Source: Streptomyces sp. HUAS MG91 (GTDB lineage Bacteria > Actinomycetota > Actinomycetes > Streptomycetales > Streptomycetaceae). Taken from it: 64,000 bases of DNA. Under the pieces are notes generated by a model, which saw only the letters and a program-made list of their open reading frames with translations, was not told the DNA's origin and made no database searches. The stretch covers positions 6,262,001 through 6,326,000 of the forward strand of contig NZ_CP159534.1 in NCBI RefSeq assembly GCF_040529335.1. The letters are read 5' to 3'. Below, piece by piece: positions 1-64,000 of the stretch. Every line of letters begins with the position of its first letter. Within the stretch, counting starts at the first letter, position 1. Position numbers and translations under genes: made by a program.

Positions 1-165
1 CGCAAGCTGCGCGTGGGCTTCGCGAAGGCCGGCCGGCTGATGGACCTCATGGAGTCGCGGAACATCGTGGGCCCCAGCGAGGGGTCCAAGGCGCGGGACG
101 TGCTCGTGAAGCCGGACGAACTCGATGGAGTGCTCGCGGTGATCCGCGGGGAGGCTCAGCCCTAG
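1..165 (+). CDS. ftsK: DNA translocase FtsK, C-terminal end (partial)
   Basis: The window opens inside this gene; only the last 54 residues and the TAG stop are present. They form the winged-helix gamma domain of FtsK/SpoIIIE translocases: a recognition-helix region ([20 protein letters not shown]) followed by the usual SKARDVLV ending. In the full protein this domain reads polar DNA sequences so that the hexameric motor pumps chromosomal DNA in the right direction, which in Streptomyces happens at sporulation septa. Family assignment rests on this domain alone; the motor and membrane parts lie upstream of the window. The position just before a RodZ-like gene, rimO and pgsA is the usual actinobacterial ftsK context. 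Confidence 0.85.
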
Positions 166-183
166 GGCGGGTTTAGGCCGATC

Positions 184-210
184 GGTCCCGGAACCGGGAG
201 GCCCGGGACC
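184..210 (+). terminator. Hairpin after ftsK
   Basis: GGTCCCGG (184-191) and CCGGGACC (203-210) are exact reverse complements around an 11-nt loop, 18 bases after the ftsK stop. There is no T-run, as is common for Streptomyces terminators. The rest of the gap up to 448 shows no convincing gene. Confidence 0.5.
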
Positions 211-447
211 GTGCGGTGGTGGACCGGCGCGAATTCGATGTCACTCGTAAGGGAATCCGGGGCAACCGTTTCCTCATCGCGTACGTCAAGTTGAGGGAAG
301 GGGCGACGCCTTGTCGACCATCAGGAACACGGGCCGTGCCGGTGGCTCTGATGGCGTACAAAGTCCGACCGCCCGGTTGCCCCACCCTTTCGTACCCCCC
401 CTAAACTGAACCTCCAGCAGGTGGCTACACGCTCGAAAGGCGCCCCC

Positions 448-1302
448 GTGTCCATCGGCAACTCCCCTGAAGACGACCGCCCTTCGGAAGACCACACCCC
501 GCAAGCGGGCGACGACCGACCGTCGATCGGTCATGTCCTGCAGCAGGCACGTATCGCCGCGGGTCTCACTGTCGACGAGGTCAGCCAGTCGACCCGGGTG
601 CGCATCCCGATCGTTCACGCGATCGAACAGGACGATTTCTCGCGCTGTGGCGGCGACGTGTACGCGCGTGGCCACATCCGCACGCTCGCGCGTGCCGTGG
701 GCATCGATCCGGAGCCGCTGCTCGCGCAGTACGGCGCCGAGCACGGCGGACAGCCCGCGCCGACCCCTGCCACACCGCTGTTCGAGGCCGAGCGCATCCG
801 TTCCGAGCCGCGCCGGCCCAACTGGACGGCCGCCATGGTCGCCGCGATCGTCGCGGTCATCGCCTTCGTGGGCTACACGGCGGTGAGCGGCGGGGACGAC
901 AGCGGGGACAAGCAGCAGGCCGCCGAGGGTGCGACGCCCAGCACCTCCAAGCCCGCCGCTCCCAAGCCGAAGCCCAGCACCAAGAAGCCCTCCGACCCGA
1001 AGCCGAACCCCTCGGACAGCGCCATCGCGGCCGCTCCGCGCGACAAGGTCACGGTCAAGATCAACGCGGCGGACGGCCGCAGCTGGATCTCCGCGAAGGA
1101 CCACAACGGACGACTTCTGTTCGACGGCGTGCTCGAACAGGGCCAGTCGAAGACCTTCCAGGACAACCAGAAGGTCGACGTGGTGCTCGGTGACGCCGGT
1201 GCCGTCCAGCTGTACGTGAACGGGAAGAAGATCCAGGACGAGTTCCAGGCCGGTCAGGTCGAGCGGCTGACCTACACCAAGGGCGATCCCGAGGTCGGCT
1301 GA
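448..1302 (+). CDS. RodZ-like helix-turn-helix membrane protein
   Basis: The 284-residue product has a Cro/C1-type helix-turn-helix at about residues 27-90, one membrane helix at about 127-146, a Pro/Lys/Ser-rich spacer and a C-terminal beta domain of the DUF4115 type. This is the architecture of RodZ, which links the cytoskeleton to cell-wall synthesis in rod-shaped bacteria; in Streptomyces the exact role is unclear. The GTG at 448 is chosen because GAAAGG lies 7 bases upstream. A GTG at 421 is in frame and would add nine residues but lacks a ribosome binding site. The gene sits between ftsK and rimO. Confidence 0.8.
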   Translation: MSIGNSPEDDRPSEDHTPQAGDDRPSIGHVLQQARIAAGLTVDEVSQSTRVRIPIVHAIEQDDFSRCGGDVYARGHIRTLARAVGIDPEPLLAQYGAEHGGQPAPTPATPLFEAERIRSEPRRPNWTAAMVAAIVAVIAFVGYTAVSGGDDSGDKQQAAEGATPSTSKPAAPKPKPSTKKPSDPKPNPSDSAIAAAPRDKVTVKINAADGRSWISAKDHNGRLLFDGVLEQGQSKTFQDNQKVDVVLGDAGAVQLYVNGKKIQDEFQAGQVERLTYTKGDPEVG

Positions 1303-1369
1303 GGCCCCGGACGGCGGCCTCGGCGATCTCCCGGTAACCCTCCCGGCGTGGGGTGTCAGTGGGACGAAG

Positions 1370-1382
1370 TAGTCTTGAGTCC
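1370..1382 (+). promoter_or_regulatory. Probable -10 of a leaderless rimO transcript
   Basis: TAGTCT (1370-1375) fits the Streptomyces -10 consensus TAnnnT and is followed by exactly 7 nt before the rimO ATG. No Shine-Dalgarno sequence is visible, so transcription probably starts at or next to the start codon. Confidence 0.5.
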
Positions 1383-2843
1383 ATGCCCGAACGCCGTACC
1401 GTCGCACTCGTCACCCTTGGCTGCGCCCGTAACGAGGTGGACTCGGAGGAGCTCGCAGGCCGCTTGGAGGCGGACGGCTGGGAGCTCGTCGAGGACGCCG
1501 AGTCCGCCGATGTCGCCGTCGTGAACACCTGTGGCTTCGTCGAGGCCGCCAAGAAGGACTCCGTCGACGCCCTCCTCGAAGCCAATGACCTCAAGGGGCA
1601 CGGCAGAACCCAGGCCGTCGTGGCGGTGGGCTGCATGGCCGAGCGGTACGGCAAGGAGCTCGCCGAGGCCCTGCCCGAAGCCGACGGTGTGCTCGGCTTC
1701 GACGACTACGAGGACATCTCCGGCCGCCTCCAGACCATCCTCTCGGGCGGCAGCGTGGAGGCCCACGCCCCGCGCGACCGGCGCAAGCTGCTGCCCATCA
1801 GCCCGGCCGAGCGCCAGGAGGCCGGCTCCGGGATCGCGCTGCCGGGGCACGCCCCGGTCGACCTCCCCGACGGGGTCGCGCCCGCGTCCGGGCCGCGCGC
1901 GCCGCTGCGGCGCCGGCTCGACGGGGCGCCCGTGGCCTCCGTGAAGCTGGCCTCCGGGTGCGACCGGCGGTGCACTTTCTGCGCCATCCCGTCGTTCCGC
2001 GGCTCCTTCATCTCGCGCCGCCCCAGCGATGTGCTCAACGAGACGCGCTGGCTCGCCGAGCAGGGCGTCAAGGAGATCATGCTGGTCTCCGAGAACAACA
2101 CCTCGTACGGCAAGGACCTCGGTGACATCCGGCTCCTGGAGTCGCTGCTGCCCGAGCTGGCCGGTGTCGACGGGATCGAGCGGGTGCGGGTGAGCTATCT
2201 GCAGCCCGCCGAGATGCGTCCGGGCCTCATCGACGTGCTGACGGGGACCGAGAAGGTCGCCCCGTACTTCGATCTCTCCTTCCAGCACTCGGCTCCCGCC
2301 GTGCTGCGCTCGATGCGGCGCTTCGGCGACACCGACCGCTTCCTGGAGCTGCTCGACACCATTCGGAGCAAGGCGCCCCAGGCGGGTGTCCGGTCGAACT
2401 TCATCGTGGGCTTCCCCGGTGAGTCCGAGGCCGACTTCGCCGAGCTGGAGCGGTTCCTGAACGGCGCGCGGCTGGATGCCATCGGCGTCTTCGGCTACTC
2501 CGACGAGGAGGGCACGGAAGCGGCCACGTACGACAACAAGCTGGACGAGGACGTCGTCGCCGAGCGGCTCGCGCGGGTGTCGCGCCTCGCCGAGCAGCTG
2601 GTGTCGCAGCGCGCCGAGGAGCGTCTCGGCGAGACCGTGGAGGTGCTCGTCGAGTCGGTCGACGCCGAGGACGGCGTGGTCGGCCGCGGCGCGCACCAGG
2701 CGCCGGAGACGGACGGCCAGGTGCGGCTCACGGGCGGCGAGGGACTGACCGTCGGCCGTATGGTCGTGGCAAAGGTGGTCGGGACCGAGGGCGTGGACCT
2801 CGTCGCCGAGCCGCTCGACGGGCTTGAGGAGGCAGGCAGATGA
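1383..2843 (+). CDS. rimO: Ribosomal protein uS12 methylthiotransferase RimO
   Basis: This radical-SAM enzyme adds a methylthio group to an aspartate of ribosomal protein S12. The 486-residue protein has an N-terminal MTTase domain with cluster cysteines at 14, 50 and 84, the radical-SAM motif CDRRCTFC (Cys 193, 197, 200), and a C-terminal TRAM domain. An insertion of about 40 residues rich in Pro and Arg (about 140-180) separates the first two domains. The ATG at 1383 is preferred to an upstream in-frame start because [14 protein letters not shown] is the usual beginning and a -10-like box sits 7 nt upstream. The stop overlaps the pgsA start as ATGA, indicating translational coupling. Confidence 0.93.
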
Positions 2844-3547
2844 CCGGAGTGCCGGCGTCCGCCGCGGGTGGCACCGGTAGGCCGGCGCCCGGCGGCAAGC
2901 TGGGCACTGCGGCCGTGAACCAGGCCAGCCTGTGGAACATCGCCAACATCCTGACCATGGTCCGGCTGCTCCTGGTGCCGGGTTTCGTGGTGCTGATGCT
3001 CGCCGACGGGGGCTACGACCCGGCGATGCGGGCGTGGGCCTGGGCGGCGTTCGCCGTCGCCATGATCACGGATGTCTTCGACGGCCATCTGGCCCGCACG
3101 TACAACCTGGTCACCGACTTCGGGAAGATCGCCGACCCCATCGCCGACAAGGCGATCATGGGAGCGGCGCTGATCTGTCTGTCGTCGCTCGGTGACCTGC
3201 CGTGGTGGGTGACCGGCGTCATCCTCGGGCGCGAGCTGGGCATCACCCTGCTGCGCTTCGTGGTGATCAGGTACGGGGTCATTCCGGCCAGCCGCGGCGG
3301 CAAGATGAAGACCCTGGCCCAGGGCACGGCCGTGGGCATGTACGTGCTCGCGCTGACCGGGCCGCTCGCGACGTTCCGCTTCTGGGTGATGGCCGTCGCC
3401 GTGGTGCTCACCGTGGTGACCGGGCTCGACTACGTACGACAGGCGGTCGTGCTGCGCCGCGCCGGGCTGGCCGAGGCGGCGGCCGCCGCGGCCCTCTCGC
3501 AGGCCGCCGCCACCGGCCAGACGCCTTCGGAGGCGGCCGAGAAGTGA
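2840..3547 (+). CDS. pgsA: CDP-diacylglycerol-glycerol-3-phosphate 3-phosphatidyltransferase
   Basis: The product is a membrane enzyme that makes phosphatidylglycerophosphate from CDP-diacylglycerol and glycerol-3-phosphate, the committed step toward phosphatidylglycerol and cardiolipin. The CDP-alcohol phosphotransferase signature is complete: D78-x2-D81-G82-x2-A85-R86-x8-G95-x3-D99-x3-D103. Several hydrophobic helices follow and the C-terminus is Ala-rich. Length is 235 residues, slightly longer than average because of a Gly/Pro-rich N-terminus. It overlaps rimO by 4 nt and cinA by 4 nt. A CDP-alcohol transferase of slightly different specificity (such as phosphatidylinositol phosphate synthase) is less likely, because this neighbourhood normally carries pgsA. 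Confidence 0.88.
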
Positions 3548-4122
3548 CGTACGGGGCTGCCGAGGCGCTGCGGCTGTTGACGGAGCGAGGGGAGACCCTT
3601 GCCGTCGCCGAGTCGCTGACCGGCGGTCTCGTGGCCGCGGAGCTGGTGTCGGTGCCCGGCGCCTCGAAGGCCTTCCGGGGCTCCGTCACCGCGTACGCCA
3701 CCGAGCTCAAGCACACCGTGCTCGGCGTGGACGCGGAGCTGCTCGCCGCGGAGGGCGCCGTCCACCCGGAGGTGGCGCTCCAGATGGCCGCGGGAGTGCG
3801 CGACGCGCTCGGCGCGGACTGGGGGATCGCCACCACCGGCGTCGCCGGTCCCGAGCCGCAGGACGGCCGGCCGGTGGGCACCGTCTTCGTGGCGGTCGCC
3901 GGGCCCGAGGAGCCGGAGACGGACGCTTTCCGGCATGCACGCGATTTCGCTGGTAGCCGCAAAGTGCGCGGACTGCGGTTGAACGGCGACCGTGCGGAAA
4001 TTCGTAGAGAGAGTGTACGGAGCGTGCTCGGGCTGCTCACGGAAGAGCTGGTCGGAGCGCATTCCGGCGAACGTACTGGGAATGCGCGGGCACAGGATAC
4101 GGAACAGAACGGGGGGTTTTGA
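3544..4122 (+). CDS. cinA: CinA C-terminal domain protein (nicotinamide-nucleotide amidohydrolase type)
   Basis: The 192-residue protein is the stand-alone C-terminal CinA domain, whose characterised relatives deamidate nicotinamide mononucleotide in NAD recycling. Recognisable family segments are AVAESLTGGLVAAELVSVPG near the N-terminus and the ATTGVAGPEPQDGRPVGTVF stretch. The N-terminal molybdopterin-binding-like domain of long CinA proteins is absent. After residue about 150 the sequence departs from the usual short ending and carries an extra polar tail of roughly 30 residues. The GTG start overlaps the pgsA TGA (GTGA), so translation is probably coupled. The reaction is inferred from the family. 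Confidence 0.85.
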   Translation: MTYGAAEALRLLTERGETLAVAESLTGGLVAAELVSVPGASKAFRGSVTAYATELKHTVLGVDAELLAAEGAVHPEVALQMAAGVRDALGADWGIATTGVAGPEPQDGRPVGTVFVAVAGPEEPETDAFRHARDFAGSRKVRGLRLNGDRAEIRRESVRSVLGLLTEELVGAHSGERTGNARAQDTEQNGGF

Positions 4123-4231
4123 TGTTTGCAGCCCTGAGTGAACACGACATCGCTCCCCGCACGGCCGCCGCCCAAGGCGGTACGGTGGGGCGAGAAGGAT
4201 GCGGCTACGCGGTCCGAGGAGGGAGCCACCG

Positions 4232-4612
4232 ATGATTCTGCTCCGTCGCCTGCTGGGTGACGTGCTGCGTCGGCAGCGCCAGCGCCAGGGCCGTACTCTG
4301 CGCGAAGTCTCCTCGTCCGCCCGAGTCTCGCTCGGCTATCTCTCCGAGGTGGAGCGGGGGCAGAAGGAGGCTTCCTCCGAGCTGCTCTCCGCGATCTGCG
4401 ACGCGCTTGACGTACGGATGTCCGAGTTGATGCGCGAGGTGAGCGACGAGCTCGCTCTCGCCGAGCTGGCCGCGTCGGCGGCAGCCGTCCCGTCGGAGCC
4501 GGTGCCAGCGCCGGTTCGCCCGATGCTCAATTCCGTCTCCGTGACCGGCGTCCCGCCGGAACGGGTGACGATCAAGGCACCTGCGGAGGCCGTCGACGTC
4601 GTCGCGGCGTAG
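4232..4612 (+). CDS. clgR: ClgR, transcriptional activator of Clp/Lon protease genes
   Basis: This small XRE-family regulator (126 residues) has a Cro/C1 helix-turn-helix at about residues 10-65, including the recognition region [19 protein letters not shown]. In actinomycetes ClgR activates clpP1P2, clpC and lon. It ends in VDVVAA; a terminal Ala-Ala pair is the degradation signal reported for Streptomyces ClgR, which makes the activator itself a Clp substrate and closes a feedback loop. The ATG at 4232 follows a good ribosome binding site (GAGGAGGGAG); an upstream in-frame ATG at 4199 lacks one. Neighbours cinA, pgsA and dps match the known clgR locus. Confidence 0.9.
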
Positions 4613-4640
4613 TGCCTGCACTCAGCATGAGCTTGAGGAA

Positions 4641-4669
4641 AGCCCCGGTCGGAACCATCGGCCGGGGCT
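4641..4669 (+). terminator. Rho-independent terminator of clgR
   Basis: AGCCCCGG (4641-4648) pairs with CCGGGGCT (4662-4669), and a short T-run (TTTT) overlaps the end of the stem. It lies 28 bases after the clgR stop. Confidence 0.75.
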
Positions 4670-4750
4670 TTTCCCTGTGCCCGTGGCCGACGGAACTTAG
4701 GCCGTTTGGCCCTCACGCCTCCCCCGTATGTCCGTTGTAGTACGTATATG

Positions 4751-4766
4751 CCATTGTTGGTAATGG
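4751..4766 (+). promoter_or_regulatory. Inverted repeat in the dps 5' region
   Basis: CCATT (4751-4755) and AATGG (4762-4766) form a short dyad in an unusually AT-rich patch that includes GTACGTATATG, 20 bases upstream of the dps start. It could be an operator or part of the core promoter. No regulator can be assigned from the sequence. Confidence 0.35.
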
Positions 4767-4786
4767 TTTCGATACGGAGGTAACGG

Positions 4787-5260
4787 ATGTACGTCGTGAA
4801 GAGCCCACTGTCCGACGCGGACCTGAAGACCGTCTCCGAGGCGCTGCAAGGTGGCCTGGTCGATCTGGTGGACCTCTCACTGGTGGCGAAGCAGGTTCAC
4901 TGGAACGTGGTCGGTCCCCGTTTCCGGTCCGTGCATCTGCAGCTCGACGAGGTGGTGGACACCGCGCGGCTGCATTCCGACACGGTGGCCGAGCGGGCCT
5001 CCACGCTCGGGGTGTCGCCGGACGGCCGGGCCGGGACCGTGGCCGCCACCAGCGGGATCGGCACGATCGCCGACGGCTGGGTCAAGGACGTGGACGCGGT
5101 GGGCACGCTCGTGGACGCCCTCGGTGCCGTGATCACCCGGATGCGGGAGCGGATCGAGTCGACCGGTGAGGCGGATCCCGTGAGCCAGGACATCTTCATC
5201 GCCATCACGGCGGACCTGGAGAAGCACCACTGGATGTTCCAGGCCGAGAACGGCGGCTGA
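4787..5260 (+). CDS. dps: Dps-family ferritin-like DNA-protection protein
   Basis: Dps proteins form dodecameric shells that oxidise and store iron and bind DNA during stress or sporulation. The 157-residue product keeps the inter-subunit ferroxidase ligands: His38 and His50 (HWNVVGPRFRSVH) with Asp65 and Glu69 (SDTVAER). The N-terminal tail is short with few lysines, so DNA binding by the tail is less certain. Start choice is firm: GGAGGT sits 7 bases before the ATG. By its place next to clgR it corresponds to the Streptomyces paralogue called DpsB. It is transcribed alone between two hairpins. Confidence 0.92.
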   Translation: MYVVKSPLSDADLKTVSEALQGGLVDLVDLSLVAKQVHWNVVGPRFRSVHLQLDEVVDTARLHSDTVAERASTLGVSPDGRAGTVAATSGIGTIADGWVKDVDAVGTLVDALGAVITRMRERIESTGEADPVSQDIFIAITADLEKHHWMFQAENGG

Positions 5261-5277
5261 GCCGCCGCCCCGCGATC

Positions 5278-5310
5278 GGGGGCGCGCCGCCGCGACGGTG
5301 GCGCGCCCCC
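5278..5310 (+). terminator. Terminator hairpin of dps
   Basis: GGGGGCGCGCC (5278-5288) and GGCGCGCCCCC (5300-5310) form an 11-bp perfect stem 18 bases after the dps stop, with no T-run. Confidence 0.65.
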
Positions 5311-5394
5311 GGTGCGCCCTGTGCGTGGGGCGCTGGCGTCGTTAGCGTCGGGAAATGCCGTGAGTGGTGCGGTACGGGTGGAGGTGGACGGGCG

Positions 5395-5730
5395 GTGACC
5401 GTGGGTCGGTGGCGAGCACTGCGCTGGATACCCGCCGTGCTGGTCGGGGTGGTGTGGTGGTGGGGAGTGCTGCGGCTGGCCTTCGCGCCGGACGCGGGGG
5501 CGTTCGAGGGGGCGGTCGCCGCGGGGGGCTGGGGGTTGAGTCTGCTGCCGGTGCACGCGCTGCCCAAGTCGAAGGCGGCCGGCGTCGCGGGCATGCCGGG
5601 CCGCCACGGTGCGCGGAAGGTGCGGGTGCGGGCGGTGCGGGCGGGGCAGGAGGCCGCGGGCGGACTGTGGGGGCTGGTCACCAGGGCATGGCGACGCCTC
5701 CGTTCGGGCGGAGGATCTGGCCCGTCGTGA
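5395..5730 (+). CDS. Small hypothetical membrane protein
   Basis: The 111-residue frame encodes one or two hydrophobic segments (about residues 12-30 and 38-54) followed by a basic tail rich in Arg, Gly and Val. I do not recognise a family. The gene runs tail to tail into the dehydrogenase on the opposite strand and overlaps its last 53 bases. It may therefore end naturally in the overlap, or the 3' portion may be read-through. Codon bias in the first 60 codons agrees with a real gene. Function unknown. Confidence 0.5.
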   Translation: MTVGRWRALRWIPAVLVGVVWWWGVLRLAFAPDAGAFEGAVAAGGWGLSLLPVHALPKSKAAGVAGMPGRHGARKVRVRAVRAGQEAAGGLWGLVTRAWRRLRSGGGSGPS

Positions 5731-6469
5731 AGGACGCGGCGTCCGAGGCGAGGTGCAGCACCGCGTGGGCGATCTCGTCGGGCTCGCCGACCCGGCCGAG
5801 CGGGGCCATACGCGTCATCAGGGACTCCGTGTGGGCCTGGGCGCGGTCGTCGTGCCGGGTCGTCATCGGGGTGCGGATCCAGCCGGGAGCGACCGCGTTG
5901 ACCCGGATGCCGTGCGGACCGACCTCCGTGGCGAGCGTCTTGGTCAGCTGGACGACGGCCGCCTTCGCGACGCCGTAGCAGAGCAGCCCCGGGCCGCCGG
6001 TGTCGACGGCCCCCGACGCCATCGTCACGATGCTGCCGCGGGTGCCGTTCGCGATCATGGCGCGGGCCGCGGCCTGGCAGGCGTACAGGATGCCCTTGAA
6101 GTTGATGGCGAGGACGCGGTCGAGATCTTCGTCGCGGGTCTCCAGGACGGGGCTGGAGTGCATGACCCCGGCGATCGCGGCAAGGATGTCGAGACCGCCG
6201 CCGGTGCCGTCGCCGGTGGGGCGGGCCGCCGTGCTGATCGCCTCGGTGAGCTGGGCGCGGTCGCTGACGTCGAGCGGGTACGGGTGCGCCGTGCCGCCGT
6301 CCTGCTTGATGAGGTCCGCCGTCTCGTGCAGGCCCTGTTCGTCGCGGTCCGCGCAGTGCACGGTGGCTCCCGCGCGGGCGAGCAGGACGGCCGAGGCGCG
6401 GCCGATGCCGCTCGCCGCGCCGGTGACGAATGCGGTGCGTCCGGTGAGGTCGTACGCCATGACGGGCAT
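5678..6469 (-). CDS. SDR-family NAD(P)-dependent oxidoreductase
   Basis: This is a classical short-chain dehydrogenase of 263 residues. The cofactor motif TGAASGIG is at residues 16-23, the catalytic Ser at about 152, and Tyr165-x3-Lys169 (YGVAK) completes the active site. The sequence after it (VNAVAPGWIRTPM) is the usual substrate-loop region. It resembles FabG-like ketoreductases and dehydrogenases of unknown substrate. The start could be the ATG at 6469 or the one at 6460; neither has a clear ribosome binding site. Its 3' end overlaps the convergent hypothetical gene. A pair of 19-bp repeats lies just upstream. Confidence 0.88.
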   Translation of the reverse strand: MPVMAYDLTGRTAFVTGAASGIGRASAVLLARAGATVHCADRDEQGLHETADLIKQDGGTAHPYPLDVSDRAQLTEAISTAARPTGDGTGGGLDILAAIAGVMHSSPVLETRDEDLDRVLAINFKGILYACQAAARAMIANGTRGSIVTMASGAVDTGGPGLLCYGVAKAAVVQLTKTLATEVGPHGIRVNAVAPGWIRTPMTTRHDDRAQAHTESLMTRMAPLGRVGEPDEIAHAVLHLASDAASFTTGQILRPNGGVAMPW

Positions 6470-6521
6470 GGAGCGACCGTACGAGCATTTCTGACGGGTC
6501 GTCAATTGCTGTGCGCGGTCG

Positions 6522-6559
6522 GAAGTGCGGGACTGCTTCCGAAGTGCGGGACCGCTTCT
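6522..6559. repeat. Two tandem 19-bp imperfect dyads
   Basis: GAAGTGCGGGACTGCTTCC (6522-6540) is followed directly by GAAGTGCGGGACCGCTTCT (6541-6559). Each unit is itself an imperfect palindrome (GAAG...CTTC). They sit between the nei stop codon, which the second unit overlaps, and the SDR start about 50 bases away. They could be tandem operator sites for the SDR gene or a duplicated gene end. Confidence 0.6.
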
Positions 6560-7355
6560 ACGGTGTCGGGCCCCGCTGGCACGAGGGGCACCAGTAGGTG
6601 GGGCGCTCGCGGGAGCCGTCGCCCTGGTTCGCCTTGCGGATCGGGGTGCGGCAGCGCAGGCAGGGGCGCGGGGCGCGACCGTAGACGTAGAGGTGCTCGC
6701 CGGGGTGGGAACTGCCGGTGGTGATGCGGGTCGGGCGGTCGCGGTTGGCTTCGAGGAGCTTCTTGGCGAGCAGGGGGAGGCGGGCGGCGTCGTCCGGGAG
6801 TTCGCCGACCGGGAGCCAGGGGGTGACGCGCAGGAGGAAGCAGAGCTCCGACTTGTACACGTTGCCGATCCCGGCGAGGTTGCGCTGGTCGAGGAGGGCT
6901 TCGCCGAGCGGGCGGGCCGGATCCGCGAACAGGTTGGCCAGGGCCGTGTCGGGGTCCCAGTCCGGGCCGAGCAGGTCCGGGCCGAGGTGGCCGACGGCCT
7001 TGGACTCCTCGGCCGTGCGCAGCAGTTCGAGGACGGGGAGGCGATAGCCGACCGCCGTGCGGGTCTCGTTGCCGAGGATCGCGCGGATCTGGTGCGCGGG
7101 GCCGCCGCGCCAGCGCTCGCCCGGGGCGTAGATCTTCCAGGAGCCGTCCATCCGCAGGTGCGAGTGGAGCGTGAGGCCGCCCTCGACACGGGTCAGCAGA
7201 TGCTTGCCGCGCGCGGTGACGTCCAGGACCGTGCGGCCGGTCAGGTCGGCCGTGGCGAATCGAGGGACGCGCAGGTCGGAGCGGGTGAGCACCTGGCCCG
7301 CGAGGGCGGTGTGCAGCCGCTTCGCGGCTTGCAGGACGGTGTCTCCTTCGGGCAT
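6558..7355 (-). CDS. nei: Fpg/Nei-family DNA glycosylase/AP lyase
   Basis: The enzyme excises oxidised bases and nicks the abasic site by beta/delta elimination. Its N-terminus is MPEGDT, giving the catalytic Pro2-Glu3 pair of the family; MPEGDT is typical of the actinobacterial Nei2 group. The helix-two-turns-helix region (NLAGIGNVYKSELCF) and a C-terminal zinc finger (CLRC ... CPSC) are present, and the length (265 residues) is normal. The start at 7355 is fixed because the mature proline must follow the initiator Met. In mycobacteria nei lies beside lhr; here the two are separated by one gene on the other strand. Confidence 0.92.
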   Translation of the reverse strand: MPEGDTVLQAAKRLHTALAGQVLTRSDLRVPRFATADLTGRTVLDVTARGKHLLTRVEGGLTLHSHLRMDGSWKIYAPGERWRGGPAHQIRAILGNETRTAVGYRLPVLELLRTAEESKAVGHLGPDLLGPDWDPDTALANLFADPARPLGEALLDQRNLAGIGNVYKSELCFLLRVTPWLPVGELPDDAARLPLLAKKLLEANRDRPTRITTGSSHPGEHLYVYGRAPRPCLRCRTPIRKANQGDGSRERPTYWCPSCQRGPTP

Positions 7356-7405
7356 GGGGTTCAGCGTAGGCGGGGTGGGGTGGGGCGGCATGTTTGCTCG
7401 CCGCC

Positions 7406-7585
7406 GGTCGGTCGGTTGCCGGTTGCCGGTTGGTCGGTGGCCGGTCATGGGTTGGCCGGTCGACTGCGGGGCGGTGGGGGCTGGTCGCGCTGTTTCCCGC
7501 GCCTCTTGAGCGTGCGCTTTGCGCCGGTCGTGGGGTTGTCGGTCGGCTGACGGATGGTGGGGCTTCTCGCGCAGTTCCCCGCGTC
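7406..7585. repeat. Degenerate intergenic repeats (GGTTGCCG tract and two copies of a common Streptomyces motif)
   Basis: The 317-bp gap between nei and the next gene has no convincing gene. It begins with a run of direct repeats of GGTTGCC/GGTCGG (7406-7462). Two related segments follow: GGGGGCTGGTCGCGC followed by TGTTTCCCGC (7476-7500), and GGGGCTTCTCGCGCAGTTCC continuing CCGCG (7559-7583). I recognise these as degenerate versions of a short element, GCTGGTCGCGCAGTTCCCCG, that recurs between Streptomyces genes. Its function is unknown. Confidence 0.55.
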
Positions 7586-7659
7586 GTGTTCCTGGATGCG
7601 AGCGAACCGACGGAACGCGATCGGCGCCCACCTCTGACCCCCTCGGCGAGGAGAGCGGA

Positions 7660-7672
7660 TACGGTCCTCGAC
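7660..7672 (+). promoter_or_regulatory. Probable -10 of a leaderless transcript
   Basis: TACGGT (7660-7665) is followed by 7 nt and then the ATG at 7673, with no ribosome binding site between. The same arrangement is seen at rimO, miaB and the LigB-like gene. Confidence 0.5.
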
Positions 7673-8251
7673 ATGACAGCCCATGATCACCCCCATCCCG
7701 CGCCCACCCCGACCGAGATAGCCGCGGCCATGACCGCCCTCGGCATCTACGCCCAACAGCCGGCCCCCGAGGAGTTGGAGCAGCAAGCGGTCGCCGTCGG
7801 TGGTGAACACGTCCTCGCCGCCGTCCTCGCCAACGCTCTGTACGGCGCCTCCATCGGAACCGGAATGGTGACCGAGGGAAACATGCTGGAAGCGGGGGCG
7901 GGCTCCGGGGAGATGGCGCTCGCGCGCGAGCAGGTGTTCAAGGCGTCCGGCGCCGACTGGACCGGGGTGATGGGTCTGCTGCACTGGCAGACGGGCCATG
8001 TCTGGAGCGTCCTGAAGAACACGAGCGAGGAGGAGCGCGACCCGCTCGGCATCGTCGGGGCCCATGCCTCCAACGCGCTGTTGACCCTGCTGTCCTGCAT
8101 GTCTGTGACCGGAGCGGACGACCCGCGTGCCGCGGACGTCCCTGCCGACCTCGAGCGTGTGCGCGCGGATCTGGTCGCCGCGGTGGAGGCGCTGGACGCG
8201 CTGCCGGCCTTCGGCGCCGGGGCGTTCTCCGACGGCGCGCCCACTGCGTGA
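7673..8251 (+). CDS. Conserved hypothetical protein
   Basis: The 192-residue soluble protein has a Pro/His-rich first 15 residues and then an alpha-helical body. There are no transmembrane helices, no metal-binding cluster and no motif I recognise. Frames upstream of 7673 stay open but lack bias and overlap repeats, so the ATG preceded by a -10 box is taken as the start. It lies between nei and lhr, both on the other strand, and ends 34 bases from the lhr stop. A link to DNA repair is only suggested by this position. Confidence 0.7.
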   Translation: MTAHDHPHPAPTPTEIAAAMTALGIYAQQPAPEELEQQAVAVGGEHVLAAVLANALYGASIGTGMVTEGNMLEAGAGSGEMALAREQVFKASGADWTGVMGLLHWQTGHVWSVLKNTSEEERDPLGIVGAHASNALLTLLSCMSVTGADDPRAADVPADLERVRADLVAAVEALDALPAFGAGAFSDGAPTA

Positions 8252-8285
8252 GCAGGGCGGCGCGAAGGCTTGCGTGAGCGCCGTC

Positions 8286-11200
8286 TCAGGCACGCAGGCG
8301 CAGGCCGCGTGGTGTCGCGTGGAAGCCGGCTCCTTCCAGGAGGGAGGCGTACGGGGAGGTGAGCGCGGCCGTGCCGTTGACGCGCTCGACCGTGATCGTG
8401 CCGAGCGCGCCGGAGCGGGCCGCTTCGGCGAGTGCCTGCGCCGCGGCGGGCAGCCGGGGGTCGTCGGCCAGCTCGGCGGGGGTGGGGGCCGCCGCGTCCG
8501 CCGCGGGCGTGCCGTCGGAGGCCGGCCAGGACAGGAGGGTCTTGCCGCCGCGCTCCATGTAGAGCGTCAGCTCGCCGCCGACGAGGACCACGAGGGAGCC
8601 CGCCTTGCGGCCCGGCTTGTGGCCCGCGCCGGTGGGGGGTTCCGGCCAGGACAGGGCCGCCCCGTACGCGTTCGCCGGGTCGGCCGCCGCCAGGACGAGT
8701 GCCCGGGGCGCCCCGCCCTTCGAGGCGTGCGGGTCCGGCGGGGGAGTGCCGCGCTCGCGTGCGGTCGCCGCCGCGCGCAGCCGGTCCACGGCGCCGTCCA
8801 TGGCGAACTGGGCCGCGCCGAGCCCCTCCACGACATAGCCGCGCCGGGCCTGGCCGCTCTCCTCGAAGACGGACAGGACCCGGTACGTCGCCGAGAAGCC
8901 GCCCTCGACGCCCTCCGCGGCGACGGCGCCGCGGGTCACCACGCCGTGCCTGTCGAGGAGGGCGCGGGCCAGCGCGTGGGCGCGCAGCGTCGGGTCGGGC
9001 TCCTGGGCGGGCAGCAGGGACCAGCGGCCCGCGACCGTGGGCGGGCCGGAACGCGAGGTCGCGCGGGCGGCCCCCGTGAGGCTTCCGTAGCGGCCGCGCG
9101 GGACGGCCCGGCGGGCCCGGTGGGCGGTGGAACCGGCGGTGCGACCGGAGCCCAGGACGGCCCGCATCGGCGCCAGCGTGTCGTTCGTCAGCCGGCCCGA
9201 CCAGGCCAGCTCCCACAGGGCGTCGGCCAGCTGGGGATCGGTGGCCTCGGGGTGGGTGGTGGCGCGGACCTGGTCGGCGATCTGCCGGAAGAACAGGCCG
9301 TAGCCACCCGCGAGGGTGTCCAGGACCGACTGGTGGAGCGCCGTCGGTTCCAGGGGGTGCGGGGGCGGCAGCAGGAGCGGGGCGCTGTCGGCGAGGAAGA
9401 GGCTGACCCAGCCGTCCTTGCCGGGCAGCGAACCCGCTCCGGCCCACACCACCTCGCCCGACGCCGTGAGTTCGTCCAGCAGCGCGGGTGCGTAGCCGGA
9501 GACGCGGGAGGGCAGGACCAGCTTCTCCAGCGCGGAGGCGGGCACCGAGGCGCCCTGAAGCTGCTCGATCGCGCGGACCAGACCGTCGATGCCGCGCAGG
9601 CCGTGGCCGCCCACGTGCTGCCACTGGGGCAGGAACTGGGCCAGCGCGGCGGGCGGCACCGGCTCCAGCTCGTGCCGGAGCGCGGCCAGGGAGCGGCGGC
9701 GCAGGCGGCGCAGCACGGTGGCGTCGCACCACTCCTGGCCGATGCCCGCCGGATGGAACTCGCCCTGCACGACCCGGCCGCTCGCCGCGAGGCGCTGCAG
9801 GGCGCCCTCGGTGACCGCGGTGCCCAGGCCGAAGCGGGCGGCCGCCTGAGCCGAGGTGAACGGGCCGTGGGTGCGGGCGAAGCGGGCCAGAAGATCGCCC
9901 AGGGGGTCCTTCACCGGCTCCGTGAACGCCTCGGGGACGCCCACGGGCAGCGCGGTGCCCAGGGCGTCGCGCAGCCGGCCGGCGTCCTCGATCGCCGCCC
10001 AGTGGTCGGTGCCGGCGACACGAACGCGGATGGCGCGGCGCGCGGCGGCCAGCTCCTCGGCCCAGCCGGGCTCGGCGCCGCGCTCGGCCAACTCGGCGTC
10101 CGTGAGCGGGCCGAGGAGCCGCAGCAGATCCGCGACGCCCTCGGCGTCCTTGACGCGGCGGTCCTCGGTGCGCCACTGCAGCTCCTGCTCCAGCTCGGCC
10201 AGGACGTCCGCGTCGAGCAGCTCGCGCAGCTCGGCCTGGCCCAGCAGCTCGGCCAGGAGGTGCGAGTCGAGGGACAGCGCGGCGGCGCGGCGCTCGGCGA
10301 GCGGGGAGTCGCCCTCGTACAGGAACTGCGCCACGTAGCCGAACAGCAGCGAGCGGGCGAAGGGGGAGGCCTCCGGGGTGGTGACCTCGACGAGGCGCAC
10401 CTTGCGGGACTCGATGTCGCCCATCAGCTCGGCGAGGCCGGGTACGTCGAAGACGTCCTGGAGGCATTCGCGGACCGCCTCCAGGACGATCGGGAACGAG
10501 CCGAACTCGCTGGCCACCTCGAGCAGCTGGGAGGCCCGCTGGCGCTGCTGCCACAGCGGGGTGCGCTTGCCGGGGTTGCGCTTGGGGAGCAGCAGCGCGC
10601 GGGCCGCGCACTCGCGGAAACGGGAGGCGAACAGGGCCGAGCCGCCGACCTGTTCGGTGACGATCTGGTCGACGTCGCCCTTGTCGAAGGCGACGTCCGC
10701 CGCTCCGATGGGAGCCTGCTCGGCGTCGTACTCCAGGCCCGGCTTGGCGGGCTCCTGGTCGAGGAGGTCCAGGCCCATCAGGTCGGCGTCCGGCAGCCGC
10801 AGCACGATGCCGTCGTCGGCATGCATGACCTGGGCGTCCATGCCGTACTTCTCGCTGAGTCGGGCGCCCAGGGCGAGTGCCCAGGGGGCGTGCACCTGGG
10901 CGCCGAAGGGGGAGTGGACGACGACCCGCCAGTCGCCCAGCTCGTCGCGGAAACGCTCGACCACGATGGTGCGGTCGTCCGGGATGTGGCCGCACGCCTC
11001 GCGCTGCTCGGCCAGATACGCCAGGACGTTGTCCGCGGCCCAGGTGTCGAGGCCCGCCGAGGAGAGGCGCACGCGCGCGTCGTCGGGCTTCTGGGAGCCG
11101 ATCTCGCGGAGGAACGCGCCCACCGCGCGGCCCAGTTCGAGCGGGCGGCCCAGCTGGTCGCCCTTCCAGAAGGGAAGGCGGCCGGGGACTCCGGGGGCGG

Positions 11201-13016
11201 GGGAGACCAGGACGCGGTCGCGCGTGATGTCCTCGATGCGCCAGGAGCTGGTGCCGAGCGTGAAGACGTCGCCGACCCGGGACTCGTAGACCATCTCCTC
11301 GTCCAGCTCGCCGACGCGGCCGCCGCCCTTCTTGGGGTCGGCCCCGGCGAGGAAGACTCCGAAGAGGCCCCGGTCGGGGATCGTGCCGCCGGACGTGACG
11401 GCCAGCCGCTGCGCCCCGGGACGGCCGGTGACGGTGCCGGCGACGCGGTCCCAGACGACGCGCGGCCGCAGCTCGGCGAAGGCGTCGGACGGATAGCGGC
11501 CCGCCAGCATGTCGAGGACGCCGGTGAACGCCGACTCGGGGAGTGAGGCGAAGGGCGCCGCCCGGCGGACCAGGGCGAGGAGGTCGTCGACCTGCCAGCT
11601 GTCGAGGGCGGTGATCGCGACCAGCTGCTGGGCGAGCACGTCCAGGGGGTTGGCGGGGACGCGGAGCGACTCGATCGAGCCGGTCCGCATCCGCTCGGTC
11701 ACCACGGCCGACTGCACCAGGTCGCCCCGGTACTTGGGGAAGACGACACCCGTGGAGACCGCGCCCACCTGGTGGCCCGCCCGCCCGACGCGCTGCAGAC
11801 CGGAGGCCACGGAGGGCGGCGACTCCACCTGGACGACCAGATCCACGGCGCCCATGTCGATGCCCAGCTCCAGGCTGGAGGTGGCCACGACCGCGGGCAG
11901 CCGGCCCGCCTTCAGGTCCTCCTCGACCTGGGCACGCTGCTCCTTGGAGACCGAGCCGTGGTGGGCGCGCGCGATGACCGGGGGAGCACCGGTCGCCGCG
12001 CCGGAACCGCCCATCAACTCGGCGGGCGAGTGGTCCTCGGGGACGGCCTCGCCGGTGGCGCGCTCGTACGCGATCTCGTTCAGCCTGTTGCACAGGCGCT
12101 CCGCGAGGCGACGGGAGTTCGCGAACACGATCGTCGAGCGGTGGGCCTCGATGAGGTCCGTGATCCGCTCCTCCACCGAGGGCCAGATCGACGGACGCTC
12201 GGCGCCCTGGTCGGAGTCGGCCACCGGGGAGCCGCCCAGCTCGCCCAGGTCCTCGACGGGAACGACCACCGAGAGGTCGAACTCCTTGCCCGACGGCGGC
12301 TGGACGATCTCCACCCGGCGCTGCGGCGACAGATAGCGCGCCACCTCGTCGACCGGGCGGACCGTCGCCGACAGGCCGATGCGGCGGGCGGGGCGGGGCA
12401 GCAACTGGTCCAGTCGCTCCAGGGAGAGCGCCAGATGAGCGCCGCGCTTGGTGCCGGCCACCGCGTGCACCTCGTCCAGGATCACCGTCTCGATGCCGGT
12501 CAGCGCGTCACGCGTGGCCGACGTCAGCATCAGGAACAGCGACTCGGGGGTCGTGATCAGGATGTCCGGCGGACGGGTGGCCAGGGCGCGGCGCTCGGCG
12601 GGCGGGGTGTCACCGGAGCGGATGCCGACCTTCACCTCGGGCTCCGGCAGGCCGAGCCGCACCGCTTCCTGCCGGATGCCGGTGAGCGGGCTGCGCAGAT
12701 TGCGCTCCACGTCGACGGCCAGGGCCTTCAGCGGGGACACGTACAGCACCCGGCAGCGCTTCTTGGGGTCGGCGGGCGGTGGGGTGGAGGCCAGCTGGTC
12801 CAGGGCCGCGAGGAACGCGGCCAGCGTCTTGCCCGACCCGGTCGGCGCGACCACCAGCACGTCCGAGCCCTCGCCGATCGCCCGCCACGCCCCGGCCTGG
12901 GCGGACGTGGGCGCGGAGAAGGCTCCCGCGAACCAACCGCGGGTCGCGGGGGAGAACCCATCTAGGGCGCCGAGGGCGCCGAGGGGGCTGTTCGCCCCCT
13001 GACTGGACGTGACCAT
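8286..13016 (-). CDS. lhr: Lhr-type ATP-dependent DNA/RNA helicase
   Basis: The 1,576-residue product has the size and order of Lhr, a 3'-5' ssDNA translocase with helicase action on RNA-DNA hybrids. Visible motifs are Walker A APTGSGKT (57-64), DEVH box (181-184), motif III SATVRP, and the QRVGRAGHQVG motif VI. These are followed by the Lhr winged-helix/beta-barrel core and a long C-terminal region of about 700 residues. The start at 13016 (MVTSSQGANS) is 90 bp from the divergent araC-type gene. Open frame continues upstream but without helicase similarity. In mycobacteria lhr is DNA-damage inducible and adjacent to nei; no LexA box was seen here. Confidence 0.93.
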   Translation of the reverse strand: MVTSSQGANSPLGALGALDGFSPATRGWFAGAFSAPTSAQAGAWRAIGEGSDVLVVAPTGSGKTLAAFLAALDQLASTPPPADPKKRCRVLYVSPLKALAVDVERNLRSPLTGIRQEAVRLGLPEPEVKVGIRSGDTPPAERRALATRPPDILITTPESLFLMLTSATRDALTGIETVILDEVHAVAGTKRGAHLALSLERLDQLLPRPARRIGLSATVRPVDEVARYLSPQRRVEIVQPPSGKEFDLSVVVPVEDLGELGGSPVADSDQGAERPSIWPSVEERITDLIEAHRSTIVFANSRRLAERLCNRLNEIAYERATGEAVPEDHSPAELMGGSGAATGAPPVIARAHHGSVSKEQRAQVEEDLKAGRLPAVVATSSLELGIDMGAVDLVVQVESPPSVASGLQRVGRAGHQVGAVSTGVVFPKYRGDLVQSAVVTERMRTGSIESLRVPANPLDVLAQQLVAITALDSWQVDDLLALVRRAAPFASLPESAFTGVLDMLAGRYPSDAFAELRPRVVWDRVAGTVTGRPGAQRLAVTSGGTIPDRGLFGVFLAGADPKKGGGRVGELDEEMVYESRVGDVFTLGTSSWRIEDITRDRVLVSPAPGVPGRLPFWKGDQLGRPLELGRAVGAFLREIGSQKPDDARVRLSSAGLDTWAADNVLAYLAEQREACGHIPDDRTIVVERFRDELGDWRVVVHSPFGAQVHAPWALALGARLSEKYGMDAQVMHADDGIVLRLPDADLMGLDLLDQEPAKPGLEYDAEQAPIGAADVAFDKGDVDQIVTEQVGGSALFASRFRECAARALLLPKRNPGKRTPLWQQRQRASQLLEVASEFGSFPIVLEAVRECLQDVFDVPGLAELMGDIESRKVRLVEVTTPEASPFARSLLFGYVAQFLYEGDSPLAERRAAALSLDSHLLAELLGQAELRELLDADVLAELEQELQWRTEDRRVKDAEGVADLLRLLGPLTDAELAERGAEPGWAEELAAARRAIRVRVAGTDHWAAIEDAGRLRDALGTALPVGVPEAFTEPVKDPLGDLLARFARTHGPFTSAQAAARFGLGTAVTEGALQRLAASGRVVQGEFHPAGIGQEWCDATVLRRLRRRSLAALRHELEPVPPAALAQFLPQWQHVGGHGLRGIDGLVRAIEQLQGASVPASALEKLVLPSRVSGYAPALLDELTASGEVVWAGAGSLPGKDGWVSLFLADSAPLLLPPPHPLEPTALHQSVLDTLAGGYGLFFRQIADQVRATTHPEATDPQLADALWELAWSGRLTNDTLAPMRAVLGSGRTAGSTAHRARRAVPRGRYGSLTGAARATSRSGPPTVAGRWSLLPAQEPDPTLRAHALARALLDRHGVVTRGAVAAEGVEGGFSATYRVLSVFEESGQARRGYVVEGLGAAQFAMDGAVDRLRAAATARERGTPPPDPHASKGGAPRALVLAAADPANAYGAALSWPEPPTGAGHKPGRKAGSLVVLVGGELTLYMERGGKTLLSWPASDGTPAADAAAPTPAELADDPRLPAAAQALAEAARSGALGTITVERVNGTAALTSPYASLLEGAGFHATPRGLRLRA

Positions 13017-13106
13017 GGCTCCATCCTGCACCCGACCACTGACAACCGCCGTGACCAGCGCAAACGGGTGGCGGGGCGCGCGCCGGGCCTGGCGCACAAT
13101 GGGGGC

Positions 13107-14147
13107 ATGGCGGGAAAGGGCGAGTGGGCACGGCACTGGCGGTACGAGCACCTGCCGGGCCTGGACCTGCTGCGTGCCCGCTACCTCGGCCACACCTTCC
13201 CGCGCCACAGCCACGAGGGCTATGTCTTCGGCGCCGTCACCAGCGGTGTCGAGGAGGTCGGCATGCCCGACGGCACCCTGCTCGCCGGACCCGGAAGCGT
13301 CGTCATGATCAATCCGGAGGTGGCGCACACCGCGCAGGCGGGCGACCCCGACGGCTGGTCGTACTCCACGCTCTACCCCTCGGCGCGGGTCGTCGCCGAG
13401 ATCGCCGCCGAGATCGGCACGGTCCGCGGCACCCCGGGCTTCGGGGAGCCCATCGTCAACGACCCGCAGGCCGCACTGATGATCAGCGAAGTGCACCGGG
13501 CCGCCGAGCAGGGCAACGCGCTGGCCGCCGACAGCCTCCTGCGCGTCGTGCTCGCCCGGCTGCTGCGCGACCACGGCTCGGCGCTCGCGCAGCGCCCTCG
13601 CAGGACCGCGGGGGTCAGGGCCGCGGCACGCGCGCGTGAGTTCCTCGAGGAGCGCATGGCCGATCCGCCGTCCCTGGAAACGCTCGCCGCCGAACTCGGC
13701 ACCAGCCCCTTCGCGCTGCTGCGGGCCTTTCGTGACGCCTACGGGATGCCGCCGCACACCTGGCTCACCAGCGCGCGGGTGCGGGCCGCCCGGCGCCTGC
13801 TGGAGGCGGGCACCGCCCCGGCCGAGGCCGCGGTGGCCGTCGGCTTCACCGACCAGCCGCACCTGAACCGGCACTTCACCCGCATCGTCGGCGTGCCGCC
13901 CGGGGCCTATCAGCGCGAGCGCAAGAACGTACAAGACCGTGACGGACACCTGCTCGTACCGTTCGCGGTGTGGCAGAACAGACAACACCCACGGACATAC
14001 GCACAGCAGGAAGGGCGCCCGACAGGGGCCCCGGCCACGACGGAGAGCACCCGGCGGCGGCCGCCGGGAAACCGACCGCTGCCGTCGTCCGGGACGCGCT
14101 CGGCGTCGGGATCGCCGTCGGACTGTCGGGATTCGCCTTCGGGGTGA
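13107..14147 (+). CDS. AraC-family transcriptional regulator with an out-of-frame tail
   Basis: The N-terminal half (about residues 15-110) is a cupin-like AraC sensor domain and the C-terminal half carries two helix-turn-helix motifs (about residues 180-275), ending in the family block FTDQPHLNRHFTRIVGVPPGAY. After that the frame runs on for a further 58 codons inside azlC, producing an Arg/Pro/Ser-rich tail unlike the family. Either the assembled sequence carries a frameshift that removed the normal stop, or the tail is genuine. It probably controls the azlCD exporter genes it overlaps. A CACAAT box 6 nt before the ATG suggests a leaderless transcript. Confidence 0.85.
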   Translation: MAGKGEWARHWRYEHLPGLDLLRARYLGHTFPRHSHEGYVFGAVTSGVEEVGMPDGTLLAGPGSVVMINPEVAHTAQAGDPDGWSYSTLYPSARVVAEIAAEIGTVRGTPGFGEPIVNDPQAALMISEVHRAAEQGNALAADSLLRVVLARLLRDHGSALAQRPRRTAGVRAAARAREFLEERMADPPSLETLAAELGTSPFALLRAFRDAYGMPPHTWLTSARVRAARRLLEAGTAPAEAAVAVGFTDQPHLNRHFTRIVGVPPGAYQRERKNVQDRDGHLLVPFAVWQNRQHPRTYAQQEGRPTGAPATTESTRRRPPGNRPLPSSGTRSASGSPSDCRDSPSG

Positions 14148-14767
14148 CCTCGGCGGGCAGCGGCCTCAGCGTGCTCCAGAGCTGCGCGCTCAGCCTCCTC
14201 GTCTTCACCGGGGCCTCGCAGTTCGCGCTGGTCGGCGCGCTCGCGGCCGGCGGCAACCCGTTCACGGCCGCCGCGGGAGCCTTCTTCCTGGGAGTGCGCA
14301 ACGCGTTCTACGGGCTGCGTCTGTCGCAGCTGCTCGCGCTCCCGCGCGCGGTGCGGCCGTTCGCCGCGCACTGGGTCATCGACGAGACGTCGGCCGTCTC
14401 GCTCGCCCAGCCCGACCGGCGCAGCGTGCGGCTGGGGTTCACCGTCACCGGACTGAGCCTGTACGTGCTGTGGAACCTGACCACGCTGCTCGGCGCCCTC
14501 GGGGCCGAGGCCATCGGCGACACCGACGCCTGGGGGATCGACGCGGCAGGACCCGCGGTGTTCCTCGCACTGCTGGCCCCGATGCTGAGGACCGTCACGG
14601 AGCGCGCCGTGGCGTGTCTCGCCGTGCTCCTGATGCTCGGGCTGCTGCCCGTGCTGCCCGCCGGCGTGCCCGTTCTGGTGGCCGCGCTCGCCGCGCCGGC
14701 CGTGCTCTACGTAGAGGGACGCCGTCGAGGCGAGTCCCCGAACGCGCCCCAGGGAGGGAACCGTTGA
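13970..14767 (+). CDS. azlC: AzlC-family branched-chain amino acid exporter, large subunit
   Basis: This is a membrane protein of 265 residues with about seven or eight helices and the family segments GFAFGVTSAGSGLS and FTGASQFALVGALAAGG. AzlC and AzlD together form an export channel for branched-chain amino acids or their analogues. The GTG at 13970 is the only start before the first membrane helix, so the 178-bp overlap with the araC-type frame cannot be removed by choosing a later start. The stop overlaps the azlD start. The substrate is not determinable from sequence. Confidence 0.87.
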   Translation: MAEQTTPTDIRTAGRAPDRGPGHDGEHPAAAAGKPTAAVVRDALGVGIAVGLSGFAFGVTSAGSGLSVLQSCALSLLVFTGASQFALVGALAAGGNPFTAAAGAFFLGVRNAFYGLRLSQLLALPRAVRPFAAHWVIDETSAVSLAQPDRRSVRLGFTVTGLSLYVLWNLTTLLGALGAEAIGDTDAWGIDAAGPAVFLALLAPMLRTVTERAVACLAVLLMLGLLPVLPAGVPVLVAALAAPAVLYVEGRRRGESPNAPQGGNR

Positions 14768-15072
14768 ACATCTGGATCGCCATCGGTGTCACCGCGGTGG
14801 GGTGCTACGCCGTCAAACTCATCGGTCTGCTCGTGCCCGCGGGAGCGCTGGAACGGCCCGTGGTGAAACGGCTGGCGGCGCTGCTGCCGGTCGCGCTTCT
14901 CGCCGCCCTGACCGCCCAGCAGACCTTCGCGGACGGCCGCACGCTCGTCCTCGACGCCAAGGCCGCAGGGCTTGCCGCGGCCGCCGTGGCCCTGCTGCTG
15001 CGCGCGCCCTTCCTGGTGATCGTCGCCGCCGCCGTGGTGGTCACGGCGGGCGTGCGGGCGCTCACCGGCTGA
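14764..15072 (+). CDS. azlD: AzlD-family branched-chain amino acid exporter, small subunit
   Basis: The 102-residue protein has three to four membrane helices and matches AzlD in size and position. Translation starts at a TTG (TTGA overlap with the azlC stop), with GGGAGGG as the ribosome binding site 8 bases upstream, so it is coupled to azlC. No ATG or GTG start fits the conserved N-terminus NIWIAIGVTAVGCYAVK. Confidence 0.85.
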   Translation: MNIWIAIGVTAVGCYAVKLIGLLVPAGALERPVVKRLAALLPVALLAALTAQQTFADGRTLVLDAKAAGLAAAAVALLLRAPFLVIVAAAVVVTAGVRALTG

Positions 15073-15161
15073 GCGGGCCCTCGGCACGGGCGACCGGCGG
15101 ATTCCGCCGGTTAATGTGGCGCGTCACGACGACACGACCCGCAGCGCCCCAGGGAGGAACC

Positions 15162-16349
15162 GTGCCGCTGTCGCCGGAGGCCCGCTCCCTGGCCGCGCGC
15201 TGCGCACCGCACGTCAACGAACTGGCCCGCCGCATGGCCCGCGAGTCCTTCGAGGCACTGCCCGGCTACGCCCAGCTGCCCGACGACGTGAAGGACCTGG
15301 AGATCGCGGCGACCGCGCGCCACGGCGTACGGCTGTTCCTGAAGCGCGTGAACGAGCCGGACCCCGCCCCGCCGGGGCGGTCCGGGGATCACCGGCTGTT
15401 CCGCGAGCGGGCCGCTCAGCGCGCCGAGGAGGGCATGCCGCTGCACCTCCTGCTGCGCACCCACGCCCTCGGCGTCTACGCCCTGTGGCAGACGCTGCGC
15501 GAGGTGGCACGCCCGGGCGAGGAGGCGGCCCTCGTCGAGCTGGTCGACGTCCTGCTGGAGAGCCACCACGGTGTCGTCGGCGCGGTCGCCGAGACGTACC
15601 TCGACGAACGCTCCGCCCTGGAGGCCGAACGACGCGCACAGCGGCGGTCGCTGGTCCGCGGTCTGCTCGACGGGATGCTGCCGCCCGGGCATGTGCTCCT
15701 CGACCAGCTCCGCCTCGAAGGGCCCGCCCTCGTCCTGGCGCTCGGTGTGGACGCGCCGCCCGCGGAGGTGCCCGTGGCGGTGCGGCGCCGGCTGCGGCGG
15801 GTGCAGACCGTCCTGGACCAGGCCTTCGGCGGGGAGGTGCTCGCACTCCTGGACGCCGACGGGGGTCGCGTCGTCGTCCCCGAGGACCTCGCGGTACCCG
15901 AGGACCTGCCCCGGCGCCTGAGCAGGGCCAGCGGGCTGCGGATGCGGGTGGCCGCGGTGCGGGCGGACGGGCCCGAGCAGATCACCCGCGCGGCACGCAC
16001 CGCGACCGAGATCCTGCGCATCACGCGCGTGTGCGGCCTGCCGCCGGGGCTGCACCGGCTCGACGACGTCCTGCTCGAGTTCCACCTGTCGCGGCCCGAC
16101 GAGAGCAGCCCGCGCATCGCCGCGCTCCTGGACCCGGTGGCCGAGCGGCCCGAACTCCTGGGGACGCTGCGCGCGCACCTGGCCCACCGGCAGGACCGGC
16201 GGGCCACCGCCGACGCGCTCGGGCTGCACCCCAACACCGTCGACAACCGGCTGGCGAAGATCGCGGAGCTGACCGGGATCGACCTGTCGTCGCCACGCGG
16301 CACCGCCCTCGTGATCGCCGCCCTGTTGCTGCGCGACTCCGACGGCTGA
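15162..16349 (+). CDS. PucR/CdaR-type transcriptional regulator
   Basis: The 395-residue protein has an N-terminal all-alpha domain, a middle GGDEF-like domain typical of PucR proteins, and a C-terminal helix-turn-helix with the family signature HRQDRRATADALGLHPNTVD near residues 345-365. Such proteins often control purine, amino-acid or sugar-acid metabolism next to their own gene. The GTG at 15162 is preceded by AGGGAGGA at good spacing. It follows azlD by 89 bp and may be its own transcription unit. Ligand unknown. Confidence 0.85.
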   Translation: MPLSPEARSLAARCAPHVNELARRMARESFEALPGYAQLPDDVKDLEIAATARHGVRLFLKRVNEPDPAPPGRSGDHRLFRERAAQRAEEGMPLHLLLRTHALGVYALWQTLREVARPGEEAALVELVDVLLESHHGVVGAVAETYLDERSALEAERRAQRRSLVRGLLDGMLPPGHVLLDQLRLEGPALVLALGVDAPPAEVPVAVRRRLRRVQTVLDQAFGGEVLALLDADGGRVVVPEDLAVPEDLPRRLSRASGLRMRVAAVRADGPEQITRAARTATEILRITRVCGLPPGLHRLDDVLLEFHLSRPDESSPRIAALLDPVAERPELLGTLRAHLAHRQDRRATADALGLHPNTVDNRLAKIAELTGIDLSSPRGTALVIAALLLRDSDG

Positions 16350-16380
16350 CCAAGGCCGGAGGGAGCGGCGGAACGTGCCG

Positions 16381-17331
16381 CTACAAGGGTCGGCCGTAGG
16401 CACGCAGGGTGCGCAGGGCCTCGATCGTCACCATGGGACGCGCCTCCAGGGCGGTTCCCGGTGCCCACTGCCGCCAGTTGACCGGCCAGCCGCCGTCCTC
16501 CTGCTGCTCGCTCCGCAGATGGTCGAGCGCGAGCGCCATCTCCTCCTCCGTGAACCAGGCGCGCGCCAGCGACTCGGGCGCCTTCGCGTAGTCGTACGGG
16601 TAGTGGTGCTCGCCCGGCGCGTACCCGGGGGCCACCGGACAGTCGCCCGCCCGCTCCGGATCGAGCACCACGAGCCGCTGCTCCCGTACGAGACGGCCGA
16701 GCCGGTCGGCCGCCGTCCGCGCGCGCGAGCGGTCCGGCACACCGTCGAGGAAGGCGATCGCCGCGTGGATCTCGTACGGGTGCGAGACCTTCAGCGACTC
16801 GACGGCAGACCAGCAGAAGTCGGTGGCACGGAACAGCCACGCGTGCCAGACCTCGTTGCGGTGCAGCAGGCCGACCACGGGACCGGTGGCGAGCAGGTCG
16901 CTCGGCGGGTCGTCGACGATGGGCACGAACGGGGCGCAGGGGTAGCCGCGTTGGCTGGGATGCACTGCCGGAAGGGCGCCTTCCGGTGTGGAGACCGTCG
17001 TGAGGTAGCGGCACACGCGCTCCACCCGCTGCCCCGAACAGCGCCCGATGGAGTCCAGCACGCGCAGCGCGTGACCGGTGTGCAGGGGCTGGCTGACGGG
17101 GCCGCGCAGATCCGGTTCGAGGGCGTGCCCGTACCCGTCGTCCTCGTTGCGGTAGGCGGCCAGAGCGGTCTCCACGGCGTCGGCCGCGGCGGCCGAGCCC
17201 GTCAGGAAGTGATAGGCGAACCGGCGCTGCTCCAGCACGCGCGCGGTCAGCCAGACGAAGTGCTCGGCACGGGAGAGCGGCGTGTGGGGCGACGGCGATG
17301 AGGGGAGTGGGGATGCTCCGGTTTCGGCCAT
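16381..17331 (-). CDS. Conserved hypothetical protein, alpha/alpha-barrel (prenyltransferase/squalene-cyclase repeat-like)
   Basis: The 316-residue protein contains repeated helix pairs with QW-like motifs (EDDGYGHALEPDLRG, QEDGGWPVNWRQWAPG), as in terpene-cyclase and prenyltransferase toroids. The catalytic DxDD motif of squalene-hopene cyclases is missing and the length is half of a cyclase, so enzymatic activity is doubtful. It has no signal peptide. Orthologues are common in streptomycetes beside recA-region genes. It is convergent with nothing and divergent from the DUF3046 gene. Function unknown. Confidence 0.75.
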   Translation of the reverse strand: MAETGASPLPSSPSPHTPLSRAEHFVWLTARVLEQRRFAYHFLTGSAAAADAVETALAAYRNEDDGYGHALEPDLRGPVSQPLHTGHALRVLDSIGRCSGQRVERVCRYLTTVSTPEGALPAVHPSQRGYPCAPFVPIVDDPPSDLLATGPVVGLLHRNEVWHAWLFRATDFCWSAVESLKVSHPYEIHAAIAFLDGVPDRSRARTAADRLGRLVREQRLVVLDPERAGDCPVAPGYAPGEHHYPYDYAKAPESLARAWFTEEEMALALDHLRSEQQEDGGWPVNWRQWAPGTALEARPMVTIEALRTLRAYGRPL

Positions 17332-17411
17332 GGACCGACCGTAGGGCGGAAAGCGTTCTCACCGAGCCTCCCCCGGCACGGCTGCACTCTCAGGGGCGGG
17401 ATACTGGAGTC

Positions 17412-17606
17412 ATGCGGTTGACGGTCTTCTGGCAGCGGATGGCGGATCACTTCGGGTCCGGGTACGCCGACACCTTCGCGCGCGACCACGTGATGGCGGG
17501 GCTCGGCGGGCACACGGTCCACGAGGCGCTGGACGCCGGCTGGGACGCGAAGGACGTCTGGCGTGTGGTGTGCACCACGATGGACGTGCCTCACGACAGG
17601 CGCTGA
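17412..17606 (+). CDS. DUF3046 small protein
   Basis: The 64-residue protein matches DUF3046 throughout: MRLTVFWQRMADHFG at the start and ALDAGWDAKDVWRVVC near the end. The family is found almost only in Actinobacteria and very often just upstream of recA, as here. Its role is not known. GATACT lies 6 nt before the ATG, so the message may be leaderless. Confidence 0.88.
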   Translation: MRLTVFWQRMADHFGSGYADTFARDHVMAGLGGHTVHEALDAGWDAKDVWRVVCTTMDVPHDRR

Positions 17607-17706
17607 GACCGCCGGGTGGCGTCCCGGAGGCCCTGAGAGGCGCTGAGCGGGCCTGATTCCCGGCGCGTGGCACAGATTGTCCGTGGTGTGGGTGAGACTG
17701 GGCAGC

Positions 17707-18990
17707 GTGGCAGCGACAGACGAGAACCTCCAGGTGAAGACCGACGCCGCACCGCCCGGCACGACACCGCCCGAGCCGCCCTCGGGCCCGGTGGCGGCCC
17801 CGCGCGCGGGAATGCCGCGCTGGCTGCCGCGCGCCATGGTGCTCGCCCTGGCCCTCATCGCCTGTTTCCAGCTGGGCAGCTGGGCCTTCCACCAGGTCAC
17901 CGGCCTGCTGATCAACGTACTGATCGCGTTCTTCCTGGCGCTCGCCATCGAGCCCGCGGTGAGCTGGATGGCGGCGCGCGGCATGCGCCGCGGCCTGGCC
18001 ACCGGCCTCGTCTTCCTCGGCGTGATGATCGCGACCGCCGGCTTCGTCTTCCTGCTCAGCTCGATGCTGGCCGGCCAGGTCGTCGACATGGTCGAGGACT
18101 TCCCGAAATATCTCGACCAGCTCATCAGCTGGGTCAACACGACGTTCCACACGGACCTGAGCCGGGTCGAGGTCCAGGACAGCCTGCTGCACTCGGACTG
18201 GCTGCAGAAGTACGTGCAGAACAGCGCGACCGGCGTCCTGGACGTGTCCGGGCAGGTGCTCGGCGCGCTCTTCCAGCTGCTGACGATCACCCTGTTCTCG
18301 TTCTACTTCGCCGCGGACGGCCCGCGCCTGCGCCGTGCGCTGTGCTCGGTGCTGCCGCCCGCCAAGCAGGCCGAAGTGGTGCGCGCGTGGGAGATCGCCG
18401 TCGACAAGACGGGCGGCTATCTGTACTCGCGCGGCCTGATGGCGCTCATCTCCGGGATCGCGCACTACATCCTGCTGCAGGCGCTCGGAGTGCCGTACGC
18501 GCCCGTGCTCGCCGTGTGGGTCGGGCTCGTCTCGCAGTTCATCCCGACCATCGGCACCTATCTGGCGGGCGCGCTGCCGATGCTGATCGCCTTCACGGTG
18601 GACCCCTGGTACGCGCTGTGGGTGCTCGTCTTCGTGGTGGTCTACCAGCAGTTCGAGAACTACATGCTGCAGCCGAAGCTCACCGCGAAGACGGTGGACA
18701 TCCACCCCGCGGTCGCCTTCGGGTCGGTCATCGTGGGCACCGCGCTGCTCGGCGCCGTCGGGGCGCTCATCGCGATCCCCGCCGTCGCCACGCTGCAGGC
18801 GTTCCTGGGGGCCTACGTGAAGCGGTACGACGTCACGGACGACCCGCGCGTGCAGGGGCGCCGCAGGCGGGGCGGCGCGCCGCCCCTCGCGCGCATGCGG
18901 CGTGCCCTGAAGGGACCGAACCACCCGGACGCCGCGTCCGCCGCCGGCACCGACGCCGACGCCGAGGCCCGGGAGTCCGAGGAGCCGTAG
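17707..18990 (+). CDS. AI-2E/PerM-family membrane transporter
   Basis: The 427-residue protein has a Pro-rich cytoplasmic N-terminus, about eight membrane helices with the large soluble insert of the family after helix three, and the conserved FIPTIGTYLAGALP region. The tail is Arg-rich and acidic at the end. The family name comes from an autoinducer-2 exporter, but most members are uncharacterised or act as ion antiporters, so the substrate is unknown. The start is uncertain: in-frame GTG and TTG codons occur from 17677 on, and the GTG at 17707 was chosen because it precedes the first polar residues common in this group. Confidence 0.82.
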   Translation: MAATDENLQVKTDAAPPGTTPPEPPSGPVAAPRAGMPRWLPRAMVLALALIACFQLGSWAFHQVTGLLINVLIAFFLALAIEPAVSWMAARGMRRGLATGLVFLGVMIATAGFVFLLSSMLAGQVVDMVEDFPKYLDQLISWVNTTFHTDLSRVEVQDSLLHSDWLQKYVQNSATGVLDVSGQVLGALFQLLTITLFSFYFAADGPRLRRALCSVLPPAKQAEVVRAWEIAVDKTGGYLYSRGLMALISGIAHYILLQALGVPYAPVLAVWVGLVSQFIPTIGTYLAGALPMLIAFTVDPWYALWVLVFVVVYQQFENYMLQPKLTAKTVDIHPAVAFGSVIVGTALLGAVGALIAIPAVATLQAFLGAYVKRYDVTDDPRVQGRRRRGGAPPLARMRRALKGPNHPDAASAAGTDADAEARESEEP

Positions 18991-19003
18991 GCGGCCGGGC
19001 GGT

Positions 19004-19774
19004 TCAGTACGTGACGACGGCCCAGGTGCCGGCCGCGAGAACCGCCACCGTGTAGGCGGCCACCGCGCCGTACATGACCCGTTCCTTGGTGCGGTCCCGC
19101 CATGCCGTGCGCGACATCAGCCAGGCCAGGGTCGGCAGGACGAGCACGGCGTGCAGGCTCACCCCGTGCAGCGGCTTGAGCGCGGCCGTCGAGTGGTACG
19201 CCGCCTCCTGATGTCCGCTCCTGGTGAGCGCCACACCCCGCGCGATCATGGCCGCGCCCGAGGCGAGAGCGACCAGGAGGACGGCGAAACCGGCGCGCAC
19301 GGCGAGCGGCATGCCCGTGCACCCGCTCGGCCGGTTGCGGAAGGACAGGACGGCGAAGACCGTCAGGAGCACCACCAGGACGCCGCCGCCCACGGCGAGC
19401 GACAGGGAGACGGCCGTGTCGAAGGGGGTCTCCACGTCGAGGTGCGACGGCACCTCGCGCCAGGCCTGGAGGGTGATGCCGCCGACCTCCAGGACGCAGT
19501 CCGCCGCGAACACCACGAGCAGGGCGCTCCGCAGCCGGGCGCCGACGCGCAGATACGACGTCACCCAGGTGAGGGCCATCAGGGTCAGGCCGAAGGAGAG
19601 CCCGAAGGTGAAGGGCTTGCGCCAGGAGACGGGGCCGTCCCACGGGCCGCCGTCGACCGCGAACACGACGAGATGGACGAGCCCCGACGCGACCAGGACG
19701 ACGCCGGTCGTGTGACAGAGCCGCTCGGCCGGGGTGAGCCGGGGCCCCGCGGGGCAGGGGTGGGAGAGGTCCAT
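19004..19774 (-). CDS. Hypothetical multi-pass membrane protein
   Basis: The 256-residue product contains seven predicted membrane helices separated by short loops, with Trp-rich edges ([14 protein letters not shown] near the second helix). It resembles hypothetical membrane proteins common in Streptomyces; I cannot assign a function. The ATG at 19774 is followed at once by the first soluble segment and helix one. It is convergent with the AI-2E-family gene (13-bp gap) and divergent from recA, with a 332-bp region between. Confidence 0.72.
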
Positions 19775-19906
19775 GGGGACAAGGTTCGTCGGGCGGGCCC
19801 GCGCGGGCGTCGTCCGGCCGGAGACACCCTGCGTACGTCGCGGGGAGTACCCGGGGCGGTGGGCCGGAGGCGGGGCGGAGACTTGCTCCTGTGCCGCGTG
19901 GTGCGC

Positions 19907-19936
19907 TTGACACCAAAATCGAACATCCTTTCTTAT
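19907..19936 (+). promoter_or_regulatory. recA promoter with LexA (SOS) box
   Basis: TTGACA (19907-19912) is a consensus -35 and TCTTAT (19931-19936) a fair -10 at 18-bp spacing. CGAACATCCTTTC at 19920-19932 matches the actinobacterial LexA site GAAC-N4-GTTC with one mismatch and lies between the two hexamers, where repressor would block polymerase. It is very close to the GAACATCCATTC site I recall from S. lividans recA. The remaining 170 bases to the recA start include an AT-rich stretch but no other element I can name. Confidence 0.75.
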
Positions 19937-20106
19937 GGAGAGCCCAGGGACTCCTCTTCCCAGTAATTCCAAGGGATTCGGAGAGAGTCGCCGGGCGAAG
20001 AGCCTCGAGTTATCCACAGGCGGACGGGCGTCGAGGCCGATTGTCAGTGGCAGGCGTTAGCGTCTTTGACGTGAAGCGATCGACTCAAGCAAATCGGGTG
20101 GAACCC

Positions 20107-21222
20107 ATGGCAGGAACCGACCGCGAGAAGGCGCTCGACGCCGCGCTCGCACAGATTGAACGGCAATTCGGCAAGGGCGCGGTCATGCGCATGGGCGAGC
20201 GGACCAACGAGCCCATCGAGGTCATCTCGACCGGCTCGACCGCGCTCGACGTGGCGCTGGGCGTCGGCGGCATCCCGCGCGGCCGCGTGGTGGAGATCTA
20301 CGGCCCGGAGTCCTCCGGCAAGACGACCCTGACCCTGCACGCCGTCGCCAATGCCCAGAAGGCGGGCGGCGCGGTGGCCTTCGTGGACGCCGAGCACGCC
20401 CTCGACCCCGAGTACGCCAAGAAGCTCGGCGTCGACATCGACAACCTGATCCTGTCCCAGCCGGACAACGGCGAGCAGGCGCTGGAGATCGTCGACATGC
20501 TGGTCCGCTCCGGCGCCCTCGACCTGATCGTCATCGACTCCGTCGCCGCGCTCGTCCCGCGCGCGGAGATCGAGGGCGAGATGGGCGACTCGCACGTGGG
20601 TCTGCAGGCCCGTCTGATGAGCCAGGCGCTCCGGAAGATCACCAGCGCGCTCAACCAGTCCAAGACCACCGCGATCTTCATCAACCAGCTCCGCGAGAAG
20701 ATCGGCGTGATGTTCGGCTCGCCGGAGACCACGACCGGTGGCCGCGCGCTGAAGTTCTACGCGTCGGTGCGCATGGACATCCGCCGCATCGAGACCCTGA
20801 AGGACGGCACGGACGCGGTGGGCAACCGCACCCGCGTCAAGGTCGTGAAGAACAAGGTCGCGCCGCCCTTCAAGCAGGCCGAGTTCGACATCCTCTACGG
20901 CCAGGGCATCTCCCGCGAGGGCGGCCTGATCGACATGGGCGTGGAGCACGGCTTCGTCCGCAAGGCCGGCGCCTGGTACACGTACGAGGGCGACCAGCTC
21001 GGCCAGGGCAAGGAGAACGCGCGCAACTTCCTGAAGGACAACCCCGACCTGGCCAACGAGATCGAGCGCAAGATCAAGGAAAAGCTCGGCGTCGGCGTCA
21101 AGAAGGCGGAGGAGCCGGCCGCCGAGCCGGGCGAGGAAGCGGCGGCCGCCCCCGCCGAGGACGCGAAGACCGTCCCCGCTCCCAAGGCCGCCAAGTCCAA
21201 GGCCGCGGCGGCCAAGAGCTGA
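20107..21222 (+). CDS. recA: Recombinase RecA
   Basis: RecA forms nucleoprotein filaments on single-stranded DNA, carries out strand exchange and triggers LexA self-cleavage. The 371-residue protein has Walker A GPESSGKT (66-73), Walker B LIVIDSV, and the L2-loop [20 protein letters not shown]. The C-terminal 40 residues are a low-complexity Ala/Lys/Glu tail, longer than in E. coli and usual for streptomycetes. GGTGGAA upstream serves as ribosome binding site for the ATG at 20107. recX follows 3 bases after the stop, so both are probably on one transcript under the LexA-controlled promoter. Confidence 0.98.
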
Positions 21223-21225
21223 TCC

Positions 21226-22002
21226 GTGACACGACGAACCGACTGGGCCGAGTACGACGCCCTCCCCACCGCCGGTCGGGGCCGTGCGGGCGCGGGGGCG
21301 TACGACGATGCCGTGGACGGTGAGGCCGGTCACGACGTGGAAGCGGGGGACGGCGCGGTGGACGGGCCGCGCCGTGGCGGACGTTCGCGCGGCGGGGCCG
21401 GACCGCGCGGGCGCCGGCGCAGGGGCGGATTCGGGGATCCGTCCGGCGCCGCACCGGACGACGGCCCCTCCGACTCGTCGAGGGCCGAGCGGGGGGAGTC
21501 GTCGGGGGACCCGGCGGAGCGGGCGCGGAACATCTGCCTGCGTCTGCTCACCGGGACCCCGCGCACGCGCAAGCAGCTCGCCGACGCACTGCGCAAGCGG
21601 GAGATCCCGGACGACGTGGCCGAGGAGGTGCTGTCCCGGTTCGAGGAGGTCGGGCTGATCAACGACAGTGCCTTCGCCGATGCCTGGGTCGAGTCCCGGC
21701 ACCACGGGCGCGGTCTGGCGCGCCGGGCACTCGCGCGTGAGCTGCGCACCAAGGGGGTGGACTCCACGGTGATCGACGAAGCGGTGGGGCAGCTCGACTC
21801 CGATCAGGAGGAGGAGACGGCGCGCGACCTCGTCGCCCGCAAGCTCCGCTCCACACGCGGCCTCGACCGCGACAAACGGCTGCGCCGGCTCGCGGGGATG
21901 CTCGCGCGCAAGGGCTATCCCGAGGGCATGGCGCTCCGGGTGGTCCGGCAGGCGCTGGAGGAAGAGGGGGAGGAGACCGAGGACTTGGGGTTCGCGGAGT
22001 AG
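21226..22002 (+). CDS. recX: RecX, regulator of RecA
   Basis: RecX binds RecA filaments and limits their ATPase and recombinase activity. The conserved RecX body occupies residues about 95-250: ICLRLLTGTPRTRKQLADAL, VGLINDSAFADAWVESR and the three-helix repeats that follow. The first 95 residues are a Gly/Arg/Asp-rich disordered extension not found in most RecX proteins. The GTG start lies 3 bases after recA. Co-transcription with recA is the usual arrangement. Confidence 0.93.
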   Translation: MTRRTDWAEYDALPTAGRGRAGAGAYDDAVDGEAGHDVEAGDGAVDGPRRGGRSRGGAGPRGRRRRGGFGDPSGAAPDDGPSDSSRAERGESSGDPAERARNICLRLLTGTPRTRKQLADALRKREIPDDVAEEVLSRFEEVGLINDSAFADAWVESRHHGRGLARRALARELRTKGVDSTVIDEAVGQLDSDQEEETARDLVARKLRSTRGLDRDKRLRRLAGMLARKGYPEGMALRVVRQALEEEGEETEDLGFAE

Positions 22003-22029
22003 CGGCGGGCCGAGCGGCGGCTCCGGGGC

Positions 22030-22049
22030 GGGTGGGGTTTACCCCACCC
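22030..22049 (+). terminator. Hairpin after recX
   Basis: GGGTGGGGT (22030-22038) pairs with ACCCCACCC (22041-22049), 27 bases after the recX stop. No T-run follows. Confidence 0.6.
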
Positions 22050-22143
22050 CGAGACGCCTGGACGCCGCAGTGCGCGGGGTGTCGTGCGCGGGCCATCGTG
22101 GGCGCATGACCTTGAAGCCGCACACGGTTCACCGGGGGACGCC

Positions 22144-24684
22144 ATGATGCTGCGCTACGCACTGCAGACCGTACGCGATCGAAAGGGCGGGTTCCTGGGG
22201 GCCTTTCTCGCCCTGATGTGCGCCGCCGCCCTCGTCACCGCCTGCGGCACCCTGCTGGAGACGGGCCTGCGCGGCACCGTGCGCACCGAGCGCTACGGAG
22301 CCGCCCCGGTGCTGGTCTCCGCCGACCAGAGCGTGCACCGGACCGTCGTCAAGCACAAGAAGGGCAAGACGAAGGTCAAGCACAAGGCCAAGCCCCTCGC
22401 CGAGCGGGCCTGGCTGTCCCGGGACATCGTGCGCAAGGTGCGGGCGGTACCCGGCGTGCGCCGGGCCGTGCCCGAACTCACCTTCCTCGCCGAGCCGCTG
22501 GCGGCAGGCGCCGCCGATCCCGACCGGCCCGCCCACGGTCATGCCTGGGACTCCGCCGCCCTGACGCCCTACACGCTGGCCGCCGGCAGCGCACCAAGGT
22601 CCGCCGGCGACATCGTCGTGGACCGCGATCTCGCCGACCGCGCCCGTCTCACGGTCGGCGGCCGGCTCACGGTGCAGTCCACTCAGGATCCCCGTACGTA
22701 CCGGGTGACGGGGATCGCCGAACCCGGCGCGGGCAGTACGGTCACCCACCAGACGTCGTTGTTCTTCTCCACCGCCGAGGCCGAGCGGCTCGCCGCGCAC
22801 CCCGGCCGGGTGACGGCGATCGGCGTCGTGCCCGAACCGGGCCGGGACGTCGGCGAGTTGAAGAAGGCCGTCGCCGAAGCGCTCGACGGGACGACCGCGC
22901 GGGTCACCGCCGGAGCGGAGCGCGGACCGGTCGAGTTCCTCGACGCGTCCGCCGCGCGCGTGAAGCTCGTCAGCATGGGCGGGGCCATGGGCGGCACCTC
23001 CCTGCTCGTCGCCGTGCTCGTCGTCGTCGGCACCTTCGCCCTCTCCGTCCAGCAGCGCCATCGCGAGCTGGCCCTGCTGCGTGCCATCGCCGCCACCCCA
23101 CGGCAGATCCGCCGGTTGCTCGGATGCGAGGCGCTGGTCGTCGGCGCCGCCGCCGGGGCCGTCGGCTCACTCGCCGGGCTGCCGCTCGGCGGATGGCTGT
23201 ACGGGCGCTTCGTCGAACTCGGCTCCGTACCGCCCACGCTGGAGCGCACCGCCAGCTTCTTCCCGGTCGCCGCCGGGCTCGCCGCGACCCTCTTCGGCGC
23301 CTGGGCCGCCACCCGCGTCGCCGCCCGGCGCATCGGCCGGATCAGGCCCGCCGCCGCCCTCTCCGAAGCGGGCGGCGCACCGACGCGGCCCGCCGTGCTC
23401 CGGACCGCCGCCGGGCTCGTCGCCCTCGCCGGCGGCACCGTGCTCGTCGTCGTCCTGGCCGGGCTGCGCACCGAGGCCGCCTCGACGCCGGTGACGTTCC
23501 TGTCCGTCGTCGTGCTCGCCGTCGCCGTCTCCCTGCTCGGCCCGCTGCTGGTCCGGGCGACCACCGCCGTCCTGGGCCGGCCGCTGCGGACGATCGGCCC
23601 CGCGGCCCGGCTCGCCACGGCGAACCTGAAGGGGCACGCGGCGCGGATGGCCGCCGTCGTCACCCCGCTCACCCTCCTCACCGGCATGACCTGCACCGTC
23701 CTGTTCGTCCAGCCCACCCTGGGCGACGCCGCCCTCGCTCAGACACGGGCCGGGGTCCGCGCCGACCAGGTGGTCACCGCGCAGGGGCCCGGCGTCCCGG
23801 CGGCGGCCGTGCGCGAGCTGCGCCGGGATCCGGGGACCACCGCCGCCGAGGTCGTCCGCTCCACCGTCCGGGTCGGCCTAGACAAGTACCCGGTGCAGGG
23901 CCTCAACCCGGCCGGCCTCACCCGGACCTGGGACCCGGGCGTCACCGCCGGATCGCTGGAGCGCTTCGGGGCGCGCTCGGTCGCCGTCAGTGAACTCGCC
24001 GCCGATCAGCAGCGGGTGAAGCCCGGCAGCACCCTGAAACTGACGCTCGGGGACGGCACACCCGTCACCCTGACCGTCGCCGCCGTCTACGCGCGGGGTC
24101 TCGGCTTCGGCGATCTGACCGTCGCCCACGATCTGCTCTCGCGCCACGTCGACAATCCGCTCGCCTCCTCCGTGCTCGTCTCCACCACCCGCTCACAGGA
24201 ACAACTCACCACAGCCCTGCGAGAGTTCCCGGGCGTCCGCGTGCTCTCGCCGAGGGCTGCCGACGGGCTCCGGGCCGAACGGCAGCAGGCCGACGCCGAG
24301 GTCAACATCATCGCGATGGCACTGGTCCTCGCCTTCACCGCCATCGCCGTCGTCAACACCCTCGCGATGTCGGTGTCCGAGCGGATCCGCGAGTTCGCCC
24401 TGCTCCGGCTCGCGGGGGCGACGCGGCGCCAGGTGCTGCGCATGCTGCGGGTCGAGGCGCTGACCGTCGTCCTCATGGGAGTGGGCCTCGGCAGCGGGAT
24501 CGCGGCCGCCGTGCTCAGCGCCTTCAGCCTCGGCATGACCGGCACGGCGGCCCCGGCCGTCCTGCCGCTGACGTACGTCACCGTGGTCGGGGCCGCCGCC
24601 GTCCTCGCGCTCACGGCGACGGCGCTGCCGGGCCGGGCGGCCCTGCGGGTCCGGCCGGTGACCGTGGCGACGGCGAAGGAGTGA
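22144..24684 (+). CDS. FtsX-type ABC transporter permease
   Basis: The 846-residue membrane protein has the eight-or-more-helix layout of large MacB/FtsX permeases. One helix near the N-terminus is followed by a large extracytoplasmic domain (residues about 45-270), then the first FtsX helix bundle with the cytoplasmic block QQRHRELALLRAIAATPRQI, and a second, similar bundle near the C-terminus (RIREFALLRLAGATRRQVLR). A Lys-rich stretch of the ectodomain (KHKKGKTKVKHKAK) is unusual. No ABC ATPase gene lies next to it in this window, although such permeases need one. GGGGGA upstream supports the ATG at 22144. Confidence 0.87.
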   Translation: MMLRYALQTVRDRKGGFLGAFLALMCAAALVTACGTLLETGLRGTVRTERYGAAPVLVSADQSVHRTVVKHKKGKTKVKHKAKPLAERAWLSRDIVRKVRAVPGVRRAVPELTFLAEPLAAGAADPDRPAHGHAWDSAALTPYTLAAGSAPRSAGDIVVDRDLADRARLTVGGRLTVQSTQDPRTYRVTGIAEPGAGSTVTHQTSLFFSTAEAERLAAHPGRVTAIGVVPEPGRDVGELKKAVAEALDGTTARVTAGAERGPVEFLDASAARVKLVSMGGAMGGTSLLVAVLVVVGTFALSVQQRHRELALLRAIAATPRQIRRLLGCEALVVGAAAGAVGSLAGLPLGGWLYGRFVELGSVPPTLERTASFFPVAAGLAATLFGAWAATRVAARRIGRIRPAAALSEAGGAPTRPAVLRTAAGLVALAGGTVLVVVLAGLRTEAASTPVTFLSVVVLAVAVSLLGPLLVRATTAVLGRPLRTIGPAARLATANLKGHAARMAAVVTPLTLLTGMTCTVLFVQPTLGDAALAQTRAGVRADQVVTAQGPGVPAAAVRELRRDPGTTAAEVVRSTVRVGLDKYPVQGLNPAGLTRTWDPGVTAGSLERFGARSVAVSELAADQQRVKPGSTLKLTLGDGTPVTLTVAAVYARGLGFGDLTVAHDLLSRHVDNPLASSVLVSTTRSQEQLTTALREFPGVRVLSPRAADGLRAERQQADAEVNIIAMALVLAFTAIAVVNTLAMSVSERIREFALLRLAGATRRQVLRMLRVEALTVVLMGVGLGSGIAAAVLSAFSLGMTGTAAPAVLPLTYVTVVGAAAVLALTATALPGRAALRVRPVTVATAKE

Positions 24685-24727
24685 TTCCGCGGCCGTCGCC
24701 ACGGTCGGGGCCGAGGAGGGACCGGGG

Positions 24728-25129
24728 TCAGTCCGCGGAGACCGGAAGCCCGGCCGCGCGCCACGCCTGGAACCCGCCCACCAGATCCGTCGCCCGGTGC
24801 AGCCCCAACTGCCGCAAGGAGGCGGCCGCGAGGCTCGACGCGTAGCCCTCGTTGCAGACCACCACGACCCGCAGGTCGTGGCCGGTCGCCTCGGGGGCAC
24901 GGTGGCTGCCCTGCGGGTCGAGACGCCACTCCAGTTCGTTGCGCTCGACCACGAGGGCCCCGGGAATCAGTCCGTCGCGGTCGCGCAGAGCCGCGTACCG
25001 GATGTCGACGAGCAGTGCCTCGCCCGCCGTCGCCGCCGCGTACGCGTCCCGTGCCTCGACCCGGTCGAGGCCGGACCGTACGCGCTCCAGCAGTTCGTCG
25101 ATGCCCACCGGGCGGTCCGCGGCGCTCAC
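24728..25129 (-). CDS. Rhodanese-like sulfurtransferase
   Basis: The 133-residue protein is a single rhodanese domain with the persulfide-forming Cys at about 92 in the loop CNEGYAS, and an N-terminal LLVDIRY segment. It moves sulfane sulfur between small thiols or proteins. Its GTG start overlaps the stop of the cysteine dioxygenase gene by 4 bases (GTGA), so the two are translated together and probably act in the same cysteine-oxidation or persulfide pathway. Confidence 0.88.
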   Translation of the reverse strand: MSAADRPVGIDELLERVRSGLDRVEARDAYAAATAGEALLVDIRYAALRDRDGLIPGALVVERNELEWRLDPQGSHRAPEATGHDLRVVVVCNEGYASSLAAASLRQLGLHRATDLVGGFQAWRAAGLPVSAD

Positions 25130-25680
25130 TGCCAGTCCTCCGGGCGCTCCACCGTCTCCAGGCGCAGCAGCGGGCCGGTGCGGCTGTAGCGCCGGATCCG
25201 CGGGAGCGGCGGGTAGTAGGCGTGCACCGAGACGGCGTGCTCGGTGGTGGACTCGTTCAGGACCTCGTGGACGTGGTGGCGGCCGAAGGCGCGGCCCTGG
25301 CCCTTCGCCAACCGGCGTTCCCTGTCGAAGCCTTCGGAGAGCTCCAGGGTCTTCCAGCCGTCGGTGGGCAGGCGGGCGGCGAGCGAGTTCTCCGTCAGCG
25401 CGCCGGACGCGGTCAGGAAGGCGCCGACCGAATCGGCGTGGTCGTGCCAGCCGGTGCCCGTCCCGGGCGGCCAGCCGATCAGCCAGGCCTCGCTGCCGCC
25501 GGGGCCTTCGAGCCGCACCCACGTACGGCCTTCGGGGTCGAGCGGCAGGGAGGCGATGAGGTCCTGGTCCGCGGCGGTGCGGCGGACGAAGTCGAAGAGG
25601 TCGGCCTGGGTGGGCGCCGCGACCGAGGGCGCGGCGGAGGCAGCGGGTACCGATGCGGGCACAGACGTGGGTACAGACAT
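25126..25680 (-). CDS. Cysteine dioxygenase
   Basis: This is a cupin-fold non-haem iron enzyme that oxidises L-cysteine to cysteine sulfinate. Metal ligands are visible as His79 and His81 (WHDHADSVGAF) and His138 in GRHHVHEVLN. The first 25 residues are a low-complexity Ala/Pro/Val/Ser stretch. The length, 184 residues, is typical of bacterial type I enzymes. A relative acting on 3-mercaptopropionate is possible. A cysteine-rich leader peptide and a hairpin precede the gene, which fits control by cysteine supply. Confidence 0.88.
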   Translation of the reverse strand: MSVPTSVPASVPAASAAPSVAAPTQADLFDFVRRTAADQDLIASLPLDPEGRTWVRLEGPGGSEAWLIGWPPGTGTGWHDHADSVGAFLTASGALTENSLAARLPTDGWKTLELSEGFDRERRLAKGQGRAFGRHHVHEVLNESTTEHAVSVHAYYPPLPRIRRYSRTGPLLRLETVERPEDWQ

Positions 25681-25712
25681 GAAAACCGTCCTGGGTTCGC
25701 GAAGACCGCACG

Positions 25713-25744
25713 CCACCGGCCCGACGACGGCCGGGAGGCGGTGG
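25713..25744 (-). promoter_or_regulatory. Candidate attenuator hairpin
   Basis: On the minus strand CCACC (25744-25740) pairs with GGTGG (25717-25713), and GGCC/GGCC inside extends the stem around a bulge. It lies between the leader peptide stop and the cysteine dioxygenase start, where ribosome position on the leader could decide whether it forms. Confidence 0.45.
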
Positions 25745-25768
25745 GGCGCGAGAAGGAAGAAGGCGAAT

Positions 25769-25816
25769 TCAGCAGGACGGGCGACACACGCAGCCCGCAT
25801 AGCGGACGAGGTCCAT
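25769..25816 (-). CDS. Cysteine-rich leader peptide (attenuation)
   Basis: The 15-residue frame reads MDLVRYAGCVCRPSC and ends in TGA. Three of the last seven residues are cysteine. GGAGGG lies 6 bases before the ATG. A GTG at 25840 is in frame and would add RLWRRVH before the Met, also seen in related streptomycete leader peptides, but it lacks a ribosome binding site. The peptide precedes the cysteine dioxygenase gene by 88 bases. When cysteine is scarce a ribosome should stall on the Cys codons and change folding of the RNA downstream. Actinobacterial leaders of this kind are known upstream of sulfur-metabolism genes. Confidence 0.75.
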   Translation of the reverse strand: MDLVRYAGCVCRPSC

Positions 25817-25868
25817 ATGGACCCTCCGCCACAGGCGCACATGCGTGTCGATCGTCGTCACGTTCCGG

Positions 25869-25897
25869 AGTACACCATGGCGGTAGGGGCCGGTCAA
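25869..25897 (-). promoter_or_regulatory. Promoter of the leader-cysteine dioxygenase-rhodanese unit
   Basis: On the minus strand TTGACC (25897-25892) and TGTACT (25874-25869) form a -35/-10 pair at exactly 17-bp spacing, placing the start of transcription about 20-45 bases before the leader peptide. Confidence 0.6.
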
Positions 25898-25922
25898 CTC
25901 TTGTTCACGGGGCGCGCGAAGC

Positions 25923-27560
25923 TCACGACGCGCCGCTGACCTCCGACGCCGTCGCCGCGGGCTCCTCCACGGACGGTTCCGGGCCGCCGAGCGCCGTCCG
26001 CGCCGCGTCGTACAGCTCCGCCGGGCGCACACCGCTCAGCGCGGTGACGAGATGCCCGTCGGGCCGGATCAGCAGCACCGTGTGGGCGGGGGCGTCCGGA
26101 TAGCTCTCCGCGACGAGGAGTTCGGCCTCGTGGGGGAGGGCGGAGACGGCGGCCGCGAGCCGGGGCATGAGCCCCGCCGACATCCAGTGCTTGCGGTCCC
26201 ATACGCCGGTTCCGGGTGCCACCAGGACCACGAGCAGCGGACCGAGACCGAACCGGTCGCGCAGATTGACGAACGATCCGTCGGGTGCCGTCACCCGCAC
26301 ATCGGCTGCCGGGGCCCCGGGCGCCGTGCCCACCTCCACCTGCGACTCGGCGCGCGGTGGCGTGAGCGGGGAGTCGGCGTACGCCCCGGGCGCGCCCAGC
26401 GGGCCGTATCCCAGGTGCCCCTCCGTGAGCAGCGCGTCGTGGCCGCGGGCGGATCCGGGCACGTACGAGCGCAGTCCGCCGCCACCGCGCAGCATCGGCA
26501 GCGCCTGGTCGGCGGCGCGCAGTCGGCCCGCGACGGCGGCCCGCCGCTCCGTCTGGTAGCTGTCGAGGAGGGCGTCGGACGCGGGGCGGCGGTCGTCGTG
26601 CCAGGCCAGGGCCAGTTTCCAGGCGAGGTTGTCGGCGTCGCGCAGGCCCTCGTCCAGGCCCTGGGTGCCGAGCGCGCCGAGCAGGTGCGCGGAGTCCCCG
26701 GCGAGGAAGGCGCGGCCGACGCGCCAGCGCCGGGCGAGGCGGTGGTGCACGGTGTGCACGCCCGTGTCAAGGAGTTCGTACGGGGGTGTGGAGCCGCCGC
26801 ACCAGCCCGCGAGGGTCTCCCGGATGCGGGTCACCAGCACGTCGGGGGTGACCAGATCGCTGCGCGGCGGCAGCAGCCAGTCAAGCCGCCAGACGCCGTC
26901 GGCCAGCGGGCGGCCGACGACCTCCGCGCCGGACGGGCCCGACGTCCGCCACGGAGGGTTGCGATGGAGCAACGCCTGACCGGGCCAGGGAAGTTCCGTG
27001 CGCAGGGCGGCGACCGCGTGCCGTTCGACGGCCGTGCGGCCGGGGAAGCGGATGTCGAGGAGCTTGCGCACGGTCGACCGGGGGCCGTCGCAGCCGACCA
27101 GATAACTGCCGCGCCACCAGGTGCCCTTGGGGCCGCGGGTGTGCGCCGTCAGCCCGTCCCTGTCCTCCTCGACCGAGTCCAGGCGGCTGTCGGCGGAGAG
27201 CTTGACGAGGCGTTCCCGGGCGACGGCGGCGCGCAGGGCGCCGGTCAGGTCGTGCTGGGCGATGTGCAGCGGGGCGGGCAGGGAGTCCTCCGGCCCACCG
27301 AAGGTGAGGACCCGCATCTCCTGTTTGCGGCGCAGTGAGCGCCAGCCGGTCCAGCGCGAGCCCAGTGCGTCGAAGGAGGCGCCGGACAGCCGCTCGGCGA
27401 GCGCGGCGGTGTCCTCGCGCAGGACGACCGTGCGGGCGGGACGCGGTTCGTCCTTGCCGGGGCCCTCGTCGAGGACCACGGACGGGACGCCGTGACGGGC
27501 GAGAGCCAGGGACAGCGTGAGACCCACCGGGCCCGCGCCGACGACGATCACCGGATCCAC
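25923..27560 (-). CDS. FAD-dependent aromatic-type monooxygenase
   Basis: The 545-residue flavoprotein belongs to the PheA/TfdB/MhpA hydroxylase family. It has an N-terminal Rossmann motif VVGAGPVGLTL, the DG-type loop VGCDGPRSTVRK, and the FAD-binding block GDSAHLLGALGTQGLDEGLRD, followed by a C-terminal thioredoxin-like region. The substrate, a phenolic compound or polyketide, cannot be told. The GTG at 27560 (VDPVIVVGAG) is supported by AGGAGGGG 7 bases upstream. Open frame continues upstream but only into the promoter region. Its 3' end lies 26 bases upstream of the promoter of the cysteine dioxygenase unit, on the same strand. Confidence 0.87.
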   Translation of the reverse strand: MDPVIVVGAGPVGLTLSLALARHGVPSVVLDEGPGKDEPRPARTVVLREDTAALAERLSGASFDALGSRWTGWRSLRRKQEMRVLTFGGPEDSLPAPLHIAQHDLTGALRAAVARERLVKLSADSRLDSVEEDRDGLTAHTRGPKGTWWRGSYLVGCDGPRSTVRKLLDIRFPGRTAVERHAVAALRTELPWPGQALLHRNPPWRTSGPSGAEVVGRPLADGVWRLDWLLPPRSDLVTPDVLVTRIRETLAGWCGGSTPPYELLDTGVHTVHHRLARRWRVGRAFLAGDSAHLLGALGTQGLDEGLRDADNLAWKLALAWHDDRRPASDALLDSYQTERRAAVAGRLRAADQALPMLRGGGGLRSYVPGSARGHDALLTEGHLGYGPLGAPGAYADSPLTPPRAESQVEVGTAPGAPAADVRVTAPDGSFVNLRDRFGLGPLLVVLVAPGTGVWDRKHWMSAGLMPRLAAAVSALPHEAELLVAESYPDAPAHTVLLIRPDGHLVTALSGVRPAELYDAARTALGGPEPSVEEPAATASEVSGAS

Positions 27561-27697
27561 GGCGCGGCCCCTCCTGCCCCGTGCGGCGCCGCGCAGCAGG
27601 GCGCGGGCGAAGTACTGAACATACAGGAAGGGGCAGTTGGAGCGGGGTGCGCGTTCACAGAGCGTATGCAACCCATTGCCGGTGCTTGCGTCAAGTG

Positions 27698-27731
27698 ACG
27701 GAGGCAGTGGCGCCGACGCCACTGCCTCCGT
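27698..27731 (-). terminator. Terminator of the gluABCD operon
   Basis: ACGGAGGCAGTGGCG (27698-27712) and CGCCACTGCCTCCGT (27717-27731) form a perfect 15-bp stem with a 4-nt loop, 28 bases after the gluD stop. No U-run follows. A strong hairpin without one is normal in Streptomyces. Confidence 0.82.
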
Positions 27732-27758
27732 GATACCTCAACGGTCGATGAAGATCCG

Positions 27759-28697
27759 TCAGACCCCGTTGTTCGTACCGTTGCCCGTGTTCCTGCTCAG
27801 AGTCTGCTGGATCTCCGACATCTCGACGATGGGCTCGGCGGCCGGGGCGACCGCCACGCCCTTCGGGGTGCGCCGGCCGCGCCGCTCGATCCAGTTGGCG
27901 AGGCCGGACAGGGCCAGGCACATCGCGATGTAGATCGCGCCGACCACGATGACCACCGCGGTGATCGGGTTCTCACCGTTGACGATGATGTTGTTGGCCA
28001 TGGTGCGGGCGGCGAACAGCAGCTCGCTGTAGGTGATGATGTAGCCGAGCGAGGTGTCCTTCAGGGTCACCACGAGCTGGCTGATCATCGTCGGCAGCAT
28101 CGCGCGGACGGCCTGCGGGAGCAGCAGCATCGTCATCACCTGGGACTTGCGCAGCCCCAGCGCGTACGCCGCTTCCACCTGGCCGCGCGGTACGGCGTTG
28201 ATGCCGGCCCGGATGACCTCGGCCTGGACACAGCCGTTGTAGACGGTCAGGCCGATGACGAGCGCCCAGAAGGCGGCGTTCTCGCCGATCGTCCCGAGGC
28301 TGTCCTTGTAGGTGAGGAAAAGCACCCACAAGGCGTAGATGGTGATCAGCAGCGGGATGGCGCGGAACAGCTCGATGAAGCCGGTGGCGAACCAGCTGAC
28401 CGGCTTGTGCTCGGAGAGCCGGGCGACCGCGAGCAGCAGGCCGAGCAGCAGGGAGAGCACTCCGGCGACGGCGAACACCTTCAGGGTGGTGAGCACGCCG
28501 TCGCGGATGTTGGCGCGCACGCCCGCGTTGTTGAAGATGTTCCAGACCTCGGGCTTCAGCTGGCCCGTCACGTTCATCCGGTAGAGCGTGAACGCGATCA
28601 GACCGAGCACCACGAGGGAGCCGACGATCGTGTAGATCCAGTTGCGCACCTGGGCCTTGGGGCCGGGCGCGTCGTACAGGACGCTCGAACCACTCAT
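27759..28697 (-). CDS. gluD: Glutamate ABC transporter permease GluD
   Basis: The 312-residue protein is one of two permease subunits of the glutamate importer. It has an N-terminal helix (about 20-40), then the HisM-type five-helix permease domain with the EAA loop GQVEAAYALGLRKSQVMTMLLLPQAVR that contacts the ATPase. The tail is cytoplasmic and polar. Its start overlaps the gluC stop by 4 bases. A 15-bp hairpin terminator follows. Confidence 0.92.
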   Translation of the reverse strand: MSGSSVLYDAPGPKAQVRNWIYTIVGSLVVLGLIAFTLYRMNVTGQLKPEVWNIFNNAGVRANIRDGVLTTLKVFAVAGVLSLLLGLLLAVARLSEHKPVSWFATGFIELFRAIPLLITIYALWVLFLTYKDSLGTIGENAAFWALVIGLTVYNGCVQAEVIRAGINAVPRGQVEAAYALGLRKSQVMTMLLLPQAVRAMLPTMISQLVVTLKDTSLGYIITYSELLFAARTMANNIIVNGENPITAVVIVVGAIYIAMCLALSGLANWIERRGRRTPKGVAVAPAAEPIVEMSEIQQTLSRNTGNGTNNGV

Positions 28698-29341
28698 CGT
28701 GCGACCCCCATGCGGCGCTCGAGCAGCCGGAACAGACCGCTGATGGCGAAGGTGATGATCAGGTAGCCGAGAGCCACCCAGACGAAGATCAGGCCGGCCG
28801 CGTAGCCCTTGTCGCTCAGCAGCTTCTGCACGCCGAAGAGCTCGGCGACGCTGAACGCGCCCGCGATGGCGGAGTTCTTGGTCAGCGCGATGAAGATCGA
28901 GCTGAGCGGCGGCAGCACGGTGCGGGTGGCCTGCGGCAGGATGATCATGCGCAGGGTCTGCGAGAAGGTCATGCCGATCGACCGGGCGGCCTCGGCCTGG
29001 CCCAGCGGCACCGTGTTGATGCCCGACCGCACGGCCTCACAGACGAACGCCGACGTGTAGCAGCCGAGCGCGAGCAGCGCCTTGGTCCACGGGCTGATGC
29101 TCAGCCCGAACAGCGGCGGGATGACGAACCAGACGATGAGGAAGAGCAGCGTCAGCGGTGTGTTGCGGAACAGCGTGACCCACGCGGTGCCGAACAGACG
29201 CAGTGGGGGGACGGGGGAGACACGGAACCCGGCGATGAGAACGCCGAGCACCATCGCCAGAACTCCGCTGGCCAGGGTCAGCAGGACGGTGCCTATGAAC
29301 CCCTCGCGGAACTCCGGGAGATAGTCGAGCAATACGTTCAC
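28694..29341 (-). CDS. gluC: Glutamate ABC transporter permease GluC
   Basis: The 215-residue partner permease has about five helices and the EAA loop GQAEAARSIGMTFSQTLRMI. The GTG at 29341 is chosen because GAGGAC precedes it at proper spacing; an in-frame ATG upstream would start inside the intercistronic hairpin. It overlaps gluD by 4 bases. Confidence 0.92.
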   Translation of the reverse strand: MNVLLDYLPEFREGFIGTVLLTLASGVLAMVLGVLIAGFRVSPVPPLRLFGTAWVTLFRNTPLTLLFLIVWFVIPPLFGLSISPWTKALLALGCYTSAFVCEAVRSGINTVPLGQAEAARSIGMTFSQTLRMIILPQATRTVLPPLSSIFIALTKNSAIAGAFSVAELFGVQKLLSDKGYAAGLIFVWVALGYLIITFAISGLFRLLERRMGVAR

Positions 29342-29382
29342 GGGGATGTCCTCGTGGGCGGCGGCGGACGGGCGACTGGTGT

Positions 29383-29421
29383 CGTGCCACGGGCACACCG
29401 CTGGGGTGTGCCCGTGGCACG
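29383..29421 (-). promoter_or_regulatory. Intercistronic hairpin between gluB and gluC
   Basis: CGTGCCACGGGCACACC (29383-29399) and GGTGTGCCCGTGGCACG (29405-29421) pair perfectly over 17 bp with a 5-nt loop. It lies 31 bases after the gluB stop, within the operon. Such hairpins protect the upstream message and lower readthrough, giving binding protein in excess over permease. Confidence 0.72.
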
Positions 29422-29451
29422 GACCTGCTCCTCAGGGACTGAAGAGGGCGA

Positions 29452-30375
29452 TCAGTAGCGCTCGAGGGCCGGCGGCTCGGTGTATGCGGAGTTGGACAGG
29501 CCGAGCGTCGCGTCGTACGCCTTCTTGTAGTCGCCGTTCTTCTCGTGCGCCTCGAGGGCGTTGTTCACCGCGTCGCGCAGCGCCTTGTCGTCCTTGTTCA
29601 TGCCGACGCCGTAGGGCTCCTCGGTGAAGGGCTTGCCGACGACGTGCAGCTTGGTCGGACGCTGGGCCGCGTACCCCTTGAGGATGGCGTCGTCGGTGGT
29701 GACGGCGTCGACCTCGTTGTTCAGCAGCTGCTGGACGCACTCGGAGTACTTCGACAGCTCGATGGTCCTCGCGCCGTACTTGGGCTTCTTGATCTCCTGC
29801 AGCGGGGTCGAGCCCTTGATGGAGCAGACCGTCTTGCCCTTGATCGAGTCGGTGCCGGTGATCTTCTTCGCGTCCGCCGTGCGGACCAGGAGGTCGGCGC
29901 CCGCCTTGAAGTACGGGCCGGCGAAGCCGACCTGCTTCTTGCGCTCGTCGTTGATCGTGTACGTGCCGACGTAGAGGTCGACCTCGCCCTTGGAGATGGT
30001 GGTCTCACGGACGTTCGAGTCGACCGTCTTGAACTCGATCTGCGACGGCTTGAAACCGAGGTCGGCGGCGACCATCTTGGCGATCTCGATGTCGAAGCCG
30101 GACCGCTTGCCGTCGGTGTCCTCGAAGCCGAGGTACGGCTGGTCGTTCTTGGCGCCGATGACGAGCTTGCCGGCCTTCTGGGCCTTCTTCAGGGTCGCCG
30201 AGTCGACGCTGACGTTCGAGGCGACCTTGTAGGTGGGCAGCTTCGGCTGGTTCTTGCCGCCGGAGGAGCCGGCCGGCTTGTCACCGGCGTTGCCGGACTC
30301 GCCGCCACAGGCGGTGGCGGTCAGGGCGAGGGCGGCGACCGTGGCGGCGATCGCGGCGGACTTGCGGAGCTTCAT
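29452..30375 (-). CDS. gluB: Glutamate-binding lipoprotein GluB
   Basis: This is an extracytoplasmic solute-binding protein of the His/Glu/Gln/Arg family, 307 residues. It has a Lys/Arg-containing signal peptide with a lipobox ending TATAC (Cys at about 23), a low-complexity linker, then the two-lobed binding domain. Conserved blocks include SGFDIEIAKMVAADLGF, GEVDLYVGTYTINDERKK and the ligand-binding loop around [17 protein letters not shown]. The ATG at 30375 is chosen because GAAGGA is 8 bases upstream; the alternative ATG at 30384 overlaps that site. Confidence 0.94.
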   Translation of the reverse strand: MKLRKSAAIAATVAALALTATACGGESGNAGDKPAGSSGGKNQPKLPTYKVASNVSVDSATLKKAQKAGKLVIGAKNDQPYLGFEDTDGKRSGFDIEIAKMVAADLGFKPSQIEFKTVDSNVRETTISKGEVDLYVGTYTINDERKKQVGFAGPYFKAGADLLVRTADAKKITGTDSIKGKTVCSIKGSTPLQEIKKPKYGARTIELSKYSECVQQLLNNEVDAVTTDDAILKGYAAQRPTKLHVVGKPFTEEPYGVGMNKDDKALRDAVNNALEAHEKNGDYKKAYDATLGLSNSAYTEPPALERY

Positions 30376-30420
30376 GGTGAACATCCTTCGTGTCGGCAGA
30401 ATCGGCAGTCGGAAATCACA

Positions 30421-30456
30421 ACACGCGCGCGCGGGACCTCACTTGAGGGCGCGTGT
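30421..30456 (-). promoter_or_regulatory. Intercistronic hairpin between gluA and gluB
   Basis: ACACGCGC (30421-30428) pairs with GCGCGTGT (30449-30456), and CCTC/GAGG closes an inner loop. It lies just after the gluA stop in the 92-bp gap before gluB. Confidence 0.5.
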
Positions 30457-30467
30457 GCGGCGCGTGT

Positions 30468-31247
30468 CTAGTGGTGAAGGATCTTCGACAGGAAGTCCTT
30501 GGCCCGATCACTGCGCGGATTGCTGAAGAACTGGTCGGGGACGGCCTCCTCGACGATGCGGCCGTCCGCCATGAAGACGACGCGGTTCGCTGCCGAGCGG
30601 GCGAAGCCCATCTCGTGCGTGACCACGACCATGGTCATGCCGTCCCGGGCGAGTTGCTGCATCACTTCGAGGACCTCGTTGATCATCTCCGGGTCGAGCG
30701 CCGACGTCGGCTCGTCGAAGAGCATCACCTTGGGGTCCATCGCCAACGCCCGTGCGATGGCGACACGCTGCTGCTGGCCGCCGGAGAGCTGCGCGGGGTA
30801 CTTGTCCGCCTGCGCTCCGACGCCGACCCGGTCGAGGAGCGTGCGGGCCTTCTCCTCGGCCTGGCTCTTGGACACCTTGCGGACCTTGATCTGCCCCAGC
30901 GTCACGTTCTCCAGCACCGTCTTGTGCGCGAAGAGGTTGAAGGACTGGAAGACCATGCCCACGTCCGCGCGCAGCTTGGCCAGCTCCTTGCCCTCCTGGG
31001 GCAGCGGCTTGCCGTCGATCGAGATGGCGCCGGAATCGATGGTCTCCAGGCGGTTGATCGTGCGGCACAGCGTGGACTTACCGGACCCCGACGGTCCGAT
31101 GACGACCACGACCTCGCCTCGCGCGATGGTCAGGTCGATGTCCTGGAGCACGTGCAGCGAGCCGAAGTGCTTGTTGACTTGGCTCAGCGCGACCAGCGCG
31201 TCGCCCGCGGGGGGAGTGGCGTCCTTGGTCACCGAAACTTCGGTCAT
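30468..31247 (-). CDS. gluA: Glutamate ABC transporter ATP-binding protein GluA
   Basis: The 259-residue ATPase energises glutamate import. It has Walker A GPSGSGKS (51-58), the Q-loop, the signature LSGGQQQR, Walker [13 protein letters not shown] and the switch His in [13 protein letters not shown]. It is the first gene of the gluABCD operon and is divergent from gluR, with a 274-bp region between that must hold both promoters. Confidence 0.94.
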
Positions 31248-31521
31248 CGGGGTCTTGCTCCATCCTCCTCGGTTGCGGAGGACAGTAGTAACCCCGTACG
31301 ACCAGCGTCATTACATCTGAGGGGAAATTGAGGATAACGATCCGGCCGCAACCGGACACTATGTGTGAAGAGGGCTCGGGTCCGCGTACCGGGTGCATAA
31401 CGGAACACGGACGTAACCAGAAGTCCCTTGACGCCGTCCTTATATATCGGCGTGGATGCCTTGAGCATCGCGCGGTACGGAATCGCGCGGGCCGACGGAC
31501 GATGAACCTAAGGGGGCCGGA
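31248..31521. promoter_or_regulatory. Divergent gluA/gluR control region
   Basis: The 274-bp gap is AT-richer than its surroundings. TTATATAT at 31439-31446 is a likely -10 for gluRK. CATAACGG and CGTAACC at 31395-31417 share a TAAC core and may be half-sites for the response regulator GluR. No gene is seen here. The assignment is from position and composition only. Confidence 0.4.
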
Positions 31522-32208
31522 ATGAGACTGCTGCTCGTCGAGGACGACGATCATGTGGCAGCGGCCCTGTCGGCGGTTCTGTCCCGGCACGGCTTCGAGC
31601 TGCACCACGCGCGCAACGGCGAGGAGGCGCTGAAGGCGCTCGTCCCGGAGGCCGACGCCTTCGGAGTCGTCCTCCTCGACCTGGGGCTGCCGGACCAGGA
31701 CGGGTACGAGGTGTGCGGCAAGATCCGCAGGCGGACGTCGACGCCGGTGATCATGGTGACCGCGCGCGCGGACGTACGGTCCCGCATCCACGGGCTCAAC
31801 CTCGGCGCGGACGACTATGTGGTGAAGCCCTACGACACCGGGGAGCTGCTCGCGCGGATCCACGCCGTCAGCCGGCGCAGCGTGCCGGAGGAGGCCGCGG
31901 TGTCCGTCGGCCACGAGGTGCGGTTCGGCGGCGTCGCCATCGATCTGCCCACGCGGCAGGTGACGGTGGACGGGGCCGCGGTCCAGCTCACCCGCAAGGA
32001 GTTCGACCTGCTGGCGCTGCTCGCGCAGCGGCCGGGTGTCGTCTTCCGCCGCGAGCAGATCATCTCCGAGGTGTGGCAGACCAGTTGGGAGGGGACCGGA
32101 CGGACGCTGGAGGTGCATGTGGCGTCCCTGCGCTCCAAGCTGCGCATGCCGGCCCTCATCGAGACCGTGCGCGGCGTCGGGTACCGGCTCGTCGCGCCGG
32201 CCGCGTAG
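31522..32208 (+). CDS. gluR: Response regulator GluR (OmpR family)
   Basis: The 228-residue regulator has a receiver domain with phospho-acceptor Asp53 (LLDLGLPDQDGYEV), Thr/Lys switch residues (VTARAD and VVKPYD), and a C-terminal winged helix ending in TVRGVGYRL. Its position between divergent gluA and the sensor kinase identifies it with GluR, reported in S. coelicolor to control gluABCD in response to glutamate. GGGGGCC before the ATG is only a weak ribosome binding site; AAGGGGG at 31509-31515 is better. Confidence 0.9.
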   Translation: MRLLLVEDDDHVAAALSAVLSRHGFELHHARNGEEALKALVPEADAFGVVLLDLGLPDQDGYEVCGKIRRRTSTPVIMVTARADVRSRIHGLNLGADDYVVKPYDTGELLARIHAVSRRSVPEEAAVSVGHEVRFGGVAIDLPTRQVTVDGAAVQLTRKEFDLLALLAQRPGVVFRREQIISEVWQTSWEGTGRTLEVHVASLRSKLRMPALIETVRGVGYRLVAPAA

Positions 32209-32223
32209 CGGACAGGGCCCCGG

Positions 32224-33654
32224 GTGCGCGCACGGCTGCTTCCGCTGCTCATCGTCCTCATGGCGGGCGTCCTGCTCGCGCTCGGCTTCCCGCTCGCGGT
32301 GAGCCTGGCCTCCGCGCAGCAGCAGAAGGTCGTCGTGGACCGCATCGACGACACCGCCCGGTTCGCCTCCCTCGCCCAGTTCGTCACCACCCGCTCCGAG
32401 GGCAGCGGCGAGACGGAGAACGACGAGCGGCGGCAGACCCTGCAGAAGGAACTCGCCCGCTACTACGACGTCTACGGCATAAGAGCCGGTGTCTTCTACC
32501 GCGACCTGGACGTGCATCCCATGGGGCGCGCGCCCGCCGCGTTCCGGGTGCCGCCCAGCGGTCAGCTGCGGGCCGCCTTCGAGGAAGCGCTCTACTCGCG
32601 CGGGAGCCACGATCCGCCGCAGGTGTGGCCGTGGCAGAGCCATGGGCGCATCGTCGTCGCCTCGCCCGTCATCCGCGACGGCGATGTCGTCGCCGTCGTC
32701 GTCACGGACTCGCCCACCGCCACGATGCGGGCCAAGACGGTCCGCGGCTGGGCCGTCATCGCGCTGGGCGAGGTGGCCGCGATGCTGCTCGCCGTGGGCG
32801 CCGCGCTGCGCCTGACGGGCTGGGTCCTGCGGCCCGTACGCGTCCTCGACGCGACCACGCACGACATCGCCACGGGACGGCTGAAATCACGGGTCGCGGC
32901 CGCCGGCGGCCCGCCGGAACTCAGGCGCCTGGCCCGGTCGTTCAACGAGATGGCGGACAACGTCGAGGACGTGCTGGAGCAGCAGCGCGCTTTCGTCGCC
33001 GACGCCTCGCACCAGCTGCGCAATCCGCTCGCCGCGCTGATGCTCCGTATCGAGGTGCTGTCCTACGAACTGCCGGAGGGGAACGAGGAGATCGCGTCCG
33101 TACAGGCCGAGGGCAAGCGCCTGGCCCGGGTCCTCGACGACCTGCTGGACCTGGCGCTCGCCGAGCACGCGGCCGCCGACCTCCAGCTCACCGACATCGG
33201 TGAACTGGCGGCCGAGCGCGTCGAGGCATGGCGGCTGACCGCGCAGGGCAAGGGGGTGCGGCTCGTCGCGGACTGCCCCGCCGCGACCGGTTGGGCCGAT
33301 CCGGTCGCCCTGTCCAGCGCCCTGGACGCCGTGGTCGACAACGCCCTGAAATTCACCCCGCGGGGCGAGAAGGTCCGGGTCAGCGTCACCGCGAACGGCA
33401 GCAGTACCGCCGTCGAGGTCGCCGACGGCGGTCCCGGCCTGCGCGAGGAGGAGCTGTCCCGCATCGGCGACCGCTTCTGGCGCAGCGGCCGTCACCAGAA
33501 CATCAAGGGCTCGGGCCTCGGCCTGTCGATCTCCCGCGCCCTGCTGACCGCGGGCGGCGGCTCGATCTCCTACGCCCCGCACGAGCCGCACGGCCTGAAG
33601 GTCACCCTGCGGGTGCCCCGGACGGCGCCGGGGAGCGAGCCGGGGCACACCTGA
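32224..33654 (+). CDS. gluK: Sensor histidine kinase GluK
   Basis: The 476-residue kinase has two membrane helices (about 7-30 and 175-197) around an extracellular sensor domain of about 145 residues, a HAMP linker (197-250), the phospho-acceptor His263 in FVADASHQLRNPLAAL, and an HATPase domain with NALKFTP and GSGLGLSI. It follows gluR by 15 bases and starts with GTG. In S. coelicolor GluK is the proposed extracellular glutamate sensor. Confidence 0.9.
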   Translation: MRARLLPLLIVLMAGVLLALGFPLAVSLASAQQQKVVVDRIDDTARFASLAQFVTTRSEGSGETENDERRQTLQKELARYYDVYGIRAGVFYRDLDVHPMGRAPAAFRVPPSGQLRAAFEEALYSRGSHDPPQVWPWQSHGRIVVASPVIRDGDVVAVVVTDSPTATMRAKTVRGWAVIALGEVAAMLLAVGAALRLTGWVLRPVRVLDATTHDIATGRLKSRVAAAGGPPELRRLARSFNEMADNVEDVLEQQRAFVADASHQLRNPLAALMLRIEVLSYELPEGNEEIASVQAEGKRLARVLDDLLDLALAEHAAADLQLTDIGELAAERVEAWRLTAQGKGVRLVADCPAATGWADPVALSSALDAVVDNALKFTPRGEKVRVSVTANGSSTAVEVADGGPGLREEELSRIGDRFWRSGRHQNIKGSGLGLSISRALLTAGGGSISYAPHEPHGLKVTLRVPRTAPGSEPGHT

Positions 33655-33741
33655 GTTCGGCGAGGCCGGGAGACGGCGGGTTCAGGGAGATCCAGGCCGG
33701 TGACGCGGGCCGGCCCGTCGTGCGGCGGGCACCTGCTTCAA

Positions 33742-33810
33742 GACGGTCAGGGCTTCACCTTCCTGACGGCCGGGGCTTCACCTTCCTGACGGTCAGGGCT
33801 TCACCGAGCG
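33742..33810. repeat. Three 23-bp tandem repeats at a gene end
   Basis: Units start at 33742, 33765 and 33788 with GACGGTCAGGGCTTCACCTT or the variant GACGGCCGGGGCTTCACCTT, each ending CCT or the gene-specific GAGCG. The last unit contains the stop codon and final codons of the TAXI-type gene; the other two are copies placed after its stop. Confidence 0.8.
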
Positions 33811-34800
33811 GTAGTAGCGGCGCGCGCCCTCGTGCAGGGCGAGGGGATCCGTGTAGACCGCCGTGCGCAGGTCCACGAGCTGCGCGGCGTGCACCGTGTT
33901 GCCGATGGAGTCGCGGCTGTCGATGACCGTACGGGTCACGGCCTCGGTCAGCTCCGGGTCGGTGCGGTCCGTCGTGACGAGGAGGTTCGCCACCGCCAAA
34001 GTGCTGACGGCCTTGCCCTGTTGGGCGTCCGGATAGGTGTCGGCGGGCATCACGGCCGCGCGGTAGTAGCGGGCGGACGCGTCGCTCATGGCGCGCAGGC
34101 GGTCGAGCAGGCTGCCCATCTCGACCAGCCGGACCGGGAACTCCTCGGACAGCTCCTGCACGTTGTTGGTGGGCAGACCGCCCGACCAGAAGAACGCGTC
34201 TATCTTCCCGGACTTCAGGGCGTCGGCCATGCCACTGATACCGAGGTTGACCGGCACGATGTCCTTGTCGGCGTCGAGATCCGCCGCCGCCAGCACCTTC
34301 TCGGCGATCAGCCACACCCCGGAGCGCGGTCCGCCGACGGCGACCTTCTTGCCGCGCAGGTCCGCCACCTTCTCGATGGTGGAGTCCCGGGGCACGACGA
34401 GCTGCATGTAGTCGTCGTAGAGACGGGCGCAGCCGCGCAGCCGGTCCGCGCCTGGCCGGTGCTCCTCCTGGTACTTGGCGACGGCGTCGGCGGCGGCGAT
34501 GGTGAAGTCCGCCCGGCCGGTGGCGACCCGGGTGACGTTGTCCCACGAGCCCTCGCTCTCCTTGAGCGTCACGTCGAGCCGGGGCAGATCGTGGGCCAGC
34601 GCCTTGTCGAGGAGCTTGCCGTAGCGCACGTACACGCCGTTCTGCGTGCCCGTGCTGAACGTGACCTCGCCGGACGGTGACTTCTGGCCCAGCGGCAGCA
34701 GCCACCACAGCAGCAGCCCGAACACCACGAGCGCCGCCGCGGAGCCGGTGAGGGCGCGGCGGCGGGTCAGCGGGAACGTCCGGAAAGGGGCCTGCGGCAT
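33793..34800 (-). CDS. TAXI-family TRAP-type solute-binding protein
   Basis: The 335-residue protein has one N-terminal hydrophobic helix (about 16-38), serving as signal anchor, and then the TAXI binding fold with FSTGTQNGVYVRYGKLLDKA near its start, a hallmark of the family. TAXI proteins normally deliver glutamate, aspartate or small carboxylates to a fused DctQM permease, which is absent here. It is convergent with gluK. It could be an accessory sensor or a scavenging receptor; both are speculation. Confidence 0.85.
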   Translation of the reverse strand: MPQAPFRTFPLTRRRALTGSAAALVVFGLLLWWLLPLGQKSPSGEVTFSTGTQNGVYVRYGKLLDKALAHDLPRLDVTLKESEGSWDNVTRVATGRADFTIAAADAVAKYQEEHRPGADRLRGCARLYDDYMQLVVPRDSTIEKVADLRGKKVAVGGPRSGVWLIAEKVLAAADLDADKDIVPVNLGISGMADALKSGKIDAFFWSGGLPTNNVQELSEEFPVRLVEMGSLLDRLRAMSDASARYYRAAVMPADTYPDAQQGKAVSTLAVANLLVTTDRTDPELTEAVTRTVIDSRDSIGNTVHAAQLVDLRTAVYTDPLALHEGARRYYRSVKP

Positions 34801-35136
34801 GCCGTGATCCTGCCAGCTGGGGCCGGGGCTGACCAGGGCGGAAGCGTCCGCGGCCTGTCACACCCGGTGACCTGCCCGCCTTCGGTCCGTGATCCCGCAT
34901 CCGGTTCTCACCGGCGGTGGACGCGGTGGTGACCAGCGGGGTGGGGCACGACGGCGCCGTCGCGGTCGAGGAGGGGCCCTTCCCGACGGTACGGTCGGCC
35001 ACCGTCACACAACGGACCAGGACCGTGCACCGGACGAGAAGCCGGTTCCACGCCCATGAGACTCGCCGTTCGAGGAGCAGGGCACCGAGGTGCCGCACCT
35101 CTCCACCGGGTCAAGACGGTCGCGATCCATTACGGC

Positions 35137-35154
35137 GCGTAGTAGGTACTACGC
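35137..35154. promoter_or_regulatory. Palindromic operator candidate upstream of lhgO
   Basis: GCGTAGTA and TACTACGC are perfect arms around a 2-bp centre (GG), 38 bases upstream of the lhgO ATG. The dyad looks like a site for a dimeric repressor of GntR or similar type. In the rest of the 391-bp gap (34801-35191) I see nothing else that I can name. Confidence 0.5.
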
Positions 35155-35191
35155 AAGCGCGTCATACGCACATCTTCCAGAAAGGAGGCGG

Positions 35192-36394
35192 ATGTTGGCC
35201 GACGAGACGATAGGCGTCGTAGGTGCCGGCATCGTGGGCCTCGCGACCGCCCGCGAGATCACCCTGCGCCGCCCCGGTACCCGCGTCGTCGTGTTCGACA
35301 AGGAACCCGGCGTCGCACACCACCAGACGGGCCACAACTCCGGCGTCGTGCACGCCGGCATCTACTACACACCCGGCAGCCTCAAGGCGAACCTGACCGT
35401 ACGGGGCGTGGGCCTGCTGCGCGAGTACTGCCAGGAGCACGGGCTCCCGTACCGCGAGATCGGCAAGCTGGTCATGGCCGTCCGCGAGGACGAACTCGAC
35501 CGGATGAACGCCCTCTACGAGCGGGCCAGGAACAACCACGTACCCGAGCTGCGCAAGGTCTCGCGCGAGGAGATCGCCGAACTCGAACCGCAGGCCGGCG
35601 GCATCGCGGCCCTGCACTCCCCGCGCACCGCGATCACCGACTACCCGGGCATCGCCCGCACGTTCGCCCAGGACATCGAGCGGTCCGGGGGAGAGGTGAA
35701 GCTCGGTTTCCGCGTCACCGGCCTCACCGAGGTCCCCGGCGGCATCGAGGTGGCGTCCGCGCGGGAGCGGGTCACGGTCGACCGGCTCGTGCTGTGCGCC
35801 GGGCTCCACTCCGACTCCGTGGCCCGGCTCGCGCGGGGCGGGCCCGAACCCCGGATCGTCCCGTTCCGCGGCGAGTACATGCTGCTCAAGCCGGAGCGGG
35901 CGGACCTGGTGCGCGGGCTGATCTACCCGGTGCCCGACCCCCGGTACCCGTTCCTCGGCGTGCACTTCACCCCGCGCGTCGACGGCTCGGTCGAGGTCGG
36001 CCCGAACGCCGTCCTCGCCCTCGCCCGCGAGGGGTACACCCGCACCCGCGTCTCCCCGAAGGACCTCGTGGGGCTGGCCGCCTACCCCGGCGTCTGGCGC
36101 ATGGCCGCGAAGCACTGGCGCACCGGCATCAAGGAGTACAAGGGCTCCTTCTCCACGGCCGCCTTCATGAAGGACGCGAAGCTGTACGTCCCCGGGGTCG
36201 GCGTCGACGACGTCGTGCGCGGCGGCGCCGGGGTGCGCGCCCAGGCGCTGGACCGCGACGGCACGCTCGTCGACGACTTCCGGCTGCAGCGGGCCGGCCG
36301 GATCACGGCCGTGCGCAACGCGCCGTCGCCCGCAGCGACGGCCAGCCTGGCGATCGCCGAGCACATCGTGGACGCGGTCTTCGACGGGTCCTGA
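35192..36394 (+). CDS. lhgO: L-2-hydroxyglutarate oxidase
   Basis: The 400-residue flavoprotein of the DAO superfamily oxidises L-2-hydroxyglutarate back to 2-oxoglutarate, a metabolite-repair step. It shows the FAD motif VVGAGIVGLATAREI, the family block HHQTGHNSGVVHAGIYYTPG, and PFRGEYMLLKPER. The ribosome binding site AAAGGAGG is a perfect match 4 bases before the ATG at 35192. A palindrome just upstream suggests repressor control. The best alternative is a related glycerol-3-phosphate-type dehydrogenase, but the blocks match LhgO closely. Confidence 0.9.
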   Translation: MLADETIGVVGAGIVGLATAREITLRRPGTRVVVFDKEPGVAHHQTGHNSGVVHAGIYYTPGSLKANLTVRGVGLLREYCQEHGLPYREIGKLVMAVREDELDRMNALYERARNNHVPELRKVSREEIAELEPQAGGIAALHSPRTAITDYPGIARTFAQDIERSGGEVKLGFRVTGLTEVPGGIEVASARERVTVDRLVLCAGLHSDSVARLARGGPEPRIVPFRGEYMLLKPERADLVRGLIYPVPDPRYPFLGVHFTPRVDGSVEVGPNAVLALAREGYTRTRVSPKDLVGLAAYPGVWRMAAKHWRTGIKEYKGSFSTAAFMKDAKLYVPGVGVDDVVRGGAGVRAQALDRDGTLVDDFRLQRAGRITAVRNAPSPAATASLAIAEHIVDAVFDGS

Positions 36395-36397
36395 GCA

Positions 36398-36442
36398 GGG
36401 GCGGTTCCGGGCGCCGTCCCCGACGCGGCCCGGAACCGCCCC
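36398..36442 (+). terminator. Terminator of lhgO
   Basis: GGGGCGGTTCCGGGC (36398-36412) and GCCCGGAACCGCCCC (36428-36442) form a perfect 15-bp stem starting 4 bases after the stop. In the remaining gap to 36744 I see only GC-rich sequence without a clear element. Confidence 0.75.
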
Positions 36443-36744
36443 GACCGGCCCCGAACACCCCTTTGTCCTGCGCCCTTTCGCGCGAGAACTGCTGGCGCCC
36501 CCAGCTCTGCGCAAGGGCCCGCGACCCGCCTGACGTCGACCTCACCGCACACCCTCCACCGATCGTCGAGGCGACGCCGACCACCTGTTCCGTTCCTCGG
36601 ATCCGAATGGGGCCAGGGGCGGGAACAAGCCGGACAAGGAGCCAGAAAACCCTTGGACCCCGTCGTCCCGGCCGCGGGACACTTCCCCCTTCGCCGACCC
36701 GCGCACCGGCCGGGTCCGGCCTTCCACGAGACGGGGGTGGGAAG

Positions 36745-38574
36745 TTGGAGACGCCCGGAGAAACGAGCACGGCACCGCGCCGCAGCGCGGTGCTGCTCGC
36801 CTGGCGCATCTACATCCGCGAGTTGGTCCGGCAGCGGCGGCTGGCCGTTCCGGCGATGCTGCTGCCCGCGCTGGGCAACATCGGCATCAACTATCTGGCG
36901 CCCCTGGTCGTCGCCCATCTCGTCGGGCGCTTCGCGGGGGAGGGCGCGGTCGAGGCCCGGGGCGCGCTGCCGTACGTCGCGGCCTTCGCGGGCGTCCTGC
37001 TGCTCTCCGAGACGCTGTGGCGGCTCGGCATCCACTGCCTCAACCGGGTGGACGCCCGGGGCGTCGAGCGGTTGTACGTGTACGGCATGGACGAGCTGTA
37101 CGCCAAGGACGCCACGTTCTTCCACGACAACTTCGCCGGATCGCTGACCAAGCGGGTCTCCAGCTTCGCCGTCCGTTTCGAGGAGTTCGCCGACACCCTC
37201 GTCTTCCAGGTGACCGGAAGCCTGGTCCCGCTGATGTTCGGCTCGGTGGTGCTCTGGACCTACGAACCCTGGCTCGTCGTCGCCCTGCTGGCGATGATCG
37301 CCCTCACCGGGGTGACCGTGGCCCCGCTGATCCGCCGCAGGCAGCGGATCGTGGACGCGCGCGAGGCGGCGATCGCCCGGGTGTCCGGCCATGTCGCCGA
37401 CAGCCTGTCGAACATGGAGACGATCCGGGCGTTCGCCGCCGAGGACCGGGAGGCCGCCGAGCACCGCGTCCGGGTCGCCGAGTCGCAGCGCTGGATGCTC
37501 AAGTCGTGGGACTACAGCAACCTGCGCATCGACACGGTCGTCGCCCCGCTGTCCGTGCTCACCAACGCGCTGGGCCTGCTGCTCGCGGTCACGCTCGGCG
37601 GCGGACACGGCGTCGAGGGCGTCGTGGTGGCGTTCACGTACTTCTCGAACGCGACGCGGATCATGTTCGACTTCAACCAGATCTACCGCCGCCTGGAGAG
37701 CTCGACGACCGAGGCTGCCCAGTTCACGGACCTGCTGATGGTGCCCGCGACCGTCCTCGACCCGCCCGCGCCCCGGCCCGCGCACCCCGCCCGCACCGAC
37801 GTCCGCTTCGAGAAGGTGACCTTCGCCCACGCGGGCGCGCCCCGGCTCTTCGACGGCCTGGACCTGGAGGTGCCCGGCGGCGCCAAGATCGGCTTCGTCG
37901 GCCGGTCCGGCGGCGGCAAGACGACCCTGACCCGGCTGCTCCTGCGCATGTCCGACATCCAGGGCGGCCGGATCCGACTCGGCGGCCAGGACATCAGCCG
38001 GCTGCGCCAGCGGGACCTGCGCGAGCTGATCGCGTACGTGCCCCAGACCCCCGCCATGTTCCACCGCAGCCTGCGCGACAACATCGCCTTCGCCCGCCCC
38101 GACGCCACCGACGCGGAGATCCGCCGCGCGGCCGAGGCCGCCCACGTCACGGAGTTCGCCGACACCCTGCCGGACGGCTTCGGCACCCTGGTCGGCGAGC
38201 GCGGCGTCAAGCTCTCCGGCGGACAGCGCCAGCGCGTGGCCCTGGCCCGCGCCATCCTGCGCGACGCCCCGGTGCTCCTCCTCGACGAGGCGACGAGCGC
38301 CCTGGACTCCGAGAGCGAACGGCTCGTGCAGGAGGCCCTGTGGCGCCTCATGGAGGGCCGCACCGCCCTGGTGGTGGCCCACCGCCTGAGCACCGTCGCG
38401 GGCATGGACCGCCTCGTCGTCCTGGACCGCGGCCGCGTCGTCGAGCAGGGCACGCACCACGACCTCCTCGCCGCCCGGGGCACCTACGCCAAGCTCTGGC
38501 TGCACCAGTCGGGCGGCTTCCTCGTCGACGGCAGCGAGTCCGAGATGGCGGAGGGCGCCGAGGTCAAGCCGTGA
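36745..38574 (+). CDS. ABC transporter, fused permease and ATPase (exporter type)
   Basis: The 609-residue half-transporter has a six-helix membrane domain (residues about 20-330), then the ATPase with Walker A GRSGGGKT, signature LSGGQRQR, Walker [13 protein letters not shown] and the H-loop AHRLST. It works as a homodimer or with a partner; none is adjacent. Substrate unknown. The start is uncertain: TTG at 36745 follows GGGTGGGAAG, while the first GTG in frame (36790) would leave the beginning of the soluble N-terminus out. Confidence 0.87.
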
Positions 38575-38622
38575 GGCGGGGGCCCGGGCGGGCTCGGCGA
38601 CGGGGGCGTGCCCGCAACGGCC

Positions 38623-38635
38623 TACCCTTGTGTGC
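38623..38635 (+). promoter_or_regulatory. Probable -10 of a leaderless miaB transcript
   Basis: TACCCT (38623-38628) lies 7 nt before the miaB ATG and no ribosome binding site is present. Confidence 0.5.
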
Positions 38636-40162
38636 ATGACCAGCAGCAGCGACCGGAGCCAGGCAGTGGACGTAGCGGACCCCAAGACGTACGAAGTGTT
38701 CACCTACGGGTGCCAGATGAACGTCCACGACTCCGAGCGCCTGTCCGGCCTCCTGGAGAACGCCGGATACGTCCGCGCCCCCGAAGGCTCCGACGGGGAC
38801 GCCGACGTGGTGGTCTTCAACACCTGCGCGGTACGCGAGAACGCCGACAACAAGCTCTACGGCAACCTCGGCCGGCTCGCCCCGCGCAAGACCTCGCGCC
38901 CCGGTATGCAGATCGCCGTGGGCGGCTGCCTCGCGCAGAAGGACCGCGACACCATCGTGAAGAAGGCGCCCTGGGTGGACGTCGTCTTCGGTACGCACAA
39001 CATCGGCAAGCTGCCCGTCCTCCTGGAGCGCGCCCGCGTCCAGGAGGAGGCGCAGGTCGAGATCGCCGAGTCCCTGGAGGCCTTCCCCTCCACGCTGCCC
39101 ACTCGCCGCGAGAGCGCCTACGCGGCCTGGGTCTCCATCTCGGTCGGCTGCAACAACACCTGCACCTTCTGCATCGTCCCCGCGCTGCGCGGCAAGGAGA
39201 AGGACCGCAGGACCGGCGACATCCTCGCCGAGATCGAGGCCCTGGTCGGCGAGGGCGTCTCCGAGATCACCCTGCTCGGCCAGAACGTCAACGCGTACGG
39301 GAGCGACATCGGCGACCGCGAGGCCTTCAGCAAGCTGCTGCGCGCCTGCGGCGAGATCGAGGGCCTGGAGCGGGTCCGCTTCACCTCCCCGCACCCGCGC
39401 GACTTCACCGACGACGTGATCGCCGCCATGGCCGAGACGCCGAACGTGATGCCGCAGCTGCACATGCCGATGCAGTCCGGTTCGGACACCGTCCTGAAGG
39501 CGATGCGCCGCTCGTACCGCCAGGAGCGCTTCCTCGGCATCATCGAGAAGGTCCGCGCCGCCATCCCGGACGCCGCGATCACCACCGACATCATCGTGGG
39601 CTTCCCCGGCGAGACCGAGGAGGACTTCGAGCAGACGATGCACGCCGTGCGCGAGGCCCGCTTCTCCGCCGCCTTCACCTTCCAGTACTCCAAGCGCCCC
39701 GGAACCCCCGCCGCGACCATGGAGAACCAGATCCCCAAGGAGGTCGTGCAGGCCCGCTACGAGCGTCTGGTCGCCCTCCAGGAGGAGATCTCCTGGGAGG
39801 AGAACAAGAAGCAGGTCGGCCGCACCCTGGAGCTGATGGTCGCCGAGGGCGAGGGCCGCAAGGACGGCTCCACCCACCGCCTCTCCGGCCGCGCCCCCGA
39901 CAACCGCCTGGTCCACTTCACCAAGCCGGACCAGGAGGTCCGCCCCGGCGACGTGGTCACGGTCGAGATCACCTACGCCGCTCCGCACCACCTCCTGGCC
40001 GAGGGCGCGGTCCTCGACGTGCGCCGCACGCGCGCGGGCGACGCCTGGGAGAAGCGCACCAAGGAGACCCAGGACAAGCAGCAGGGCGTCCTCCTCGGCC
40101 TGCCCAAGGTGGGCGTCCCCGAGCCGCTGCCGGCGGTCACCGGCGGCTGCGCGGTCGACTGA
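38636..40162 (+). CDS. miaB: tRNA-2-methylthio-N6-dimethylallyladenosine synthase MiaB
   Basis: This radical-SAM enzyme adds the methylthio group to i6A37 of tRNAs that read UNN codons. The 508-residue protein has the MTTase domain with [15 protein letters not shown] (Cys26) and two further cluster cysteines ([19 protein letters not shown]), the radical-SAM motif CNNTCTFC, and a C-terminal TRAM domain. It shares fold and motif order with rimO in this window. Its substrate i6A37 is made by miaA, about 5 kb downstream on the same strand. Confidence 0.95.
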
Positions 40163-40202
40163 GGCACGCAGGACGGCGCTGCCACGCGCGGTGCCCGCGC
40201 AG

Positions 40203-40215
40203 TAGGCTGACGATC
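40203..40215 (+). promoter_or_regulatory. Probable -10 of a leaderless transcript
   Basis: TAGGCT (40203-40208), then 7 nt, then the ATG of the LigB-like gene; no ribosome binding site. Confidence 0.5.
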
Positions 40216-40920
40216 ATGCTTGTCGCCGCCGCCGTCTGCCCCTGCCCGCCGCTGCTCGTGCCGGAGGTCGCCGCAGGGGCCGCCCCGGAACTGGACGCCG
40301 CGCGTGCGGCCTGCGACGAGGCGCTGGCCAGGGTCGTCGCCGCGGCGCCGGAGCTGATCGTGGTCGTCGGCGCGGGCACCCGCACCACGTTCCACGAGGC
40401 GGGGGCCCGCGGCTCCTTCCGGCCCTTCGGCGTCGACACCGAGGTGGTCCTCGGCCCGCCGCCGGGCGCCCCGGACGCCACGCTGCCGCCGTCCCTCGCG
40501 GTCGGCGCCTGGCTGCTCACGCGTGCGGGCTGGAACGGTCCCGTACGCGGCTACGAGGTGGAGGGCGGCCGGTCCTGGCCGGCCAACGGCGAGGACGGGG
40601 TGAACCTCGCGGGTCTGGCCGACCGTGTGGGCCTGCTCGTCATGGGCGACGGCACGGCCTGCCGCACGGTCAAGGCCCCCGGCTATCTGGACGAGCGCGC
40701 CGAGGGCGTGGACGCGCTGATCGCCGCCGCCCTGCGCGGCCTCGACGCCGACGGCACGCTCGCGCGGCTCGACGCGGACCTGTCCCGCGAGCTGAAGATC
40801 TCCGGCCGCGACCCCTGGCAGATCCTCTCGGCGGCCTGGGACGGCGACCGCGGCACCGGCGAGCTGCTCTACGAGGACGCGCCCTACGGAGTCGGCTACT
40901 TCGTCGCCTCCTGGGCCTAG
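40216..40920 (+). CDS. Class III extradiol dioxygenase B-like protein
   Basis: The 234-residue protein has the LigB fold (AVCPCPPLLVPEV at the start, ELIVVVGAGTR, PWQILSAAWD near the end). The full set of iron ligands of active ring-cleavage enzymes is not evident, so catalysis is uncertain. An equivalent gene lies between miaB and miaA in mycobacteria, which suggests a housekeeping role still unknown. Its TAG stop is part of the CTAG that flanks the MITE-like element directly downstream. Confidence 0.78.
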   Translation: MLVAAAVCPCPPLLVPEVAAGAAPELDAARAACDEALARVVAAAPELIVVVGAGTRTTFHEAGARGSFRPFGVDTEVVLGPPPGAPDATLPPSLAVGAWLLTRAGWNGPVRGYEVEGGRSWPANGEDGVNLAGLADRVGLLVMGDGTACRTVKAPGYLDERAEGVDALIAAALRGLDADGTLARLDADLSRELKISGRDPWQILSAAWDGDRGTGELLYEDAPYGVGYFVASWA

Positions 40921-41017
40921 GGCCTGTCCGGCGGATCAGGTCGCAGTCGGTCGGCCCGCGCGTTTCTGTGCCGGCGTGCCGGACCCCGCGCCCGCGACAA
41001 GATCCGCCGGACAGGCC
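40921..41017. mobile_element. 97-bp MITE-like element with CTAG flanks
   Basis: The ends are GGCCTGTCCGGCGGATC (40921-40937) and its exact reverse complement (41001-41017); pairing continues inward for seven more bases with two mismatches. Both sides carry CTAG (40917-40920 and 41018-41021), as a target duplication of the YTAR type used by IS5-group elements would. It contains no reading frame. It is likely a non-autonomous element moved by a transposase in trans, and may double as the terminator of the LigB-like gene. Confidence 0.72.
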
Positions 41018-41032
41018 CTAGGGGGCGTCCGG

Positions 41033-41908
41033 TCAGGCTGCCGGGGCGGTCAGGACGGTCTCGGCGGCCAGCCACAGATTCCTGATCATCGGATTCGGGT
41101 CGCCCTTGCGGCTGACCAGGACGACCTGGCTGGGCGGAGCGTCCTCGATCGGGACGGTGACGATGTCGGGACGCAGTGAGCTGCGCCGATCGCCGACCGG
41201 GAGCACGGCGATCGCCCCGCCACTCGCGACGAGTTCGAGCTTGTCCTCGTAGCTCTCGATCGGCGGCACGCCGGCCCCGAGGATCCGGTAGGAAGTCCAG
41301 TCCGAGGTCTCGAACGCGCACGGCGCCGCCTCCTCGCCGGCCAGCTCTTCCGCGGTCACCGACGCGCGGGCGGCCAAGGGATGGCCGCGCGGGACCGCGA
41401 GCATCCGGGGCTCCTCGTACAGCGGGATGGTGAACACCTCGTCGGCGGCGAACGGCAGCGGGGCCCGGGCGATCAGGGCGTCGACGCCCTTGTCGGACAG
41501 CGCCCCGACATCGCGGCAGCTCAGGTACCGGGTGGCGATCTCGGCGTCCGGACAACGACGGCGCAGTTCCCGTACGGCGGCAGTGATCACCAGGTCTTCG
41601 ACGTAGCCGATGGTGATTCGTTCGGCCTCGGCCTGTTCACGCACGGCCAGCTCGGCCTGGCGGGCGGCCCGCAGCAGGGCCTGGGCCTGGGGGAGGAAGC
41701 TCTGGCCGGCCGGAGTGAGCCGGGTGCCCCGGGGTGCGCGGTCCAGCAGCCGTACGCCGAGATACTTCTCGAGCCGTTGGATCTGGCGGCTCAGCGCCGG
41801 CTGGGCCACGTGCAGGTCGGCAGCGGCCCGGCCGAAGTGCTGGTGCGCCGCCACCACGGTGAAGTAGCGCACCAGTCGCAGTTCCAAGTCCTGTCCGAGA
41901 TCGTTCAC
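41033..41908 (-). CDS. LysR-family transcriptional regulator
   Basis: The 291-residue protein begins with the LysR winged helix (VRYFTVVAAHQHFGRAAADL, QPALSRQIQRLEKYLG, residues 12-55) and continues with a two-lobed effector domain. It starts at a GTG and is divergent from the oxidoreductase at 42031, with 122 bp between, the usual arrangement for a LysR protein and its target. The effector is unknown. Confidence 0.88.
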   Translation of the reverse strand: MNDLGQDLELRLVRYFTVVAAHQHFGRAAADLHVAQPALSRQIQRLEKYLGVRLLDRAPRGTRLTPAGQSFLPQAQALLRAARQAELAVREQAEAERITIGYVEDLVITAAVRELRRRCPDAEIATRYLSCRDVGALSDKGVDALIARAPLPFAADEVFTIPLYEEPRMLAVPRGHPLAARASVTAEELAGEEAAPCAFETSDWTSYRILGAGVPPIESYEDKLELVASGGAIAVLPVGDRRSSLRPDIVTVPIEDAPPSQVVLVSRKGDPNPMIRNLWLAAETVLTAPAA

Positions 41909-41933
41909 CCTGCCAGCGTACGTGTCATGCCGT

Positions 41934-41956
41934 TTCGGAATGAGCAGGTTGCCGAA
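41934..41956. promoter_or_regulatory. Candidate LysR operator
   Basis: The intergenic dyad TTCGG-N13-CCGAA (41934-41938 and 41952-41956) is centred between the divergent lysR-type gene and the oxidoreductase gene. Confidence 0.38.
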
Positions 41957-42030
41957 CCGGTCTTGGACGGCCGTGCCGCCCTGGGCCTTGACTGAAGGAG
42001 CAACGTTTCCCCAGGAAAGCGACAGGCGCG

Positions 42031-43029
42031 ATGAAGGCGATTCAGTTCCGCGAAGCGGGCGGGCCGGAAGTTCTGCGGTACGACGAGGTGCCGGTTCCCG
42101 AGATCGGCCCGGGCGAGGTGCTCGTCCGGGTGCACGCGACGGGCGTCAATCCGCCGGACTGGTACCTGCGTGAGGGGATGAAGGTCATGCCGGCCGAGAT
42201 GAGGCCGGCGCTGGAGTTCCCTCTGATCCCCGGAACGGACATGTCGGGCGTGGTCCAGGCGGTCGCTCCGGATGTGCGGGGGTTCGCCGTCGGTGACGAG
42301 GTCTTCGGCATGCTGCGGTTCCCCGGATTCGACGGCCGGACGTACGCCGAGTACGTGGCCGCACCGGCTTCGGACCTGGCGCACAAGCCGGCCGGTATCG
42401 ACCACGTGCAGGCGGCCGGGGCGCCGATGGCCGTGCTGACGGCCTGGCAGTATCTGGTTGACCTCGGCCACGACGTTCCGTCTCCTTTCACCGGACAGGT
42501 GCACCGACCGGTGCCGATCACGCCAGGGACGACCGTGCTGGTCAACGGGGCCGCCGGTGGAGTGGGCCACTTCGCGGTGCAACTGGCGAAATGGAAGGGA
42601 GCACACGTCATCGCGGTGGCCTCGGGCCGGCACGAGCAGTTCCTGCGCAAGCTCGGCGCCGACGAGTTCATCGACTACACCAGGACGCGGGCCGCGGACG
42701 TGGTCAGCGGTGTGGACCTGGTGATCGACACCGTCGGGGGCCCGGACAGCTCACGCTTCCTGACCGTGCTCAAGCGCGGCGGCACCATGCTTCCGGTGTT
42801 CTTCGCCGAGTACGACCCGGAGGAGACGGCGAGACTGGGCATCACCGTCTCGAACATTCAGGTGCGTTCCCATGGTCCCCAGCTCGCCGAGATCGCGCGC
42901 CTGTTCGGCGAGGGCAAGCTCCAGGTCGGGGTGGACAGCACCTACCCGCTGCCCGAAGCGGGCAACGCACACGCGCGAGCCGCGCAGGGCCACATCCAAG
43001 GCAAGATCGTGCTGACGGTGGTCTCGTGA
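42031..43029 (+). CDS. Zinc-independent NADP-dependent oxidoreductase (quinone reductase type, MDR)
   Basis: The 332-residue medium-chain dehydrogenase/reductase resembles NADPH:quinone reductases. It has an N-terminal GroES-like domain (GPEVLRYDEVPVPEIGPGEVLVRV, ATGVNPPDWY), a Rossmann motif NGAAGGVGHFAVQLAK and no zinc-binding cysteines. The start lies about 120 bp from the divergent lysR-type gene, and a GCGAT context before the ATG gives only a weak ribosome binding site (AGGCGCG). It is likely induced through that regulator by a quinone or electrophile, which is inference. Confidence 0.88.
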   Translation: MKAIQFREAGGPEVLRYDEVPVPEIGPGEVLVRVHATGVNPPDWYLREGMKVMPAEMRPALEFPLIPGTDMSGVVQAVAPDVRGFAVGDEVFGMLRFPGFDGRTYAEYVAAPASDLAHKPAGIDHVQAAGAPMAVLTAWQYLVDLGHDVPSPFTGQVHRPVPITPGTTVLVNGAAGGVGHFAVQLAKWKGAHVIAVASGRHEQFLRKLGADEFIDYTRTRAADVVSGVDLVIDTVGGPDSSRFLTVLKRGGTMLPVFFAEYDPEETARLGITVSNIQVRSHGPQLAEIARLFGEGKLQVGVDSTYPLPEAGNAHARAAQGHIQGKIVLTVVS

Positions 43030-43154
43030 TCGCCGAACTCCAGCAGGCGGTGGCGAAACGACCCGGGAGGCAGGTCCCAGCCGCGGCCCGCACCGTCCCG
43101 GACACGGCGACGGCCGCGAAACCCGAGGGCTTCACGGCCGTCCGCCAGGTGTGA
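43026..43154 (+). CDS. Possible short ORF or gene remnant
   Basis: A 42-codon frame opens with GTG overlapping the oxidoreductase stop (GTGA) and ends in TGA at 43154. It encodes IAELQQAVAKRPGRQVP and an Ala/Thr-rich tail. I recognise no family. It could be a small coupled gene, the remnant of a longer one, or chance. Confidence 0.25.
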   Translation: MIAELQQAVAKRPGRQVPAAARTVPDTATAAKPEGFTAVRQV

Positions 43155-43159
43155 CCGGA

Positions 43160-43477
43160 CTACTTGCGAGCGGCCTCGCCGGCCTCGTTGTCGGCCGCCT
43201 GCTCCGCCGACTGCTGCTTCGGGATCTCCACGGCGGCCGCCCCGGCCTCGGTGGTCCCACCGGCCTCGGCGGGCTCCTCCGTGTCGGTGGCCCCGGCCTC
43301 CGCGGTCCGCGGCTCCTCCGCGGCGTCCGTGGCGGCCTCAGCGGCCTCGGAGGCGGGAGCGGCGTCCGAGGCGCCCTCCGCCTCGGGCTCGGCCGTCAGA
43401 GTGGCAGCTCCGCCCTCGGCGGTTGACGTCGCCTCGGTGTCCTTGGCCTTACGGCGAAACATGGCAAAAACGCCCAT
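43160..43477 (-). CDS. Low-complexity hypothetical protein
   Basis: The 105-residue acidic protein begins MGVFAMFRRKAKD and is otherwise composed mainly of Ala, Glu, Thr, Gly and Pro. Streptomyces genomes carry such a protein beside miaA, sometimes labelled gliding motility protein, with no evidence known to me. GGAG lies 7 bases before the ATG at 43477, favouring it over the Met at 43462. No fold can be inferred. Confidence 0.65.
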   Translation of the reverse strand: MGVFAMFRRKAKDTEATSTAEGGAATLTAEPEAEGASDAAPASEAAEAATDAAEEPRTAEAGATDTEEPAEAGGTTEAGAAAVEIPKQQSAEQAADNEAGEAARK

Positions 43478-43659
43478 TACAACTCCATGTGGTACTCGTG
43501 CGGGCGAAATCCCGCCCTTCCCGGTGCGTTCCATTGCGTCGCCCGGGTCACCGGTCCGCAAAACCGGCGGCTGGAACCTCGCAACAGGCAACGACCCCGC
43601 TCCCGCCCCGTCACGTAGCTCGTTCGAGAAGTGGTGCCGTGGTTTGCGAGACTGGGGCG

Positions 43660-44598
43660 GTGAGTAGCGCAGCTCCCGCCCCGCGGGTCATCGCCGTCGT
43701 CGGTCCCACCGCGGCGGGCAAGTCGGATCTCGGCGTCTTCCTCGCCAAGGAACTCGGCGGCGAAGTCGTCAACGCCGACTCCATGCAGTTGTACCGAGGG
43801 ATGGACATCGGCACCGCCAAGCTGACGCCCGAGGAGCGCGCCGGGGTCCCGCACCACCTCCTCGACATCTGGGACGTGACGGAGGCGGCCAGCGTCGCCG
43901 AGTACCAGAGGCTCGCCCGCGCCGAGATCGACCGCCTCCTCGCCGCGGGCCGCTGGCCCATCCTCGTCGGCGGCTCGGGGCTCTACGTGCGGGGCGCCGT
44001 CGACAAGATGGAGTTCCCCGGCACCGACCCCGACGTCCGCGCCCGCCTGGAGGCCGAGCTGGCGGAACACGGCTCCGGCGCGCTGCACGCCCGCCTCGCC
44101 GCCGCCGACCCGGAGGCCGCCACCGCGATCCTGCCGAGCAACGGGCGGCGCATCGTGCGTGCCCTCGAAGTCATCGAGATCACCGGAAAGCCCTTCACGG
44201 CCAACCTGCCGGGGCATGACTCCGTCTACGACACCGTCCAGATCGGCGTCGACGTCGAGCGGCCCGAACTCGACGAACGCATCACCACGCGCGTGGACCG
44301 CATGTGGGACGCCGGTCTCGTCGACGAGGTACGCACGCTGGAGGCCCAGGGCCTGCGCGAGGGGCGTACCGCGTCCCGCGCGCTCGGCTACCAGCAGGTC
44401 CTCGCCGCACTCGCCGGAGAGTGCACCGAGGAGGAGGCGCGCACGGAGACCGTCCGTGCCACCAAGCGCTTCGCGCGCCGCCAGGACTCGTGGTTCCGCC
44501 GCGACCCACGGGTGCATTGGCTCAGTGGGGCCGTGGCCGATCGCACAGAACTCCCGGCACGCGCAATGGCGTTGGTCGAACGACCGGTTACAGCCTGA
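43660..44598 (+). CDS. miaA: tRNA dimethylallyltransferase MiaA
   Basis: MiaA transfers dimethylallyl to A37 of tRNAs reading U-starting codons, making i6A for MiaB. The 312-residue protein has the P-loop GPTAAGKS (15-22), the substrate segment NADSMQLYRGMDIGTAK and the conserved ASRALGYQQV and FARRQDSWFRRD blocks. Translation starts at a GTG with a weak ribosome binding site; a longer frame is open upstream but overlaps the low-complexity gene on the other strand. Confidence 0.94.
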   Translation: MSSAAPAPRVIAVVGPTAAGKSDLGVFLAKELGGEVVNADSMQLYRGMDIGTAKLTPEERAGVPHHLLDIWDVTEAASVAEYQRLARAEIDRLLAAGRWPILVGGSGLYVRGAVDKMEFPGTDPDVRARLEAELAEHGSGALHARLAAADPEAATAILPSNGRRIVRALEVIEITGKPFTANLPGHDSVYDTVQIGVDVERPELDERITTRVDRMWDAGLVDEVRTLEAQGLREGRTASRALGYQQVLAALAGECTEEEARTETVRATKRFARRQDSWFRRDPRVHWLSGAVADRTELPARAMALVERPVTA

Positions 44599-44704
44599 TC
44601 ACGTGATGGCATCGGGACGCCCGGGCGGTCATCCAGGCCCCCGCGGCCGTGCCATCATCGACCTCGATCGACCGAGACAGTCCGGAGTGGGAGGGCGCGT
44701 GGCG

Positions 44705-45172
44705 ATGGAGGCCGGCCCTCGTGACACCGCACCAGGCGGGGAACAGCTCAGCTCCGACGGACCTGAGACGATCCCGGACGGCGTGATCGCCGACGGGCCC
44801 ACGCCCGACGAGATCGCCGCGCAGCACGAAGCGGCGGAGGTCGAGGTCGAACTGCGCCCGCAGCGCAGGCTCCGGATCTGGCAGCTCGCCCCCATCGTGA
44901 TGCTCGCCACCCTCGGCTCCCTGATGTTCGCGTTCCCGCTGTTCTTCGAGTTCGGCGACGGCGGCGCGGTCGTGGCCATGCTGGGGCTGCTGATCAGCTC
45001 CTGCGCGGCGGGCTGGGGTCTGATGGCCGCCCGCCGGGTGGGCTACACGCTGCCCGGGCTCCCGCCCCGCGGCTCGGGCCGCTGGCCCGACTGGCGGGTC
45101 GTGGGCGCGTACGTGGTCGTGGTGGCCGCCGTGACCGTCCTCGCCGTCTGGCGCGTGGCCCGGCTGCGCTGA
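44705..45172 (+). CDS. Putative integral membrane protein
   Basis: The 155-residue protein has a polar, acidic N-terminal half (about 60 residues) and then three membrane helices. The ATG at 44705 is 9 bases after GGGAGGG, a better spacing than the in-frame GTG at 44699. It lies between miaA and dapF, a position conserved in streptomycetes. Function unknown. Confidence 0.72.
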   Translation: MEAGPRDTAPGGEQLSSDGPETIPDGVIADGPTPDEIAAQHEAAEVEVELRPQRRLRIWQLAPIVMLATLGSLMFAFPLFFEFGDGGAVVAMLGLLISSCAAGWGLMAARRVGYTLPGLPPRGSGRWPDWRVVGAYVVVVAAVTVLAVWRVARLR

Positions 45173-45236
45173 GGCGCCCCCTTCCCGCAGCACCCTTTCC
45201 CGCCGCACCGCTTCCCGGATCGTCGGACCGATCTCG

Positions 45237-45248
45237 TACGATCGACGA
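45237..45248 (+). promoter_or_regulatory. Probable -10 of a leaderless dapF transcript
   Basis: TACGAT (45237-45242), then 6 nt, then the ATG; no ribosome binding site. Confidence 0.5.
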
Positions 45249-46118
45249 ATGACGACCTTCCTCAAGGGTCACGGGACCGAGAACGACTTCGTGATCATCC
45301 CGGACCCGGAGAACGCGATCGAGCTGCCCCCGGCGGCCGTGGCCGCGCTCTGCGACCGCCGCGCCGGCATCGGCGGTGACGGTGTCCTCCACGTCGTGCG
45401 CTCCGCCGCCCACCCCGAGGCGCGGCACCTGGCCGACGAGGCCGAGTGGTTCATGGACTACCGCAACGGCGACGGCTCGATCGCCGAGATGTGCGGCAAT
45501 GGCGTCCGGGTCTTCGCCCGGTACCTCCAGTACGCCGGACACGTCGGTGAGGGCGACCTCGCCGTCGCCACCCGGGGCGGCGTCAAGAAGGTCCACATCG
45601 ACAAGGAAGGCCTGGTCACGGTCGGTATGGGCCGGGCGACGCTCCCCGAGGGCGATGTCACCGTCACGGTCGACGACCGCTCCTGGCCCGCCCGGAACGT
45701 GAACATGGGCAACCCGCACGCCGTCGCCTTCGTGGCCGACCTCGAGCACGCGGGCCGCCTGCTCGACCCGCCGCCGTTCGCCCCGGCCGAGGCCTATCCG
45801 CAGGGGGTGAACGTGGAATTCGTCGTCGACCGCGGCCCGGGCCACGTCGCCATGCGCGTGCACGAGCGCGGCTCCGGCGAGACCCGCTCCTGCGGCACCG
45901 GCGCCTGCGCGGTGGCCGTCGCCACGGCCCGCCGCGACGCCGTCGACCCCACCGTCACCGGGACCCCGGTGACGTACGAGATCGATGTGCCCGGCGGCCG
46001 GCTCACCATCACCGAGCGGCCCGACGGGGAGATCGAGATGACCGGACCGGCCGTGATCGTGGCCCAGGGCGAGATCGACACGGACTGGTTCGCTGCAATC
46101 GAAACCGTAAACCCGTGA
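45249..46118 (+). CDS. dapF: Diaminopimelate epimerase
   Basis: DapF converts LL- to meso-diaminopimelate in lysine and peptidoglycan synthesis. The 289-residue protein has the two catalytic cysteines in matching contexts: Cys82 (AEMCGNGVR) and Cys215 (RSCGTGACA). The family start MTTFLKGHGTENDFV fixes the ATG at 45249. Streptomyces walls use LL-diaminopimelate, but lysine synthesis still needs the meso form. Confidence 0.95.
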   Translation: MTTFLKGHGTENDFVIIPDPENAIELPPAAVAALCDRRAGIGGDGVLHVVRSAAHPEARHLADEAEWFMDYRNGDGSIAEMCGNGVRVFARYLQYAGHVGEGDLAVATRGGVKKVHIDKEGLVTVGMGRATLPEGDVTVTVDDRSWPARNVNMGNPHAVAFVADLEHAGRLLDPPPFAPAEAYPQGVNVEFVVDRGPGHVAMRVHERGSGETRSCGTGACAVAVATARRDAVDPTVTGTPVTYEIDVPGGRLTITERPDGEIEMTGPAVIVAQGEIDTDWFAAIETVNP

Positions 46119-46257
46119 ACCGTCGCTCGAATGGGTGATCCGTTTCACGCTGGGCGAGAGCGGGACTGCGCCACGTGATGGGCTCGGTAGCATCAAGCAC
46201 CGGTCCGGACGGGTGCCCCCGCCAGCCCGCCACCGGTCGACGCAGCCGGAGGTGCTC

Positions 46258-48381
46258 ATGAGTGCGGAGGCGACCAACCCCGCGACCCCGGGGCCGATCA
46301 CGCCCGGAGCCCAGCGAAGGCGTGGCCGTCCCCGGATCGACCTGCGGCGACTCGGCCGCGCGGCGCTCCTCGGGCCGGCCGGCCGGGACCGGCTGCCGGA
46401 CGCGATCGGCCATGTGGCCGAGGCCCACCGGGCCCATTTCGCGGACGCCGATCTGGAGCCGCTGCGGCGTGCATACGTCCTGGCCGAGTCCTCGCACCGC
46501 GGCCAGATGCGCAAGAGCGGTGAGCCGTACATCACCCATCCGCTCGCCGTGACGCTGATCCTGGCCGAGCTGGGCGCGGAGACCACGACGCTGACCGCCT
46601 CCCTCCTCCACGACACCGTCGAGGACACGGACGTCACGCTCGACCAGGTGCGCACCGAGTTCGGCACCGAGGTCGCCTATCTCGTCGACGGCGTGACCAA
46701 GCTGGAGAAGGTCGACTACGGCGCCGCGGCCGAGCCCGAGACCTTCCGCAAGATGCTGGTCGCGACCGGCAACGACGTCCGCGTCATGTCGATCAAACTC
46801 GCCGACCGCCTGCACAACATGCGCACCCTCGGCGTGATGCGCCAGGAGAAGCAGGAGCGCATCGCCAAGGTCACCCGCGACGTCCTCATCCCGCTCGCCG
46901 AGCGCCTCGGCGTGCAGGCACTGAAGACCGAGCTGGAGGACCTCGTCTTCGCCATCCTGCGCCCCGAGGAGTACGGACAGACGCAGACCCTCATCGCCGC
47001 CGACACCGCCCGGGCCGAGAACCCCCTGGCGGACATCGCCGGCGAGGTGCGCGGCGTGCTCCGCGAGGCCGGGCTGACCGCCGAGGTCCTCATCCGGCCC
47101 CGGCACGCCGTCTCCGTCCACCGGGTGCTGCGCAAACGCGGCGAGCTGCGCGGCGCCGACTTCGGCCGCCTGCTCGTCCTCGTCTCCGAGGACGCCGACT
47201 GCTACGGCGTCCTGGGCGAACTGCACACCTGCTTCACGCCCGTGGTCTCGGAGTTCAAGGACTTCATCGCCGTACCGAAGTTCAACCTCTACCAGTCGCT
47301 GCACACCGCGGTGGCGCGGGCCGACGGCGAGGTCGCCGAAGTCCTCATCCGCACCCACCAGATGCACAAGGTGGCGGAGGCGGGCGTCGTCGCGCTCGGC
47401 AACCCGTACGCGCCCTCCGCCGAGGAACACCTCGACACCGTGGGCGAGCGCTCCGACCCCACCCGGCCGGGCTGGCTCTCCCGCCTCCTCGACTGGCAGC
47501 AGTCCGCGCCCGACACCGACACCTTCTGGTCGACGCTGCGCGAGGACCTCGCCCAGGACCGCGAGATCACCGTCTTCCGGCCCGACGGCGGGACCATCGG
47601 CCTGCCCGCGGGCGCCAGTTGCGTGGACGCCGCCTACGCGCAGTACGGCGAGGACGCCCACGCCGTCATCGGCGCGCGGGTCAACGGCCGCCTGGCGACG
47701 CTCAGCACCGTCCTCAAGGACGGCGACACGGTCCAGCCGCTCATGGACCGCATGGAGGGCGCCGCCGCCTCCGAGCCGTCCCGCGACTGGCTCGACCACG
47801 CCCGGACGCCCGCCGCGCGCATCGCCATCCGCCGCTGGCTGGCCGCGCACCCGGAAGGGCCGAGCGCACCGGAGTCCGCGCCCCGCGCCCCCTACAGCGG
47901 ACCCTCGGCGCGCCCCTCTGCGGCGAACGCCGTCGTCGACCAGCCCGGCGCCACCGTCCGCCTCGCGGGCTGTTGTACGCCCGTACCGCCCGACGAGGTG
48001 ACCGCCTTCGCCGTCCGCGGCGGCGCCGTCACCGTGCACCGCGTGGAGTGCCCCGCGGTGGCCCGCATGACCGGCGCGGGACGCCCCGAGGTCGGCGTCC
48101 GCTGGGCCGACGCCGAGACCGCCGAGTACCGGGTCACCCTGATCGCCGAATCCTTCAGCCGCCCGCACCTGCTCGCCGACCTGACCGAAGCCATAGCTCT
48201 CGAGGGCGTCGCCATCATCTCGGCGACCGTCGAACCCCCCGCGCAGGGCCGGGTCCGGCACACCTACACCCTCCAACTTCCCGGCTCCGCCCACCTCCAG
48301 GGCCTGATGCGGGCCATGCGCAACGTCCCGGGCGTGTACGACGTGGGGCGCGCCCAGCACGCGGCGGCCGGAGCGCTCTAG
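46258..48381 (+). CDS. rshA: RSH-family (p)ppGpp metabolism protein with intact hydrolase and degraded synthetase site
   Basis: The 707-residue protein has the long-RSH order: HD hydrolase, synthetase, TGS (about 430-490), a zinc-finger domain (GCCTPVPPDE, HRVECPAV) and a C-terminal ACT domain. Hydrolase residues are present (HRGQMRKSGEPYITHP, LLHDTVEDTD, KLADRLHNM). The synthetase region diverges: RPKH becomes RPRH, the metal-binding Asp of DxxGIR is replaced by Ala in ADFGRLLVL, and AAHW is lost. I therefore expect mainly (p)ppGpp hydrolysis. Its place after dapF identifies it with the rshA paralogue of S. coelicolor, separate from relA. GGAGG precedes the ATG at 46258. Confidence 0.88.
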   Translation: MSAEATNPATPGPITPGAQRRRGRPRIDLRRLGRAALLGPAGRDRLPDAIGHVAEAHRAHFADADLEPLRRAYVLAESSHRGQMRKSGEPYITHPLAVTLILAELGAETTTLTASLLHDTVEDTDVTLDQVRTEFGTEVAYLVDGVTKLEKVDYGAAAEPETFRKMLVATGNDVRVMSIKLADRLHNMRTLGVMRQEKQERIAKVTRDVLIPLAERLGVQALKTELEDLVFAILRPEEYGQTQTLIAADTARAENPLADIAGEVRGVLREAGLTAEVLIRPRHAVSVHRVLRKRGELRGADFGRLLVLVSEDADCYGVLGELHTCFTPVVSEFKDFIAVPKFNLYQSLHTAVARADGEVAEVLIRTHQMHKVAEAGVVALGNPYAPSAEEHLDTVGERSDPTRPGWLSRLLDWQQSAPDTDTFWSTLREDLAQDREITVFRPDGGTIGLPAGASCVDAAYAQYGEDAHAVIGARVNGRLATLSTVLKDGDTVQPLMDRMEGAAASEPSRDWLDHARTPAARIAIRRWLAAHPEGPSAPESAPRAPYSGPSARPSAANAVVDQPGATVRLAGCCTPVPPDEVTAFAVRGGAVTVHRVECPAVARMTGAGRPEVGVRWADAETAEYRVTLIAESFSRPHLLADLTEAIALEGVAIISATVEPPAQGRVRHTYTLQLPGSAHLQGLMRAMRNVPGVYDVGRAQHAAAGAL

Positions 48382-48452
48382 GGGGACCTCGTTCGGGTGG
48401 GTGCGGCGCGTGCCGCCGGACCCACCGGGGGCCGCGCTGATAGCCGTAGTTC

Positions 48453-49928
48453 ATGCTGCTCAGCTCCCGAACCCCCCGCACCGTCGCGCTGCTCGCCGCC
48501 GGTGCCTCGGTCGCCCTGCTCGCCGCGGCCGCGCCGCCCGAGCCCGTCACACCGCTCGGCGTCGGCGACCGGCTCTTCCCGACCCTCGGCAACCCCGGCT
48601 ACGACGTCCGCGCGTACGACATCTCGTTCACGTACAAGGGCGACAACGACAAGCCGCTCGACGCCGTCACCCGGATCGACGCGCGCGCCACCTCCCGGCT
48701 GGACCGGGTCAACCTCGACTTCTCGCACGGCACCGTACGGTCCGTCGAGGTGAACGGCGCGCCGGCGGACTTCGCCACCGGCGGCGAGGACCTCGTCGTC
48801 ACGCCCGCCCGGCCCCTCGTGGCCGGTCAGCCGCTGCACATCACCGTGCGGCACACCAGCGACCCCAGGCCCGGCAAGGAGGAAGTGGGCTGGGTCCGCA
48901 CCAAGGACGGGCTCGCCATGGCGAACCAGGCCGACGCCGCGCACCGCGTGTTCCCCTGCAACGACCACCCCTCCGACAAGGCGATGTTCACCTTCCGCGT
49001 GAACACGCCGCAGAAGTACACGGCCGTCGCCAACGGCCTGCCCACCTCCCTCACCCCCGGCGCCGGCGACACCACCGACTGGACGTACCGCACCGCCCAC
49101 CCCATGGCCACCGAACTGGCCCAGGTCTCCATCGGGCGCTCCACCGTGCTGCACCAGAAGGGCCCGCACGGCCTCCCGGTGCGCGACGTGGTGCCCACCA
49201 AGGACGTCAAGGCGCTGCGCCCGTGGGTCGACAAGACGCCCGCGCAGCTCGCCTGGATGGAGAACAAGATCGGCCGCTACCCCTTCGAGAACTACGGGGT
49301 GCTGATCGCCGAGGCCAGCACCGGCTTCGAACTGGAGACACAGACCCTCTCGCTCTTCGAGCGGGACCTCTTCGTGCGCACCGAGTACCCGGCCTGGTAC
49401 GTCGAGTCGGTCATGGTGCACGAGCTGGCCCACCAGTGGTTCGGCGACAGCGTCAGCCCCCGCACCTGGTCCGACCTCTGGCTCAACGAGGGGCACGCCA
49501 CCTGGTACGAGGCCCTGTACGCGCAGGAGAAGGCCGACCGGCCCATGGAGACTAGGATGCGCAACGCCTACCGCGAGTCCGACGGCTGGCGTGCCTCCGG
49601 CGGGGCGCCCGCGGCCCCCAAGGGACCCACGCACGGCGAGAAGATCAGCATCTTCCGCCCGGTCGTCTACGACGGCAGCGCGCTCGTCCTGTACGCGCTG
49701 CGCCAGGAGATCGGCGCCAGGAAGTTCGAGCGGCTGGAGCGGCGATGGGTGGCCACGCACCGTGACGCCACCGCCACGACCGCCGACTTCACCGCCCTCG
49801 CCTCCCGGGTCGCCGGGCGCGACCTGAGCGGCTTCTTCCAGCAGTGGCTCTACGCGAAGAAGACGCCGCCGATGCCCGGACACCCGGACTGGAAGTCCGC
49901 CGCGGTGCGCGGCAAGGCCGGCAAATGA
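48453..49928 (+). CDS. Secreted M1-family metallopeptidase
   Basis: The 491-residue protein starts with a signal peptide (about residues 1-27) and contains the aminopeptidase N-like N-terminal beta domain and the gluzincin site H323-E-L-A-H327 with the second glutamate at 346 (WLNEGHAT). It lacks the long C-terminal domain of PepN enzymes, as usual for secreted actinobacterial members. It likely trims peptides outside the cell. It is followed by hflX after a 243-bp gap rich in short GC hairpins. Confidence 0.9.
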   Translation: MLLSSRTPRTVALLAAGASVALLAAAAPPEPVTPLGVGDRLFPTLGNPGYDVRAYDISFTYKGDNDKPLDAVTRIDARATSRLDRVNLDFSHGTVRSVEVNGAPADFATGGEDLVVTPARPLVAGQPLHITVRHTSDPRPGKEEVGWVRTKDGLAMANQADAAHRVFPCNDHPSDKAMFTFRVNTPQKYTAVANGLPTSLTPGAGDTTDWTYRTAHPMATELAQVSIGRSTVLHQKGPHGLPVRDVVPTKDVKALRPWVDKTPAQLAWMENKIGRYPFENYGVLIAEASTGFELETQTLSLFERDLFVRTEYPAWYVESVMVHELAHQWFGDSVSPRTWSDLWLNEGHATWYEALYAQEKADRPMETRMRNAYRESDGWRASGGAPAAPKGPTHGEKISIFRPVVYDGSALVLYALRQEIGARKFERLERRWVATHRDATATTADFTALASRVAGRDLSGFFQQWLYAKKTPPMPGHPDWKSAAVRGKAGK

Positions 49929-50171
49929 CCGGCCGGGGCGGGCTTGGACCCGTGCGGCGCGGGAAATAACCCGGGTGACGAGACGGCCCGTACCGTGCGA
50001 CCATCTTCAGGTCGACGGCGCGGGCCGGCCGACCGCCCGGCCCCGGACACCCGTCCGGGAATCCCGGGGGCGGCCCGAGCGTTGTCAGCAGTGACGGGCG
50101 AGACCCAGGTCACGTGCCGCACCCGGAAGCACTCCGGACCACATCCGAATCCCAGCGACGCAAAGGATCCA

Positions 50172-51665
50172 ATGACCTCCTCTTCTTCCCCTTCCCAGGA
50201 CGCGCAGAGCTTCGCGCAGAACCACACCGAAGGTCTTCGGGCCGATGCCCTGATGGAAGAGGACGTCGCCTGGAGCCACGAGATCGACTCGGACCGGGAC
50301 GGTGATCAGTACGACCGTTCCGAGCGTGCGGCGCTGCGCCGTGTCGCCGGTCTGTCCACCGAGCTGGAGGACGTCACCGAGGTCGAGTACCGGCAGCTCC
50401 GCCTGGAGCGCGTGGTCCTCGTCGGCGTGTGGACGTCCGGCACGGTGCAGGACGCGGACAACTCCCTCGCGGAGCTGGCCGCCCTCGCCGAGACCGCGGG
50501 CGCGCTGGTCCTCGACGGCGTCACCCAGCGCCGTGACAAGCCCGACGCAGCGACGTACATCGGCTCCGGCAAGGCGCTGGAGCTGCGCGACATCGTCCTC
50601 GAGACCGGAGCCGACACCGTCGTCTGCGACGGTGAGCTCAGCCCCGGCCAGCTCATCCACCTCGAAGACGTCGTCAAGGTCAAGGTGGTCGACCGGACCG
50701 CCCTGATCCTCGACATCTTCGCCCAGCACGCCAAGTCCCGAGAGGGCAAGGCGCAGGTCGCCCTCGCGCAGATGCAGTACATGCTGCCGCGACTGCGCGG
50801 CTGGGGTCAGTCGCTGTCCCGGCAGATGGGTGGCGGCGGCGGTGGCGGCATGGCCACCCGCGGTCCCGGTGAGACCAAGATCGAGACGGACCGGCGACGG
50901 ATCCGCGAGAAGATGGCGAAGATGCGCCGTGAGATCGCGGAGATGAAGACGGGCCGAGACATCAAGCGCCAGGAGCGCAAGCGCAACAAGGTGCCCTCGG
51001 TCGCCATCGCCGGGTACACGAACGCGGGCAAGTCCTCGCTGCTCAACCGCCTCACGGGCGCGGGCGTCCTGGTGGAGAACGCCCTGTTCGCCACCCTCGA
51101 CCCGACCGTGCGCCGGGCCGAGACGCCGAGCGGCCGCCTGTACACGCTGGCCGACACGGTCGGATTCGTCCGGCACCTGCCGCACCACCTCGTCGAGGCG
51201 TTCCGCTCCACGATGGAGGAGGTCGGCGACTCCGACCTGATCCTGCACGTGGTCGACGGCTCGCACCCCGTGCCGGAGGAGCAGCTGGCCGCCGTGCGCG
51301 AGGTGATCCGGGACGTCGGCGCCACCGACGTGCCGGAGATCGTGGTGATCAACAAGGCGGACGCGGCGGACCCCCTGGTCCTCCAGCGGCTGCTGCGCAA
51401 CGAGAAGCACGCGATCGCTGTCTCGGCCCGCACCGGCGCCGGCATCGACGAGCTGCTCGCGCTCATCGACGCCGAACTGCCGCGGCCCGAGGTCGAGATC
51501 GAGGTACTCGTGCCGTACACGCAGGGCAAGCTCGTCGCACGGGCGCACAGCGAGGGCGAGGTGATCTCCGAGGAGCACACCGCGGAGGGCACGCTGCTCA
51601 AGGCGCGCGTGCACGAGGAACTAGCGGCGGAGTTCGCGTCGTTCGTTCCGTCGGCCGCCGGCTGA
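50172..51665 (+). CDS. hflX: GTPase HflX
   Basis: HflX is a ribosome-associated GTPase that splits stalled or hibernating 70S ribosomes. The 497-residue protein has an N-terminal HflX domain, a Gly-rich loop (MGGGGGGGMATRGPGETKIE) and a G domain with G1 GYTNAGKS (281-288), G3 DTVGF and G4 NKAD. The first 50 residues are an acidic extension. AAAGGA precedes the ATG at 50172. In mycobacteria hflX likewise follows dapF in this region. Confidence 0.94.
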   Translation: MTSSSSPSQDAQSFAQNHTEGLRADALMEEDVAWSHEIDSDRDGDQYDRSERAALRRVAGLSTELEDVTEVEYRQLRLERVVLVGVWTSGTVQDADNSLAELAALAETAGALVLDGVTQRRDKPDAATYIGSGKALELRDIVLETGADTVVCDGELSPGQLIHLEDVVKVKVVDRTALILDIFAQHAKSREGKAQVALAQMQYMLPRLRGWGQSLSRQMGGGGGGGMATRGPGETKIETDRRRIREKMAKMRREIAEMKTGRDIKRQERKRNKVPSVAIAGYTNAGKSSLLNRLTGAGVLVENALFATLDPTVRRAETPSGRLYTLADTVGFVRHLPHHLVEAFRSTMEEVGDSDLILHVVDGSHPVPEEQLAAVREVIRDVGATDVPEIVVINKADAADPLVLQRLLRNEKHAIAVSARTGAGIDELLALIDAELPRPEVEIEVLVPYTQGKLVARAHSEGEVISEEHTAEGTLLKARVHEELAAEFASFVPSAAG

Positions 51666-51684
51666 CATCCGGCCGCGGTGAGTG

Positions 51685-51734
51685 GTACGTGAGTGGGCCC
51701 GCCCCGGACATCCGGGGCGGGCCCACTCACGTAC
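51685..51734. terminator. Bidirectional terminator between hflX and the protease gene
   Basis: GTACGTGAGTGGGCCCG followed by CCCCGG (51685-51707) is the exact reverse complement of 51712-51734: a 23-bp perfect stem with loop ACAT. It lies 20 bases after hflX and 17 bases after the convergent protease stop. Confidence 0.88.
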
Positions 51735-51750
51735 AACGGCCGCACTCCTG

Positions 51751-52974
51751 CTACTGGCCGGCGAACTTCTCGCTCACGGACTCGTAGACCGCCTTGGCCT
51801 CCTTGCCCAGCCGCGGACCGGCCAGCCACCCCGACGTCACCGGGCCGATCGAGGTGTTGGACACGAGCGCGGGCGTGCCGTCGGCTCCCTGCCCGACCCA
51901 GCCGCCGCCCGACGAACCGCCGGTCATGGTGCAGCCGATGCGGTACATCGTCGGGTCGGTCTGGGCCAGCGAGAGGCGGCCCGGCCTGTCGGCGCACTGG
52001 AAGAGCCGCTGCCCGTCGAACGGCGGCGCCGCCGGATAGCCCTTCGCCGTGAGCTGGGAGATCTTCGGCACGGCCGGCGCGTTGAAGTCCACCGGCAGCG
52101 CCGAACCGACCGTCTCCTCCAGGGACTTGTCGGTCGTGCCCTTCTCCGGCTTCACGTGCAGCACCGCGAAGTCGTACGGGGCGCCGGCGCCGCCGGTCGG
52201 ACCGCCCTGCGCGATCCACTGGTCGGAGGTCTGCGCCGCGTCCGCCCACCAGACACCGTACGGAGCGATCTCCTCCCGCGTGACACCCTGGAGTTGCGCC
52301 GCGGACTTGGCGCTGTCGTTGTACGAGGGGACGAACGCGAGGTTGCGGTACCAGCCACCGTTCTTGCCCGCGTGCACACAGTGGCCGGCCGTCCAGACCA
52401 TGTTGGACTTGCCGGGGTGCGCGGGGTCGGTGACCACGGTCGCCGAGCACTGCGCCTGACCCTCAGGGGTGTCGAAGACCAGCTTGCCCGCGTACGGGAC
52501 GTTCTGGTGGTACGTGGCCGGGACTGCCGCCGCCTTCACGGGCCGCGGTTCCGGATCGGTCACCCCCTGGTCACCGGAGAGATCGCTGTCGTCGACCTGG
52601 CCGCCCGGGTTCTTGTCGGCGTCACGCATCCGGTCCGTGTCCCACAGACCGGCGATGATGGGATTGACGAAGTCCTGCGCCTCGCGCAGCCACTTGTCCC
52701 TGTCCCAGTTCTTCCACTCGCCGTTCTTCCACTTGTCCAGATCGAACCCGTGCTCCTTGAGCCGCTTCTTGATGCTGTCGGGTATCTGGATCTTGTCCCC
52801 GCCCGCGGTCGCGGACGTGGTCGGCTTCTCGTCCGCGTTGTCGTTGCTCGTCCCACAGGCCGTGGCGGTCAGGGCGAGCGCCGCACCGAGCGCGACCGCC
52901 GCCGCCACCGGGGACGTCCTGCCGCGCGCGCTCCGGGCGCGGCGAGCGGCGAACAACGGGCGTATGGGTCGCAT
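51751..52974 (-). CDS. Exported trypsin-like serine protease (lipoprotein)
   Basis: The 407-residue protein begins with an Arg-rich signal peptide and a lipobox-like TATAC (Cys at about 40). The trypsin fold follows with the catalytic residues visible as His in WTAGHCVH, Asp in YDFAVLHV and Ser in MTGGSSGGGW. A spacer of about 100 polar residues with Trp/Lys/Asp repeats (DLDKWKNGEWKNWDRDKW) lies between the anchor and the protease domain. Substrate unknown. Its start is about 420 bp from the divergent aminotransferase gene. Confidence 0.88.
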   Translation of the reverse strand: MRPIRPLFAARRARSARGRTSPVAAAVALGAALALTATACGTSNDNADEKPTTSATAGGDKIQIPDSIKKRLKEHGFDLDKWKNGEWKNWDRDKWLREAQDFVNPIIAGLWDTDRMRDADKNPGGQVDDSDLSGDQGVTDPEPRPVKAAAVPATYHQNVPYAGKLVFDTPEGQAQCSATVVTDPAHPGKSNMVWTAGHCVHAGKNGGWYRNLAFVPSYNDSAKSAAQLQGVTREEIAPYGVWWADAAQTSDQWIAQGGPTGGAGAPYDFAVLHVKPEKGTTDKSLEETVGSALPVDFNAPAVPKISQLTAKGYPAAPPFDGQRLFQCADRPGRLSLAQTDPTMYRIGCTMTGGSSGGGWVGQGADGTPALVSNTSIGPVTSGWLAGPRLGKEAKAVYESVSEKFAGQ

Positions 52975-53171
52975 GTCGTGAATCCCCCTGGGCTTCTTGG
53001 TGGTTGTGCCGCCGTACGGGTGCGCTGGGCAAGGGGTGCGCTCCGCCGCCCCTCCGCGTCCGAACGGCATCCCACACTATGCCGATGCCGTCGGGGACGA
53101 CCGACGGAACAGCAACGGTTCCGTCACGGAGGGATCTTGGACGCGGCGCCGTTCGTTGAGACCGCCCCTCT

Positions 53172-53397
53172 CGGCAAAGGTCTCGTCATGTGTCGCACGA
53201 GTATCCGCTCCACCCGTGGCCCTCCGCTCCCGGCGTCGTTGGGTACGTACGGGGGATCCGCATCAGGCGTTCAGTCCTCGGCCCGTCCTGGCTCACCGCC
53301 CTGGCGGGCCTCGGTCGCGCCCGCGTGGCATCGCCCCGCCCACAGGTGAGTCGGCAGCCGCTGCCGGCCGTACATCCCAGCGGGAGGACCAACAGCC
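53172..53397 (+). promoter_or_regulatory. Duplicated leader, copy A (upstream of the aminotransferase)
   Basis: This leader has a paralogous copy 1,725 bp downstream. Conserved blocks are 53231-53291, which contains GGCGTCGTTGGGT, TACGGGGGATC and GTCCTGG, and 53346-53397, which contains GTGAGTCGGC, GCTGCCG and TCCCAGCGGGAGGACCAACA with the ribosome binding site. Between them lie about 54 variable bases. A hairpin GTCGGC/GCCGGC (53350-53355 with 53363-53368) sits just before the ribosome binding site. Most of the gap 52975-53171 shows nothing I can name. Confidence 0.7.
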
Positions 53398-54855
53398 GTG
53401 GCCGTGACCGATCCTGCGCCCGTGGCGCTGCCCGCTCCGCACGACGGGGCGGACCGCGAGGCATCCGCATGCGACAGCGCCGTGCACGAAGGCATCCTGC
53501 GCCGGCAGTCCGCGCGCGAGTCGGCGGCCCGCACGTACGCGCGCTCGCTGCCGATCGTGCCCGTGCGGGCCCGCGGACTCACCATCGAGGGCGCCGACGG
53601 CCGCCGCTATCTGGACTGCCTCTCCGGCGCGGGAACCCTGGCGCTCGGCCACAACCACCCCGTCGTCCTCGAGGCCATCCGCAAGGTCCTCGACTCCGGC
53701 GCCCCGCTGCACGTCCTCGATCTGGCCACCCCGGTGAAGGACGCCTTCACCACCGAGCTGTTCCGCACCCTGCCGCCCGGGCTCGCCGACCGCGCCCGCA
53801 TCCAGTTCTGCGGCCCGGCCGGGACGGACGCCGTCGAGGCCGCCCTCAAACTGGTCCGCACCGCCACCGGCCGCTCCGGCCTCCTCGCCTTCACCGGCGC
53901 CTATCACGGCATGACCGCAGGGGCGCTCGAAGCGTCCGGCGGCGCCCAGGACGTCCGGGTCACGCGCCTGCCCTACCCCCAGGACTACCGCTGCCCCTTC
54001 GGCGTCGGCGGCCCGCGCGGTGCCGAACTCGCCGCCCGGTGGACCGAGTCGCTGCTCGACGACACCAAGTCCGGAGTGCCCCGGCCCGCGGGCATGATCC
54101 TCGAACCCGTGCAGGGCGAGGGCGGCGTCATCCCCGCCCCGGACGCCTGGCTGCGCCGGATGCGGACCATCACCGAGAAGCGCTCGATCCCGCTGATCGC
54201 CGACGAGGTGCAGACCGGCGTCGGCCGCACCGGCGCCTTCTGGGCCGTCGACCACAGCGGTGTCGTACCGGACGTCATGGTCCTGTCCAAGGCGGTCGGC
54301 GGCAGCCTGCCGCTCGCCGTGGTCGTCTACCACGAGGACCTCGACGTCTGGAGCCCCGGCGCCCACGCCGGAACCTTCCGCGGCAACCAGCTCGCCATGG
54401 CGGCCGGCGCCGCCACCCTCGCCCACGTCCGCGAGAACCGGCTCGACCAGCGCGCCGCCGACCTCGGCGCCCGCATCCTGGGCCAACTGGAGCAGGCCGC
54501 AAAGGAGTTCGCGTGCGTCGGTGACGTCCGCGGACGCGGCCTGATGATCGGCATCGAGATCGTCGACCCGACGGGAGAGGCGTCCGGGCCGACCGCCGAC
54601 GACGCGGGGAACCCGGCCGACGACACCCTCCTCGGCGCCCCTTCGGCATCGCCGCTTCCCGCGGCCCCCGCCCTCGCCGCCGCGGTGCGCGACGCCTGCC
54701 TCGACCGGGGCCTGATCGTCGAACTGGGCGGCCGCCACTCCAGCGTCGTACGGCTCCTGCCACCGCTCACCCTCACCGACGAACAGGCCGCGGCCGTCGT
54801 CGACCGGCTCACGGACGCCCTCGCCGCCGTGTCCCGCACGGCGCACTGCCCGTAG
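53398..54855 (+). CDS. Diaminobutyrate-2-oxoglutarate aminotransferase family protein (siderophore locus)
   Basis: The 485-residue class III PLP aminotransferase makes L-2,4-diaminobutyrate from aspartate semialdehyde in siderophore and ectoine pathways. Visible residues are Asp269 (IADEVQTGVGRTG) and the PLP lysine 298 (VLSKAVGGSLP), plus GPAGTDAVEAALK. It is followed by NIS synthetase genes, so it probably supplies the diamine building block rather than ectoine. GTG at 53398 follows GGGAGG in the duplicated leader. The first 30 residues are Ala/Pro-rich. A spacer of about 25 residues (GEASGPTADDAGNPADD) near residue 395 is unusual. Confidence 0.88.
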   Translation: MAVTDPAPVALPAPHDGADREASACDSAVHEGILRRQSARESAARTYARSLPIVPVRARGLTIEGADGRRYLDCLSGAGTLALGHNHPVVLEAIRKVLDSGAPLHVLDLATPVKDAFTTELFRTLPPGLADRARIQFCGPAGTDAVEAALKLVRTATGRSGLLAFTGAYHGMTAGALEASGGAQDVRVTRLPYPQDYRCPFGVGGPRGAELAARWTESLLDDTKSGVPRPAGMILEPVQGEGGVIPAPDAWLRRMRTITEKRSIPLIADEVQTGVGRTGAFWAVDHSGVVPDVMVLSKAVGGSLPLAVVVYHEDLDVWSPGAHAGTFRGNQLAMAAGAATLAHVRENRLDQRAADLGARILGQLEQAAKEFACVGDVRGRGLMIGIEIVDPTGEASGPTADDAGNPADDTLLGAPSASPLPAAPALAAAVRDACLDRGLIVELGGRHSSVVRLLPPLTLTDEQAAAVVDRLTDALAAVSRTAHCP

Positions 54856-54896
54856 ATCCGAGGACCCTCGGACGAGCCCCACCGCCCGCCGGACGG

Positions 54897-55122
54897 CGGC
54901 AAAAGCTCCGCCATACGTCCGGCAAGTCCTCGGCGTGCCCGTGTCTTTCTTGGCGCGGCGTCGTTGGGTGCCTACGGGGGATCTGTAGTCGGCGCTCAGC
55001 GTTCGGCCTGTCCTGGTGCGCGCCCGGACGGGTTCCCGTGGTTGTGGCCGCCCGCTCGTCCCGCCGCCACGTGAGTCGGCGAGCGCTGCCGACCCTTCGT
55101 CCCAGCGGGAGGACCAACAGCT
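54897..55122 (+). promoter_or_regulatory. Duplicated leader, copy B (upstream of the first IucA/IucC gene)
   Basis: This copy matches copy A with no net insertion over at least 225 bases. By my hand count, 49 of 61 bases agree in the first conserved block (54956-55016) and 47 of 55 in the second (55071-55125). The hairpin is GTCGGC/GCCGAC (55075-55080 with 55088-55093), keeping pairing by an A-U where copy A has G-U. The ribosome binding site GGGAGGACC is identical. The 550-bp gap 54856-55405 has no other feature except the vestigial frame listed next. Confidence 0.7.
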
Positions 55123-55263
55123 GTGCCTGCGAGCGACCCGGTGTCCACGCCGCTGCCCGTCCCGTACGGAGCGCGGAGCGGGGGACCGGCGGCGCCCGGC
55201 CTCCCACGCCCCCGCACCCCGGTCACGGCCGGTGCCGTCGCGAGGTGGGCCCGGCACCGATAG
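55123..55263 (+). pseudogene. Vestigial copy of the aminotransferase N-terminus
   Basis: The GTG at 55123 aligns with the aminotransferase start inside the duplicated leader. The first residues resemble it: PASDPVSTPLPVPYG here against AVTDPAPVALPAPHD there, after the initiator. The frame then drifts and stops at 55263 after 46 codons. It is either debris of the duplication or a translated leader ORF. Confidence 0.45.
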
Positions 55264-55405
55264 CCGCACCGGAGCCGTCGGCAGGCTCCGCCCCACGTCC
55301 CAGACCACGCCCCACCCCAGGCACCACCGACGTACCCGGTGGCTCACCGGAGCAGAGCCGGACCACCGCCGTACGGAGCCCACCACACCGAGCAAGGAAG
55401 CACTC

Positions 55406-57460
55406 TTGAACGCCACACCCGCATCCGACGGCCGTCCCCGTCCCACCGCCGGCGGAAGCTGTGACACGCAGACCCCGGAGGCGCAGGAACGCGAAACGGT
55501 TCCCCGGCAGAAGAACAGCGGCCGGGAGGCCGGGCGTCCACGCACGTCCACCGTCGACCTCCTGGACCATCCGGATGCCGACACCGCCGCCCAGGTGGCG
55601 GCCATCGAGAACCTTCTGCGCTGCTGGGTGCGCGAGAACGACATGGCTCCTCCCTCCCTCGATCTCCTGCGGATCCCGCTGCCCGCCAGCGGCACCGCTC
55701 TCCTGGTCCCCGTCCACTACTGGTCGCCCACCGGGTGGCACCGCTTCGGCCTGCCCCACTTCGAGAACGGCCCGCACGGCGCTCCGTGCGTCGACGCCGT
55801 GACCCTGGCCGCCCTGCTCGGCCGCGAGTCGGCGCGCACCGGTGCGGACGAGGCCCCGGCCGACGCCAACGGCAGCCGCCCGCACACCTCGGCCGCGGCG
55901 CCGGGCGCGGACGTCGACCCGGCTTCGCCGCCGAGCGCCGCCGAGGCCCCGGAACCCGGCACCGCCTCCCTCGACGCCGGCCCCCGTCCGTCCGGCGACA
56001 GCGGTGATCTGGTCGGCCGGGTCGCCGACTCCGTGCGCCGCACCGCCGAGTTCATCGCCGACCGCCGGCGCAGGCCGACCGACGCCCCCGACACCTTCCT
56101 CGCCGCGGAACAGGCCCTCCTCCTCGGTCACCCGCTGCACCCGACGCCGAAGAGCCGCGAGGGACTCTCCGAGGCCGAAGCACGCCTCTACTCACCGGAG
56201 TTGCGCGGCTCGTTCCCCCTGCACTGGCTCGCTGTCGCACCGGACGTCCTCGCCCACGACTCCGCCTGGACCGAACGGGGCCGCACCGTCCCCGCCGCCG
56301 ACCTGACCGCCCGCCTCGCCGGCCCCGGTCTCGCCGTGCCCGACGGCCACGCCGTCCTGCCGCTGCACCCCTGGCAGATCCGTGAACTCCGGCACCGCCC
56401 GGCCGTCGCCGAACTCCTCGACGCCGGCCTGCTGATCGACCTCGGCCCGCACGGCGAGCCCTGGTTCCCCACCTCCTCCGTCCGCACCCTGTACCGGTCC
56501 GGCGCTCCGGCCATGCTGAAGCTGTCGCTCGGCCTGCGCATCACCAACTCCCGCCGCGAGAACCTCCGCAAGGAACTCCACCGCGGTGTCGAGGTCCACC
56601 GACTGCTGCGCAGCGGAATCGCCGAGCGATGGCGCGCGGCCCACCCGGGCTTCGACATCGTCCGCGACCCTGCCTGGCTCGCCGTGGACCTCCCGGACGG
56701 CAGCGCGGCCCCCGGCCTCGACGTGATGATCCGCAACAACCCCTTCGGCCCGGCCGACGACGCCTCCTGCATCGCCGGGTTCGTCTCGCCCAGGCCGCCG
56801 GCCGACATCGACGCCGCCGGTCCGCTCGGCCGCACCCCGGTGGCCTCGCGCCTGGAGGCCGTCATCACCCGCCTCGCGGCCCGCACCGGACGCCCCGTCG
56901 GCGCCGTCTCCGCCGAGTGGTTCCTGCGCTATCTCGAACACGTCGTGCGCCCCGTGCTCTGGCTCGACAGCGAGGCAGGCGTCGCCCTCGAGGCCCACCA
57001 GCAGAACACGCTGCTGCTGCTCGACCCCGACGGCTGGCCCACCGGCGGCCGCTACCGCGACAACCAGGGCTACTACTTCCGCGAGTCCCACCGCGCCGCA
57101 CTCGACCGGCGGCTGCCCGGCATCGGCGCGCAGAGCGACACCTTTGTCTCCGACGAGGTCACCGACGAGCGGTTCGCCTACTACCTCGCCATCAACAACG
57201 TCCTCGGCCTCATCGGCGCCTTCGGATCCCAACAGCTCGCCGACGAGCGGGTGTTGCTCGCGGCGTTCCGCCGCTTCCTCACCGAGGCCGCCACCGGCCC
57301 CACCCGGCTGAGCAGCCCGCTGCCGAGCCGGCTCCTCGACTCGCCGACCCTGCGCTGCAAGGCGAACCTGCTCACCCGGCTGCACGGCCTCGACGAGCTC
57401 GTCGGCCCGGTCGACACCCAGTCCGTCTACGTCACCATCGCCAACCCCCTCCATTCCTGA
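55406..57460 (+). CDS. NIS siderophore synthetase, IucA/IucC family (first)
   Basis: The enzyme condenses a carboxylic acid such as citrate with an amine or alcohol through an adenylate. The 684-residue protein keeps the family sites: HPLHPTPKSREGLSEAE (ATP and citrate binding), LPLHPWQIRELRHR, SVRTLYRSG, KLSLGLRITNSRREN and VALEAHQQN. An acidic low-complexity insert near residues 140-190 adds length to the usual 580-620. TTG at 55406 is chosen because GCAAGGAAG is correctly spaced and the conserved first helix follows. It lies downstream of leader copy B. Confidence 0.9.
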   Translation: MNATPASDGRPRPTAGGSCDTQTPEAQERETVPRQKNSGREAGRPRTSTVDLLDHPDADTAAQVAAIENLLRCWVRENDMAPPSLDLLRIPLPASGTALLVPVHYWSPTGWHRFGLPHFENGPHGAPCVDAVTLAALLGRESARTGADEAPADANGSRPHTSAAAPGADVDPASPPSAAEAPEPGTASLDAGPRPSGDSGDLVGRVADSVRRTAEFIADRRRRPTDAPDTFLAAEQALLLGHPLHPTPKSREGLSEAEARLYSPELRGSFPLHWLAVAPDVLAHDSAWTERGRTVPAADLTARLAGPGLAVPDGHAVLPLHPWQIRELRHRPAVAELLDAGLLIDLGPHGEPWFPTSSVRTLYRSGAPAMLKLSLGLRITNSRRENLRKELHRGVEVHRLLRSGIAERWRAAHPGFDIVRDPAWLAVDLPDGSAAPGLDVMIRNNPFGPADDASCIAGFVSPRPPADIDAAGPLGRTPVASRLEAVITRLAARTGRPVGAVSAEWFLRYLEHVVRPVLWLDSEAGVALEAHQQNTLLLLDPDGWPTGGRYRDNQGYYFRESHRAALDRRLPGIGAQSDTFVSDEVTDERFAYYLAINNVLGLIGAFGSQQLADERVLLAAFRRFLTEAATGPTRLSSPLPSRLLDSPTLRCKANLLTRLHGLDELVGPVDTQSVYVTIANPLHS

Positions 57461-57515
57461 GCCCCCACGTACCCGAGGACCACGCCCGACACGACATCCC
57501 GAGAGGAGCGTCGCC

Positions 57516-58412
57516 GTGCCCCCGACCGATGCGAGCACCGACGCCGGCACCACTCCTGTCGCCGCCGACCCCGACGGCATCTCCGCCCACGCGTCCGAAC
57601 CCGGACACCGCCCGGAGAGCAGCGACTGCCAGGACACCCTGGACCTGCGGCTGCCCGACGAACTGATCGCGCTCATCGCCGAGCAGGACACGTCCCGTCC
57701 TGCCCGCACCGAACCGGACGAGGGCCATCGCGGCGCCTCCGGGGCCACGCACCCCGAGGCACCGGCCCCGCAGGCCAAGACCTCCTTGATCAAGCCCCCT
57801 GACCTCACGGCCCGTGCCGAACACGATCTCCTCGACGACGTGGGGGAGTGGGGCCCCGTCACCACCGGCTCGGGCGTGTTCCAGCTCGTCCCCGCCCGCA
57901 TCGACCGCGACCTGGCCCTCATCAGCCGTTGGATGAACGACCCGGCCGTGGCCGCGTTCTGGGAACTGTCCGGACCGGACGAGGTCACCGAGCGCCATCT
58001 GCGACCCCAGGTGGAGGGCGACGGACGCAGCGTGCCCTGCCTGGGCGTCCTGGACGGCAGGCCCATGAGCTACTGGGAGGTCTACCGCGCGGACCTCGAC
58101 CCGCTGGCCCGCCACTACCCCGCTCGCCCGCACGACACCGGGATCCACCTCCTCATCGGTGGCGTCGCCAATCGCGGCCGAGGACTCGGCACCACGCTGC
58201 TCCAGGCCGTCTCCGACCTCGTACTCGACCATCGTCCGCAATGCGCACGCGTCGTCGCAGAACCTGACCTTCGCAACACCCCCTCCGTCTCCGCCTTCTT
58301 GAGCGCCGGATTCCGCTTCTCCGCCGAGGTGGATCTCCCCGACAAACGGGCCGCGCTCATGGTCCGAGACCGGGCCTTGCGCGCCGTGCTCCGACCCAGT
58401 CACTCTCAGTAA
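57516..58412 (+). CDS. Siderophore-type GNAT acyltransferase (IucB/MbtK family)
   Basis: The 298-residue protein has a poorly conserved N-terminal half of about 110 residues and a C-terminal acyltransferase domain with the family blocks YWEVYRADLDPLARHYPARP and DTGIHLLIGGVANRGRGLG. Related enzymes acylate N-hydroxy-lysine or diamines. It lies between two IucA/IucC genes. GAGAGGAG precedes the GTG at 57516. The acyl donor and acceptor are not known; the N-terminal extension is atypical. Confidence 0.87.
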   Translation: MPPTDASTDAGTTPVAADPDGISAHASEPGHRPESSDCQDTLDLRLPDELIALIAEQDTSRPARTEPDEGHRGASGATHPEAPAPQAKTSLIKPPDLTARAEHDLLDDVGEWGPVTTGSGVFQLVPARIDRDLALISRWMNDPAVAAFWELSGPDEVTERHLRPQVEGDGRSVPCLGVLDGRPMSYWEVYRADLDPLARHYPARPHDTGIHLLIGGVANRGRGLGTTLLQAVSDLVLDHRPQCARVVAEPDLRNTPSVSAFLSAGFRFSAEVDLPDKRAALMVRDRALRAVLRPSHSQ

Positions 58413-58452
58413 CGATGCTCGACCTGATCCGGTTCCCGCCCGAGGAGTCCCC

Positions 58453-60408
<1,956 letters not shown>

Positions 60409-60448
60409 TCGCGGGATTGTCAGTGGGGCCCCTTAGGGTGGTCGAGCT

Positions 60449-62422
60449 ATGACGAAGCCCTCACTCCCCGATCTCCTGCATGCCGCCGTGACCGCTGTCG
60501 GCGGCACCGAGCGCCCTGGCCAGGTCACCATGGCCGAGACCGTCGCCGAGGCGATCGACGACGGTTCCCATCTGCTCGTCCAGGCGGGCACCGGCACCGG
60601 AAAGTCGCTCGGCTATCTGGTGCCGGCCCTGGCTCACGGGGAGCGCGTCGTGGTGGCGACCGCCACCCTGGCGCTGCAGCGTCAGCTCGTCGAGCGGGAC
60701 CTCCCGCGCACGGTCGAGTCCCTGCATCCCCTGCTGCGGCGCCGTCCCGACTTCGCCATGCTCAAGGGCCGGTCGAACTATCTGTGCCTGCACCGGCTCC
60801 ACGAGGGCGCGCCCCAGGAGGAGGAAGAGGGCCTGTTCGACCAGTTCGAGGCGGCCGCGCCGACGAGCAAGCTGGGCCAGGACCTGCTGCGGATGCGCGA
60901 CTGGGCGGACGAGACGGAGACGGGGGACCGCGACAACCTCACCCCCGGCGTCTCCGACAAGGCGTGGTCCCAGGTGTCCGTCTCCTCGCGCGAGTGCCTC
61001 GGGGCCTCGAAGTGCGCGTACGGACAGGAATGCTTCGCCGAGATGGCCCGCGAGCGCGCCAAGCTCGCCGACGTCATCGTCACCAACCACGCACTCCTCG
61101 CGATCGACGCGATCGAGGGCGCCCCGGTGCTGCCCCAGCACGAGGTGCTGATCGTCGACGAGGCCCATGAACTGGTCTCGCGGGTCACCGGTGTCGCCAC
61201 GGGCGAGCTGACACCCGGGCAGGTCAACCGCGCGGTGCGCCGCGCCGCCAAGCTCGTCAACGAGAAGGCCGCCGACCAGCTGCAGACCGCCGCCGAGGGC
61301 TTCGAGCGGATCATGGAGCTGGCCCTGCCGGGCCGCCTCGAAGAGATCCCCGAGGACCTGGGATACGCGCTGATGGCACTGCGCGACGCGGCCCGCACCG
61401 TGATCACAGCCCTGGGCACCACCCGGGACAAGTCCGTCCAGGACGAGGACGCGGTGCGCAAGCAGGCCCTCGCCTCGGTCGAGACGATCCACGACGTGGC
61501 GGAGCGGGTGACGAACGGCTCGGAGTGGGACGTCGTCTGGTACGAGCGCCACGACCGCTTCGGCGCCTCGCTGCGCGTCGCCCCCATGTCCGTATCGGGG
61601 CTGCTCCGCGAGAAGCTCTTCACGGACCGCTCGGTGGTCCTGACCTCGGCGACCCTGAAACTCGGCGGGGACTTCAACGGGGTGGGGGCATCGCTAGGCC
61701 TCGCCCCCGAAGGCACCACCGGCGACGACCTGCCCGTGTGGAAGGGCGTCGACGTCGGCTCACCCTTCGACTATCCGAAGCAGGGCATCCTCTACGTCGC
61801 CAAGCACCTTTCACGCCCCGCGCGCGAGGGCACCCGCACCGACATGATGGACGAGCTGACCGAGCTGATGCAGGCCGCGGGCGGCCGCACCCTCGGACTC
61901 TTCTCGTCGATGCGGGGCGCACAGGCCGCCGCCGAGGAACTGCGCGGCCGGATCCCGGAGTTCCCGATCCTGCTCCAGGGCGAGGACACCCTCGGCGAGC
62001 TGATCAAGGCCTTCGCGGCGGACCCGAAGACCTGCCTGTTCGGCACGCTCTCCCTGTGGCAGGGAGTGGACGTGCCGGGCGCCAGCTGCCAGCTGGTGGT
62101 CATGGACAAGATCCCGTTCCCACGCCCCGACGACCCGCTGATGAGCGCCCGCCAGAAGGCCGTGGAGGACGCCGGCGGCAATGGCTTCATGGCGGTGGCG
62201 GCGACCCACTCCGCCCTGCTGATGGCGCAGGGAGCGGGCCGTCTCGTCCGTGCGACGGGCGACCGGGGTGTCGTCGCGGTCCTCGACCCCCGCCTGGCGA
62301 CGGCCCGCTACGGCAGCTACCTGCGGGCCTCCATGCCGAACTTCTGGTACACCACGGACCGCAATCAGGTGCGCCGCTCCCTGGCGGCGATCGACGCGGT
62401 GGCGAAGGCCGACGAGAAGTAG
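60449..62422 (+). CDS. DinG/XPD-like ATP-dependent DNA helicase
   Basis: The 657-residue superfamily 2 helicase has Walker A QAGTGTGKS, motif II VDEAHE, four cysteines for an iron-sulfur cluster (NYLCLHR, SSRECLGASKCAYGQECF), SATL, and the motif VI region QGAGRLVRATGD. DinG-type enzymes unwind 5'-3' and act on R-loops, G-quadruplexes and stalled forks. It is convergent with lexA. TAGGGT lies 9 nt before the ATG; no LexA box was found there. Confidence 0.9.
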   Translation: MTKPSLPDLLHAAVTAVGGTERPGQVTMAETVAEAIDDGSHLLVQAGTGTGKSLGYLVPALAHGERVVVATATLALQRQLVERDLPRTVESLHPLLRRRPDFAMLKGRSNYLCLHRLHEGAPQEEEEGLFDQFEAAAPTSKLGQDLLRMRDWADETETGDRDNLTPGVSDKAWSQVSVSSRECLGASKCAYGQECFAEMARERAKLADVIVTNHALLAIDAIEGAPVLPQHEVLIVDEAHELVSRVTGVATGELTPGQVNRAVRRAAKLVNEKAADQLQTAAEGFERIMELALPGRLEEIPEDLGYALMALRDAARTVITALGTTRDKSVQDEDAVRKQALASVETIHDVAERVTNGSEWDVVWYERHDRFGASLRVAPMSVSGLLREKLFTDRSVVLTSATLKLGGDFNGVGASLGLAPEGTTGDDLPVWKGVDVGSPFDYPKQGILYVAKHLSRPAREGTRTDMMDELTELMQAAGGRTLGLFSSMRGAQAAAEELRGRIPEFPILLQGEDTLGELIKAFAADPKTCLFGTLSLWQGVDVPGASCQLVVMDKIPFPRPDDPLMSARQKAVEDAGGNGFMAVAATHSALLMAQGAGRLVRATGDRGVVAVLDPRLATARYGSYLRASMPNFWYTTDRNQVRRSLAAIDAVAKADEK

Positions 62423-62454
62423 CCCCCACTCTCGGGCCCGGCGCGGACAGCGCT

Positions 62455-62489
62455 GGGCCCCGGAACCGGCGCAGTTGGTTCCGGGGCCC
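62455..62489. terminator. Terminator shared by the DinG-type gene and lexA
   Basis: GGGCCCCGGAACC (62455-62467) and GGTTCCGGGGCCC (62477-62489) form a 13-bp perfect stem in the 82-bp gap between the convergent genes. Confidence 0.82.
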
Positions 62490-62504
62490 GGTCAGGGAGG
62501 AGCG

Positions 62505-63290
62505 TCAGACGCGCCGCAGAACGGCCACCACCTTGCCCAGGATGGTCGCCTCGTCACCGGGGATCGGCTGGTACGCGGAGTTGTGCGGGAGCAGCCACAC
62601 ATGCCCGTCCTCGCGCTTGAAGCGCTTGACGGTGGCCTCGCCGTCGAGCATGGCCGCGACGATGTCGCCGTTCTCCGCGACCGGCTGGCGGCGGACCGTG
62701 ACCCAGTCGCCGTCACAGATCGCGGCCTCGATCATCGAGTCGCCGACGACCTTCAGCACGAACAGCTCGCCGTCGCCGACCAGCTGCCGGGGGAGCGGGA
62801 AAACATCCTCGACCGACTCCTCGGCGAGGATCGGGCCACCGGCCGCGATCCGGCCGACCAGCGGCACGTACGAAGCCGCCGGCTTACCGGTCGTGTCCGT
62901 CGGCTGCGCGCTGGGCTGGTCCGAGCCGCGGACCTCGTAGGCCCGGGGGCGGTGCGGGTCGCGACGCAGGAAGCCCTTGCGCTCGAGCGCCATCAGCTGG
63001 TGGGCGACCGACGATGTGCTGGACAGGCCCACCGCCTGGCCGATCTCCCGCATCGACGGCGGGTACCCCCTGCGCTGCACCGAGTCCCGGATGACCTCGA
63101 TCACGCGGCGCTGGCGGTCCGTGAGCCCCGAACTGTCCGCCCGGATCCCTGGAGGTCGGCCGGGCAGAGAGCGCCCGGGCTTGGGCCCCTCCTGGCTCAT
63201 GGATGCGTCATTCATGGCATGCACCGGCTCGAGTCGGCCCTGGGCGCGGCCCTGGGCAGTGATGGTGGCACTGTCTGCGGTCGTGGTCAC
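62505..63290 (-). CDS. lexA: SOS repressor LexA
   Basis: The 261-residue repressor has an N-terminal winged helix ([20 protein letters not shown] to [17 protein letters not shown], about 55-110) and a C-terminal S24 protease domain with self-cleavage site Ala150-Gly151 (GRIAAGGPI), Ser185 (GDSMIEA) and Lys222. The N-terminal arm of about 50 residues is longer than in E. coli and usual for streptomycetes. GTG at 63290 follows GAGAGGGG. A LexA box about 70 bases upstream indicates autoregulation. Confidence 0.96.
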
Positions 63291-63357
63291 GTCGGTCGGC
63301 CCCTCTCGAGAATGTCTCCCTAGCTAGCCAACGGTAGTTCCTTTCGAAAGGTTGCGC

Positions 63358-63371
63358 CAAACACACGTTCG
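63358..63371 (-). promoter_or_regulatory. LexA (SOS) box of lexA
   Basis: On the minus strand CGAACGTGTGTTTG (63371-63358) matches GAAC-N4-GTTC with one mismatch. The flanking bases CACACG/CGTGTG are symmetric. It lies 68 bases upstream of the lexA start. Confidence 0.7.
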
Positions 63372-63649
63372 AGTGAAAAATCGCAGATTACTTGTTGTGA
63401 TCATGCGCCTAGGTGTATGGCTGCCCTCACGGAAGAACGGCAATTCGGTTTAATCCGGTACTCTTCACCGCCGGGACCGAGACCCGCCGAGCGGGCTCGC
63501 CCAGTCTGCCACTCACCGCCCCACCGATCAGGCACCGCCCCCGTTTTCGCGTGCGTCGCCCCGCTGGGGCCTGTGTCCTGTGGGGTCTGTGTGCCATGCG
63601 CCAAGGGCTTGGGGTCCGCGACACGCGCTAGGGCCGGAAAAGCGACCAA

Positions 63650-63696
63650 ACCCCAGATGTAGTGGTTGGATTGCAACAGCAGCCCAGAAGTTGTGG
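63650..63696 (+). promoter_or_regulatory. Pair of NrdR boxes upstream of nrdR
   Basis: ACCCCAGATGTAGTGG (63650-63665) and AGCCCAGAAGTTGTGG (63681-63696) both resemble the NrdR box ACACAAGATGTTGTGT and start 31 bp apart, about three helical turns, as paired boxes do elsewhere. They lie 110-155 bases before the nrdR start and predict autoregulation of nrdR and the downstream class II reductase gene. Confidence 0.6.
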
Positions 63697-63805
63697 TCCC
63701 CGGTCTTCCAGGGCCGTGGTCATCACCTATGCTTGGGGCTGCTGCGAGAGGCGGGATCAGCCTCTCGGGGCTACAGCGTCGTGCCGTGAAGGAGGGTTGG
63801 GAGTT

Positions 63806-64000
63806 ATGCACTGCCCCTTCTGTAGGCATCCCGACAGCCGTGTCGTCGACAGTCGCACCACCGACGACGGCACATCGATCCGCCGACGCCGTCAGTGCCC
63901 GGACTGCTCCCGTCGCTTCACGACGGTGGAGACCTGCTCACTGATGGTGGTCAAGCGGAGCGGGGTGACCGAACCCTTCAGCCGCACCAAGGTCATCAAC
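63806..64000 (+). CDS. nrdR: Transcriptional regulator NrdR, N-terminal part (partial)
   Basis: The first 65 residues are present; the window ends inside the gene. They contain the zinc ribbon with Cys3, Cys6, Cys31 and Cys34 (HCPFC ... [10 protein letters not shown]) and the beginning of the ATP-cone ([17 protein letters not shown]). NrdR represses ribonucleotide reductase genes when dATP/ATP is bound. GAAGGAGGG lies 9 bases before the ATG at 63806. In streptomycetes nrdJ usually follows. Confidence 0.93.

Follow-up and report, generated by a model that had tools for sequence, protein, structure and literature searches.

A unit consisting of a predicted promoter and the 5' leader of an aminotransferase gene is present twice in a siderophore locus of Streptomyces sp. 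HUAS MG91. The window analyzed is a stretch of 64,000 nucleotides (contig NZ_CP159534.1, forward strand positions 6,262,001 to 6,326,000). One copy precedes the aminotransferase gene and the other is located between this gene and a siderophore synthetase gene. We judge it probable that the doubled unit has a promoter core of the ECF type, most probably of the BldN class, that drives the aminotransferase and the synthetases together. The core would consist of a -35 element CCCGTnnY, a 16 bp spacer, a -10 element CGTTGG and a transcription start in or next to TACGGGGGA, and the developmental sigma factor BldN would read it. The contribution of the leader RNA would not go beyond local hairpins and a strong ribosome-binding site. 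The locus and its neighbors are composed of the following genes:

49944-51665: HflX-like GTPase
51751-53070, minus strand: protein without a Pfam match
53398-54855, plus strand: class-III aminotransferase, diaminobutyrate--2-oxoglutarate transaminase family by its top NCBIfam matches
55123-55263, plus strand: ORF of 46 codons behind copy 2, remnant of the aminotransferase N-terminus
55406-57460, plus strand: IucA/IucC-family siderophore synthetase, start read as TTG at 55406
57516-58412, plus strand: GNAT acyltransferase
58453-60408, plus strand: second IucA/IucC-family siderophore synthetase
60449-62422: helicase
62505-63290, minus strand: LexA

Of 392 genomes sampled from the genus, 311 encode the aminotransferase (E up to 1e-130). 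We take the locus to be the counterpart of S. coelicolor SCO5799-SCO5801, judging by gene content, the neighboring lexA and the numbering. The likeness lies in an aminotransferase and siderophore genes near lexA, and the comparison is one of genes and not of promoters. SCO5799-SCO5801 is called a putative siderophore cluster in a passage of PMC7324645, and SCO5803 is given as LexA in a legend of PMC4895711. The latter paper also reports a primary transcription start at 6,338,652 for a 'siderophore' cluster of S. coelicolor. Two further features were observed. A Pro-Thr repeat run (PTPTPTPT...) is found at about 58760-58810, toward the N-terminus of the second synthetase. An inverted repeat, ACGGAAC-7-GTTCCGT, is located at 53104-53124 between the minus-strand gene and copy 1, and similar letters (GGTTCCGTCACGG) are present upstream in a number of relatives. 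A role as operator for the divergent gene is conceivable.

A sequence-only reading of this DNA had described a leader duplicated at a constant offset of 1,725 bp without net insertions, with two conserved blocks around a variable spacer. This description is accurate. The copies share 148 of 226 positions over 53172-53397 in an ungapped alignment. The earlier hand counts, 49/61 over 53231-53291 and 47/55 over 53346-53400, are exact, and the middle (53292-53345) shares only 23 of 54. The core at 53231-53400 has 119 of 170 identities between copies, and the next best plus-strand place in the window has 77 of 170. A search of the 8.6 Mb genome gave an E of about 1e-28 between the two copies and no third copy; the remaining matches were short pieces, none longer than 56 bp, and their E values were 0.007 or worse. 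Two points need correction. Both copies do have a Shine-Dalgarno sequence and a GTG, but the homology does not end there and runs about 45 bp into coding sequence (29 of 43 identities over 53401-53443). In addition, the GTG of copy 2 (55123) opens the 46-codon ORF and not the IucA/IucC-type gene. The parts of the unit are listed below, with invariant positions counted over three species:

53172-53443, plus strand: copy 1, with the upstream box, the predicted promoter, the 5' leader, its ribosome-binding site and the initial aminotransferase codons
54897-55168, plus strand: copy 2, upstream box/promoter/leader unit that follows the aminotransferase gene and precedes the IucA/IucC-type synthetase gene, also found in genomes G059 and G312
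53176-53190, plus strand: upstream box of copy 1, AAAGGTCTCGTCATG, overlapping stretch 15/15 invariant
54901-54915, plus strand: upstream box of copy 2, overlapping stretch 8/15 invariant
53215-53220, plus strand: predicted -35 of copy 1, CGTGGC
53237-53242, plus strand: predicted -10 of copy 1, CGTTGG
54940-54945, plus strand: predicted -35 of copy 2, CGTGTC
54962-54967, plus strand: predicted -10 of copy 2, CGTTGG
53248-53260, plus strand: predicted start-site/initially transcribed block of copy 1, TACGGGGGATCCG, 13/13 invariant
54973-54985, plus strand: predicted start-site/initially transcribed block of copy 2, TACGGGGGATCTG, 13/13 invariant
53382-53400, plus strand: Shine-Dalgarno GGGAGGACC and GTG start of copy 1, stretch 25/25 invariant
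55107-55125, plus strand: Shine-Dalgarno GGGAGGACC and GTG of copy 2, stretch 23/25 invariant

A promoter motif is present at both copies, in line with the earlier proposal that two genes of one pathway share a regulatory element upstream. We scanned the region upstream of the aminotransferase in 84 loci: the best 80 of at least 477 found, together with G059, G312, G103 and the window. The best 80 relatives are all named Streptomyces, except one 'Actinobacteria bacterium'. The best pair was sought as CCCGTnnY or a near form followed by NGTTG, with a spacing of 13-19 bp allowed. The spacing is 16 bp in 77 of the 84 loci and 17 bp in seven (73 and seven among the best 80 of at least 477). With one shuffle per locus, no pair was found in 41 of 80 and the remainder were scattered over 13-19 bp; distal stretches contained no pair in 43 of 76. 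A promoter score of 5.5 or more was reached in 83 of 84 loci, the weak exception being L030 (4.0), compared to 9 of 840 shuffles and none of 76 distal stretches. The two elements are thus found at near-fixed spacing at the equivalent place before orthologous genes, as in ECF-type promoters. The -35 takes the forms CGTAAC (32 loci), CGTGAT (25), CGCTTC (12) and others (15). The -10 is mostly GTTGG, followed by a conserved TACGTACGGGGGA in about half of the loci.

The motif also singles out both copies within the window. A matrix was built from 69 sites of species outside the window's clade, leaving out L017, L018, L019, L084, the four added genomes and the seven loci with 17 bp spacing. Over the 127,940 positions on both strands, it ranked copy 2 first (22.9) and copy 1 second (18.5), with the third position scoring 12.5. 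The first conserved block of the sequence-only reading would correspond to the -10/start region, with the predicted -35 just upstream of it, and the second block to the presumed ribosome-binding end of the leader. Transcription of copy 1 would start in or near TACGGGGGATCCG. A 15-base pattern of the start region has 14 matches with one or two mismatches in the window's genome, compared to one for the reversed pattern. Further upstream, 58 of the 84 loci contain a box like AAGGATCTT (at most two mismatches) that ends 9-10 bp from the -35; in 24 loci no such box was found. The window contains AGGGATCTT at 53130-53138, which resembles this box but is located about 75 bp further up. A similar AAAGGTCTC box stands nearer the window promoter than AGGGATCTT.

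As a yardstick for the sigma factor we took the sigma-BldN consensus to be CGTAAC-N16-CGTTGA. The siderophore promoters resemble it in the 16 bp spacing, the NGTTG -10 and, in 32 of 84 loci, the CGTAAC -35. They differ from sigma-BldN promoters in a -10 that is mostly GTTGG, in a target that is a siderophore locus and, in the window, in a drifted -35 that has lost the AAC of the consensus (CGTGGC and CGTGTC, with CGTTGG as the -10 of both copies). This drift makes sigma-BldN a likely rather than a demonstrated reader of the window promoters. The motif is common to this locus and to bldM. The gene recognized as bldM in the window's genome, by its Response_reg and GerE domains, has CGTAAC-N16-CGTTGA upstream, and CGTAAC-N16-CGTTG matches that genome three times, at bldM and at two other places taken as chance. 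Promoters described as sigma-BldN (ECF) dependent in Streptomyces include those of bldM, chaplins and rodlins (passages of PMC12096830 and PMC6295645).

We also searched six genomes, chosen for a CGTAAC -35 at the siderophore promoter, with CCGTAAC-N17-GTTG. The 16 matches fall at three kinds of place, and the reversed pattern gave four. They lie before the aminotransferase in six genomes (by construction), before bldM in six, the gene being read in two and identified by near-identical letters in the other four, and before a Prim-Pol gene in four. Besides the siderophore gene, the strict motif is therefore found only at bldM and Prim-Pol, and the class looks like that of BldN. The Prim-Pol gene (L207:1501-2187, also L197, L205 and L208) was read in all four genomes, and PF09250 is found in the one scanned with Pfam, L207. 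Its GTG is located 8-9 bp behind the -10, which would give a rough place for the start site. The gene is probably leaderless and is a candidate for another BldN target.

It is possible, though rather unlikely, that a different ECF sigma factor, whose consensus resembles that of sigma-BldN, reads the same promoter. Streptomyces have dozens of ECF sigma factors, 42 being given for S. tsukubaensis in the abstract of PMC7730460. The -35 has diverged in 52 of 84 loci (CGTGAT, CGCTTC, CGTGGC and others), and the CGTGAT form marks the siderophore locus only: of its 13 matches in 10 genomes, nine are at the aminotransferase and four, with other spacing, were taken as chance. The CGTGAT form is absent at the aminotransferase in the genome of L018, whose -35 differs. 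Against another factor stand the 32 loci with the same CGTAAC as at bldM and the short list of places found by the strict motif in the six CGTAAC genomes. We favor a promoter of the BldN class.

The leader could instead be the functional part of the unit. A ligand-sensing, protein-binding or Shine-Dalgarno-hiding RNA, kept in two copies for control of both messages, is a reading that we regard as improbable. The sequence-only reading had suggested selection for a shared RNA or protein site, had recognized no known riboswitch family and had recommended comparison with Rfam and a covariance-model search. The absence of a known family is upheld. Rfam 15 gave no match in the window at the gathering score. 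At E up to 5, one match was found in 53000-55500, inside the aminotransferase gene, and none at either leader. The unit shares with Rfam riboswitch and leader families its place as the 5' leader of a biosynthetic gene but differs in having no match at the gathering score. With the covariance model, R1, the leader was detected in 45 of the 84 sources (E up to 0.01), and no general structure emerged. Over 199 genomes it matches in 44, of which 43 belong to the genus and one, weak (E 0.008), to another genus of the class. There is one match per genome, except two each in the window's genome and G059, and the match lies just before the aminotransferase in the 24 of the 44 genomes for which the coordinates of this gene were compared by eye.

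A leader that is chiefly regulatory RNA is not borne out. A model of sequence only was searched over 31 of the 84 sources. Among the 23 outside the window's clade, six match end to end, 10 match only in parts at the ends and seven do not match at the leader, so that 17 match only ends or nowhere. Outside the clade the leader ends persist best, whereas length and middle vary; the distance from -10 to GTG ranges from 56 nt (L071) to 170 nt (L019). Folding was assessed for 46 of the 84 loci, all with -35 forms other than CGTAAC, and for three second copies. The fold energies equal those of shuffles, with mean whole-leader z values of -0.03 in the clade (11 leaders) and 0.41 elsewhere (38). The two window leaders give -0.16 and 0.72, and the exception is the whole leader of G312 copy 2 (-2.63). 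The leaders L069, L060, L094 and L021 form strong local hairpins at non-homologous places, possibly reflecting only GC richness. RNAalifold on three groups holding 39 of the 49 extracted leaders, and on A1, gave no general structure.

Two small hairpins are found within the clade:

53280-53309, plus strand: hairpin P1 of copy 1, clade-limited, 17/31 invariant, not above neutral
55005-55034, plus strand: hairpin P1 of copy 2, overlapping stretch 28/31 invariant, 55001-55035 with a fold z of -2.26
53350-53368, plus strand: hairpin P2 of copy 1, clade-limited, some compensatory changes
55075-55093, plus strand: hairpin P2 of copy 2

In P2, both bases have changed in four of the eight pairs, each in one or more of 11 sequences, and 93% of cells are paired. 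P1 and P2 together contain nine doubly changed cells, compared to a shuffle mean of 3.7 and a value reached by three of 500 shuffles, in a structure drawn from the same sequences that were counted. Two of the five measures are within the shuffles: pairs with double changes, 5 compared to 2.9 (51/500), and pair types, 15 compared to 14.5 (271/500). P1 is absent in L018 and is not kept in L019. Taken together, fold z values are near zero, the middle is mostly unconserved outside the clade and compensation is limited to the clade, unlike in structured leaders. Fourfold sites provide a neutral baseline of 0.687 in three species, to which hand-picked segments were compared with uncorrected p values. 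The block after the start, P1 and the Shine-Dalgarno stretch of copy 2 changed less than these sites (13/13, 28/31 and 23/25), whereas its -35 and -10 (7/9 and 6/8) are not above the expectation, which favors some role for the RNA.

Sequestering of the Shine-Dalgarno sequence was suggested in some groups on visual inspection. For the clade, RNAalifold also suggests it, pairing an invariant CCGCC with the Shine-Dalgarno stretch without variation. The unpaired probabilities are intermediate, 0.04-0.57 in the clade with a mean of 0.44 elsewhere, and this candidate was dropped. A riboswitch was likewise rejected, as Rfam, RNAalifold, the covariance model, the sequence-only model and the fold z-scores show no general structure. 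The data do not support a shared aptamer. The RNA may have a local function, and the compensatory changes in the small clade hairpin of the second block are compatible with a minor RNA role.

How the second copy arose was addressed with other genomes. Among 391 other genomes of the genus, it was found in G059 (89%) and G312 (71%). The remaining matches do not exceed 133 bp, except in G103, where they correspond to the single leader of that genome and to the start of the synthetase. A set of 296 relatives, overlapping the first sample, added none at E up to 1e-8, a search that would miss diverged copies. The upstream box of copy 2 is degenerate in the window and G059, and the G312 version is nearer copy 1. 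A tree of 14 leaders unites the three copies 2 (support 100) and, in another group, the copies 1 of those genomes (95), which suggests that one event preceded the split of the three genomes. The window's species and at least two others would have had a common ancestor in which the second unit became placed between the aminotransferase gene and the synthetase gene. Since the tree joins copy 2 with L084, though weakly (62), the unit could equally have been acquired from a relative or have come from a tandem duplication.

L019 contains a half copy between the aminotransferase and the synthetase, with box, -35 and -10 and no leader behind. It scores 39 against its own first promoter (best of 500 shuffles, 29), 36 against window copy 1 (reached by none of 500), 26 against G312 copy 2 (12 of 500) and 21 against window copy 2 (209 of 500). 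No half copy was found in five control intergenic regions. Since it resembles first copies but shows no such likeness to window copy 2, a separate event may have produced it.

Copy 2 might also be a decaying, inert relic of a duplicated aminotransferase start, which we think quite doubtful. It does carry the N-terminus remnant, an ORF of 46 codons in the window, 41 in G059 and 65 in G312 that is similar to the aminotransferase at its start only. Two synonymous and eight non-synonymous changes relative to G059 give no sign of selection on its protein, and a protein role was rejected on this ground. The full copy is confined to three genomes, and its -35 and -10 are conserved no better than neutral sites. 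An inert relic does not agree with the higher matrix rank of copy 2 than of copy 1, or with the conservation of TACGGGGGATCTG, P1 and the Shine-Dalgarno stretch above 0.687, the segments being hand-picked. A working promoter in copy 2, which we prefer, would drive the synthetases. Its position between the genes means that both parts of the pathway would be started by one sigma factor at one growth stage.

IdeR/DmdR iron-box promoters are known from siderophore clusters. The window shares with these the siderophore genes, but an iron box is missing near either copy. The sequence-only reading had noticed none, and this agrees with our scan: the best match to the 19-bp box consensus has eight mismatches within 52900-55500. 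We therefore rejected IdeR/DmdR iron-box regulation of the window. Among the best 80 of at least 477 relatives, matches with as few as five mismatches within 600 bp upstream were found only in L086 and L088. In these the half-like box GTAAGGCGAACCTT (5/19 mismatches) is located about 170 bp before the match, upstream of the promoter, and some species may add iron control.

Published expression data of S. coelicolor are consistent with developmental timing. According to PMC3610822, SCO5799 (log2 0.4/1.3/1.8 at 24/48/72 h) and SCO5801 (0.8/1.8/1.3) rise in the second mycelium. In the same data bldN is at 4.6/4.3/4.2 and bldM is likewise up. SCO2782, assigned to desferrioxamine in a passage of PMC7324645, is at 1.1/-3.7/-3.2; together with SCO0497-SCO0499 (coelichelin), it is raised or almost unchanged at 24 h and reduced at the two later times (PMC3610822). 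The rise is modest, parallels that of bldN and comes from another species matched by gene content and not by promoter sequence. BldN is described as regulated by iron availability in a passage of PMC7730460. In PMC8262882, iron depletion lowered the activity of a bldN reporter, and addition of desferrioxamine E partly restored ordered expression. If the pathway belongs to the BldN regulon, this dependence of bldN on iron and siderophores would connect iron supply with aerial growth in a positive loop.

The kind of promoter is known, and the siderophore target and the duplication are new to us. The passages of the literature searched contained no link of BldN with this siderophore locus, though we do not claim its absence from print. 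A link between iron and aerial growth has been suspected from effects of iron on bldN, and no siderophore target was found in the portions of the literature examined. In place of a vague 'possible new riboswitch', a siderophore locus that has received little study now has a concrete promoter prediction. The locus also provides a case of a promoter-leader module doubled within one gene cluster. Three genomes show the doubling, and a fourth has a copy of the promoter alone at the equivalent place. The probable promoter of the aerial-growth type suggests that the siderophore is made on a developmental program. More tentatively, and with the balance of our judgment slightly against it, the siderophore pathway of most Streptomyces may be a direct member of the sigma-BldN regulon, under developmental and not iron-box control, in a positive loop, with the unit doubled in one clade to balance the two messages. 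If sigma-BldN reads the promoter, iron acquisition would be wired into the switch to aerial growth.
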